A stretch of 42,697 bases of DNA from Nitrospinota bacterium (GTDB lineage Bacteria > Nitrospinota_A > UBA7883 > JACRGQ01): assembly GCA_029881495.1 (NCBI GenBank), contig JAOUMJ010000025.1:1-42697 (forward strand), written 5' to 3'. A program made the position numbers and the translations under genes. Below the pieces are notes generated by a model. The model saw nothing but the letters and a program-made list of their open reading frames with translations, was not told where the DNA came from and searched no databases. Of this stretch, positions 1-42,697 are shown one piece after another (position 1 is the first letter of the stretch; every line of letters starts with the position of its first letter).

Positions 1-559
1 GAGAACGCAGGATAGTTCCGGCAAAATAGAACAGCAATATTAACGTAAGAAGATATCTTATCCACTTCGCCGGATCCCTTTTGAACACGATAAGCGCCGC
101 CGCTGAAACCAGAATTATCTCTATCGCCGCCCCCAGCAAACCGAAGTGGCGCGGATTCCAGTATGAGACCGGGCTCTCGAAACGCCAGCCGATGAACGGG
201 AAAAAATGACGATGCGCGTCTTCCGCGTGAACGAAAATATCAAAAACGGAATGCATCCCTATCGCCGCGAAAATTATCGCTGTCTTTTCGAACCCGAATA
301 TCTGGAAGATGAGAAACCCCGCGACCGCTATCGGGAAGGAATGAAAAAGATCGAAAAGATCCTGCCACTCCGGCGAGTAGTAGATAACGCCCCATGTAAG
401 GATATCCGGCATATCCAGAAAATACCTCTGGTAGATATAGAATATGAAAATAGGGATATCGGGGAGTATTGAAGCTATCGCAATCGGAAAATAATTCCGC
501 GGCTTCTTCCCGCTCCCAAGAATGGCAAAATTCAAAACCAGATGGCCCGGTGTATTCAT
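1..559 (-). CDS. YdjM/DUF457-like inner-membrane protein, C-terminus cut by window edge
   Basis: Reading the minus strand from the ATG at 557-559 gives an open frame of 186 codons that runs off the left edge, so the C-terminus is missing. It starts MNTPGHLVLNF, followed by a hydrophobic segment ending in S-I-L-P-D-I-P, a D-L-F-H-S-F motif, a second membrane segment, then G-M-H-S-V-F-D-I-F-V-H and a last hydrophobic stretch. The early His, the LPD after the first segment and the HS motif resemble the membrane-bound YdjM/DUF457 family (predicted metal-dependent hydrolases of unproven activity). The overlapping antisense and other-frame open frames lack such patterning. Family assignment is by motif memory and is moderate; that it is a real multi-pass membrane protein is more certain. 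Confidence 0.7.
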   Translation of the reverse strand, partial: MNTPGHLVLNFAILGSGKKPRNYFPIAIASILPDIPIFIFYIYQRYFLDMPDILTWGVIYYSPEWQDLFDLFHSFPIAVAGFLIFQIFGFEKTAIIFAAIGMHSVFDIFVHAEDAHRHFFPFIGWRFESPVSYWNPRHFGLLGAAIEIILVSAAALIVFKRDPAKWIRYLLTLILLFYFAGTILRS

Positions 560-827
560 ATATAACCCCTGTAATAGGTAACCCCGCTATTTTCGCATCT
601 TGCAAGGGAATCATCCACTATCAACTACATTTTGAAAAACCGGGCGCAACGGGGAGGGAAATTTCGACTTGGCGCCGCAAGATTTACATCCTGAAAGAGC
701 TGGAGATCGCTCCATTAAGTGGTTTAGCAACTCTACCCGCCGTTTTCGCAAAAGTGTATTGCGGAAAGCGGAGGGGGAGAGGGATATTCATCCCACGTTT
801 CCGGCGTAGCTGTTTTAGCGTGAGCGC
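560..827. other. Intergenic, no gene recognised
   Basis: Between the start of the truncated membrane protein gene and the aclA terminator there is no convincing coding frame on either strand. It should hold the promoter of the membrane protein gene (minus strand), but no clear -35/-10 pair stands out. Confidence 0.4.
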
Positions 828-863
828 AAAAAAAAACCGGGCCGAATGATATCCGGCCCGGTT
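828..863 (-). terminator. Rho-independent terminator of aclBA
   Basis: A perfect 10-bp stem (835-844 with 854-863, AACCGGGCCG arms) with a 9-nt loop is followed on the minus strand by a run of nine T (828-836). It lies 17 bases past the aclA stop, the right place and orientation to end the aclBA transcript. Confidence 0.93.
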
Positions 864-879
864 AGCGAAACAGTTGTCT

Positions 880-2706
880 CTAGTCGAGTTTCGGAACTTC
901 TTTCCTTCCCGAAACAGCGTAGTTGATAAGGTAATTGAACATGCGGATGAGCCTTCCGTTGTTTCTCTTCTGATCCGCCCAGTGCCCAATCAGACCGATG
1001 GTCCTTGCCAGGATGAAAAATCCGTTTAGGGCGTCGTTCGGGAATCCGAGATCGGTAAGGATACATGCCATACAGCCGTCCACGTTCAGGATAAGGTTAT
1101 CCTTCTTTGTGGTCGTTACCTCTTCCACCTTGAGGGCGTAATCGAGACGCGGAGTCGAAATTTTCGCCTCGCGGACGTGCCTGATAAGTTCCTGTACGCG
1201 CTTATCGGGGTTCTTCAAACTTTTAACCCTGTGGCCGATACCTGGAACGGGCCCCACGTTTTTCTTCATGTACGCGAGGAAGCCGGGGATATCGTTCGGG
1301 TACTGGCTCAGGCCGAAATCGAAATATTTGCCCGCATCCGTAACCGCGCCGCCGAAACGGGGCCCGATCATGATGAGCCCTGCCGCGACCGACTGCGAAA
1401 GACCTATTCCGGCGCAAGCCGCCATGATGGTGGCAAACGCGCCCGATACCGCCGGGCCGTGATCGGCAGACAGCATGATGATCCTGCGGATCACTTCTGC
1501 CTCTTTCTTGGTTACAAGTTTCTTGTTCCAGAGAAGACCTATAACGTGGGATATGTCGTACCCCTTGTTGATAAGTTCGGATGCCGGGTATCCGCAGTAG
1601 AGCGGTTCCTCGCCGCGGTCGTCGGAAATTGACGATTTGATGAGAGGCTCTATGAGAAGGTCGCCGCTATCCATAAAGTGTTCAATCTTCTTCGGAAGCT
1701 GCGGGAGATCCGAAGGGGAGACCTCTTCCATCTGTTTCGCCGCGCCTGTCGCAATGAGGTCCTCATATACCTTCTTAATAGCCGGTCCAAGAGCTCCGAA
1801 TGTATCGGGAACGATCGCCCCGGCCGCTTTTAGCGCTTCGGATTTTCCGCGCGCCGAGCCTTCGCCGTGCTGTCCTTCCTTCGCACCCGCGTGGCCGAAT
1901 TTCATCCCTTTGGGGAGCGCCTCCTGGCAGAACCCGGCGATAACAGCTATCACCTTTATCCTGCGAGGTTTCTCCTTGAGCCATCTCGCGGCGTCTTCCT
2001 CGAGGTTTCCCCCCATCTCGCCGACGATAATGACCGCTTTTGTTTCGTTATCCTTCTCGAACATGTCGAGATAGGTTCTGAAATCGGAACAAGGATACGC
2101 GTCGCCGCCGATACCGACAGCGGTGGTAATTCCATCCGCAAACTGGGAGATGATCCACATGATCTCGTTCGAAAGACCGCCGGATTTCGTGAGTACGCCA
2201 AAAGAACCCTGCCTGAAGAGTTTCGACAGGATAAGGTTGTTGTACTCTCCGCCGATAACGCCAAGCCTGCATTTCCCAGCCGACATAACGCCGATCGCGG
2301 ACGGCCCGTTCATTATCTTTCCTGTATCCTTTGCCTTCTTTATGAGAAGTTTCGCGTCCTTCTCCGGCACACCTTCGGTGATCATGGAGATGGCCTTGAT
2401 CTTCGGATTGTCAAACGCTTCCATCGCCGCCTGTGTGGCGCGGTTTGGAGCCACGAAGACAAGCGCGGTGTTTGAACCATGTTTATCCGTTGCCTCTTTC
2501 AATGAGGCGTAGATCGGTACCGCACAGATGGTGTTACCCACAGGAACATCCGCAGTCTTCCCGGCATCGGGAGGAAATACGAAGGCGTCCACATAAAGTT
2601 CCCTGCCGGTGAGGTGGCAGAATTCACCCATCCTCTTCGCGGCGTTAACGGCGGCAGGGCCGCCCATGATCACAACTCTTGTATTCTCGTCAGCAAAAAT
2701 ACTCAT
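880..2706 (-). CDS. aclA: ATP-citrate lyase, large (alpha) subunit AclA
   Basis: With AclB it cleaves citrate using ATP and CoA to acetyl-CoA and oxaloacetate, the signature step of the reductive TCA cycle, in the cytoplasm. The 608-residue length equals what I recall for the Chlorobium AclA. Residues 1-310 form the succinyl-CoA-synthetase-alpha-like part, with the phospho-histidine loop F-G-H-A-G-A (His272). Residues 350-608 form the citrate-synthase-like part, with A-D-H-G-P (His416), G-I-G-H-R-V-K (His492) and N-V-D-G (Asp543), matching the citrate-cleavage residues of the family. The ATG is one base beyond the aclB stop, with GGGGAAG as ribosome site inside the aclB end, so the two are translationally coupled. 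Direction in vivo (citrate cleavage for CO2 fixation) is inferred from the family. Confidence 0.97.
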   Translation of the reverse strand: MSIFADENTRVVIMGGPAAVNAAKRMGEFCHLTGRELYVDAFVFPPDAGKTADVPVGNTICAVPIYASLKEATDKHGSNTALVFVAPNRATQAAMEAFDNPKIKAISMITEGVPEKDAKLLIKKAKDTGKIMNGPSAIGVMSAGKCRLGVIGGEYNNLILSKLFRQGSFGVLTKSGGLSNEIMWIISQFADGITTAVGIGGDAYPCSDFRTYLDMFEKDNETKAVIIVGEMGGNLEEDAARWLKEKPRRIKVIAVIAGFCQEALPKGMKFGHAGAKEGQHGEGSARGKSEALKAAGAIVPDTFGALGPAIKKVYEDLIATGAAKQMEEVSPSDLPQLPKKIEHFMDSGDLLIEPLIKSSISDDRGEEPLYCGYPASELINKGYDISHVIGLLWNKKLVTKKEAEVIRRIIMLSADHGPAVSGAFATIMAACAGIGLSQSVAAGLIMIGPRFGGAVTDAGKYFDFGLSQYPNDIPGFLAYMKKNVGPVPGIGHRVKSLKNPDKRVQELIRHVREAKISTPRLDYALKVEEVTTTKKDNLILNVDGCMACILTDLGFPNDALNGFFILARTIGLIGHWADQKRNNGRLIRMFNYLINYAVSGRKEVPKLD

Positions 2707-2707
2707 C

Positions 2708-3904
2708 CTACTTCCCCAATGCCATGTTAACGATATCGGTTAACGGTGTATATCTGTCGAAGACCTCGATATCAAATCCTTCGTTCTTCAACTCCCTCAT
2801 CGCCGCGAGGCCGGCGGCCTCGTTTGGTCCGCCGCGGCGCACCCATATCTTTACGCCATCCAGCTTTCCTTCCTTCTTCGCCTTCCTGAATCCGTTTATG
2901 ATTCCGGCAAACGTCACCTTTACGTCGGTGAAATTCGCGATAGCGCCGCCGACAATAATGTTTTTAATTCCAGGGAGCGAGCAGACCTCCTCTGTGAGGG
3001 CTTCCACAGCCCACGCTGGCGGATCGCCGGAATACTCCGAGTAGTTTGCAATCGTTCCACCGAGGTTTATAACCGCGTCGGAATAGAAAACCGATGCGCC
3101 GCCACCTGCCGGAAGAAGCGCTGTCGTCCCGCCAGGTATCTCGATAAGCTTCACCGATCCTTTCACGCGGCCGTCAATCTCCATAATCTTCTTTTCGCTC
3201 TGAGTGTATTCACGACCGAACTCCGCCGCGAAGTTGAAGTTCCAGTCTGTATGGCGGAACCGAGCGTCGCCGTCGAGGTTCGTTACCGCGTCGAGAGCGG
3301 TGAGTTCGCCGTTCTTCGGATTCACGATGAGCGGGTTTATCTCTATGTACTGCCCATCCTCGTTGTCGTAGCATTCAAAGAACTTCAGGGCAAACTCGGC
3401 AACCTTGTCTATCAGGTCGGCCTTGAAACCAGCCTCTTTCGCCAGTTTTTTCAGCTGATCGGCGGTCGGCTTTTCGCCAACGACCACAAAAGTCCGTTTT
3501 ATCTTGTCCCAGTTATCCTCAACGTCGATACCACCCATATTTGCCAGAAGTATCTCCGCCCCTTCGCGGGTGGACTGAACCGCGATGTAATACTCGTCAT
3601 CATGAGGGATCATTTCGGCAATGATGACCTGAGAGATCACGAGACCATCCACGTCTTTGCCTAAAATCTCCTTCGTAGCTTTCTTGACCCCGCTGATATC
3701 AAGATCAACTTTCACCAGACCGCGTTTGAACCTTCCACCTATTGCCTCGTGTGCCTTGACGACCATCTTGCGGTCATTCATCCATTTGTTCGACTCGATA
3801 AGATCATCGAGCTGAGAAATGTCTGAAATAACAAGCTGATATGGAGTTTTTACCCCCCATTTCTCGAATAGCCTCATGGCCGGGCCTTCTAAAAGTTTAG
3901 CCAC
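2708..3904 (-). CDS. aclB: ATP-citrate lyase, small (beta) subunit AclB
   Basis: Partner of AclA. It carries the ATP-grasp fold (succinyl-CoA-synthetase-beta-like) that phosphorylates the catalytic histidine of AclA and binds citrate. At 398 residues it matches the Chlorobium-type AclB size. Visible marks are the N-terminal EGPAMRLFEKWG, the ATP-grasp metal-binding stretch E-I-N-P-L-I-V-N, and the C-terminal ligase part with Y-S-G-D-P-P and G-G-A-I-A-N-F-T-D-V. The start is GTG at 3904, supported by GGAGG six bases upstream. It is first in the aclBA operon and has its own promoter about 50 bases upstream. Presence of this pair suggests CO2 fixation by the reductive TCA cycle; the other cycle enzymes are not in this window. 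Confidence 0.97.
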   Translation of the reverse strand: MAKLLEGPAMRLFEKWGVKTPYQLVISDISQLDDLIESNKWMNDRKMVVKAHEAIGGRFKRGLVKVDLDISGVKKATKEILGKDVDGLVISQVIIAEMIPHDDEYYIAVQSTREGAEILLANMGGIDVEDNWDKIKRTFVVVGEKPTADQLKKLAKEAGFKADLIDKVAEFALKFFECYDNEDGQYIEINPLIVNPKNGELTALDAVTNLDGDARFRHTDWNFNFAAEFGREYTQSEKKIMEIDGRVKGSVKLIEIPGGTTALLPAGGGASVFYSDAVINLGGTIANYSEYSGDPPAWAVEALTEEVCSLPGIKNIIVGGAIANFTDVKVTFAGIINGFRKAKKEGKLDGVKIWVRRGGPNEAAGLAAMRELKNEGFDIEVFDRYTPLTDIVNMALGK

Positions 3905-3962
3905 TGTACCCCTCCAATATTTTTACGGAAATCCCACAAATCACACAATTTACAAACCACGT

Positions 3963-3992
3963 ATTCTATGTATACCCTAATTTTTTTGTCAA
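3963..3992 (-). promoter_or_regulatory. Sigma-70-type promoter for aclBA
   Basis: On the minus strand TTGACA (3987-3992) and TAGAAT (3963-3968) are separated by 18 bases. Transcription would start near 3956, giving a leader of about 50 bases before the aclB GTG. The -35 is a perfect match and the -10 has one mismatch. Confidence 0.75.
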
Positions 3993-3999
3993 CCAAAAA

Positions 4000-4013
4000 T
4001 GGCAAAAATGCCA
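4000..4013. promoter_or_regulatory. Possible operator, TGGCA-N4-TGCCA
   Basis: A perfect inverted repeat (TGGCA AAAA TGCCA on plus) lies just upstream of the aclB -35 box, centred about 50 bases before the predicted start site. That is a usual position for an activator. The cognate regulator is not identified; function is inferred from position and symmetry only. Confidence 0.4.
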
Positions 4014-4105
4014 AAAAAAGCGATGCAAACGGTTCCAATATGAACTGAAATGAAAACCGAATCAACTGCAAAAAGGAGAGGCTCCCCATCTGCCTCAAGA
4101 CATTA

Positions 4106-4999
4106 TCAGCTGAACAGTTCCCTTAAGGGAATATGAATGTCACCGAGCGCGCCGTCGAAGTTCGCCGCGCCGATCTTCACCACTCCGCCGCCGGAACAGG
4201 CCGCCTCAATACCGGCTTTCATAGCCGTGCGGGCAACTTCCAGAGAGACCGCGTTCAGCACAATCTCAAAAACCGCTTCAATCCCCTTTTCGAGCTTGCG
4301 CCCAGGATTCTTTTTAACGTCAATGGTCGGGCAATAGTCCTCCTGCGTGGATGCCTTCAGGAACGAATAGCGCGAACCTACTCTGCTTGCGGAGGCGACC
4401 ACCCCCCCGGCGAAAGGGAGAACAAGACCGGCGAGTGGTTCAATAGCCGAAACGGCTTTCTCCGCAGCCTTCAATCCGCTCTTCTGGCTCGAAGCGTATA
4501 TCCAGAAATTCGCACCACCGATACCTTCACCAATTCTGATGCTCTTCTCCATGACGAACTCCCCCGACGTTATAGGGACCACCACGCAATCGCGTCCGTG
4601 CCTCTTCTCTTCATGCTCGAATCCGTTGCCGAAGAGAGCTATCTTCTTCCCAAGCTCCCACGGATCACCTTCGTCGAGGCAGTTGAAAACCATCACGGTC
4701 GGCGTAGGCAACGCCACCTGACCGACCCGCTTAATAAGCTCCTTTTCCAGCTTCTCCCTCCTCTTCGCAAAGAAGAGGAGCGCATCCCCAGGTCTTGCGT
4801 CTGGTGTTTTGAAATTCTCCCCGCGCGCCTCTATCCCCGCTTCAACGCCGCAGCCGATTATCGAGGTGGCACAACCGACAGCCTTTACGGACGCTTCACG
4901 CGCCCACTTGCCGTTTCGCCCTGTGAAATAAAGGCGCGCGAAAGGGGAGCGGAATCCCTCCGCCGACACGTCGTCTATTGAAACTCCGTTTATCTCCAT
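4106..4999 (-). CDS. ftr: Formylmethanofuran:tetrahydromethanopterin formyltransferase (Ftr/FhcD)
   Basis: Transfers the formyl group between formylmethanofuran and tetrahydromethanopterin (H4MPT), a cytoplasmic C1-carrier step. The 297-residue length is normal for the family. Recognisable family segments are the N-terminal MEINGVSIDD, G-C-G-V-E-A-G-I-E near residue 50, G-E-F-V-M-E-K-S with G-G-A-N-F-W-I near 145-165, the F-A-G-G-V-V-A-S-A-S-R-V-G-S-R-Y motif near 195, S-T-Q-E-D-Y-C-P-T near 215, and the C-terminal A-A-C-S-G-G-G-V-V-K-I. It starts nine bases after the fhcA-like stop, in one operon. In bacteria this enzyme works inside the Fhc complex in formaldehyde or formate metabolism; FhcB, FhcC and other H4MPT genes are not in this window. 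Confidence 0.93.
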   Translation of the reverse strand: MEINGVSIDDVSAEGFRSPFARLYFTGRNGKWAREASVKAVGCATSIIGCGVEAGIEARGENFKTPDARPGDALLFFAKRREKLEKELIKRVGQVALPTPTVMVFNCLDEGDPWELGKKIALFGNGFEHEEKRHGRDCVVVPITSGEFVMEKSIRIGEGIGGANFWIYASSQKSGLKAAEKAVSAIEPLAGLVLPFAGGVVASASRVGSRYSFLKASTQEDYCPTIDVKKNPGRKLEKGIEAVFEIVLNAVSLEVARTAMKAGIEAACSGGGVVKIGAANFDGALGDIHIPLRELFS

Positions 5000-5008
5000 C
5001 CGTCTACT

Positions 5009-6271
5009 CTACACCTTATTGGCAACGCTTCCCCCTTTTACGACAACCGCTGGGTGGGCGAACATTTTTTGAATATCATCCGAAGGGGAGTAAAGTGCGA
5101 CATCGGCGAAAGAGCCGGCGGATAAATTGCCGATCCTCTTGATCACCGCCGCATTCATGGACCCCGCTTCTTCCGGCAAAAGCGCGCGCGCGGGGGAAGA
5201 GCGTGTGATCGACGCTATTTCATGGATAGAAAACTCTTTTTCAACTTCCATAAGTGTGGAATTCTTCAAAGCCTCGCCGTCGAGCGTGGATGCGAACCGC
5301 TCCCTCTTTTCCCTCTCCATCAGAGAGGCGATGATAAAAGGATATGCGGAAGGATGTCCGCCCGATGGGTAATCAATTGAGAGGGAGGCTTTGGAAATAT
5401 CCTTCAATTCCAGAAGAAATTCCATGCCTGCGAGCCAGTAGATCGAATCGTAGTAGCAGTCGTTTCTGAAATTGTACTTGATGGTAGAGTATGGAAAATC
5501 ATCGCTCCTCCCTATTTCCCTTTTTGCCGTACGGGCGATGCGCCGTGAAAGCTCCTCATCAGCGGTGAGCGAAAAAGTTTCCCCGAAAGATACAGGGCCG
5601 AGATCAAAGGTGACGTTTTCATATTGCGAGATCATTTCCGCGGCGAGCTTCGCGCGGGGAACCGGTTTTCCTTTTACGGAATCGAATATGTAATAGGCAA
5701 GATGCGAGAGATGACAACGCCGTCCGCCAAGACGCTTCAGGAATTTTTCCAGAGTTTGAATGCTCCCACCCTTCCCCAGATCGGGGAGGTGTATATGCGG
5801 AGGGGGGATGTGCGCCACAGTATCAGAACTTAAGAACGCCTCGCACCCGTCGCTACCCACATATTTGAAAGTAAGAAAACCGGGGGCCAGACCGTCATCG
5901 CTCCCCCGTGCAAGCTGAAGCGCGAGATGCCGAACAGGAGCGTTTCCGAACGAAGCGCCGCTCCTAAGCCCCGGTTCAACTATTGTCGTGAACCCCATCG
6001 AGAGGTAGAGTTCCGCAACCGCTCTGCTACCGAAATTTTCAGGCGGAAAACCGAACCTGCGCGAAGCTTCATCGGCGGCTGTGAGATGTGAATGAATGTC
6101 AAGCGCGCCCGGCATGGCGATGAGCCCGGTCGCGTCTACGATCTCTCCGTCATCCCCGGTTGCGGCAAAATTCTCTTTGTCTGATACCGCATCACCCGTT
6201 ATGTAAATGTCGCTTTGCTCCCCCTCTATTCCGTTTGCCGGATCGTAGAGCTTCGCGTTTTTAATAATCAT
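5009..6271 (-). CDS. fhcA: Formylmethanofuran dehydrogenase subunit A-like amidohydrolase (FhcA/FmdA), short form
   Basis: Family role: a binuclear-zinc amidohydrolase that interconverts formylmethanofuran with formate plus methanofuran, within the Fhc or Fwd complex. Visible matches are the N-terminal I-I-K-N-A-K-L-Y-D-P-A-N-G-I, the metal motif D-I-H-S-H (His60, His62), I-H-L-P-D-L-G (His161), C-H-L-S-H-L (His187, His190), and L-S-I-D-Y-P-S-G-G (Asp300, where archaeal FwdA has DHPNGG). It is only 420 residues, against roughly 540-570 usually, and ends soon after the V-V-V-K-G-G strand. I could not find the segment that carries the carboxylated lysine in FwdA. It may therefore be a divergent or altered enzyme. 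It lies between the tonB-like gene and ftr with gaps of 15 and 9 bases. Confidence 0.85.
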   Translation of the reverse strand: MIIKNAKLYDPANGIEGEQSDIYITGDAVSDKENFAATGDDGEIVDATGLIAMPGALDIHSHLTAADEASRRFGFPPENFGSRAVAELYLSMGFTTIVEPGLRSGASFGNAPVRHLALQLARGSDDGLAPGFLTFKYVGSDGCEAFLSSDTVAHIPPPHIHLPDLGKGGSIQTLEKFLKRLGGRRCHLSHLAYYIFDSVKGKPVPRAKLAAEMISQYENVTFDLGPVSFGETFSLTADEELSRRIARTAKREIGRSDDFPYSTIKYNFRNDCYYDSIYWLAGMEFLLELKDISKASLSIDYPSGGHPSAYPFIIASLMEREKRERFASTLDGEALKNSTLMEVEKEFSIHEIASITRSSPARALLPEEAGSMNAAVIKRIGNLSAGSFADVALYSPSDDIQKMFAHPAVVVKGGSVANKV

Positions 6272-6286
6272 CAGGCGCGGCGATCC

Positions 6287-7132
6287 CTACCGCGGAGAGC
6301 CGACAGGATTGAACATCGGCTGGTAAGTGAAGTGAACCACTATGTGAAGCCTCTTCTGCGTAATGGTCGCAGGGAAAGGATCGAACGGAACCGCCGCTTT
6401 CACCGCGTCGATCGAAGCGGAATCGAGCGAGCTCTCACCCGAGCTCCTGACGATATCAAGCCCCTCCATCTCCCCCGAAGGGAGGAGCGTAAATCTAAGC
6501 AGGGTCGTCCCCCCAAGCCCCCTTGAGATAGCTTCGTCGGGATAATACCAGGCGGCTTCGACGTCACGTTTTATTTTGAGGAAATAGGAGGCGTATTTGA
6601 ACTTTTTAGTGTTCAGCGAAACTATCGCCTCATCTCCTGTCTCATAAAACCCTGCGGGATTATCCCTCACAATTTCGTCGATGCGACTCTTCTCCAGAAA
6701 TACAGCCTCACGGTCCCCTTCGCTCTGAATGTCGGTCTCTACCCTATCCCTCTCTTTGGCGCTTTTCACCGCGTATTCATCGTGCTCCTTGCTCTTCTGC
6801 GCAACCCCCCCTTTATTACTTTCGCTCGCCTCCCCCTTTTTAACCGCGCGCGATGTCCTCATCTCGTTCTTCAGCTCTTCCCCCCCTTTGCTCTCCGAAG
6901 CGGAGAGAAGGTCGGCCTCATCCGGGGATTTACTATCTTCTTCCGCTTTTGTTTCGACTATCTTGCCGAAGGGGAAGTTGATGTTGTTTATCTTCGGCTC
7001 CTCGATAAAGGTGACCGATATCGGCGGGGGAACCTCTCTTATTTTTATAAGATGTACCGAAAGGAATGCTCCTATCACATGGAACAGGATCGAAAGCAGA
7101 ATGAACTGCCTCATCTCGAGAAAATAATTCAT
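6287..7132 (-). CDS. TonB-family energy transducer
   Basis: The 281-residue protein has one N-terminal membrane helix (about residues 9-28) followed by a charged, low-complexity linker rich in Glu, Lys and Ser (about 45-150). The C-terminal TonB-type domain (about 180-275) includes the Y-F-L-K-I-K-R-D-V-E-A-A-W-Y-Y-P start and L-R-F-T-L-L-P-S-G strands. Such proteins span the periplasm and drive outer-membrane receptors using ExbB/ExbD, neither of which is here. The linker lacks the proline-rich repeats of classic TonB, so a TolA-like role is possible. It is the first gene of the tonB-fhcA-ftr run, with only 15 bases to fhcA, although no functional link with C1 metabolism is obvious. Confidence 0.85.
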   Translation of the reverse strand: MNYFLEMRQFILLSILFHVIGAFLSVHLIKIREVPPPISVTFIEEPKINNINFPFGKIVETKAEEDSKSPDEADLLSASESKGGEELKNEMRTSRAVKKGEASESNKGGVAQKSKEHDEYAVKSAKERDRVETDIQSEGDREAVFLEKSRIDEIVRDNPAGFYETGDEAIVSLNTKKFKYASYFLKIKRDVEAAWYYPDEAISRGLGGTTLLRFTLLPSGEMEGLDIVRSSGESSLDSASIDAVKAAVPFDPFPATITQKRLHIVVHFTYQPMFNPVGSPR

Positions 7133-7401
7133 ATACCGGATTTTACCTGCAATCGTGAAGCTAAACCAATATTGGAGACAAGTGACAGGATTACAGACAG
7201 AGCCAGGGAGCTTCCCCGATTGAAACGAATAGATATAATATCCAGTTCATACGGCATCTAATTTAAAAAATCTCCTATATTCAATACAACCCGGCGTTTT
7301 TTATGGCAGAATGAAGAATAGCGGCAAAAGCATGAAGAGAGGGATTGCTCCACCGTGTATAATTACTGTTTTACAGAATTAAAGCTGAAGGAAACATTAT
7401 C

Positions 7402-7788
7402 GTGACCGATATTGACAAGAATATTAAGGTTCTCATCGTGGACGACTCCAAAAGCATGAGAAACATCCTAAAAAAACTGCTGGCGCAGGGGGGGATGACG
7501 AATGTCATCGAAGCCGACAGCGGGACTAGCGCGCTTCTGGCGATAAAAAACGAAACGCCCGATGTAGCTCTCCTCGACTGGATACTCCCCGATATCGACG
7601 GAATAAAGGTGCTGAGGAAGATCAGGGAAAACCCCGCTTCGAAAAACCTTCCGGTGATAATGCTCACCTCGAAAACCAACAGCGAGAATATTCAATCGGC
7701 AAAGGATGCCGGCGTGAACGATTATCTTATTAAACCGGCAACAAAAGACGCCATCCTGAAGGCAGTCGGCAACGTTCTGAAGAATTAG
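7402..7788 (+). CDS. Single-domain response regulator, CheY-like
   Basis: The 128 residues are one receiver domain with no output domain. All key residues are present: acidic pair Asp14/Asp15, phosphoacceptor Asp59 in L-L-D-W-I-L-P-D, Thr89 in M-L-T-S, and Lys111 in I-K-P-A. It probably relays phosphate to a partner protein, perhaps the flagellar switch or pilus machinery; the pilin gene next door is suggestive but not proof. The start is GTG at 7402, with AAGGA ten bases upstream. No histidine kinase is adjacent, so it is an orphan. Confidence 0.92.
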   Translation: MTDIDKNIKVLIVDDSKSMRNILKKLLAQGGMTNVIEADSGTSALLAIKNETPDVALLDWILPDIDGIKVLRKIRENPASKNLPVIMLTSKTNSENIQSAKDAGVNDYLIKPATKDAILKAVGNVLKN

Positions 7789-7842
7789 CTACCCGTCCCG
7801 CCCCTTTTTCATGAATACGCTATAGGTGTGAATCTTTGAAAT

Positions 7843-7873
7843 AAAAAAAGGGTATGGGAAAGATCCCATACCC
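7843..7873 (-). terminator. Rho-independent terminator of the pilin gene
   Basis: Perfect 10-bp stem (7850-7859 with 7864-7873, GGGTATGGGA arms) with a 4-nt loop, followed on the minus strand by seven T (7843-7849). It sits 30 bases past the pilin stop. Confidence 0.93.
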
Positions 7874-7902
7874 TCTGAGAAACTTACGTTAAGCTAAAAA
7901 GC

Positions 7903-8313
7903 TTACCAAGTTGCTCCGCCTTTTGCTGAATCCCAATGAAAAACACCTTCGGGTGCTGCTGTTCCAGAGGAATGGGATGCTTCAGCAGACCAGGTAACGT
8001 TGTCAATAGGTGAAGCGCCAGCAACAGAGCTTGGAAAATTTACAGTAATTTGTAAATCAGCTACATAGCCATATGGGGCCAAGTCTAAATTGCAACCAGC
8101 ATACGTGTTGTTTGTTACATAACAAGCTTCCATCGCAGTAGCAACTGTAGCGAGCATCGATTTTGCAGATGCATCGTTAGCCGATTTTTTGTATGTAGAG
8201 AACTGCGGGATCGCGATAGCCACGAGGATACCGATGATCGCGACAACGACCAGCAGCTCGATAAGAGTAAAACCCTTTTCGCCCTTAAACACGTTTCTCA
8301 TTTTTTCCATCAT
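7903..8313 (-). CDS. pilA: Type IV major pilin, PilA-like
   Basis: Type IV pilin precursor of 136 residues, exported to the inner membrane and assembled into pili. It has a short basic leader ending in G-E-K-G, then the prepilin peptidase junction G/FTLIELL with Glu at mature position 5, and the long hydrophobic N-terminal helix VVVAIIGILVAIAIP. Two cysteines (in E-A-C-Y and A-G-C-N) could form a disulfide. The ATG at 8313 is preferred over the TTG at 8316 because AGGAGG (8321-8326) then has seven bases of spacing. A sigma-54 promoter and a strong terminator flank it, so it is transcribed alone. Other pilus genes are not in the window. The main alternative is a type II secretion major pseudopilin. 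Confidence 0.9.
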   Translation of the reverse strand: MMEKMRNVFKGEKGFTLIELLVVVAIIGILVAIAIPQFSTYKKSANDASAKSMLATVATAMEACYVTNNTYAGCNLDLAPYGYVADLQITVNFPSSVAGASPIDNVTWSAEASHSSGTAAPEGVFHWDSAKGGATW

Positions 8314-8387
8314 CAAAAATACCTCCTAATAAATAATTAATGTTATCCATCGAACTAACAACTATTCGACTATCTGGCTAGGTGTAA

Positions 8388-8405
8388 ATGCAATAGGGAT
8401 GCCAA
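8388..8405 (-). promoter_or_regulatory. Sigma-54 (RpoN) promoter of pilA
   Basis: The minus strand reads TTGGCAT-CCCTA-TTGCAT, matching the -24/-12 consensus TGGCAC-N5-TTGCW with GG and GC ten bases apart. Start of transcription is expected near 8378, about 65 bases before the pilin ATG. Confidence 0.85.
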
Positions 8406-8506
8406 CCGTTTGATAATAACATATTATCTTAATAAACAACAAGATAGAGATGTTTTACGCAAAATATTCCTGTAACAAGACGTTTTTATATCTAAAATGC
8501 GGACAA

Positions 8507-8534
8507 TTTTTGTCATTCGTGACAAATTTTGTCA
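8507..8534. promoter_or_regulatory. Cluster of TGTCA half-sites, likely enhancer (PilR-type) site
   Basis: Three TGTCA elements lie at 8511-8515 (+), 8520-8524 (-) and 8530-8534 (+). The first two form the inverted repeat TTTGTCA-ttcg-TGACAAA. They are about 105-130 bases upstream of the -24 box, the normal distance for an NtrC-family activator. As I recall, PilR sites in Pseudomonas contain repeated TGTC cores. Assignment to PilR is inference. Confidence 0.55.
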
Positions 8535-8653
8535 TCCGACATGCAAATGTACAGCCAAAGACCATCAAAAACAGGTTTTAATAATATATCTTCAACTCTC
8601 CTTTATGTTTCAATCAGGATGGCATAGAGTTTACGCTTTGAACCGGATAGACA

Positions 8654-8917
8654 ATGGAAAAAGAATTTAACAACTGCATAAAACTGACGATGTATACAAA
8701 ACCAGAGTGCTCCCTCTGCGAGAAGATGAAAGAGGTTATCCTCGATGTCTCAAAAAACAGCCCGCTCACGCTGGAAGAGATAAATATCTCCGGCAATCAG
8801 GAACTGGAAAAAAGTTTTGGTGAGAAGATACCGCTCCTCTTTTACGGCAAAGAGGAACTCGCCATGTATAAGATAAGCAGGGCGCAACTAATTCATAAAT
8901 TAAAAACCCTCTCCTGA
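8654..8917 (+). CDS. Glutaredoxin-like thiol protein (DUF836 type)
   Basis: A small 87-residue thioredoxin-fold protein with the strand L-T-M-Y-T-K-P-E followed by the redox pair Cys19-x-x-Cys22 (C-S-L-C). The conserved cis-proline lies in K-I-P-L-L near residue 59. It probably handles thiol-disulfide exchange in the cytoplasm; the substrate is unknown. The stop is one base before the next start, so it is co-transcribed with the TPR protein gene and likely with the heptosyltransferase. Confidence 0.85.
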   Translation: MEKEFNNCIKLTMYTKPECSLCEKMKEVILDVSKNSPLTLEEINISGNQELEKSFGEKIPLLFYGKEELAMYKISRAQLIHKLKTLS

Positions 8918-8918
8918 C

Positions 8919-10076
8919 ATGGCGCATATCAAAAAGAGAGAACTGGCCCGGATGTTTTTCAGAATGAACCACTTTAATGAAAAAGGGAGGAGCCGCTTCC
9001 TCTTCGTTTTTCTCTTTCTAGCCGCACATCTAATATATGTTTCCGAATCAGGCGCTGAAAAACCGCATTTCCAGGGGGAAAAAATAATCCTTGAAGGATT
9101 GGCGCACAGCTACCGGCTGGAACTCGATAAGGCACAGGAAGTTTTCAAAAAACTCAAGCTCCTCTACCCCGGCTCCCCATCATCCCTCTTCTATCCTGCC
9201 GCGATATCGTGGGGAGCGGTGGAATCGGACCTTCGATGGAGACGTATAGCGGAGCTTCACGCAGACAGTAAAATTGAAAGAGAACTACCGACTCACTCAG
9301 CGGAGAGGCTGATAAAGGATATGCGCGATACGATAACCAAATGCGCCAAGATAATTGAAACCAGGCCGGATGATTTCGAAGCGCTTTTTTACACCGCCGG
9401 GGCGTACGGCTTTACGGCGCGGATGGAGTACTACAGCGGCAACTACATATCCGCGCTCATCGATGGAAAGAAATCGGCTGATCATTTTGAAATATTGCTC
9501 AACAAGCATCCGGAAAGAGCAGACGCGAAACTCGGCCCGGGAGTATACAAATATTACATCGGCGGTCTATCAAGCCCGATGAGGTACTTGATAGCGATGC
9601 TCGGGCTGGAAGGTTCAAGGAGCGAAGGACTTGATCTTATGGAGACAGCGGCCCTGAGATCGACGCTATCAAGAGTCGAAGCGGCCGATTTCCTCACGCG
9701 GATCTACAGGACGAGCGAGGGGGACACGAATAAGGCGCTCGAATGGGCTAACCTGCTGGAGGAGTTTGCCCCCGGATCGCCATTGGCTGACTACCACCGC
9801 CTTATAATCCATCACAACAGCGGCAATTTCTCCTCAGAAGCGGAGAGCGCCGAACAGCTCCTGAAGAAGATGGAAAAACTCCCCGACTCCATTAAAGGGG
9901 ATTGGGAGCCACTTTTGAACTTTACCATCTGTTCCGCCATGATTGAAAAGGGGGACGCAAAAAAGGGGGTAGAATATTGCCGGAAAGGGTATGAATCGCC
10001 TAAAGCCGGAAATTGGCTGAAAAGCGAAATTCAGCCGCACTTTAAACGGACAACGGTAATTAAAAACGCGCGATAG
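8919..10076 (+). CDS. Exported TPR-like protein, function unknown
   Basis: The 385-residue protein has an N-terminal basic stretch and a hydrophobic segment (about residues 25-42, R-F-L-F-V-F-L-F-L-A-A-H-L-I-Y-V), read as a signal peptide or anchor. The rest is helical with degenerate tetratricopeptide-like repeats, for example around 58-90, 160-190 and 270-320. The likely location is the periplasm. I do not recognise a precise family. Start alternatives are Met12 and Met15, which would place the hydrophobic segment nearer the N-terminus. It overlaps neither neighbour: one base after the glutaredoxin gene and 12 bases before the heptosyltransferase gene. The context suggests envelope work, but this is a guess. 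Confidence 0.75.
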   Translation: MAHIKKRELARMFFRMNHFNEKGRSRFLFVFLFLAAHLIYVSESGAEKPHFQGEKIILEGLAHSYRLELDKAQEVFKKLKLLYPGSPSSLFYPAAISWGAVESDLRWRRIAELHADSKIERELPTHSAERLIKDMRDTITKCAKIIETRPDDFEALFYTAGAYGFTARMEYYSGNYISALIDGKKSADHFEILLNKHPERADAKLGPGVYKYYIGGLSSPMRYLIAMLGLEGSRSEGLDLMETAALRSTLSRVEAADFLTRIYRTSEGDTNKALEWANLLEEFAPGSPLADYHRLIIHHNSGNFSSEAESAEQLLKKMEKLPDSIKGDWEPLLNFTICSAMIEKGDAKKGVEYCRKGYESPKAGNWLKSEIQPHFKRTTVIKNAR

Positions 10077-10088
10077 GAAACATGGTCA

Positions 10089-11150
10089 TTGAAGATATTA
10101 ATAATTAAGATAAGTTCTCTCGGCGACGTGGTGCACGGCTTTGCGTTCGTAAACAGGCTCAAGGAGATAAAGCCGGACGCCGCTGTAGACTGGGTAGTGA
10201 GCGATGTTTATTCCGATCTTGTCGATAATCTGGATGGGGTCGGCAGGACGATACCGTTTCGCAGAAGCGCCTGGGGGCGCAACTGGTGGAAACCCTCCAC
10301 GCTTAGGGAAATTGCTTCCTTCATCCTCGACATCAGAAAATCTAAATACGATGTCTGTCTTGACCTGCAGGGACTTTTCAGAAGCGGGGTAATTGCCTGG
10401 CTATCCGGCGCGAAGCTGAGGGCAGGGTTCGCCGACGCAAGGGAAGGGAGCCGCTATTTCTACCAGAAATATATCGAACCTCCTTTAGGAAAAAGTTTTT
10501 CAGAAAATGAAACGGCAACTAGTCATCATCACGCAGTAGATAAGATCATGCAGGCGTTAAAACTGTTCGATGTTCCGGTACCGGAACGGGCAGACTTCAG
10601 CTTCACCATCCCCCCCCAAGTTACAGACGCCGCTAAACGACTTATTAAAGAGGCCGGCATTGAAGAGTATGCGGTATTTCATGTTGGAGCGAGATGGAAA
10701 ACGAAGATGTGGCCGGAAAATAATTGGCGCGAATTTGCCGGTCGCTTTCAGAGCGAAACCGGAATCCCCGTGGTTTTCACCGGTTCCCCGACGGATTCTG
10801 CGATAGTTGAAAGGATCATCTCCGGATTGAGTGGAAGATTTTTAAATTTTTGCGGCAAGGGTAATCTCATTTTTCTCTCCGCCATACTAAAGGGGGCGAA
10901 GATGATGGTGACTGTCGATTCGGGACCGATGCATCTAGCTTCAGCGTTCAATATTCCGATCGTTTCGCTGTTCGGCCCCACCTCACCGGAAAAAACCGGC
11001 CCCATTACCGGAGGGAAAAATCATAATTTTCAGGTTCAGATCGACTGCGCCCCCTGCTTTAAAAAGGGGTGCGAAATCTCCCCGAACTGCATGGATATGC
11101 TGACACCGCAGAGCGTAATGGAGAAAATCCCCGCCTACTTTAATAAATAA
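10089..11150 (+). CDS. Glycosyltransferase family 9, LPS heptosyltransferase I-like
   Basis: A GT-B enzyme of family 9 that adds ADP-heptose to the lipopolysaccharide inner core. At 353 residues it has the usual length. The N-terminus reads M-K-I-L-I-I-K-I-S-S-L-G-D-V-V-H-G, as in WaaC/WaaF, and there is Y-D-V-C-L-D-L-Q-G-L-F-R-S near residue 95. In the C-terminal half are V-F-H-V-G-A-R-W-K-T-K-M-W-P and the nucleotide-sugar motif V-D-S-G-P-M-H-L-A-S with F-G-P-T-S-P. Resemblance is closer to WaaC than WaaF. The start is TTG at 10089, with AGGAA ten bases upstream. It indicates an outer membrane with LPS. Acceptor specificity cannot be told from sequence. Confidence 0.88.
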   Translation: MKILIIKISSLGDVVHGFAFVNRLKEIKPDAAVDWVVSDVYSDLVDNLDGVGRTIPFRRSAWGRNWWKPSTLREIASFILDIRKSKYDVCLDLQGLFRSGVIAWLSGAKLRAGFADAREGSRYFYQKYIEPPLGKSFSENETATSHHHAVDKIMQALKLFDVPVPERADFSFTIPPQVTDAAKRLIKEAGIEEYAVFHVGARWKTKMWPENNWREFAGRFQSETGIPVVFTGSPTDSAIVERIISGLSGRFLNFCGKGNLIFLSAILKGAKMMVTVDSGPMHLASAFNIPIVSLFGPTSPEKTGPITGGKNHNFQVQIDCAPCFKKGCEISPNCMDMLTPQSVMEKIPAYFNK

Positions 11151-11271
11151 ACGCTTGTTTTTCCCAATAGTTTTGCATTCTAAAAAAACTAGGAGATAAT
11201 GAAAGGGTTATTTTATTTGCAGCGACTTGAGAATCATACAGTAGATGGAGCTACTAGAATTTAGTGCACGT

Positions 11272-11285
11272 CAGCCTGCAGGCTG
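11272..11285. promoter_or_regulatory. 14-bp perfect palindrome upstream of the receiver-ATPase gene
   Basis: CAGCCTGCAGGCTG is self-complementary and is flanked by GTGC (11265-11268) and GCAC (11290-11293), extending the symmetry. It lies about 20 bases before the next gene. It may be an operator or a small hairpin; there is no T-run, so it is not a standard terminator. Confidence 0.35.
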
Positions 11286-11303
11286 GATGGCACACCTGTA
11301 AAA

Positions 11304-12257
11304 ATGCGCAGTTCAATGCGTTTGAAAGGTTCAGAGAGGATGGGAGAAAACGCAAAGAAAACCGTGCTCCTTATCGAAGATGATAAGGGGACCAGGGAGA
11401 CGATTTCGCGGATAATTACCCATTTTTGCGGTCATGACGTCGTGGAAATGGAGAGCGGCGAAGATGGGTTAAAGTTTTATAAAAACCCGCAAAACCGGTT
11501 TGACGCGATAGTGTGCGACCTTATGTTGCCCGGCATCAGCGGCAGGGAGATCGCCCAGTACAATTTCGAGCATAAAAAGGTTCCTCTGGTAGTCCTGTCC
11601 GCATTTTCCGACGCAAAGCTCGGTTTAAAACTTCTTGAGTACGGGGTGGAGGACTATCTTCTAAAACCGACCGACTCTACAGATTTTTCCCTGATCATCG
11701 AAAAGGCGATTGAACGCAAAGTAAAAAAGGGGAGCGACGGTTACGACGAATCCCTGTATGGAGGGAACCTTGCGTCGCTGGTAATCTCCTCAAAGATGAC
11801 GGAGCTTGCGGTCGCCAACAGCTGGATAGCTACGAAGATAGAGCCGGTAGTCTCGAGGGAGGAGAGGATAAAATTTGTAAACTTCACCGGCGAATTCCTG
11901 CTGAACGCGCACGAGCATGGCAACCTGAATTTTGGAGAGGAGTTGAAAGCCAAACTTCTGGAGGAAAACATTTTCGATATGGAAGTCTCCATGAGGGAAA
12001 GCAACTCCAACAAGAAAGTTTCGATCAACATCTCCGTGATCAAGGGGCAGATAGCATTATCCATTACGGACGAAGGTGATGGATTCAACTTTGAACGATA
12101 TCTCTCAATGACAGGCAAGGAAATTTCAGAACGGATAGAAATGCTGAACGGAAGAGGCATAATCCTTGGCAGACACTATTTCGACAAGATCCAGTACAGC
12201 AACGGCGGTTCAACCGTACTTCTAGTAAAGAATATTCTATATAAAAATATGAGCTGA
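11304..12257 (+). CDS. Response regulator with RsbW-like ATPase output domain
   Basis: The receiver domain (about residues 18-135) has L-I-E-D-D, phosphoacceptor Asp in C-D-L-M-L-P-G, Ser in L-S-A-F, and K-P-T. The C-terminal half is an anti-sigma/HATPase_c_2-like fold: an N-box helix F-L-L-N-A-H-E-H-G-N near residue 196 and a G1 box I-T-D-E-G-D-G-F near residue 258. Such proteins are thought to switch a serine kinase or partner-binding activity by phosphorylation, as in RsbW-type partner switching. The SpoIIE-type phosphatase at 30.9 kb is of the opposing class, but a link is speculative. Start choice is uncertain: ATG at 11304, 11316 or 11340, none with a well-spaced ribosome site. Confidence 0.8.
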   Translation: MRSSMRLKGSERMGENAKKTVLLIEDDKGTRETISRIITHFCGHDVVEMESGEDGLKFYKNPQNRFDAIVCDLMLPGISGREIAQYNFEHKKVPLVVLSAFSDAKLGLKLLEYGVEDYLLKPTDSTDFSLIIEKAIERKVKKGSDGYDESLYGGNLASLVISSKMTELAVANSWIATKIEPVVSREERIKFVNFTGEFLLNAHEHGNLNFGEELKAKLLEENIFDMEVSMRESNSNKKVSINISVIKGQIALSITDEGDGFNFERYLSMTGKEISERIEMLNGRGIILGRHYFDKIQYSNGGSTVLLVKNILYKNMS

Positions 12258-12316
12258 TGCCTTCCTGATGAGGAGGTGTTCCTTCAAATGCTCCGATACA
12301 AAAAGCGGCAGAGACG

Positions 12317-13354
12317 CTATATGTATTTTGATTTCAGCTGGCCGCAGGCCGCCTCAATATCGCCCCCCCTGTTTTTTCTGATAAGGGCGGCAATGCCATG
12401 CTTCACCAGTTCCTTCTGAAATTCAACCACCTTTTCATCCGGCGAAGGGAAGAATCTGGCGCTCTCCCCCGGGTTGAAGACTATCAGGTTTACCTTCGCT
12501 TTCAACTTGCCGATGGCCCTTGCCAGTTTGCCTGCCTCTTCCCGTGAATCGTTTATCCCCTTGAGCATTATCACTTCGAACGTGATCTGCCTGTACGGCC
12601 TAAGCGGATAGAGCGCCAGCGATTTCATCAGAGCGCCGACCGGATACTTCCTGTTTACAGGCATAAGCTCGGTGCGTATCCCTTCGTCCGCAGAATGGAG
12701 CGATACCGCGAGGTTCACACCTCTCCCTTCCTCTCCGAGCTTCTCCAGCATCGGGATTATTCCGACTGTCGAAACGGTGATCCTTCTGATGCCGATGCCG
12801 AACCCATCCGGCGAGTTGAATATCTCTATTGAATCGATCAGGTTCCTGAAATTGTCGAGCGGCTCGCCCATCCCCATGAATACTATATTTGTAAGGGGGC
12901 GCCCCCTGGCAATGCTCTCTTCGTTCTTCAGCATGACAAACTGGTTTACTATCTCCCCTAAAGAGAGATCGCGCGAGAACCCCTGACTCCCGGTGGCACA
13001 AAACGCACAGCCGAACTTGCATCCTACCTGCGTCGAAATGCAGGCTGTACCCCTCTCACCGTCCGGAATGTATACGGCCTCTATAGAGAGCGAATCCTTC
13101 AGCCTGAAGAGGTATTTCGATGTTCCGTCCTCCGACTCCTTTCTCTCGATGATCTCAAGCCCCTCGGCGGTATATTTTTCCGCCAGCTTTTCGCGCATTT
13201 TTTTAGAAAAATTGGTCATCCCCTCTATCGAAACAACCGATTTGGAATAGAGCCAGTCGCACAGCTGCTTCAGGCGAAACGGCGGCTCCCCCATTTCCGA
13301 AATGACCGCACCCATTCCTGAAAGTGGAATATCCTTCAGATTTATTTTATCCAT
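12317..13354 (-). CDS. rlmN: Dual-specificity 23S rRNA/tRNA adenine-C2 methyltransferase RlmN
   Basis: A radical-SAM enzyme that methylates A2503 of 23S rRNA and A37 of some tRNAs. At 345 residues it has standard length. The cluster motif C-K-F-G-C-A-F-C gives Cys112, Cys116 and Cys119, and the second conserved cysteine near the C-terminus is Cys337 in E-A-A-C-G-Q-L. G-M-G-E-P-L-D-N and V-S-L-H-S-A are also seen. It is monocistronic here and convergent with the receiver-ATPase gene. The Shine-Dalgarno before the ATG at 13354 is weak. Confidence 0.97.
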   Translation of the reverse strand: MDKINLKDIPLSGMGAVISEMGEPPFRLKQLCDWLYSKSVVSIEGMTNFSKKMREKLAEKYTAEGLEIIERKESEDGTSKYLFRLKDSLSIEAVYIPDGERGTACISTQVGCKFGCAFCATGSQGFSRDLSLGEIVNQFVMLKNEESIARGRPLTNIVFMGMGEPLDNFRNLIDSIEIFNSPDGFGIGIRRITVSTVGIIPMLEKLGEEGRGVNLAVSLHSADEGIRTELMPVNRKYPVGALMKSLALYPLRPYRQITFEVIMLKGINDSREEAGKLARAIGKLKAKVNLIVFNPGESARFFPSPDEKVVEFQKELVKHGIAALIRKNRGGDIEAACGQLKSKYI

Positions 13355-13533
13355 ATTAATGCGTCCGAAATCCTCAAATTGTAAAACATGCTTCAGGCAT
13401 CAAACGTGCCGACATACGGCAGAAGATGGCGGACATTATAAACCATTAGCAGTCCGATTATTTTTATTCGCTCCATTTTAACTCGTAAAACCTCTAATAT
13501 TTGCGTGTCGGCATCGCAAACCAAATGAAATAC

Positions 13534-13561
13534 TTGAATTTTCTGAAAAACTTCCCATAAT
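13534..13561 (+). promoter_or_regulatory. Candidate promoter of tRNA-Leu
   Basis: TTGAAT (13534-13539) and CATAAT (13556-13561) with 16 bases between place the start site a few bases before the tRNA 5' end. Position supports it more than the match quality. Confidence 0.5.
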
Positions 13562-13571
13562 GGCTAGGCGT

Positions 13572-13658
13572 GCCGAGGTGGTGGAATTGGTAGACACGCA
13601 GGACTCAGAATCCTGTGCCTTCACGGGTGTGGAAGTTCGACTCTTCTCCTCGGCACCA
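13572..13658 (+). tRNA. tRNA-Leu, anticodon CAG
   Basis: The 87-nt gene folds as a class II tRNA. The acceptor arm GCCGAGG pairs with CCTCGGC (13648-13654). The D-arm is followed by the anticodon stem-loop with loop C-T-CAG-A-A, a long variable arm (GCCTTCACGGGTGT) and the T-arm with GTTCGAC. The terminal A-CCA is encoded. It reads CUG codons. Confidence 0.96.
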
Positions 13659-13711
13659 ACTTTCTTTTCTCCCAATTTACAGGCACTGCGGCGCTGATAA
13701 CGAACAAGTTA

Positions 13712-14794
13712 TCAGGTAAAGGGATCCTGCTGATCGTAGATTATGTTGTAAAGAAGCGGAGTTCCTTCAAAAACAGTCGGCTTCGGTATCAGCGACTGCG
13801 AAACAACCTTCAGCCAGTTTACGTCCGGCTGCAATTCACGAAGCTTCCCGTCGCCCGGCGGCGTTGAATGTTCGTTATGGGTATAAACTATTCGGAGGAT
13901 CCCGACGCCGCCATCCTTCGATTCATTTAAAAGATAATTCCGCCGGAAATTCTTGATATGCTGGAATCGCTCCCCGTTGTCCATCTCTTTTACATGCTCC
14001 TTGGGTATCTTTACCAGACAATACTTCGTGATACCCTCCTCAGAGATCTTCGTAAGCGTCCTTGATTCGGAGCTGTTCACATAAACCGTGGATATATGAC
14101 TTGCAGAAGACAGAAGCTGGTATGCAACCAGAGCGGCGGTGCGCCTGCCGGAAACAGTATGATGAAAGCTGTAATACTCGAACAGTTTTTCCACCATCTC
14201 CTCGGCGTACTCCTCCCCCTTCTCGTACAGATCCTTTGAAACATACCTGAGTTCCTTGCCAAGCGCCTCTGCAGCAAAATCTATCAGCCAGTCGATCCTC
14301 ACATGGAAGTGGCTGAGAGAAAATCGAAGTTTGCTCTTCGTCGATTGATCCGGCTGGATCAGCAGTGCATAGTCGACCGGGAGAAGTGCCTTTATCAGAT
14401 CGAGAAACCTCTTGTGTTCAAAATTCTTCTGGGTCTTTAAAAGTTCTGGAGCCACCCTGCTGGAGCCGAGTACGATATCCGGGAGATTCTCCTTCGTTAC
14501 CTTGTTGTTATCAAAATACCGGATATATTTCTTCAAGTGAGGTTCGACAGGTTTCTCGCAGAATAGAATAATGAAACCCTCTATCTGCTCGTTTTCCGCC
14601 TCGGTAACTTTCCCTTTCGGCTTTAGCTCGCGCTTCTCAACAAAACGGTACTCCTGACCGCTTTTTTTGATGTTCGCGTATGGATCAAGAATTCCATACT
14701 GTAAAAGGGAGTAATCCAGTTCATTTCGTAAAGTTTTATATAAATTTCGTTGCAGCTTTTCTTTTCTGCTCAGTTCGAAATCAGGTTTCCACAC
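13712..14794 (-). CDS. Hypothetical protein, unrecognised
   Basis: I do not recognise a family. The 360-residue product is soluble and highly charged, with no signal peptide or membrane helix. The N-terminal third is rich in Lys, Glu and Arg. A middle helical part holds H-F-H-V-R-I-D-W-L-I-D, and there is a basic S-G-R-R-T-A-A-L-V-A-Y stretch near residue 228. The C-terminal third is more beta-like, with L-R-I-V-Y-T-H-N-E-H-S-T-P-P-G-D-G. Codon use is like that of neighbours and the frame is long and clean, so the gene is real. It is convergent with tRNA-Leu and divergent from the amidase gene; the AT-rich 293 bases at 14795-15087 hold both promoters. Confidence 0.7.
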   Translation of the reverse strand: MWKPDFELSRKEKLQRNLYKTLRNELDYSLLQYGILDPYANIKKSGQEYRFVEKRELKPKGKVTEAENEQIEGFIILFCEKPVEPHLKKYIRYFDNNKVTKENLPDIVLGSSRVAPELLKTQKNFEHKRFLDLIKALLPVDYALLIQPDQSTKSKLRFSLSHFHVRIDWLIDFAAEALGKELRYVSKDLYEKGEEYAEEMVEKLFEYYSFHHTVSGRRTAALVAYQLLSSASHISTVYVNSSESRTLTKISEEGITKYCLVKIPKEHVKEMDNGERFQHIKNFRRNYLLNESKDGGVGILRIVYTHNEHSTPPGDGKLRELQPDVNWLKVVSQSLIPKPTVFEGTPLLYNIIYDQQDPFT

Positions 14795-15087
14795 ACTCTA
14801 TCCCAGCCATTAAGTGCAATAAAACATACACACTAGTCACGTAAAAACAAAAAATATTATAATATTATCTACTTATTTATCCATTCTGAGTATAACACTT
14901 TGTTTTCTCGGCTACAAGCAGGAATAGCTATTATTTTCCAGTTATGTACAGTGTAACTATTTTTCATATATCTACATAACCTGTAACTTGCGGACAGTCT
15001 TTTAAAGCTGATATTTGAATGATTTAGCTATTTGTAAGGCAAAAAATATATCCTATTGTGGAAATTAATATATAATTATAAGGTATT

Positions 15088-17007
15088 ATGTGGAAGCCAC
15101 TGACAATTTCTCTCCTTATTTCTGCCACCATGCTGTATGCGCCTAACGGAAGCGCTGAAACCGACCGTTCTAACGAAACATACAGGAAGGCGGCAGATTA
15201 CTACAACAATCTCTTCCTTTCCCGGAAAAAGTATCCGCGCGAAAAATGGATGAAATCAATCTCCCTTTTCAAGGATGTTTACCTAAAATACCCGAAGGGG
15301 GGGAAAGCTCCGGAAGCGCTATTTATGACCGGCAAGATATATCAGGAACTGTACTTCGAACATAAAAACAGCCCAGACAGGGAAAACGCCGTAACAATTT
15401 TCAGAGTGCTGGCAACCGGTCACTCATACAGCCATCTTGCGGATGACGCGCTGTTTCGTACCGGAGAGATATACGCCTTCGACGATGATAATGAAACAGC
15501 CCTTTCATACTATCGAAGCGTGTTGCGATGGTTTCCCGAAGGGGATATGGCTATCAAGGCAATGGAAAAAATTAAAGATACCGAAACCCAAAGCGTGAGA
15601 AAAAAATCGCTCCCTGGCGATAAAACAAAAAAACGGCTTCGTCGTTTTGCCACTCTGGATTCGATCAGATACTGGAACAACGAAAACTACGGAAGGGTCG
15701 TTTTTGACGTAAGTAAGATGGTTAATTACAAAATTTCCCGCTCTACGTCAGCATCATCGCTTACTATCGATCTTATCGGAACCCGCATGAAAAAACCGGG
15801 AGAGCTGGTAAGAAAGAAATCAGGCATCATCAAATCGATTATTACCAATCAGCCGGAAAACGATATTACAAGAATTGAAATTTCCGTGACGGACAAACAT
15901 TCTATCAACTCCATGGAACTGGTGAATCCAAGCAGGATCGTTATTGATATTTACGCCGACAACGGAGAACAGGCGGCCTCAGCCGCTCCGTCTGAAACAG
16001 AAACCATCAGCTCCACCGATAACGGGGTACGTCTTAAAAGGATACCGGACATTGAAAAGCACTCTCCGCTTAGAAGAACCGGGAAAAACGTCGTAGCCGA
16101 CACAAACGGCATTTATAAAAAGGCTCAAAACCGGATATCAAAAAATTCCGGCGTTCCGGATCTTGCCCCTCCGGTTGGTGCGGACCCCGCGCTTCTTGCA
16201 GCGGGGCTGGTCTCCAGCGGATCTGAAAGCACCAATGGCAATAGAACATCCGACAGAAGAGATGAAAACAAATTGGAAACGGCAAGCATGAATTTCCCCG
16301 AATCGTACAGAGGGAAGGTGATAGTCATCGATCCGGGCCATGGCGGTAAGGATCCCGGTGCCGTAGGGAAAAACGGTTTAAAGGAGAAAGACGTCGCGCT
16401 TGATATAGGGATAAGGTTAAGGCGTATTCTGAAGGAGCAGTGCAGATGCAGGGTTCTTATGACCAGGACCAAGGATGTATACATGCCCCTTGAAGAAAGA
16501 ACGGCATTTGCAAACACTTCAAATGCGAATCTTTTCGTTTCGATTCACGCCAATGCAAATCCCAAAAGCAATGCGAAGGGGGTCGAAACATACTTTCTAA
16601 GCCCAGCCAACAGCAGAGAGGCGATGTTCACCGCCGCTCGTGAAAATATGATCGCATCCGGGAACAGAAATATTGAATCTAACGATATCTCCTTCATCCT
16701 TTCCGACATGTCGAATACTGAAAAAATAAATCAATCAAGCAGAATGGCGGAAAGCGTGCAGGAAGCACTGGTGGATACGCTAAGAGAGAATAAATACCGT
16801 ACGCAGGATAACGGTGTGAAAAGCGCCATGTTTTATGTACTTCACGGGGCAAGAATGCCATCAATTTTGGTGGAAACAGCGTTCATTTCAAATAAGAATG
16901 AGGCTGAGAACCTGAAGAAAGCAACATTTCGCGAAAGGGTCGCCAAAGGCATAGCGATAGGGGTGCGAGATTTCGCGATTGAATCACGCCTTGCCTTAGC
17001 GCAATAA
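15088..17007 (+). CDS. N-acetylmuramoyl-L-alanine amidase with TPR and AMIN domains (AmiC-like)
   Basis: A secreted zinc amidase that cleaves peptide from glycan in peptidoglycan. A signal peptide covers about residues 1-23. TPR-like repeats follow (about 30-165), then an AMIN domain (about 185-300) that in the family targets the enzyme to septum or peptidoglycan. A Ser/Asn-rich linker leads to the Amidase_3 domain (about 408-630). The catalytic set is visible: I-D-P-G-H-G-G (His near 417), G-L-K-E-K-D (Glu), V-S-I-H-A-N (His), and L-V-E-T-A-F-I-S-N (Glu). The extra N-terminal TPR region makes it longer than E. coli AmiC. The next gene begins about 40 bases on and likely shares the transcript. 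Confidence 0.93.
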   Translation: MWKPLTISLLISATMLYAPNGSAETDRSNETYRKAADYYNNLFLSRKKYPREKWMKSISLFKDVYLKYPKGGKAPEALFMTGKIYQELYFEHKNSPDRENAVTIFRVLATGHSYSHLADDALFRTGEIYAFDDDNETALSYYRSVLRWFPEGDMAIKAMEKIKDTETQSVRKKSLPGDKTKKRLRRFATLDSIRYWNNENYGRVVFDVSKMVNYKISRSTSASSLTIDLIGTRMKKPGELVRKKSGIIKSIITNQPENDITRIEISVTDKHSINSMELVNPSRIVIDIYADNGEQAASAAPSETETISSTDNGVRLKRIPDIEKHSPLRRTGKNVVADTNGIYKKAQNRISKNSGVPDLAPPVGADPALLAAGLVSSGSESTNGNRTSDRRDENKLETASMNFPESYRGKVIVIDPGHGGKDPGAVGKNGLKEKDVALDIGIRLRRILKEQCRCRVLMTRTKDVYMPLEERTAFANTSNANLFVSIHANANPKSNAKGVETYFLSPANSREAMFTAARENMIASGNRNIESNDISFILSDMSNTEKINQSSRMAESVQEALVDTLRENKYRTQDNGVKSAMFYVLHGARMPSILVETAFISNKNEAENLKKATFRERVAKGIAIGVRDFAIESRLALAQ

Positions 17008-17048
17008 AAACCTTGCCAACAACTTTGCTTTCCAAATTTTTTTCCATC

Positions 17049-18503
17049 ATGACTTTACGCTGCATATCTATAATTACCGTAATCATTTTTATATATTTGC
17101 CATCCGATGCTCAAGCCGATACGGTCTATATAAAACCAATTCGCCTGTTACTGCCGGGGGATGTCGCCTGCCTCGGCTCAGGTTCGCTAGACAGCCGCTC
17201 AGAAGCACCGGATATACATAAACCCGCAGTTATGGGAGCCTTCGGAAATCTCCTCTCCCTCAGCTATGAAAGAGAAAACCTTTTAAACGAAAAATCCTCC
17301 GCAGGAAATACTCGGATAAAATCGTACACGCAGAGCCTTATACTCATATACCAGCCGGAATTATTCGGAATAAATAGCTCTCTTGGCGTGTCGGCTGACA
17401 GTTTTGCCGGGGACTATGAACTCCCTTCATACGGATCTCCCCAGTCGGTAAAACTCGAACAGACAAACAACAGGAGAAGTTTCGCATTCTCTATTGCGCC
17501 TGGAGCCAATTTTCTTTTCGGAGCGGGCATCGATTACGACAATGACATCGATCACACCTTTTACAATTTGATCTATCTCCCCGCGGAAGGGGTCGGCATC
17601 GGATTTAGAAAATATTTCAATTCAGGAAGCTTCAACAGTTCGCTTTACTCGGGAAGCAACTTTGCCGAAAATTCATATTTAATTTCTGAATACATCGAAG
17701 AGTTCGGAGTGAGGGTAGGGGTGCCGGAGAAATTTACCGCTGAAACCGGATTCGGCAAGGGAGAAAAAACGGATTACCGCTCCATGCGTGTGAAAATCCA
17801 TCCTTACGGAAGATTCACAATTGGAGCGATTTTTGATGAAATTCAATTCAAATCGCGATCAGAAATAAGTGTCAATGAAAATCCGGGGGGCTATTTCAGC
17901 ACGGAGGCGAAACTTGACAGGATAAACGTCACCGGGGACTATATTCTCTCCGATGGCTCAAATGCGCTTTTCGGCTACGAAAAATCTACACTCGCCGCAA
18001 ATATTGCCGGAAGCATCGACGGAAAATATGTTTCATCATTCTGGGAAAATCTTTTTTCGGGCAAAAGATATATTAACGGCGCTCTTTCATCCGATATCCG
18101 GCAGACGCACATAGGTATTACCTCCTCTGAAGAAAAACGGCTTTCATGGAGCGGCGGAGCAAGGTATATCGAAATTATTCCCGGAGGAGGATTTAACCAC
18201 TGGACAACCCCACCTATCATCCCTATAGGAAAATTTAACGAACAGGAAAATATTCTCGCCTATGGCGAATCCACATTTGCGGCCCTCTTTCTAGGCACTA
18301 CCTTGAGAATGAATCGCTTCGACATCAAATACGGCATTGCGCAGATAATACCAATCGCGGTGACGAGAAAAACCTCCGATGACGCGGAAGAGGTAACCGG
18401 CGCGAGCCAGACAAAGGATATAGACATCTCCAAATGGCAGGACGAACTGGCCAGAGACCAGGGTGGAAATCTTCAAAGAATCGAGCTCACCTGGCACTTC
18501 TGA
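17049..18503 (+). CDS. Putative outer-membrane beta-barrel protein
   Basis: About 484 residues with a clear signal peptide (M-T-L-R-C-I-S-I-I-T-V-I-I-F-I-Y-L-P-S-D-A-Q-A) when started at the ATG at 17049. A TTG at 17013 would add 12 residues. The mature part is rich in alternating polar and aromatic strands separated by turns, and it ends in I-E-L-T-W-H-F, with a terminal Phe as in many barrel proteins recognised by BamA. No precise family is recognised. It follows the amidase gene closely on the same strand, which suggests a shared envelope role. Ribosome sites are weak for either start. Confidence 0.72.
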   Translation: MTLRCISIITVIIFIYLPSDAQADTVYIKPIRLLLPGDVACLGSGSLDSRSEAPDIHKPAVMGAFGNLLSLSYERENLLNEKSSAGNTRIKSYTQSLILIYQPELFGINSSLGVSADSFAGDYELPSYGSPQSVKLEQTNNRRSFAFSIAPGANFLFGAGIDYDNDIDHTFYNLIYLPAEGVGIGFRKYFNSGSFNSSLYSGSNFAENSYLISEYIEEFGVRVGVPEKFTAETGFGKGEKTDYRSMRVKIHPYGRFTIGAIFDEIQFKSRSEISVNENPGGYFSTEAKLDRINVTGDYILSDGSNALFGYEKSTLAANIAGSIDGKYVSSFWENLFSGKRYINGALSSDIRQTHIGITSSEEKRLSWSGGARYIEIIPGGGFNHWTTPPIIPIGKFNEQENILAYGESTFAALFLGTTLRMNRFDIKYGIAQIIPIAVTRKTSDDAEEVTGASQTKDIDISKWQDELARDQGGNLQRIELTWHF

Positions 18504-18582
18504 ACCAACAACCGCTCTCATATAAAGGAAAAAAGAGCGTACATCAGTTGGCAAGAATGAGGCGAACGAAAACTACTGAAGC

Positions 18583-18630
18583 TTATTAGAAAATAATGCG
18601 GGCGGCCTTTTTTAAAAGAACCGCCCGCAT
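18583..18630 (-). terminator. Terminator of the 791-residue lipoprotein gene
   Basis: A 10-bp stem (ATGCGGGCGG, 18596-18605 with 18621-18630) with a 15-nt loop is followed on the minus strand by the T-rich TTATTTTCTAAT. It starts 11 bases past the stop. It may also stop transcripts of the convergent gene. Confidence 0.8.
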
Positions 18631-18641
18631 ATTAGATCGAA

Positions 18642-21017
18642 TTACTTCCAGTCGGCGGGAACGCCGTTCGGGAAGAGGCCGTTAAATTTGTCGTTAGCCG
18701 GCCAAACTATATTGTCGTTGAAACATACCTCCGTAAAGTTCGGGTCCGTATAAGAGCACATCGGCTGGTTGAAAACCCACGAATCATAGACGTTATAGGT
18801 ACCTCTGTAGTTGAATGTCGGGAGATTCGTCCTCTCAACCGGCGTCACACCTAACTGTGAAATGTTCACGTCGAACGACTCCGTCCTGTTGCACCCAGCG
18901 TCCCACTCCGCGTCTACAGAGATGATGGAAAGCGACGTCGTAGAAGACGCCACGGTTATCGTATTGTCGCAATAGAGGGTAACCGAATCCGCCGGGTCGT
19001 ACTTGTTCGTGAACTTGACCTGCCCAGACAGAGCCAGTTGCACCATGTCTATCAACTTCCACATGTTGGCTTCGTCTTCAGCTTCCTGTGCCGGATCCGG
19101 GTTGTTCGGATCTGGACTTGTTGGTTTTATATCTGCCCATTTGATGGCTCCCTCTGCCGCCTGTGCTGGGGTCTCTGCCTTTATGAAAACAAGCGCCTTC
19201 TCGAAATTGTCCACGGCGGCGCGGAGTGCTGAAATAGCGCTGGACATCTTTGTCTTACCGGTGGTCTTCAAGGTAAAGTTATTTGAAGCGTCTATAGTGT
19301 TGTCGATTGTAACAAGCGTCGGCATCGGATCCACGGACCATGACGCGTGGGCGCCATTGAAGATGCTCATCGGATCCGCTTCCACTATCGCGTAATCAAT
19401 CTCCAGGTTATAGGCAGTCGCAACAAGGAGCACCCCTTTCACGACACTCAAGGCGGCATCCGCGAGAAGGAATTCGCCATCATCCAGGACGACGCTCGGG
19501 TCCGGGGTCGTACCGCAACATGGAGGAGTAGTGAATGTATAGCCGGTGTTCTCCACGACTCGAAGCTGCCTCAATGACGATTCGACCACCGGAAGAATGT
19601 CTGTTTCCACGATAGACTGGATTTGGGAAATCTTGTAGGCGGTAGCTGGTATGGTGCTAGCAAACTTCTGTGCGCTTTCGACCATTGCCGGCTTGTCCTT
19701 CGGAAGGCTCTCCTTCAGTTTAACGAGAAGCCCCGTTAGGTTAGCGATTCCCGAATTCCTCTTCGTTGGTTTCATAATGGTCGTTCCAGAATTTGCGAAC
19801 AAGTTAACTATGTCAATGATTTGGATGGTAGTTCTCGGATCCAAGATCGGATTGTTCACCGGATCTGAAGCAAAGGAGTTAACCATATTTGTTACCGTTG
19901 TGTTGTTCATGAGATCCACTAGGTTGGTGAACGCGACACCGAAGTTAGCCGTCCGGTCGAGGGGGTTTTTTGCCAAGGCTTCCTTATACTTGAGGTTCGC
20001 ATCCGTATATTTCTCTGCTTCGAGGAAGGCGTAGGCCTCGGCGTTGATGGCGGTTACATCTTCACTCTTCACCGCCGGGGATGTAGTAACGCTATCCTTG
20101 ATATCGATAACCACTGTTGTTACATCCTCTTCCTTCATACCGCTCTCCTGGAACGTTGAATTCGGGTTCTGTATGTAGTTGGTGATAGCGGTGGTAACGC
20201 CGGTCGTTCCCGTATCCGGCGCGAGTACCGCAGTTGTCCCGTCTACCTGGTATGTAATTTCCACGGTCCCCTCTTTGCCGTCGAAAGCACCGTCGCTGAA
20301 GTCTTTTGCGAGCGCTTCAAGAAGCACACCGGGATCCGCCAGGTTCTGGTCGGCCGCCTGCTGTGTGAACGCGCCGAGAATAAGTCCGAGCTTCGTACCG
20401 TCCGGGTTGGAGGTTACCTCATCCTTTTTGTCGAAGTTTACCTTCAGTACCATCGGGTTTGATGTAAAACCGAAATGCTCCTTGACCTTTGTTGTCGCAT
20501 CAGAAATCGCGGCAGAGAGGGAAGTTGGAGCGAAGAGAGCCTTTTGAACGGCAGGTTTTGCCGAAAGGCTTTTCACGGCCCTGCTGTCAATGAATGTCGA
20601 TATAGGCGTGATGGCAAGCGACTCCGCCGCGGAGGAGACTTCCGGGGAATTCATATCCACGATAGCGGAGTATTTTACCGTGTTTGTTACCGTAGCCTGC
20701 GTAGCCTCACTCTTATATGTACCTTGCGTAACCTCTACGCGATACACTCCGGCGTCATCACATGCGGCAGGATCTGCCGACCACGTACCGTCGGATGCGG
20801 TAAATGCGGAGGCAAGCTCAGTATCATTCTCGCCGGTGGCTGTCACGGAATAGATCTTTACGTTGGACGCCTCCATGACGCCCTTCACAGCGGTACCCCC
20901 CATGGCACACGCGCTATTGGCCTTTTTATCCTCGGCAGGAACAAAGATTCCGCACGATAGGACGAATATAGACAAACTAGAAAAAATAAATAATTTTTGC
21001 CTCGAAATTGTGAACAT
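18642..21017 (-). CDS. Large secreted lipoprotein with TPR segment, function unknown
   Basis: The 791-residue product starts with a lipoprotein signal (F-S-S-L-S-I-F-V-L-S-C-G), with lipobox V-L-S-C and acylated Cys22. Residues about 38-120 look like a carboxypeptidase-regulatory-like beta-sandwich (A-V-K-G-V-M-E-A-S-N-V-K-I-Y through V-Y-R-V-E-V-T-Q-G). A long region with few landmarks follows. One TPR unit is clear near residue 335 (A-Y-A-F-L-E-A-E-K-Y-T-D-A-N-L-K-Y-K-E-A-L). Paired cysteines occur late in the chain. It is probably on the outer or cell surface side of the envelope. Strong GGAGG ribosome site before the ATG at 21017. No precise family recognised. Confidence 0.8.
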   Translation of the reverse strand: MFTISRQKLFIFSSLSIFVLSCGIFVPAEDKKANSACAMGGTAVKGVMEASNVKIYSVTATGENDTELASAFTASDGTWSADPAACDDAGVYRVEVTQGTYKSEATQATVTNTVKYSAIVDMNSPEVSSAAESLAITPISTFIDSRAVKSLSAKPAVQKALFAPTSLSAAISDATTKVKEHFGFTSNPMVLKVNFDKKDEVTSNPDGTKLGLILGAFTQQAADQNLADPGVLLEALAKDFSDGAFDGKEGTVEITYQVDGTTAVLAPDTGTTGVTTAITNYIQNPNSTFQESGMKEEDVTTVVIDIKDSVTTSPAVKSEDVTAINAEAYAFLEAEKYTDANLKYKEALAKNPLDRTANFGVAFTNLVDLMNNTTVTNMVNSFASDPVNNPILDPRTTIQIIDIVNLFANSGTTIMKPTKRNSGIANLTGLLVKLKESLPKDKPAMVESAQKFASTIPATAYKISQIQSIVETDILPVVESSLRQLRVVENTGYTFTTPPCCGTTPDPSVVLDDGEFLLADAALSVVKGVLLVATAYNLEIDYAIVEADPMSIFNGAHASWSVDPMPTLVTIDNTIDASNNFTLKTTGKTKMSSAISALRAAVDNFEKALVFIKAETPAQAAEGAIKWADIKPTSPDPNNPDPAQEAEDEANMWKLIDMVQLALSGQVKFTNKYDPADSVTLYCDNTITVASSTTSLSIISVDAEWDAGCNRTESFDVNISQLGVTPVERTNLPTFNYRGTYNVYDSWVFNQPMCSYTDPNFTEVCFNDNIVWPANDKFNGLFPNGVPADWK

Positions 21018-21266
21018 GCAATGCCTCCAAAACGGATTTTATAACCTGATAAACCAGCCAAAAACCAAAACGCCAAGCACCTTCAGTGCATCAAACTATC
21101 GTATTTCCAAGTTACGCTAACGCATTTGCTTTGTCAAATTCAGATACATAATTTATAAAATGGCATAAATAGGTCATACATCTACCACATCAATTTATCT
21201 CTGAGCGCAGAGAATGGGCCTGCCCAGGTATTAAAATACTTTGGGAAAAAGCCTTGTTGATTTCAC

Positions 21267-21851
21267 TTATGAACGTTTGTTCGGGAATCCGCTCCATATC
21301 TCCTGGGGGAATATGATGCTTTTCGTGAACGGTATCTGCGGAACATCCTTTTCGGTATTCAGGTTAATTCCATGTTTCTGGTAAGCCTTATAAACGAGTT
21401 GACTGCAGTAAAAGGAATCCTCTCTCTCCGAATCGAGAAAATTAAGGTTGTACGGCTTTCCGGCATTTACCTGGGCTAGGCAGTAATTTGCCACACTGAT
21501 ACGGATCTTCTCCTGTTCGGCACCGCTGTATTTTGAACCGTTCAGCGGGTAGACTATTCCATAAAAGGTATCATGAACCCCCCTCGCGGCGGCCATCGCT
21601 GAAGAATTCCACACACTGTCGGCAGAGTAGGCGATAGCCTTCAGTTTCGCGCCAGCTTCCACGCAACGGCCATTCGGCCCGACATACATCGCCACATGAT
21701 CCACCTCGCCGGGAACCAGTTTCCCGATAAGGCGCCATATCTGGCCGCCGATAACAGTTTCATCTCCATTGGTGGTGCAGATAAGATCACCGGTGGAAAG
21801 AGGAACTCCGTTAATCGAATATGTATGAATCATGTCAACTTCTCTTTCCAT
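21267..21851 (-). CDS. YiiX/YaeF-like permuted papain-fold cysteine peptidase, copy 2
   Basis: A 194-residue protein of the NlpC/P60 superfamily with circular permutation: the histidine comes first (V-D-H-V-A-M-Y-V-G, His52) and the cysteine later (S-F-Y-C-S-Q-L-V-Y-K-A-Y, Cys149). No signal peptide is seen. Members of this group are proposed amidases or acyltransferases; the substrate is unknown. The start at 21851 is supported by GGGGAAG. It follows its paralogue by nine bases and is closely similar to it along its whole length, so the pair arose by tandem duplication. Confidence 0.85.
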   Translation of the reverse strand: MEREVDMIHTYSINGVPLSTGDLICTTNGDETVIGGQIWRLIGKLVPGEVDHVAMYVGPNGRCVEAGAKLKAIAYSADSVWNSSAMAAARGVHDTFYGIVYPLNGSKYSGAEQEKIRISVANYCLAQVNAGKPYNLNFLDSEREDSFYCSQLVYKAYQKHGINLNTEKDVPQIPFTKSIIFPQEIWSGFPNKRS

Positions 21852-21860
21852 GAACTTCCC

Positions 21861-22505
21861 CTATTTCCCGAATAGTTTATAAATATATTTTAAAACCCTT
21901 GTGACGATTCCCGGCGGCTCGGCCTTTATAGTAGGAAAACCGCTCCATATTTCCTGCGGTACAATGATGCGTTCCGTCCCGGCAAGTAGAGGAATGCCGA
22001 TCCCCGTGTTCAGATTGATCCCATGCCTCTGGTATGCCTTGTATGCGAGCTGACTGCAGTAAAATGTCTCTTCATTTTCGGAATCGAGAAAATTCATGTT
22101 GTACGGTTTTTCGGCTTTTGCCTGGGCCAGGCAGTAATTTGCAATATCAACTCTGATCTTGACCTCTTCGTTTGCCGGGTATTTGTTTCTGTCGATCGGT
22201 TTGGAGACCCCGTAAAAGGTGTCGTAAAAATTTCTCTCTTCCCCCATCGCCTTCGAATCCCACCGGTTGTTTTGAACATTAAATGTAACTACCTTTTTCT
22301 TCGGCCCGGCTTCCACGCAACGCCCGTTCGGTCCGACATAAACCGCGATATGGTCCACATCTCCCGGCAAAAGCTTGCCAACCAGCTTCCATATTTCGCC
22401 GGAAAGAAACGCGTCGTCGCCATTTGTTGTGCAGATAATATCCCCGGTTTGAAGAGTTATCCCGTTTATGACGTAGGAATGCACCCTATCTACTTCCAAT
22501 TCCAT
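21861..22505 (-). CDS. YiiX/YaeF-like permuted papain-fold cysteine peptidase, copy 1
   Basis: Paralogue of the downstream gene, 214 residues. It shares the His motif V-D-H-I-A-V-Y-V-G-P-N-G-R-C-V-E-A-G (His52) and the Cys motif T-F-Y-C-S-Q-L-A-Y-K-A-Y (Cys150), but has a longer basic C-terminal tail ending V-L-K-Y-I-Y-K-L-F-G-K, possibly amphipathic and membrane-touching. The start at 22505 is chosen because GGAGG lies just before it; an upstream TTG or ATG would add up to 15 residues without a ribosome site. It is first of the two-gene operon, downstream of the candidate origin region. Confidence 0.85.
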   Translation of the reverse strand: MELEVDRVHSYVINGITLQTGDIICTTNGDDAFLSGEIWKLVGKLLPGDVDHIAVYVGPNGRCVEAGPKKKVVTFNVQNNRWDSKAMGEERNFYDTFYGVSKPIDRNKYPANEEVKIRVDIANYCLAQAKAEKPYNMNFLDSENEETFYCSQLAYKAYQRHGINLNTGIGIPLLAGTERIIVPQEIWSGFPTIKAEPPGIVTRVLKYIYKLFGK

Positions 22506-22599
22506 AATACCTCCACGAAAGAAAATGAACTTTGCAAATATTATTATCACGCAATTGCTATCCGGTCAAATAATTTATGTATTTTGCATTACATATGAT

Positions 22600-22900
22600 C
22601 AAAAGATCCATCTCTGGCATGGAATTTTCCCACGATTACTGATTATGAAATCCGTGCATATTATTGATAAAAATATGAGAAAAGTATTATCCACATTGAC
22701 TGTGGATAACCTGTTGGCAAGCCAGCCAAAAGGTACAGAAAAACCGCGTAAATACTGGATTTTTAATATATTGATGAAAGATTCATCGCCATGATAACAC
22801 CTAATATATCAATAAGATAACTTATTCATTTTTTTTGTATCGTTTTCCCCGGTCAAATTTCACCGTTTCGATAAAAGTTATCAACAACTTTTTACAACCT
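22600..22900. other. Candidate replication origin (oriC-like), DnaA boxes in AT-rich DNA
   Basis: The 631-bp stretch 22506-23136 has no convincing gene. It holds two perfect DnaA boxes in inverted orientation five bases apart: TTATCCACA (22687-22695) and TGTGGATAA (22701-22709). A one-mismatch box, TTATCAACA, lies at 22878-22886. Between them is AT-rich DNA with T-runs and small hairpins (for example GATGAA-AGA-TTCATC near 22774) that could unwind. By chance fewer than one perfect box is expected in the whole window. Against it: no dnaA, dnaN or gidA is nearby and gene strands do not switch here. A DnaA-binding control site is the alternative. Confidence 0.5.
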
Positions 22901-23004
22901 ATTGCAAATTAAAGGCAAAACCGATATCTGGCTACCGTTAAAAGGTATGGTCGAAAAGGATAAATTTTCAAGTTGGCATGCGGTTCTTTATTGCGTAAGT
23001 CAAA

Positions 23005-23029
23005 ATTTGTCGGAAAACCGGCGACAAAT
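23005..23029 (-). terminator. Hairpin downstream of leuS, possible weak terminator
   Basis: ATTTGTCG (23005-23012) pairs perfectly with CGACAAAT (23022-23029). On the minus strand a short TTTT tract follows. It lies about 110 bases after the leuS stop. Confidence 0.4.
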
Positions 23030-23136
23030 CACAACATTTAACCAAAAGAAACATTCTTGTGTAGCGGGAGCTGACAATTTTTTCACAAACTAGCCAGATT
23101 GATCGGGGAAAATTTCCCTGAATGCGACTCTCAAGG

Positions 23137-24828
23137 TCAAACGACGATATTTATCAGCTTTCCAGGCACGACAATTATCTTTCTAACGATCTTCCCTTCG
23201 ATTTCCTTCGCAACTTTCTCTTCCTTTACTGCCATATTCTTTAAATCATCCTCGGAAGTGCTTGGTGAAACCTCGAGCCTCGCCTTCAACTTCCCGTTGA
23301 CCTGCACAACGATGGTCAAAAGTTCGGAGGCTGTAAACTCCTCCACATATTCCGGCCATTTCTCGTTTGTAAGATAAGCCTTGTTACCAAAGAGAGCATA
23401 AAACTCCTGGGTGAAATGCGGAATTACCGGATGAAGAAGTTTTAAAAAATCTATCAGCGTCCGCCTCAGCTCAGCTCTTTCCGTTCCGTTGGCAGGTTTG
23501 AAATCGTTTAGAAAATTCAGCAGTTCCATTCCCGCGGCAATGGCGGTATTGAAATGCGCCCTCTCCCCGATGTCGACGGTAATTCTCTTGATGGTGAGAT
23601 GATGCATCCTGCGCAGCTCCCGCCCTTCCTTAGAAAGTTCACCTTCGGTCGGCGCTTCCTTTTTGAGTTCATCTATCCATTTCATATACAGACGGTGAAG
23701 ACGCGTTATGAACCTGTATCCCCCCTCTACGCCGCTATCGTCCCATTCCAGATCCTTTTCCGGAGGGGACGCGAAAAGAATGAAAACACGCGTCGTATCG
23801 GAGCCGTATTCCTTCATTATGTCGTCTGGATCGACTACGTTCCCCTTTGACTTGCTCATCTTTGCGCCATCTTTTATCACCATCCCCTGAGTGAGAAGAT
23901 TTTGAAAAGGCTCATCCTCGCCATGCAATCCGATGTCGCGGCAAAACTTGTTAAAAAATCTAGCGTAGAGGAGATGAAGCACCGCGTGCTCGATCCCGCC
24001 TATATATTTGTCGACCGGGAGCCAGTAATTCAGATCATCCCTGTTGGCAGGCATTGATACCGAATCTGGGGAGAGGTATCGGTAAAAGTACCATGACGAA
24101 TCTATAAAGGTATCCATCGTATCTGTTTCCCGTTTCGCCCCCCCTCCGCACGAAGGACACGCTACATCCGTAAATGATTTCAATCCAGGGAGTGGCGACT
24201 TCCCCCCTTCGAGGAGGTCGATCTCTATAGGCAGAACAACCGGGAGCTGTTCTTCAGGGACGGGGACGGCTCCGCATTTACCGCAATGGATGATCGGGAT
24301 AGGCGCCCCCCAATATCTTTGGCGGCTTATCCCCCAATCGCGCAAACGGTAACTGATGGTTGCCTCGCCGATGCCGTTCGCGGCGAGCTTTTCGACAATT
24401 TTTCTTCCGCACTCTTCGTTATCCATGCCGTTGTAGGCGGCGGAATTTATCATCTCGCCGTTGCCGGAGAATGCCTCACATACTTCCGCTTCTGCCTCTT
24501 CACCCTTCTTCAGGATCACCTTGCGAATATCGATTTTGTACTTCTTCGCGAAATCGAAATCCCGCTGGTCATGAGCCGGAACGGACATGATCGCCCCCGT
24601 CCCGTATTCGATGAGAATGAAATTAGCCAGCCAAACAGGGATCTTCTCCCCGTTAACAGGATTGATAGCATATCTCCCGGTGAATACACCCTGCTTCTCG
24701 GTTTCATCAGCGGTACGGGATTTCATATCCTGACGTTTCATTGATTCGATGAAAGCGGCGACCTCCCTCTCCTGCTCCGTGCCTGCTGAAAGTTTATTTG
24801 CCAGTTCGTGTTCGGGAGCCAGCGCCAT
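23137..24828 (-). CDS. leuS: Leucyl-tRNA synthetase, C-terminal part (frameshifted gene)
   Basis: Second part of a split leuS. The frame carries the end of the CP1 editing domain, the second half of the class I core and the anticodon-binding and C-terminal domains. The K-M-S-K-S signature is present in [14 protein letters not shown]. Upstream of the ATG at 24828 the same frame still reads [14 protein letters not shown], the conserved threonine-rich editing motif, which shows that the true protein continues from the preceding piece. Both parts together give about 830 residues, normal for bacterial LeuRS. One base too many near 24866-24874 breaks the gene. Confidence 0.9.
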
Positions 24829-25603
24829 GAAAGTCGCTCCGAAGAGAGTATCCGGCCTCGTGGTGAATATTTATCTTCTCATTCAATCCCTCAACCTGGA
24901 AAATTACCCTCGCCCCGTGGCTCTTTCCTATCCAGTTTTTCTGCATTGTTATGACCCGCTCCGGCCACTTGCCGGCCAGTTTATCAAGATCCTGCAGAAG
25001 AGCCTCCGCGTAGTCGGTAATCTTCAGGAACCAGCCGTCCTGCTCCCGCTGAACCACGGGATTATCGCAACGCCAGCAGAGTCCCTGCTGTACCTGCTCA
25101 TTGGCAAGAACGGTACCGCAGTCTTCGCACCAGTTGACCGCTGTCCGTTTCCTGTATGCAAGATTGTTTTTGAACAGCTGAACAAAGAGCCACTGTGTCC
25201 AACGGTAATACTCCGGCAGGCAGGTGGCGACCTCGCGGCTCCAGTCATACGATATGCCGAGATTTTTAATCTGCTTCCGCATGTCGGCGATGTTTGAAAG
25301 CGTCCATTTATGCGGATGGGTTTTGTGTTTGATAGCCGCGTTCTCGGCAGGGAGGCCGAATGCGTCCCACCCGATAGGATGGAGAACATTTTTTCCATTC
25401 ATTCTCAAAAAGCGCGCAAGGATATCTCCAATAGTATAGTTGCGGACATGCCCCATATGGATTCGACCGGAAGGGTAGGGGAACATTTCGAGGAGATAGA
25501 ATTTCTCCTTTGAAGGGTCGTTATCAACCTTGTCCGCACCGGATTCCAGCCAGAACTTTTGCCATCGGGATTCTACCTCCCGAAAATCGTATTTTGCTTC
25601 CAT
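24794..25603 (-). CDS. leuS: Leucyl-tRNA synthetase, N-terminal part (frameshifted gene)
   Basis: First part of leuS, which charges tRNA-Leu. It holds the class I HIGH motif as H-M-G-H in [12 protein letters not shown], then [13 protein letters not shown], and the zinc-type C-E-D-C and C-W-R-C pairs of the insertion. The frame is normal to V-E-G-L-N-E-K-I, then reads 26 unrelated residues before its stop. Removing one A from the ATAAATATT (minus strand) around 24870 joins it smoothly to the downstream part. The gene is essential in every bacterium I know of, so a sequencing error is likelier than a pseudogene. The start at 25603 has GAGG close by; 25612 is the alternative. Confidence 0.9.
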
Positions 25604-25782
25604 AACCCTCATCAAACAGAAAATGTTCTGATGAGATTACCACCACTCCCTATTGCTGGCAACAGAACTCTGATAGAAAAGATTTTTTTCTGTCGGCTTG
25701 AGATTACCTGAACTTGATTTTTGCCGTCAGGCACAAATTCAAATTGCCAAAATCGGCGGGGAAACAGCCGTGATGATATCGA

Positions 25783-25911
25783 TCAGATTATAACCTGCGA
25801 AAACGCCCTACCTAAAAAAACAGTCCCGACAAGCAACATGCCAAACAAAATGAGATAAATAAAAAGCCTCATTACTCCAGGCTCTTTTTTACTCTGTACC
25901 GATAACGCCAT
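25783..25911 (-). CDS. Small single-pass membrane protein, 42 residues
   Basis: A short frame on the minus strand from ATG 25909-25911 to TGA 25783-25785. It has an excellent ribosome site, GGAGGT (25919-25924), seven bases before the ATG. The product starts MALSVQSKKEPGVMR, then has one hydrophobic helix (about residues 16-34, LFIYLILFGMLLVGTVFLG) and a short tail ending R-A-F-S-Q-V-I-I. Such a pattern is typical of small membrane subunits or regulators, for example of oxidases. It lies between the heme c/CopD/b5 fusion gene (184 bases upstream) and leuS. No family is recognised. Confidence 0.7.
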   Translation of the reverse strand: MALSVQSKKEPGVMRLFIYLILFGMLLVGTVFLGRAFSQVII

Positions 25912-26095
25912 ATCCAAAACCTCCAAAAAACAGTTATTTTCTGCAGGATATTACTGCAACATATATGCCGAATATATGGGCAATAATATCAAATAGATAA
26001 ACAATTGTAAACAAAAAACTGCACATTTTTGGAAATAAAACTTACAATTTGATGCTTCTTGGGGCTTTTTGATGCAAATAATAGAGATATCGAGG

Positions 26096-27013
26096 CTAGC
26101 GATACCAGATCCAGAACGCAATTATCAGAAAAATAACAACTACAAGAAAGAGATTGAAATAGGCGATAAAATGGAAAAGTTTCTGATGTAAAGAGAGTGA
26201 ATGCCGGTATTCGGTGTCATACGATCCGACCTCTTTCATCCCTTTCAGCTTGAGATCACTGTGCGGCGCTTTGCTTATCTGGCTTGTAAGGTCCTCCCCC
26301 GCCTTGTGGATAAAATGTGTTCCTCTTTTCCAGAGATTGGAATCTGTAACGTCATAAACCTTCCCCATATACGCTATGTATGCGGGTCTCCCTTCATTGC
26401 CGTCGAATTCCATCAGGGTGACAGGATCGTATTTACCATCCTCCGGTTTTCGCGCGGCGCCTGTCGACTGCCGAAGTTTTGGCCCTATAAATATAACAAC
26501 GAATAGACCTGATAGAACAAGAGTAAGGTAGATCGATATTTTTGCCGCCAGCAGGTTGCCCCATGTGGTTTCAGTGAAGACATCCCATCCGCGAACCCTT
26601 GAGATAGTGAGCAGGATGCCGGTTATACCAACAATGATCATCGAACCTATCCCGAGCCTCACCTCTGTTTTCGGCAACCCCTTCTCGGCATATGCCGGTC
26701 GTAAAACTATATGAACATAGAGGATCGTCCCGAGCCATAGAACGCCTGTGAAGATATGAAGGAAGCCGATGATCGGCAAAGCGGAAGCGTCAACAGGCCC
26801 TATCGGCCAGAACCCCCCTGAAGGGGGCCATTTGTAGCCAGAAGCGGCATAATCTATCCCGGCGGGATTAAGCGTTACGCTCTTTTCAAGGTGACATACG
26901 TTGCACCCCTGTTTTGTCCCCCTCGCATAATCGGGCCAGGCATCAAGATTCGCCGGCAACAGGAGGCAAATAAAAAGCGCCTGAAGGAATGGAAACCGGA
27001 AAGATGAACCCAC
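26096..27013 (-). CDS. Membrane cytochrome: c-heme motif, CopD-like helices and cytochrome b5-like domain
   Basis: A 305-residue fusion. A signal-like helix (9-24) precedes one c-type heme site C-N-V-C-H (Cys37, Cys40, His41). Four helices of CopD/DUF-like type follow (about 80-102, 120-138, 152-178), with histidines at 86 and 101. Residues about 195-265 match the COG4892 predicted heme/steroid-binding cytochrome b5 fold (P-A-Y-I-A-Y-M-G-K-V-Y-D-V-T, then L-W-K-R-G-T-H-F-I-H-K-A-G-E-D-L-T). A C-terminal helix (about 280-302) closes it. It probably passes electrons across or at the inner membrane; partners are unknown. A TerB gene lies nine bases upstream and likely shares the transcript. Confidence 0.82.
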   Translation of the reverse strand: MGSSFRFPFLQALFICLLLPANLDAWPDYARGTKQGCNVCHLEKSVTLNPAGIDYAASGYKWPPSGGFWPIGPVDASALPIIGFLHIFTGVLWLGTILYVHIVLRPAYAEKGLPKTEVRLGIGSMIIVGITGILLTISRVRGWDVFTETTWGNLLAAKISIYLTLVLSGLFVVIFIGPKLRQSTGAARKPEDGKYDPVTLMEFDGNEGRPAYIAYMGKVYDVTDSNLWKRGTHFIHKAGEDLTSQISKAPHSDLKLKGMKEVGSYDTEYRHSLSLHQKLFHFIAYFNLFLVVVIFLIIAFWIWYR

Positions 27014-27022
27014 GAGACGCCC

Positions 27023-27478
27023 CTACCTCTCTTTGTTCAGAACTTTCAGTTTAGCGTCGATAAGCTCTTCGTGTGACAGCTTGAGAAGCCTCGCTATCTT
27101 GTGCACAAGGTAATCTTCATGCTTGTCAAGAATTCCATCGGAATAAACAACCCGCCACACAAGTTCAATAAGGTTCCTTTTTTCGTCCCGCGAGTAATTC
27201 TTGTTAATAAGGTTTGTGAAGCTCCAGTAGTCGACTGCGTTATTGAGCTCTTCCTCAGCGCTTTTTATCAATATCTGGGCATCCTCGTCCTTCAGCTCGA
27301 ATTTGTTTTTCAAGATCGCGATCATGTCGCCCAACTCTTTTTCGGAAAACTCGTTATCTATCCCCGCCATTTCCAGCATCAGGGCGCAGGCTGCCACCTT
27401 TACATCGTGTCCCTCTTTACCATCGGTCGTGGCGTCATCGGACGCGCCAAAATATTTCCTTGCGATATTTCCGAACAT
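27023..27478 (-). CDS. TerB-like protein
   Basis: About 151 residues, all helical, of the TerB/DjlA-N-like family, often linked to membrane stress or metal response. Typical acidic segments are seen: A-C-A-L-M-L-E-M-A-G-I-D-N-E-F-S-E-K-E, then W-R-V-V-Y-S-D-G-I-L-D-K-H-E-D-Y-L-V-H, where repeated Asp/Glu may bind metal. The start at 27478 (M-F-G-N-I-A-R-K-Y-F-G) is chosen over the ATG at 27499 because a G-rich ribosome site lies eight or nine bases before it. It heads a likely two-gene operon with the cytochrome fusion. Confidence 0.8.
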   Translation of the reverse strand: MFGNIARKYFGASDDATTDGKEGHDVKVAACALMLEMAGIDNEFSEKELGDMIAILKNKFELKDEDAQILIKSAEEELNNAVDYWSFTNLINKNYSRDEKRNLIELVWRVVYSDGILDKHEDYLVHKIARLLKLSHEELIDAKLKVLNKER

Positions 27479-27509
27479 GACAAAATCCCCCCTCTGCATT
27501 CAAAAACAT

Positions 27510-27524
27510 CCCGCTATCAGCGGG
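27510..27524 (-). promoter_or_regulatory. Leader hairpin before terB, terminator-like
   Basis: CCCGCT (27510-27515) pairs with AGCGGG (27519-27524) over a 3-nt loop. On the minus strand it is followed by ATGTTTTTG. It may act as an attenuator or leader hairpin; the short T-run makes this weak. Confidence 0.3.
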
Positions 27525-27667
27525 TTGAACGGATATTGCAATTATAAACGGATGTGCCCGTGATTCCAGCTTTATAAGCTCATATTGCTTAACAAACTCC
27601 CCTGGCAAAGTGTAATATATGTTTTTTTATGTTATCAGAATTATTTTTATCTTCATCACTTTGAGGA

Positions 27668-29647
27668 GTGGTACTGCCAAATGGAATTTACACGGCTACC
27701 ATATCGCCGAGCATTTACGGGATGCTGAAAGCGATAACCTCCCTTTTATCCCGGGACGGATGGGACTCCCTCAACGAACGGGAAACAAAAAACCGCCATC
27801 TCTGGATACTGGTCATCACAGGCGTCCTTATATACGCGAACACCGTAGACAACTCTTTCCACCTAGACGATTACTACCGCGTACATAAAAATCCAGGAAT
27901 AGAAAAAGTCTGGCCGGTCACCCGGCACTTTACGGATCCGGGCACAATGTCGTCCATACCGAGAATAAACGCCTTCCGTCCGCTGTTGCCTCTTACTCTT
28001 TCAATTAACCATGCGATAGACGGCTATTATTTCCGCGGTTACCACCTCTTCAACATAGGCGTTCATATCGCAGCCGCAATCGTTGTCTATTACCTCCTTT
28101 CCGAACTCATTTTGCAGGCAGCTATATTTGAATCGGCAAAGCGGAGGGGATGGCTAGCTTTTACCGCCTCGCTCCTTTTCCTCATCCACCCTGTATCTGG
28201 AATACCAGTCAACTACATCTGCGCACGGGATCTTTTGATGACAGAACTCTTTTCAATGTACGCGTTTTACAGATATATCCGGATGCGAAGAACCTCGGAA
28301 AAGAGCTGGGGGATCATCCTCGCATCTTTTGTTCTCGCCTTGCTTTCAAAAGGGAACGCGGTTGTAATACCGGGGCTGATCCTTGTATACGAATGGTCCC
28401 TAAGGAAGCAACCGGTTTTAAGCAAGGAGTCTTTTCTGCGAGCCCTCCCGTTTTTTCTTATAGTCGCCGGATTTTTTGCCTACACGCGATTTGTTCTCGA
28501 ATTTTCCGAAGTGGAGAATGTGGTTTCCGGAAACATCCCCGCCTGGGTCTATCCGTTCACGCAGTTCAAGCTCCATCTCTTCCGGTATATTTTCAATTTT
28601 GTTTGGCCCCTGTCCATTCATCAGGCACCTCACATTGAACCCCCTGCTCTCACCGACCTCGCTCCGTGGGGAGGATTGCTATTCATACTGATAACGCTAT
28701 TCATTGCGGTTCGATATTGGAAAACCAATCCTGTTATCGGGTTTTGCATTTTCGCCTACTGGATGCTACTCGCGCCGACCTCGTCAATCTTCCCTTTCTA
28801 CGCCTACGCAGTTGATTACCGCCCCTACCCATCAAGCGCTTTTTTTTACTTCCTGGTCAGCTATTCCGCATTCACCTTTCTGAGCGATAAAAGGTTAATT
28901 GCGGTTGCGGTCGCTGTTACCGTTTATATTGCGGGCATGAGCCTTTTTCAAAACACTACCTGGCGCACCGACGAAACATTGTGGAAATACAGCCTGTCAA
29001 AGTCCGGTTCGCCCCTTGCGCACCTTAACTACGCGATGGCGGTAGCCGACCTCCCTGTACGGGAAAAGCACCTCCGTAAAACATTGGAAATGGCGCCCGA
29101 CTATATTCTCGCGAAAACCAATCTCGGCCTGCTCCTTATTGAAAAAGGGGAATACAACGATGGATTATCTCTTATGATCCAGGCGGTAAAACAGCAGCCG
29201 AAATGGGAGCAGACTAAGAAATGGCTTCGAGTCGGGATAGACAAAATTGACAGTCATTTTGATAAAATCGATGAGAACCAGAAAACTGAGCTACTGGCAA
29301 CGAAGGCAGACGCGCTGTTAACCCTTGGAGAATACGCCGACTCCATTCCCGTACTTAAGGCGCTCACCGGCGCGCTTCCCAACGATACAAAATCGCTATT
29401 CATGCTCGGATTCGCATATCAGAGCGCGGGAGAAACAGGCAAGGCGATAGAAACCTATAACAACTATTTAAAACAGGCGCCGCCCGATTACCACGCATAC
29501 TTCAATATCGCTCAGGCACAAATGTCGCTCGGAAAATGTGAAGAGGCTGTTAATAATTTCAGGAATTCACTGCGGCTGAATCCATCGCTGGAAGAAGCGA
29601 GAAAAAATATCCTCATTTGCGAAGCGAGGTCGAAAGGGGCGCACTAA
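27668..29647 (+). CDS. Multi-pass membrane protein with TPR repeats (TMTC/PMT glycosyltransferase-like)
   Basis: The 659 residues divide into about ten membrane helices (residues 45-430) and a C-terminal TPR domain (about 445-655). Near the first loop, D-N-S-F-H-L-D-D-Y-Y-R-V carries the acidic pair typical of GT-C enzymes and TMTC proteins, followed by R-P-L-L-P-L-T-L-S-I-N-H near residue 105. The last TPRs are clear (A-Y-F-N-I-A-Q-A-Q-M-S-L-G-K-C-E-E-A). It may be a lipid-linked sugar transferase on the periplasmic side; the substrate is unknown. The start is uncertain: GTG at 27668 with GAGGA directly before it, or ATG at 27722. Confidence 0.8.
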   Translation: MVLPNGIYTATISPSIYGMLKAITSLLSRDGWDSLNERETKNRHLWILVITGVLIYANTVDNSFHLDDYYRVHKNPGIEKVWPVTRHFTDPGTMSSIPRINAFRPLLPLTLSINHAIDGYYFRGYHLFNIGVHIAAAIVVYYLLSELILQAAIFESAKRRGWLAFTASLLFLIHPVSGIPVNYICARDLLMTELFSMYAFYRYIRMRRTSEKSWGIILASFVLALLSKGNAVVIPGLILVYEWSLRKQPVLSKESFLRALPFFLIVAGFFAYTRFVLEFSEVENVVSGNIPAWVYPFTQFKLHLFRYIFNFVWPLSIHQAPHIEPPALTDLAPWGGLLFILITLFIAVRYWKTNPVIGFCIFAYWMLLAPTSSIFPFYAYAVDYRPYPSSAFFYFLVSYSAFTFLSDKRLIAVAVAVTVYIAGMSLFQNTTWRTDETLWKYSLSKSGSPLAHLNYAMAVADLPVREKHLRKTLEMAPDYILAKTNLGLLLIEKGEYNDGLSLMIQAVKQQPKWEQTKKWLRVGIDKIDSHFDKIDENQKTELLATKADALLTLGEYADSIPVLKALTGALPNDTKSLFMLGFAYQSAGETGKAIETYNNYLKQAPPDYHAYFNIAQAQMSLGKCEEAVNNFRNSLRLNPSLEEARKNILICEARSKGAH

Positions 29648-29690
29648 TCCATTCGCCCGGGAAATTCAAAACATCATTAATCAATAACCC

Positions 29691-30452
29691 CTAGCCGACC
29701 GGCCTCGAAAGCATCCTGTCCCTCTGCGCGAAGATACCGTTCATCTCCATTAATTGGAACACCAGCTTGGCAATCGTTTTCGGAGTGAGCCATTCGTTGT
29801 TGATTACAAGATGATAGAAAGCGTTATCGTAAGAGCTGTGGTCCGTAAAATCCTTTATGAATTTCTCGCGAGCGAACTGTTTCTTTTCTATCTGGTTTTC
29901 GGCGTCTCCGCGGTTTAGGCCGAATTTCTTCATCACGTTTTTCACTCGGAACTCATGCGAGCCGATAAGGCGGATATGGGTACCCTGGAAGATCGTGGAA
30001 TGGAACCTGTGCGTCAATACCTGCGCACCCCCTCCGACCAGAATACAATTCCCCTTCGCCGACAGATTGAGGATGAGGTTTTTCAGTCGTTGAAAAACCT
30101 GCAGCTGCGGGGACTTTATAAAATCAGGCACTATTCCGTCGAAAAACCATTTCGCGAACGAATATCTGGTCTCGGTAATCCTGTCCACCATTTCGAGGCC
30201 AAGCTTTTCATCAGAAATTATTTTCTCCAGTATCGGATGCGTGAATATATGCCATGGAGATTCCGGGGTTCTTTCATTCAGCAGGTCACACAACTGACCC
30301 GCTACCGGATATCCGTCGCATCCGTATTCGCGGGAGATGGTAACAAACCGGGAGGACTGCTCCTTTTCTACCGCCTTTTCACGCTCTTTAAGCCATTGAT
30401 GATACTGTTCAACATCGAAATCAATATTTTTAATGACACTTTCGGCAGACAT
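29691..30452 (-). CDS. Cytidylate kinase-like family protein
   Basis: About 253 residues of the PF13189 cytidylate-kinase-like group. The P-loop-like N-terminal motif reads V-T-I-S-R-E-Y-G-C-D-G-Y-P-V-A near residue 35, and mid-protein is C-I-L-V-G-G-G-A-Q-V-L-T. True substrates of this group are not settled, and it is not the housekeeping cmk. The start at 30452 is chosen because GGAGGTGTGAT precedes it; a longer reading to 30566 adds 38 residues of poor quality. Convergent with the TPR membrane gene. A 9-bp inverted repeat lies about 95-120 bases upstream. Confidence 0.85.
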   Translation of the reverse strand: MSAESVIKNIDFDVEQYHQWLKEREKAVEKEQSSRFVTISREYGCDGYPVAGQLCDLLNERTPESPWHIFTHPILEKIISDEKLGLEMVDRITETRYSFAKWFFDGIVPDFIKSPQLQVFQRLKNLILNLSAKGNCILVGGGAQVLTHRFHSTIFQGTHIRLIGSHEFRVKNVMKKFGLNRGDAENQIEKKQFAREKFIKDFTDHSSYDNAFYHLVINNEWLTPKTIAKLVFQLMEMNGIFAQRDRMLSRPVG

Positions 30453-30546
30453 ATCACACCTCCAAGGAATCAAGATGTTTTGGTACGGGGACAAACTTAC
30501 CAGAAGAGCTCCACATCCCTTCCCTGTTTTTATTTTACACTTTTTG

Positions 30547-30574
30547 AATTTGTAAATCTCTTTCATTACAAATT
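30547..30574. repeat. Inverted repeat AATTTGTAA-N10-TTACAAATT
   Basis: Two perfect 9-bp arms (30547-30555 and 30566-30574) lie in the 417-bp gap (30453-30869) between the divergent cytidylate-kinase-like and PAS-SpoIIE genes. Symmetry and position suggest a dimeric regulator site for one or both. The rest of the gap is AT-rich with no recognised gene. Confidence 0.45.
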
Positions 30575-30869
30575 AATTTTTTTCTTGATGCACCCCGGTA
30601 CGATTTGAAAATGAAGTTCATGCTTTAACAAATCTAACCAGCTGGCCATATAACTATTGTATATTTAATTACTTACCGATCCCGTATTTATGCTTGATTT
30701 AAAGAATTTTCCAATGCCATATTTCCATAGCGTTACTTCTTTTTGCAAAATGGATATTTATAGCTTTATTTGCTACCCTGTCTTGGTGCGTTCCATGTGC
30801 CTCTCTGTGCAAGCATCAAGCACTTTTTAGAAACCGATGTTGAAAAAGATATTCCTCTACGGAAAGATA

Positions 30870-32501
30870 ATGAAAAATAATCACTCCGACTATCTGCAGT
30901 TAATCCTGGAAAATACCAGGGGCTCGATTTTCTGCCTTAATGACGAATTAAAGATTACATTTGCCAACTCCTCTTTTCTTAGAGAAACCGGATACTCAAC
31001 GCAGGAAGAGGTATTAAACAGAAATATCTTTGAAATGATATCCTCATCACCAGAAAACGGATTTTCTTTAGAACAGGAAAAACACTCACTCTTTATCTCG
31101 CTAAAAAATAAGAAGAAAGTGGAAAATGAAAGGATATATTTTCAAAGGAAGGATAAAACCGGTTTTTTTGCCGAATACAATTCGTTCCCTGTAAACATAG
31201 ACTCCGCCCCCTGCATTTATGTCGTAAACTTTATAAACATCACCGAGCGCGATGCCAGTAGCAGAGAGGTTGCCAGGCTTTCCGGACTTCCGGAAGATAA
31301 TCCCAACCCGATAATCGAGATATGTTCAAACTCCAACTCAATCCTGTACTGTAATCCCGCAGCCAGTATCGATTTTCCTGAACTGAATCCTTTAACGGGA
31401 GCCGGAAAATTTTTGGTCGACTGGAAGCACCCGCTCTTTTCCGGACTGGAATCAATGGTATACGAACTTAAACTCGACGGCCTGGCCAAAGCGCTCGACG
31501 TTCTTGATATAGAGATCGGCGACCCTTTTTCCGAAAATTACCGCGTATACAACCGTAAACTGCGATACATCCCCGAAGATTCGACAATAAGGCTTTACGC
31601 GACAGACATCACAAAGGAACAGGAACTACTTGAAGGGACAAAAATACTTCTTGAAGAAGTCGATAAGATCAAACAGAAACTTGAAGGGGAACATAAGGAA
31701 GCTGAAGAAATCGGCAAATCGCTTCTTTACAGGGAGCCGGAAAATAAAAGACTGATCGCCACCGTCGGAGTTGAACAGAGTTCCGAAGCGGGGGGAGACA
31801 GAGCCGGATTCCTCGTTGAAACGAATCAGCAGCAAAAAACCAAAAATGAGTGGCTCGCCGTTTTCGATGCGTCCGGACACGGCAAGGGTGCAGCGAAATT
31901 TCAGGAGGTGGCCCTTGGCGGTATACTCACACTCCTTCTACAGGGTCACAACATGAAAGAATCGCTCATATCCGCAAACAGACTTCTTGAAAAATTCAAT
32001 TCCGGCCGTTTTCTTGTTGGAAACATCTGGCGTGTCATGGAGAGAAATGAACGTGAAGTTGAGGACGGGTTCGTATGGCTGGAAGAGTTCAGCATCGGGC
32101 AGCATCCGGTGATGGTACTTGAGCCTGGAAAAGACGAAGTAAGGGAGCTTGACTTCCTAAACGAGGAAAATAGGAAGAGGACAGTGCCTATGGGCCTTTT
32201 TTCCGACGGGTTCGAAAACATCGCGCCGCGATATGAAAAACTGAAAGCTGGGACGAGAACTGTCACATACACCGATGGAATCACCGAAGCGATGGATAAA
32301 GAAAATAGGCAGTTCGGTAAAACTAGATTGAAGGATCACATTTTTGCTACAAAGGATCTTACGACAGCTGAAGCCTACGCCTTTATAGTTCATGCCGTAA
32401 AATGCTGGGTAAACAATCTACCATCAACAACCCCTCCTGACGAGATTGGAAGACTCGACATGGCAGACGATATAACGGTAGCTATTGTCGACATCTTTTG
32501 A
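30870..32501 (+). CDS. PAS sensor with SpoIIE-type serine phosphatase output
   Basis: About 543 residues. A PAS domain (about 8-125) begins Y-L-Q-L-I-L-E-N-T-R-G-S-I-F-C-L-N-D-E and ends V-N-F-I-N-I-T-E-R. A second, weaker PAS-like part follows (about 140-250), then a coiled-coil linker (about 255-300). The PP2C/SpoIIE domain (about 310-543) shows the metal aspartates in G-G-D-R-A-G, D-A-S-G-H-G-K-G and T-Y-T-D-G-I-T-E-A. It would dephosphorylate a serine on an anti-anti-sigma type partner in response to a PAS ligand. The start at 30870 has GGAAAG before it; an ATG at 30837 has none. It is followed 66 bases on by the GYD gene. Confidence 0.88.
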   Translation: MKNNHSDYLQLILENTRGSIFCLNDELKITFANSSFLRETGYSTQEEVLNRNIFEMISSSPENGFSLEQEKHSLFISLKNKKKVENERIYFQRKDKTGFFAEYNSFPVNIDSAPCIYVVNFINITERDASSREVARLSGLPEDNPNPIIEICSNSNSILYCNPAASIDFPELNPLTGAGKFLVDWKHPLFSGLESMVYELKLDGLAKALDVLDIEIGDPFSENYRVYNRKLRYIPEDSTIRLYATDITKEQELLEGTKILLEEVDKIKQKLEGEHKEAEEIGKSLLYREPENKRLIATVGVEQSSEAGGDRAGFLVETNQQQKTKNEWLAVFDASGHGKGAAKFQEVALGGILTLLLQGHNMKESLISANRLLEKFNSGRFLVGNIWRVMERNEREVEDGFVWLEEFSIGQHPVMVLEPGKDEVRELDFLNEENRKRTVPMGLFSDGFENIAPRYEKLKAGTRTVTYTDGITEAMDKENRQFGKTRLKDHIFATKDLTTAEAYAFIVHAVKCWVNNLPSTTPPDEIGRLDMADDITVAIVDIF

Positions 32502-32567
32502 AACCGGGTGCTAACTTTTTCTGGTTATAAAGATGTCAGGGAAACCTAATAAAGAGGAGGGCCTTTT

Positions 32568-32844
32568 ATGTCTACCTTTTTCATGTTCGGCAAATACCAT
32601 CCTGAATCTATAAAAAGCATAAGTTCCGCCAGCACAACGAAAGTAAAGGGGATCATTTCAGCACTCGGCGGCAAGGTAAAATCAATTTTAGCTTCTGGGA
32701 GAATACAATCTCTTGCTGACAGTGGAACTCCCAGACGCGCAGAAAGCGATGCAGGCGTCACTTGCGACAAGCAGGGATTTCGGAATAGGGTTTACCACTT
32801 CACCGGCGATACCGGTTTACGAGTTCGATACTCTTATCAAGTAA
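32568..32844 (+). pseudogene. GYD-domain protein, frameshifted
   Basis: The ATG at 32568 has a strong ribosome site (GAGGAGG). The frame reads MSTFFMFGKYHPESIKSISS through G-G-K-V-K-S-I-L-A, as in small GYD-family proteins, then loses the pattern. From 32695 another frame continues with L-G-E-Y-N-L-L-L-T-V-E-L-P-D-A-Q-K-A-M and F-G-I-G-F-T-T-S-P-A-I-P-V, ending at TAA 32842-32844. Deleting one T at 32693-32694 restores a 91-residue protein. GYD proteins are small dimeric alpha-beta barrels of unknown function. The clean remains of the second half argue for a recent mutation or a sequencing error, not old decay. Confidence 0.88.
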
Positions 32845-32955
32845 ATAAATTCATCGCAAACGCCAGGATCCGTGATATTGATATCAAACATGAATGTTCC
32901 TATCCGTGAGCTTGCATGGCTACTGGGTGAGCTCGATTAAAAATAAAGTTTGAAG

Positions 32956-35040
32956 CTACCCGGCAAACTGGCGCGGTATCGGGAGGGCCACAAAGAATGT
33001 GCTCCCTTCGCCCTCAATTGATTCGACCCTCAGCTCTCCACCGTGGGCAACTACTATATCAAGGCAGTATGGTAGACCAAAACCGGAGCCTGCCTCCCCT
33101 TCGGTTCCCGCAGTGCTTGTTTTTATTTCCGGACGAAAGAGATCCGGTATTCTTGAACTGCTGATACCGACACCTCTATCCCGCACGCCGATGGTGACAA
33201 ATTCTCCGGACCCGCCCCCCTCATAAAAAAGGGTTATCGAACTCCCTGAATGAGAAAACTTTACAGCGTTGGAGATCAGATTCTGGAATACTTGTGAGAG
33301 GAGGGTTATATCGCCAAATATTTTTAGATCTTCAGGAGCATAGTTTTTAATTCCTATATTTTTTACACTTGCCGTGTGCGACAGGTGGCTGATGGCGTCT
33401 TCCAACAGCATTCTTACTGGCATTATTTTTCTTTCCGGTTTTATCACGCCGGTTTTGAGGCGGCTGATATCCAAAAGATGCTCTATGGTCCTGCTCATCT
33501 GCTCCGATATCTTTATTATCCTTTCGATGATCTCGTCGGCTTCGGCTCCCCCCTTCTTTACATCCTTAAGGCGTTGTATCAATCCCAATACGCCCGCCAG
33601 AGGCGACCTCAGATCATGCGAAGCAAGCGTGACGAACTGGTCTTTAAGTTTTGTCGCTTTTTCAGCTTCCACTTTAGCCCTTGTTAGTTCGGAAGTTCTT
33701 TCCGTGACTTTTCTTTCCAGCTCTTCATTACCCCTTTGCAGGATCTGATGGATCATCCTCTCATTATTCAGCGCCTCTGCCTGCGCTATCTCCTTCTCCA
33801 CGCGCATGAAATTTATCCTGTCGGCAAGGGCGAGTGAAAAGAGTATTGCTTCCGCAGGAAATCCCGCCATAAGCGCGAACAGCGCGCGGAATATCCCGGG
33901 TATTACCTGGTTTGTTATCAAACCGTAAGCAATCGTGCCTACTAAAAGAAATATCCAGCCGATAATAAAATACCTGGCTGAGCGCTGTCCCTTGCGAAAG
34001 GAGAGTATGCCGGCCGCTAAAAGCAAAGGGGGACAAACCAGCGAAGCAAAAAAACTCGCAAAAAAATATTGCGCTGTCAGGCTGGACGATAGCAGGGGGG
34101 ATATGCCTAGCAAAAGACCGAATGTCGCGATCCCTATCAGGACAAAATCGTATCGGGGTAAAATCACTTCCGTCGATAAAAACTGGCGCGTAAACAGTGT
34201 TACAAAGAAGAGTGTGGAGCCAGTAAAAAATATCGGCGCCCTCATGGCAAACCAGGGGAAATCAGGATAGAACAGTTCGTTCCCGAATCCAGTGAGAGCG
34301 AGCATCAAGATCGTAACGGAGGCAATATAGAGAATATAGTGGAGATAACTGGTATCCCTGAGCGCGGAATAAACAAACATGTTATAAAATAATAGGGCCA
34401 GCATTGCGCCGAAAACCACGCCAAACGCCGTGCCGGTAAGATTATCACGGGAATAAAAATATGTTTCATCCGCAAGTAATGCCGGGAACGAATGCACGCT
34501 GGATGTCTTGCTTCTGAGATATATCACTTTTTTTTCACCCGGCTCAAAATTTACCCTGAAAAGAAAATCCCTGTGTGCGACTGGCCTTTTCCCAAATGGA
34601 AGCTCGTTGCCGCTGAAGGAAACGGAATACCCTCCTCCAGGCAAAGACTCGTATAGCTCCAGCCTGTTGATAAGCGGATTCGCTATTTCAAAAATCATTC
34701 TTTTTGAACCGGAACTCCGGTTTTCCACTTCCAGCCGTACCCAAAAGGCGCTTTTTGAAAAACCGAAATTTACGTAATCGACCGTATTGAGACTGAACAG
34801 TGACGTCATTCTGTTAGAAGATACTTCATCAATCGTGTAATTTGCTTCGCTGTCCTCAAATATTTCCATATGCCGCGAGAGTGCGAAACTATTGCTCTCT
34901 TCGGTCAATATGAGCGGAGGGGCGTCGACCGGAGATTCAAACGCCAGTACAGTGGCGGGAAACAGAAGTGGAATCGCAAGAAACAGCGAAAGCCAGAATC
35001 GGCGATGACGAGCGCCATCTGCTGATAGCGTCATAACCAT
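32956..35040 (-). CDS. 7TMR-DISM sensor histidine kinase
   Basis: About 694 residues. A signal peptide (F-W-L-S-L-F-L-A-I-P-L-L-F-P-A-T-V-L-A) leads to a periplasmic 7TMR-DISMED2 domain (about 30-170), then seven membrane helices (about 180-390). A coiled-coil with E-R-K-V-T-E-R-T follows. The HisKA domain has the phosphorylatable His in L-A-S-H-D-L-R-S-P-L-A-G. The HATPase has N-L-I-S-N-A-V-K-F-S, V-R-D-R-G-V-G-I and G-S-G-F-G-L-P. No receiver domain is attached and no partner regulator is adjacent. The ligand of the DISMED2 part is unknown, and carbohydrates are proposed for the family. The start at 35040 is preferred over a TTG at 35073. It is divergent from the redox operon. Confidence 0.9.
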   Translation of the reverse strand: MVMTLSADGARHRRFWLSLFLAIPLLFPATVLAFESPVDAPPLILTEESNSFALSRHMEIFEDSEANYTIDEVSSNRMTSLFSLNTVDYVNFGFSKSAFWVRLEVENRSSGSKRMIFEIANPLINRLELYESLPGGGYSVSFSGNELPFGKRPVAHRDFLFRVNFEPGEKKVIYLRSKTSSVHSFPALLADETYFYSRDNLTGTAFGVVFGAMLALLFYNMFVYSALRDTSYLHYILYIASVTILMLALTGFGNELFYPDFPWFAMRAPIFFTGSTLFFVTLFTRQFLSTEVILPRYDFVLIGIATFGLLLGISPLLSSSLTAQYFFASFFASLVCPPLLLAAGILSFRKGQRSARYFIIGWIFLLVGTIAYGLITNQVIPGIFRALFALMAGFPAEAILFSLALADRINFMRVEKEIAQAEALNNERMIHQILQRGNEELERKVTERTSELTRAKVEAEKATKLKDQFVTLASHDLRSPLAGVLGLIQRLKDVKKGGAEADEIIERIIKISEQMSRTIEHLLDISRLKTGVIKPERKIMPVRMLLEDAISHLSHTASVKNIGIKNYAPEDLKIFGDITLLSQVFQNLISNAVKFSHSGSSITLFYEGGGSGEFVTIGVRDRGVGISSSRIPDLFRPEIKTSTAGTEGEAGSGFGLPYCLDIVVAHGGELRVESIEGEGSTFFVALPIPRQFAG

Positions 35041-35176
35041 TTCAAGCGCCCACCGGACATATGCATCACCCAATTTGTTGTGTCGAAATACTTCTCAAAA
35101 TTATACGTCAACAGGTAAATACATTCCAATTCCCGGCGTATTCAACATTCGCTGATATTCTTTAAATGACCTCTCT

Positions 35177-35204
35177 TTGACGCGTTACGCGGGGACTGTA
35201 TAAT
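35177..35204 (+). promoter_or_regulatory. Sigma-70-type promoter of the redox operon
   Basis: TTGACG (35177-35182) and a perfect TATAAT (35199-35204) with 16 bases between. The start site would be about 60 bases before the CNB-ferredoxin ATG. Confidence 0.78.
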
Positions 35205-35273
35205 AGCCGGTGCGTTGTGCGGTGAACAGATTTACGGGAACCAAATTACCTGCATTTGATTGGGATTTACATC

Positions 35274-36593
35274 ATGCACCTGAAATATCAGAACTTAACC
35301 GGGTTAATGCAACACTTCCCTGGTATTGACCAGAGAGAAATTGCGGAAGAACTCAAAGAGTGCCAGACCATAAATTACGAGCCTGGCGACTACCTTTGCA
35401 GGGATGGCGAGTACGATCATACATGCGGCGTAATACTGGACGGACGCGCGGAAGTTAGACTCCCCAACTCCATTAAAACTATCGACCTTGCGAAGGGAGA
35501 ACTGTTCGGCGAAATAGCCGTGCTCAGCGGAAATCCCCGTATTGCAGATATAATCGCTACCGAATTCACCTCCGCGCTTATCATCCCCGGCAACAAGTTT
35601 CTTGAATTGCTGGATAGATATCCAAAGGCCAAAACATCGGTTGACGAGCAGTATCTGAAACGAGCGCTCGAAACGCACCTCCACTCGGTATCCATATTTT
35701 CCGGCCTTTCAGACAAGGTGATACACGACCTGCAAAAGGATATCGTTCTCCTTTCCTTCAAAAGCGGAGATGTGATCTTCAATAAGGGTGACGAAGCCGA
35801 TTATTTCTATCTTATACGTTACGGATATGTAAAGGTCTCACAGCCGAATGAAGCGGGCGAGGAGAGGATCGTCTCCTACCTCACGGTAGGGCACCACTTC
35901 GGAGAGATTGCCCTTATGCATGAAGGTGTGAAGAGGATCGCCACCGTGACAGCCATCAGCAGAACCGAAGTCATCGGAATAGCAAAAAAACAGTTTTTGA
36001 AATTTCTTGAGACGCACCCCGAAATTAAAAGCAACATGGAAAAGATAATCGAGATGAGAGTGGAAAAAAACGTGCTTCTTGAAAGGGATCCGCTTTTATC
36101 AGCTATTCTGAACACATCAGTCGACTACGGAGTGGTTCAATCCAAAAACGTGCTGATTATCGACATGACAAAATGCATAAACTGCAACTGCTGTGTGAAT
36201 GCCTGCGCTTCACTTCACGAAGGAGAGACCCTCCTTGTGAAAAAAGGTGTCTGGCTGGATAATTATTTCCTAGTGCCGGCTTCGTGCAGACACTGCGCCG
36301 ATCCGGTATGCATGACCGATTGCCCCACCTCATCCATCGTAAGGGACGTTAACGGTGAAATTTATCACAAAAAATCGTGCATCGGGTGCGGCAACTGCGC
36401 AAGGCTCTGCCCGTACGGGAACATATCGATAATCACATCCCGCAAGCCTTCGGGCGGAACACGAAAACACGCGCTTAAATGCGATATGTGTCGACATTAT
36501 GAATCGATGGGATGCGTATACAACTGCCCCACGGGCGCCGCTAAACGGATCAACCCTACAGAGTTTCTAAATGATATGGGCCCGCTGATATGA
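35274..36593 (+). CDS. Tandem cyclic-nucleotide-binding domains fused to a four-cluster ferredoxin
   Basis: A 439-residue fusion. Two cNMP-binding folds come first (about 10-130 and 138-265), with phosphate-binding cassettes F-G-E-I-A-V-L-S-G-N-P-R-I-A (Arg89) and F-G-E-I-A-L-M-H-E-G-V-K-R-I-A-T (Arg221). The ferredoxin part (about 295-439) has four cysteine groups: C301/304/307/311 (with an extra C306), C338/341/346/350, C369/372/375/379 and C403/406/414/418, as in HybA/NrfC/DmsB electron-transfer subunits. No signal peptide is seen, so it should face the cytoplasm. It likely passes electrons between a soluble donor and the membrane subunit encoded next (overlap ATGA), with cNMP as a possible gate. 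The start at 35274 is preferred over a TTG at 35256. Confidence 0.9.
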   Translation: MHLKYQNLTGLMQHFPGIDQREIAEELKECQTINYEPGDYLCRDGEYDHTCGVILDGRAEVRLPNSIKTIDLAKGELFGEIAVLSGNPRIADIIATEFTSALIIPGNKFLELLDRYPKAKTSVDEQYLKRALETHLHSVSIFSGLSDKVIHDLQKDIVLLSFKSGDVIFNKGDEADYFYLIRYGYVKVSQPNEAGEERIVSYLTVGHHFGEIALMHEGVKRIATVTAISRTEVIGIAKKQFLKFLETHPEIKSNMEKIIEMRVEKNVLLERDPLLSAILNTSVDYGVVQSKNVLIIDMTKCINCNCCVNACASLHEGETLLVKKGVWLDNYFLVPASCRHCADPVCMTDCPTSSIVRDVNGEIYHKKSCIGCGNCARLCPYGNISIITSRKPSGGTRKHALKCDMCRHYESMGCVYNCPTGAAKRINPTEFLNDMGPLI

Positions 36594-37444
36594 AAAAGAA
36601 AAATTCATCAAAAAAGATCGCCGCATTTGTTGAAACGGATGATTTCGGCTCAGGTAGAAAGTGGGCGCTCTTTCTCTCCTTCGCGATTCTTTCACTCCTT
36701 GTCTCCCTCATCTTTTATTTGAAAAAACAGGAAGGGCACGCCGGGACATTTACAGGGATGGTCTACGGCGGTATCGCACTCACTTCGGTCATTTTTCTTT
36801 CCCTGTACCGCATTCGGAGAAGCGTATTCAGTTTCAAATTCGGCTCGATGCAGTGGTGGATGACTGGGCATATCTACGTCGGCCTTCTGGCCATCATCCC
36901 GGTGCTGATGCATACCAATTTTAGACTCCACGGGATATTCAGCCTCTTTTTTTTCTCCCTTTTCATCGTAGTCATTGCCAGCGGTGCGATAGGATGGTAC
37001 CTCAACTCAACACTACCGGCAGCTCTCACAAGATACGGTGTTATGTCTGCCAACGAGAATGACCTTGCCGGTGAAATAGTGAAGCAGACCGAGGAGATAG
37101 AATCGTATCTCAATTCAAAGGCGCAACATTTTAAAAGCAGCACCATCCCTTACCTGCATGAGTACCTGCAAAAGAAACCTGTTATTTACAGCAGAATGTT
37201 CATAAGCGACAGAGAGGCGCTTAGTCGCCTGAAATATAAATTCGAACGGCTGAAACTTAACGCCTCCCCGCGCGACGTATACTCCCTCGGCATCCTCCGC
37301 TCACTCCTTATGAAAAGGGAGAACCTGATTATACGTCACTCCAAACACCAGCTATTGCGCGGATGGCTGAACGTGCATGTGCCTTTGACCGCGGCGCTTC
37401 TTGCCGCCGCTCTTGTTCACGTTACTTCCATGCTTTATTTTTAG
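36590..37444 (+). CDS. Membrane cytochrome b-like subunit, two candidate diheme histidine pairs
   Basis: The 284-residue protein has about five membrane helices (25-44, 52-74, 90-110, 116-138, 262-284) and a soluble loop (about 145-250). Histidines at 94/108 (G-H-I-Y ... M-H-T-N) and 263/277 (V-H-V-P ... V-H-V-T) are each 14 residues apart inside helices, the spacing of b-heme ligands in cytochrome b, NarI and succinate dehydrogenase anchors. His114 may also take part. Its start overlaps the previous stop by four bases, and the multiheme gene follows 14 bases on. It would connect the cytoplasmic Fe-S subunit with the periplasmic cytochrome across the inner membrane. No named family recognised. 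Confidence 0.83.
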   Translation: MKKKNSSKKIAAFVETDDFGSGRKWALFLSFAILSLLVSLIFYLKKQEGHAGTFTGMVYGGIALTSVIFLSLYRIRRSVFSFKFGSMQWWMTGHIYVGLLAIIPVLMHTNFRLHGIFSLFFFSLFIVVIASGAIGWYLNSTLPAALTRYGVMSANENDLAGEIVKQTEEIESYLNSKAQHFKSSTIPYLHEYLQKKPVIYSRMFISDREALSRLKYKFERLKLNASPRDVYSLGILRSLLMKRENLIIRHSKHQLLRGWLNVHVPLTAALLAAALVHVTSMLYF

Positions 37445-37458
37445 GGACTGATAAGATT

Positions 37459-38454
37459 ATGAGACTGTTCCTTTCAATTGCCGCTGTGGCCGTAGTCATA
37501 GCCTTTGCTTTCGCAGGCTATAAGGCGAGCAACGGAGCGATTTTCATGAATGAGGATCTGTCGGCAAACCATGAGGCGGCGGAGGAGGATTGCGACGTCT
37601 GTCATGACGCCTGGGGCGGTGTGCCGGTCTCATCCTGCGAAAACTGCCACGATAAAAAGGTGCACATAATCAGGGCGAACAAATGCACCGCCTGTCACGC
37701 GGACGAGAAACCTCTCTGGCATGTAAAGATAAATTCCGAATGCTGGGGCTGCCACAACAGATTCGACTGGGCTACCGGTCCGCAGGTTCCCGAATGGGCG
37801 AAGGAACTAAAACATGCCTCCGGCGACATCCCCCATCAAGGGAAACGCGACTGTTATTCCTGCCACGAGGAACACAAGGGGAGACACAGGGATATCAGGA
37901 AAATCGAGGACAATAAATGCAAACGATGTCACCTCCACAAGAACCATCCCCCCGCGCGCCCGGTCTATCCGAAGAAGGGGGATCAGAATCCGCTGAATTT
38001 TTCGCACAAGATACATTTCGAAAAAACTACGCTCGATTCGAAAAATTGCGACTTCTGCCATACAAGGAGAATGCCGGACGGAAAGGTGATGCTTACCGCT
38101 TCATTCCGCAAACATTGCGGAACATCCTGCCACGAACTGCCGGATCATAAAAGGAACGCAAAGGATACAAGCAAATGCAAACTGTGCCACACGAGGGACG
38201 ATTACAGCATCGTTCCAAAACTTACTTTGCCGAAGATAAACCTTGTTCACGCGCCTGAGCGTCACGCAAAATTTGAATGTCTCGAATGCCATACGAACGT
38301 GATCAATATCGAATCGGGCGTCTTCGTTAAAAAGGTAGAGGTGAGCATCTGCACCACATGCCATAAGCTGAAAAAGATGAATTCAAACTGCACTACCTGC
38401 CACCAGTTCCACAACCACGAAAAAATCGAATCGGAAACAATTGCTAATTATTAG
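37459..38454 (+). CDS. Dodecaheme c-type cytochrome, membrane-anchored
   Basis: A 331-residue periplasmic cytochrome. The N-terminus (M-R-L-F-L-S-I-A-A-V-A-V-V-I-A-F-A-F-A) is an uncleaved anchor or signal. I count eleven C-x-x-C-H heme sites (CDVCH, CENCH, CTACH, CWGCH, CYSCH, CKRCH, CDFCH, CKLCH, CLECH, CTTCH, CTTCH) and one C-x3-C-H site (CGTSCH). Other histidines such as S-H-K-I-H can be distal ligands. Start at 37459 chosen because upstream residues of a longer frame overlap the cytochrome b gene and spoil the signal. Role: electron wire from the quinone/cytochrome b side to periplasmic acceptors or donors. Dense heme content with little other fold resembles NapC/NrfH-linked or extracellular-transfer cytochromes, but no exact family recognised. 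Confidence 0.93.
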   Translation: MRLFLSIAAVAVVIAFAFAGYKASNGAIFMNEDLSANHEAAEEDCDVCHDAWGGVPVSSCENCHDKKVHIIRANKCTACHADEKPLWHVKINSECWGCHNRFDWATGPQVPEWAKELKHASGDIPHQGKRDCYSCHEEHKGRHRDIRKIEDNKCKRCHLHKNHPPARPVYPKKGDQNPLNFSHKIHFEKTTLDSKNCDFCHTRRMPDGKVMLTASFRKHCGTSCHELPDHKRNAKDTSKCKLCHTRDDYSIVPKLTLPKINLVHAPERHAKFECLECHTNVINIESGVFVKKVEVSICTTCHKLKKMNSNCTTCHQFHNHEKIESETIANY

Positions 38455-38550
38455 GTTCCTCATCACCCAACAGCAAGTGTGTCTTCACACGCGATAATTT
38501 GGCAGTTTTGCTGGGCTCTGATAGGATGAAGGGAAAAGGAGTTATCAAGG

Positions 38551-39027
38551 ATGTTTCTGAAGCTGTTCGCACTGTTCATAATCGTGCCGCTGGTGGAACT
38601 GGCGCTTTTAATGAAACTAGGAGCAATATTCGGTGTGCTTCATACAATCTCGCTCGTGATAATCACCGGTATAATCGGCGCCCTGCTGGTGCGCCAGCAG
38701 GGTTTCCGCGTGATAGCCGAATTTCAGAACTCCCTTCTCGAGGGGCGCGCGCCTACCGATTCCATAATAGAAGGGCCGATGATACTTATCGCCGCCGCGT
38801 TTCTCCTCACTCCGGGGATAATTACAGATCTGCTCGGGTTCATCCTCGTGATACCGTACACGCGCGGGATCATAAGAGATTACCTGAAACAGTATTTCGC
38901 CGCGAAGGTCGCCGAAGGAGCATATACCGGAATGAAAAAAGGGTGGGCCTTTTACTCCTCCTCAACGAAGACATCGGGTCACAAAATAGATATCGACAAG
39001 GATAAGAACGACATCATCGACGTGTGA
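38551..39027 (+). CDS. fxsA: FxsA family membrane protein
   Basis: The 158-residue protein has the FxsA pattern: M-F-L-K-L-F-A-L-F-I-I-V-P-L-V-E-L at the N-terminus, a V-I-I-T-G-I-I-G-A-L-L-V-R-Q-Q-G helix, and A-A-F-L-L-T-P-G-I-I-T-D-L-L-G near residue 90, with a basic and acidic C-terminal tail. In E. coli FxsA is known for easing phage T7 exclusion by the F plasmid; the usual cellular role is unclear. AAGGAG precedes the ATG. It lies 96 bases after the redox operon on the same strand and may be co-transcribed with it. Only the family membership is firm. Confidence 0.92.
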   Translation: MFLKLFALFIIVPLVELALLMKLGAIFGVLHTISLVIITGIIGALLVRQQGFRVIAEFQNSLLEGRAPTDSIIEGPMILIAAAFLLTPGIITDLLGFILVIPYTRGIIRDYLKQYFAAKVAEGAYTGMKKGWAFYSSSTKTSGHKIDIDKDKNDIIDV

Positions 39028-39160
39028 TTTCTATATCCGTGCAATCACTCCGTCTCTGCCTGCAAAAGCAGACGAACATGACAATTCATGCTCACACAGT
39101 TCAGCATCATGCTACCCCCGCACCCACACCCGCAGGGAATAGTGAAATCAATGAGCTGAG

Positions 39161-40657
39161 TTAGCCGCAATCTCTTTCTGTCCCGTCGCCAAGCATCAAT
39201 ATAGAATTTTTACTGCTCCCATGTCCATACGCCATCTGTGTGAGCTTAAGTACGCAATCTTTCAATGTTTCCGTCTGTTCTTTTAGATCATTTGAAGAGG
39301 CGGCGGTCTCCTCTGCGTTTGCGGCATTTCTTTGCACCGACGAATCAATCTGTTCCACCGCGGTGTTAATCTGCGTAATACCTTCCGCCTGCATATCGCT
39401 CTGCCTCGCGATGCTGGTGAGTTTGATATCTACATCAACGATAAACTTCGTAATCTTTTGTAATGATGATGCTGCTTTGTGTACAAGATCGACCCCTTTT
39501 TTGGAATTCGCGTCTGCCGCATTTATAAGCTGAGCCGTATCCTTGGCGGCGGCTGTCGAACGCTGTGCAAGATTGCGCACCTCTTCAGCAACAACGGCGA
39601 AACCTTTCCCCTGCTCTCCGGCGCGCGCCGCTTCGACCGCGGCGTTCAGCGCTAGTAGATTTGTTTGAAAAGCGATCTCTTCAATAAGTTTGATTACCTT
39701 TGATATCTCTGACGAACTTTTGGCCACTTCACCCATTGAGGTCACCGCCGAATCCATTAGATTACCTGTATCACTCATAAGACCATTTGCCTCCTCGGCC
39801 TGATGGTACGCCTCATTCGCGGCCTTCGCATTTTTTTTAGCGATTTGAGCAAACTCGACAAGCGTGGAAGAGGTCTCTTCAATTGACGCTGCCTGCTGGG
39901 TAGACGCTTCGGAAAGCTGCATGCTTGCGCCTGCTATCTGTAAGGAAGAATTTGAAACTCTCTCAAAATTTTCTGTTATCTGTTCAATTACACCGTAGAG
40001 AATGTTGTTTACATTCTTTCGCACTAAAAAAACGAGAACCATTATTACCAATATCAGTTGCACCACCAAAATCGATATTTGTTCCTTTAAATTCGTAGCG
40101 GCATGCTTTTCCATTTCGTCAAGTGAAATGATCAAGCTTATCGCGCCATTTACTGTCCCTTCGCTCCCTTCATGGCAATCCATGCAGTTGATCATCCCCC
40201 CCCTGTCCCTAGACATTATGAAGGGAACAACCGCCCGCATGGTTTTTTTTCCTGAACCGCTCTCCTCAATACGGAATATGCTTTTTCCATTCGAAAGCAC
40301 ATTGCGCTCTGCGTCATCCCTTGGCTCCTGTTCTTTCCCGTAACCACGGTTCTCAAACTGCTCGTTTACAGATTCGGCACGGATAACTCTCAGCTCTTCT
40401 ATACCGGAAGTGGTTTTTCTTAACAGTTCCATATAAAATTTCCGCTCGCTCATGATCCCGTTCAACATCATGGTATTTAAGGAGCCTAAAACTGTGTCGG
40501 ATATTCCGCTCGCAAATAATTTTGCCTCCAGCTCTGTTAGTTCTGATTGTTTTTTGACGGACCAGAATATATTGAAAGCCGATATAAGAGTAAGAACAAG
40601 GCCTATCGATAAGGTGAGCTTGGCCCCGATACCCAATTTGTTAAACCAATTAAACAT
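39161..40657 (-). CDS. Methyl-accepting chemotaxis protein with periplasmic c-heme site
   Basis: About 498 residues. Two membrane helices (about 13-33 and 194-213) bracket a periplasmic sensor of about 160 residues that carries C-M-D-C-H (Cys158, Cys161, His162), a covalent heme c site of the Tll0287-like/DUF3365 sensor type. Such heme-PAS receptors in Geobacter (as I recall) sense redox or gas. The C-terminal half is the usual signalling domain with the conserved tip [24 protein letters not shown] second-site C-terminal pentapeptide was not seen. The start at 40657 has AAGGAG at good spacing; a TTG three bases earlier is less likely. It is divergent from cheR, and so probably belongs with it. 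Confidence 0.92.
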
Positions 40658-41147
40658 CAAAATCTCCTTGTGCGCGATTTAGAACAGGCGATATCACTGG
40701 ACAGATGAGTTGACCCCATACCTCCGTACGCCTGGTTCCAATCTATATTTCATTTTGCAGCAGCTTCAGGCGCGAACGCCTAAAACATTTTTATGACTTT
40801 TCATTATCCCAGCAATATCGAAATAAATGAAATAAACATTAATGTTATATTTGCTATCAATAAAGCTGCATAATCATTACCTGATGGAAACAATCAAGGC
40901 AAGATAGAGCGGCAGGAATCGAGGCTCAGAACTCGCCAAAATATAAATTGCCCGAATATCCACAAAAAGACCGAGACACTGGGTGCTTCTGTTACATTTG
41001 CTACATAATTTGTCAACCGATAGGCCCGCCAACTGCTTGAAAAATAATTAAACTTTCCAGATTTTTAAATTCAAACGATTCATAATAAACTTATGAGTAC
41101 AACTTGTTTTGAAAGTTTCAGGCCTAGAGAAATAGCAGGAAGAGATA
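40658..41147. other. 490-bp divergent intergenic region
   Basis: It lies between the heme receptor (minus) and cheR (plus) and must carry both promoters. It is AT-rich, with a small AGGCG-CGAA-CGCCT hairpin at 40768-40781 in the receptor leader. No gene, and no convincing -35/-10 or flagellar-type promoter, was recognised. Confidence 0.4.
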
Positions 41148-41987
41148 ATGACCGAAAAACTTGAATCTATTGGTGAGCGAGAGTTTGTCCTTTTCCGTGA
41201 CCTTATCTACAAGGAAAGCGGCATTACATTAAACGAAAGCAAGAAAGCGCTCCTCGAGGCCAGACTAAGCAAACGAATGAGAGGCACTGGCATAAGCTCT
41301 TATAAGGAATACTACGATCTTGTAAAGAAGGATAAAACCGGTAACGAACTGACATTACTTCTGGATGTGGTATCAACGAATTTAACTTTTTTCTACAGAG
41401 AAATTAAACATTTCGACTTTATGAATAATGTCTTAATACCAGAATTGGCGGCTCGTCATCAAAACAATCCAGCCGCCCAAATAAGGGTATGGTGCGCGGC
41501 CGCTTCCTCCGGCGAAGAGCCTTACTCCATACTATTCACCCTCCTTGAGCATAAATTGTTTCAGACCTCATGGAATCTCAAAATGCTTGCTTCGGATGTT
41601 TCGGTCGACATGCTTAAAATAGCCAGCGAAGGGAAGTACGCAAGGAAAAGGGTGGATAAGGTTCCTCAAGCGATACTTAACAAATACTTTAATAAAACCG
41701 GGACCGGCGCCGACTCCGTTTTCACGGTCCAGGCGGATTTCCGAAAAATGATCCAATTCAAACGATTTAATCTCATGACGCCGGAGTTTCCATTCAAGCA
41801 TCAGTTTGATTTTATTTTTTGTAGAAATGTCATGATCTACTTTGATTCGCCTACCAGAGAAAAACTGGTTGGCAAATTTTATAAATATTTAAGGAGTGGC
41901 GGTTATCTGATAGTCGGTCACTCTGAAAGTCTAACAGGATTGCGGCATGAATATAAATATACAATCCCTACTGTGTACCAAAAATAA
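41148..41987 (+). CDS. cheR: Chemotaxis protein methyltransferase CheR
   Basis: Adds methyl groups from S-adenosylmethionine to glutamates of chemotaxis receptors. The 279 residues have the all-helical N-terminal domain (about 8-75) with L-L-E-A-R-L-S-K-R-M-R and the catalytic domain with V-S-T-N-L-T-F-F-Y-R-E, the SAM loop V-W-C-A-A-A-S-S-G-E-E-P-Y-S (about 114-127), F-C-R-N-V-M-I-Y-F and G-H-S-E-S-L. GGAAGAG precedes the ATG. Opposite the heme receptor and 26 bases before bacteriohemerythrin. No cheA, cheW or cheB in the window. Confidence 0.96.
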   Translation: MTEKLESIGEREFVLFRDLIYKESGITLNESKKALLEARLSKRMRGTGISSYKEYYDLVKKDKTGNELTLLLDVVSTNLTFFYREIKHFDFMNNVLIPELAARHQNNPAAQIRVWCAAASSGEEPYSILFTLLEHKLFQTSWNLKMLASDVSVDMLKIASEGKYARKRVDKVPQAILNKYFNKTGTGADSVFTVQADFRKMIQFKRFNLMTPEFPFKHQFDFIFCRNVMIYFDSPTREKLVGKFYKYLRSGGYLIVGHSESLTGLRHEYKYTIPTVYQK

Positions 41988-42013
41988 ATAGAAATACTAT
42001 AAAGGTATAAAGT

Positions 42014-42409
42014 ATGTATTTAGAATGGAACGACCAATACAGCGTACAAGTCAAAAAATTCAATGCGCAGCATAAAGATATGTTGCAGATCATCAATGCC
42101 ATTCACGATGAACTGCTTGGCAACAACAGACGGGAAACGCAGATTCAGCTACTGGACAAATTGACTCTAAACACAATGAATCATTTTTCAGATGAAGAAC
42201 AGGCTTTGCATGAAATAAACTATTCGGAAATACTGGACCACATGGACGAGCACTTGAATCTTTTGCAAGAGCTACATGATTTGAAGACAGATTATATGAA
42301 CAACCGCATCGACATAAGTGAAGAACTGGTCGGCTTTTTGGCAAATTGGCTGATTGTTCACATTGAAGATATGGATAAACAATATATACCTCTTATGCGC
42401 GACGAATAA
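42014..42409 (+). CDS. Bacteriohemerythrin
   Basis: A 131-residue four-helix di-iron O2-binding protein. All ligand residues are seen: His20 (N-A-Q-H-K), His57 and Glu61 (H-F-S-D-E), His76 and His80 (H-M-D-E-H), His116 and Asp121 (H-I-E-D-M-D). The usual acidic residue before Q-H-K is Asn here. It binds or delivers O2, or senses it. Its position directly after cheR suggests that oxygen supply or sensing is tied to chemotaxis in this operon. It is short and stand-alone, with no fused signalling domain. AAAGGT before the ATG. Confidence 0.95.
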   Translation: MYLEWNDQYSVQVKKFNAQHKDMLQIINAIHDELLGNNRRETQIQLLDKLTLNTMNHFSDEEQALHEINYSEILDHMDEHLNLLQELHDLKTDYMNNRIDISEELVGFLANWLIVHIEDMDKQYIPLMRDE

Positions 42410-42528
42410 CCGACTGGCAATCAGATAATTCTATTTAGCGCCAAACCAACCATGCATTATCCTCCTACTTTTTTTCTAGTCATATCTCACAGTAGCATTT
42501 TCTTTCAAAAGCATAATATTTATATTTT

Positions 42529-42697
42529 CCGTACGTGACCGACGCTGAAGCCGAAGCGCAACGAAGTAGCGCGATGTTTATCTGACGCAAAATTCAGCTC
42601 CCGCTATCCAAACAGATTTTGCAAAGAGAAACGAGCGATACAAGGCGCGTGAGACTGAAGCGAGGGAACGTACACCCGTACGTGACCGACGCTGAAG
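42529..42697. repeat. Intergenic repeat, at least 147-bp unit, at the window end
   Basis: A 22-bp direct repeat (CCGTACGTGACCGACGCTGAAG) occurs at 42529-42550 and again at 42676-42697, 147 bases apart, so the second unit is just starting when the window ends. The unit also has small internal repeats (CGTAC, GAAGCG). The 119 bases 42410-42528 before it carry no recognised gene. Likely a tandem or dispersed genomic repeat at which assembly stopped. Confidence 0.7.

Follow-up and report, generated by a model that had tools for sequence, protein, structure and literature searches.

Organization of the operon

Three tightly packed genes lie on the forward strand of the analysed window, a stretch of 42,697 nucleotides (positions 1 to 42,697) of contig JAOUMJ010000025.1 from a Nitrospinota bacterium. 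The first (35274..36593), identified by its open reading frame, Pfam matches and homologues, encodes a protein with two cyclic-nucleotide-binding (CNB) domains followed by a domain for four [4Fe-4S] clusters; it has 439 residues counted from an ATG, a TTG at 35256 being also possible as the start. The second (36590..37444) encodes a five-helix membrane protein of 284 residues, predicted from its fold model and histidine alignment to be a di-heme cytochrome b, and the third (37459..38454) encodes a 12-heme c-type cytochrome of 331 residues with an N-terminal membrane anchor or signal, recognised by Pfam and by its CxxCH count. The first two genes share a 4-bp ATGA overlap and the last two are separated by a 14-bp gap, exactly as the initial annotation of this DNA had described. 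Upstream, a sigma-70-type sequence (TTGACG-16 nt-TATAAT, 35177..35204, forward strand) agrees with the consensus at 11 of 12 positions. The earlier description of this element as a good promoter agrees with the match itself; in the region as a whole promoter-like sites are no commoner than in shuffled sequence (4 versus 4.8), so that the element is a consensus match rather than proof of a promoter. Terminator counts in the region likewise show no excess over shuffles. The operon in the window contains neither a catalytic subunit nor a flavoprotein, and no redox genes beyond the three.

Elsewhere in the window, the reverse strand encodes the two subunits of ATP-citrate lyase, an enzyme that marks the reductive TCA cycle (880-3904), a CopD-like membrane protein that has a single CNVCH motif and matches cytochrome b5-like proteins weakly (26096-27013), and a chemoreceptor whose predicted periplasmic part contains one c-heme motif, CMDCH (39161-40660). 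A protein similar to the latter, also with one heme motif, is encoded about 3.8 kb from the operon at another locus (L121).

The Fe-S subunit

Pfam assigns two cNMP_binding domains (E 2.9e-39) and several Fer4 families to the first protein, confirming an Fe-S protein with two cyclic-nucleotide domains, and neither a signal peptide nor a membrane helix was seen in it. CNB domain 1 (35361..35618, forward strand) contains the phosphate-binding cassette FGEIAVLSGNPRIA with Glu-80 and Arg-89, while CNB domain 2 (35751..36017, forward strand) contains the cassette FGEIALMHEGVKRIA with Glu-211 and Arg-221, both domains being placed by Pfam and alignment. The tandem matches the PKA regulatory subunit and PKG in a sequence-profile comparison (about 3e-39 for PKG) as well as in a fold search (E 4e-20 to 1e-15), and the protein thus combines the CNB fold with the pocket Glu and Arg of cNMP-binding domains. 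In the alignment all four pocket residues are kept in 14/14 sequences of the phylum. Outside it, Glu-80 is retained in 59/70 and Arg-89 in 62/70 homologues, compared with 24/70 for Glu-211 and 23/70 for Arg-221. As the CNB2 pocket is mostly lost in distant homologues, ligand binding throughout the family is likely for CNB1 alone, which probably forms the general site, CNB2 probably serving as a further one in the host phylum. CNB folds lacking ligand pockets had been named at the outset as an observation that would speak against nucleotide control, and what is found instead is that the pocket Glu and Arg are kept, family-wide in CNB1 and within the phylum in CNB2.

The ferredoxin domain (36162..36539, forward strand) is of the DmsB/NrfC/HycB type according to profile matches and the cysteine alignment, with 16 cysteines in the order and spacing of the four-cluster superfamily and one extra cysteine, Cys-306. 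The first 12 cluster cysteines are present in 70/70 distant homologues, except Cys-379 (69/70, with one gap), and the last four in 61/61 homologues that align there, the other nine of the 70 being unaligned. The earlier label HybA-like is sound at the level of the superfamily but not for HybA proper, to which the protein scores 40.9 bits against an NCBIfam cut-off of 263. The ferredoxin part of the fold model has low confidence and was too poor for use.

The membrane subunit

The fold model of the second protein (mean pLDDT 77) displays five membrane helices, with a domain of ~110 residues at about 144–257 between helices 4 and 5. Two histidine pairs, His-94/His-108 and His-263/His-277, each follow the pattern H-x13-H and lie on two helices at the spacing of b-heme ligands, comparable to cytochrome b561, DUF4405 and ferric reductase-like proteins. 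The two pairs reported in the initial annotation are thus borne out, and they are invariant: His-94/His-108 are kept in 73/73 sequences and His-263/His-277 in 71/71, two sequences not covering the latter pair. Ligation of one b heme by His-94 and His-263 and of another by His-108 and His-277 is predicted. The N-terminus is rich in lysine, the 144–257 domain carries 20 Lys/Arg residues and the short C-terminus carries none; this charge distribution points to an N-inside, C-outside topology, which fits the fusions described below, where the cytoplasmic Fe-S domain comes ahead of helix 1. His-94 and His-263 would accordingly face the cytoplasm, and His-108 and His-277 the periplasm. No Pfam family matches the protein and no family database names this subunit. 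A sequence-profile search of the PDB returned no credible match, and a fold search of the PDB with the model gave nothing at E<=0.001, the best hit being cytochrome b561 at E 0.3. Some homologues match the cytochrome b561, DUF4405 or ferric reductase families weakly (best E 3.7e-4, under the curated cut-offs), while the window protein has no such match.

The multiheme cytochrome

Twelve heme sites, the number given in the initial annotation, are found in the third protein: 11 CxxCH motifs and one CxxxCH at residue 220, a place occupied by a plain CxxCH in homologues. Shuffled versions of the sequence contain a mean of 0.135 and a maximum of 3 CxxCH motifs, so the count is not due to chance. 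Pfam places the protein among multiheme cytochromes of the C7/c3 type (PF14522, 52.2 bits against a cut-off of 24.8). Homologues in the phylum have 8–10 CxxCH motifs.

Conservation of the gene set

Within the phylum, the Fe-S protein (scored at E<=1e-40) was detected in 15 of the 24 genomes sampled, several of which hold two to three copies. The membrane protein and a multiheme cytochrome adjoin the Fe-S gene in nearly all the phylum loci read, although gene order varies and one genome (G012) has a 10-heme cytochrome upstream instead of downstream. Identity of the window proteins to their phylum homologues is 38–50% for the Fe-S subunit, 26–31% for the membrane subunit and 23–31% for the cytochrome. 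The flanking genes vary among genomes, which identifies the three genes as the unit.

Beyond the phylum, the alignment of the Fe-S protein alone was used to scan 84,980 species, each represented by one genome, and the best 80 loci were taken. The membrane protein is directly downstream in 61 of these loci and fused to the Fe-S protein in 12, thus accompanying it in 73, and a multiheme cytochrome lies beside the pair in 70; five of the seven loci without a membrane protein stop at most 255 bases from a contig edge. As the loci were picked by one gene, the co-occurrence of the other two is independent evidence for the set, and the co-occurrence check suggested initially thus gave a positive answer both here and across most of the phylum. 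The 12 fusions speak for a physical complex. Comparison of the Fe-S protein tree with that of the membrane protein gives a correlation of r = 0.90 (permuted maximum 0.27), a value to which shared species history contributes in part. The set spans at least ten phyla, namely Pseudomonadota, Verrucomicrobiota, Myxococcota, Planctomycetota, Nitrospinota, Acidobacteriota, Nitrospirota, Binatota, Lentisphaerota and Kiritimatiellota, and its carriers include a cultured Sorangium and Candidatus Uabimicrobium, in whose phylum 14/59 genomes drawn encode the Fe-S protein.

Partner modules and related systems

At eight loci from Acidobacteriota, Myxococcota, Binatota and related groups, the subunit encoded downstream joins c hemes to an FAD/NAD(P) domain, with [4Fe-4S] clusters sitting between the two in seven of the eight. 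Four of these subunits begin with one to four FHA domains, giving an unusual architecture in which FHA, multiple c hemes, two [4Fe-4S] clusters and FAD/NAD(P) are combined in a single polypeptide (L049:8290-11298, L055:8279-12097, L058:8196-11915 and L059:8543-11869). At L050 the FAD/NAD(P) domain is fused onto the CNB-Fe-S protein itself. The FAD/NAD(P) modules make NAD(P)H a likely cytoplasmic partner in those lineages. At L045 and L120 a [4Fe-4S] glutamate-synthase-like protein overlaps the start of the operon. An extended operon with a 4-heme cytochrome upstream is seen at L061 (4391-5347 and 9830-12256), and similar ones occur in many Alphaproteobacteria, Planctomycetota and Verrucomicrobiota, some with a 5-heme cytochrome downstream in addition.

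The host genome encodes a second, related system on contig 6 (G000, 56789-59053, equivalent to L031:6790-9054). Its di-heme-type membrane protein also has two H-x13-H pairs (28–30% identity over about 111 residues), its Fe-S partner gene is adjoining and a multiheme cytochrome is nearby. In contrast to the window operon, this system pairs the membrane protein with a 2[4Fe-4S]-FAD/NAD(P) flavoprotein that has no CNB domains. This flavoprotein, of 446 residues with one membrane helix and two [4Fe-4S] clusters, is 27–39% identical to the FAD/NAD(P) modules of the eight loci, mostly over 385–454 alignment columns. Next to the second system lies the gene for a cytochrome of 1168 residues with 38 CxxCH motifs (L031:10385-13891, reverse strand).

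Proposed mechanism and alternatives

The initial annotation had proposed a transmembrane electron conduit tuned by a nucleotide. The conduit itself is very probable: composition, topology, invariant ligands, conservation, co-inheritance and the fusion of the first two subunits all support it, and the topology and invariant ligands fit a path from cytoplasm to periplasm. In such an inner-membrane complex, electrons would pass between a cytoplasmic redox partner and the four [4Fe-4S] clusters, between the clusters and two b hemes stacked across the membrane (His-94/His-263 on the cytoplasmic and His-108/His-277 on the periplasmic side), and between these hemes and the 12-heme periplasmic cytochrome, which would exchange electrons with other periplasmic carriers. 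At the N-terminal end of the Fe-S subunit, the tandem CNB domains would bind cyclic nucleotide, and the helix joining CNB2 to the ferredoxin domain may relay binding as altered docking or activity of this subunit, such that electron flux would follow the second messenger. Cofactor occupancy, nucleotide binding and gating are points that we infer. The tuning proposed initially is less secure than the conduit; control of the complex by a cyclic nucleotide is modestly favoured, and the combination of conduit and nucleotide control, taken irrespective of direction, stands slightly above an even chance. The host genome has five class III nucleotidyl cyclase matches. Since cyclases occur in 23/24 phylum genomes, with or without the operon, they do not discriminate in favour of specific cNMP control and show only that a ligand could be made.

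A net outward flow from NAD(P)H or ferredoxin is reasonably probable. The same complex working inward, with periplasmic donors reducing the cytochrome, then the clusters and finally ferredoxin or NAD(P) at the expense of the membrane potential, would supply reductant for CO2 fixation, as the ATP-citrate lyase genes in the window might suggest. We consider this unlikely, since the set is likewise frequent in Planctomycetota, Verrucomicrobiota, Myxococcota and Alphaproteobacteria, which to our knowledge are not generally known for the reductive TCA cycle; the four-cluster module itself gives no direction. Somewhat less probable still is a quinone-linked module in which the di-heme b subunit exchanges electrons with the quinone pool in one direction or the other, like FdnI of formate dehydrogenase-N, with the Fe-S protein or the cytochrome as the other partner. 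FdnI-type subunits share the few helices and two b hemes, and the weak matches to the cytochrome b561, DUF4405 and ferric reductase families would agree with such a role, but these matches fall under curated cut-offs and the arrangement, with clusters and a multiheme cytochrome on opposite sides, suggests direct transfer.

Another reading is that the CNB domains bind no cyclic nucleotide but some different ligand, or none at all, and act as a scaffold. Heme is the ligand of some CNB-fold regulators, trypanosome PKA regulatory subunits that are described as cAMP-independent, and of which some were solved with guanosine, are among the best structural matches, and CNB2 has lost its pocket in most distant homologues. 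The ribose- and phosphate-holding Glu and Arg are nevertheless kept in CNB1 (59 and 62 of 70) and in both domains within the phylum (14/14), and the scaffold role is the less plausible reading, if a serious one. Very improbable, finally, is a redox or nucleotide sensor that signals across the membrane with no significant flux. The high content of signal domains (CNB here, FHA in relatives) and the nearby genes for a histidine kinase and the heme-bearing chemoreceptor would suit a sensor, yet the neighbouring genes vary between genomes, and 16 conserved cluster cysteines, two b-heme sites and 8–12 c hemes far exceed what a sensor needs.

Regulation of electron-transfer chains is usually attributed to gene expression or to the supply of substrate. 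Were the preferred reading of a nucleotide-controlled conduit true, a CNB receptor fused to the Fe-S subunit would give a second messenger direct influence on the flow of electrons. More tentatively, the set may stand for a class of membrane redox complexes, widespread and unnamed, in which second messengers directly set the flow: cyclic nucleotides by way of the built-in CNB domains and possibly, in several phyla, phosphorylation by way of the FHA domains on the heme and flavin/NAD(P) subunit. Carriers of the set, a cultured Sorangium among them, are spread over at least ten phyla, so that binding and redox assays could address the idea directly.

Comparison with known systems

The initial annotation knew of no named complex of this composition, and our literature search, thin on subscription journals, likewise found no description of it; no paper among those searched combined the terms cyclic nucleotide-binding and multiheme cytochrome, and the genome papers examined that cover the phylum do not mention cyclic nucleotides. 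A complex of Fe-S protein, membrane cytochrome and multiheme cytochrome is of a known kind, while the CNB-fused form is undescribed in the literature searched. The Hmc, Tmc and Dsr-type complexes of sulfate reducers and the Cbc complexes of Geobacter similarly encode a multi-cluster Fe-S protein, a membrane subunit and a periplasmic multiheme cytochrome in one operon. The window operon differs in having fewer genes and a membrane subunit without a Pfam match, and we know of no CNB domains in those complexes. It also lacks an NrfD-like or HdrD-like subunit and does not belong to the Hmc/Tmc/Dsr type. The FdnH-FdnI pair of formate dehydrogenase-N resembles the window complex in joining a four-cluster Fe-S protein to a di-heme b membrane partner. 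In contrast, the window complex has no molybdenum subunit, its Fe-S protein is cytoplasmic, its membrane subunit has five predicted helices, and a multiheme cytochrome and CNB domains are added. The tandem CNB arrangement and the pocket residues are those of the PKA regulatory subunit and PKG, whereas the output domain is a four-cluster ferredoxin rather than a kinase or a kinase inhibitor.
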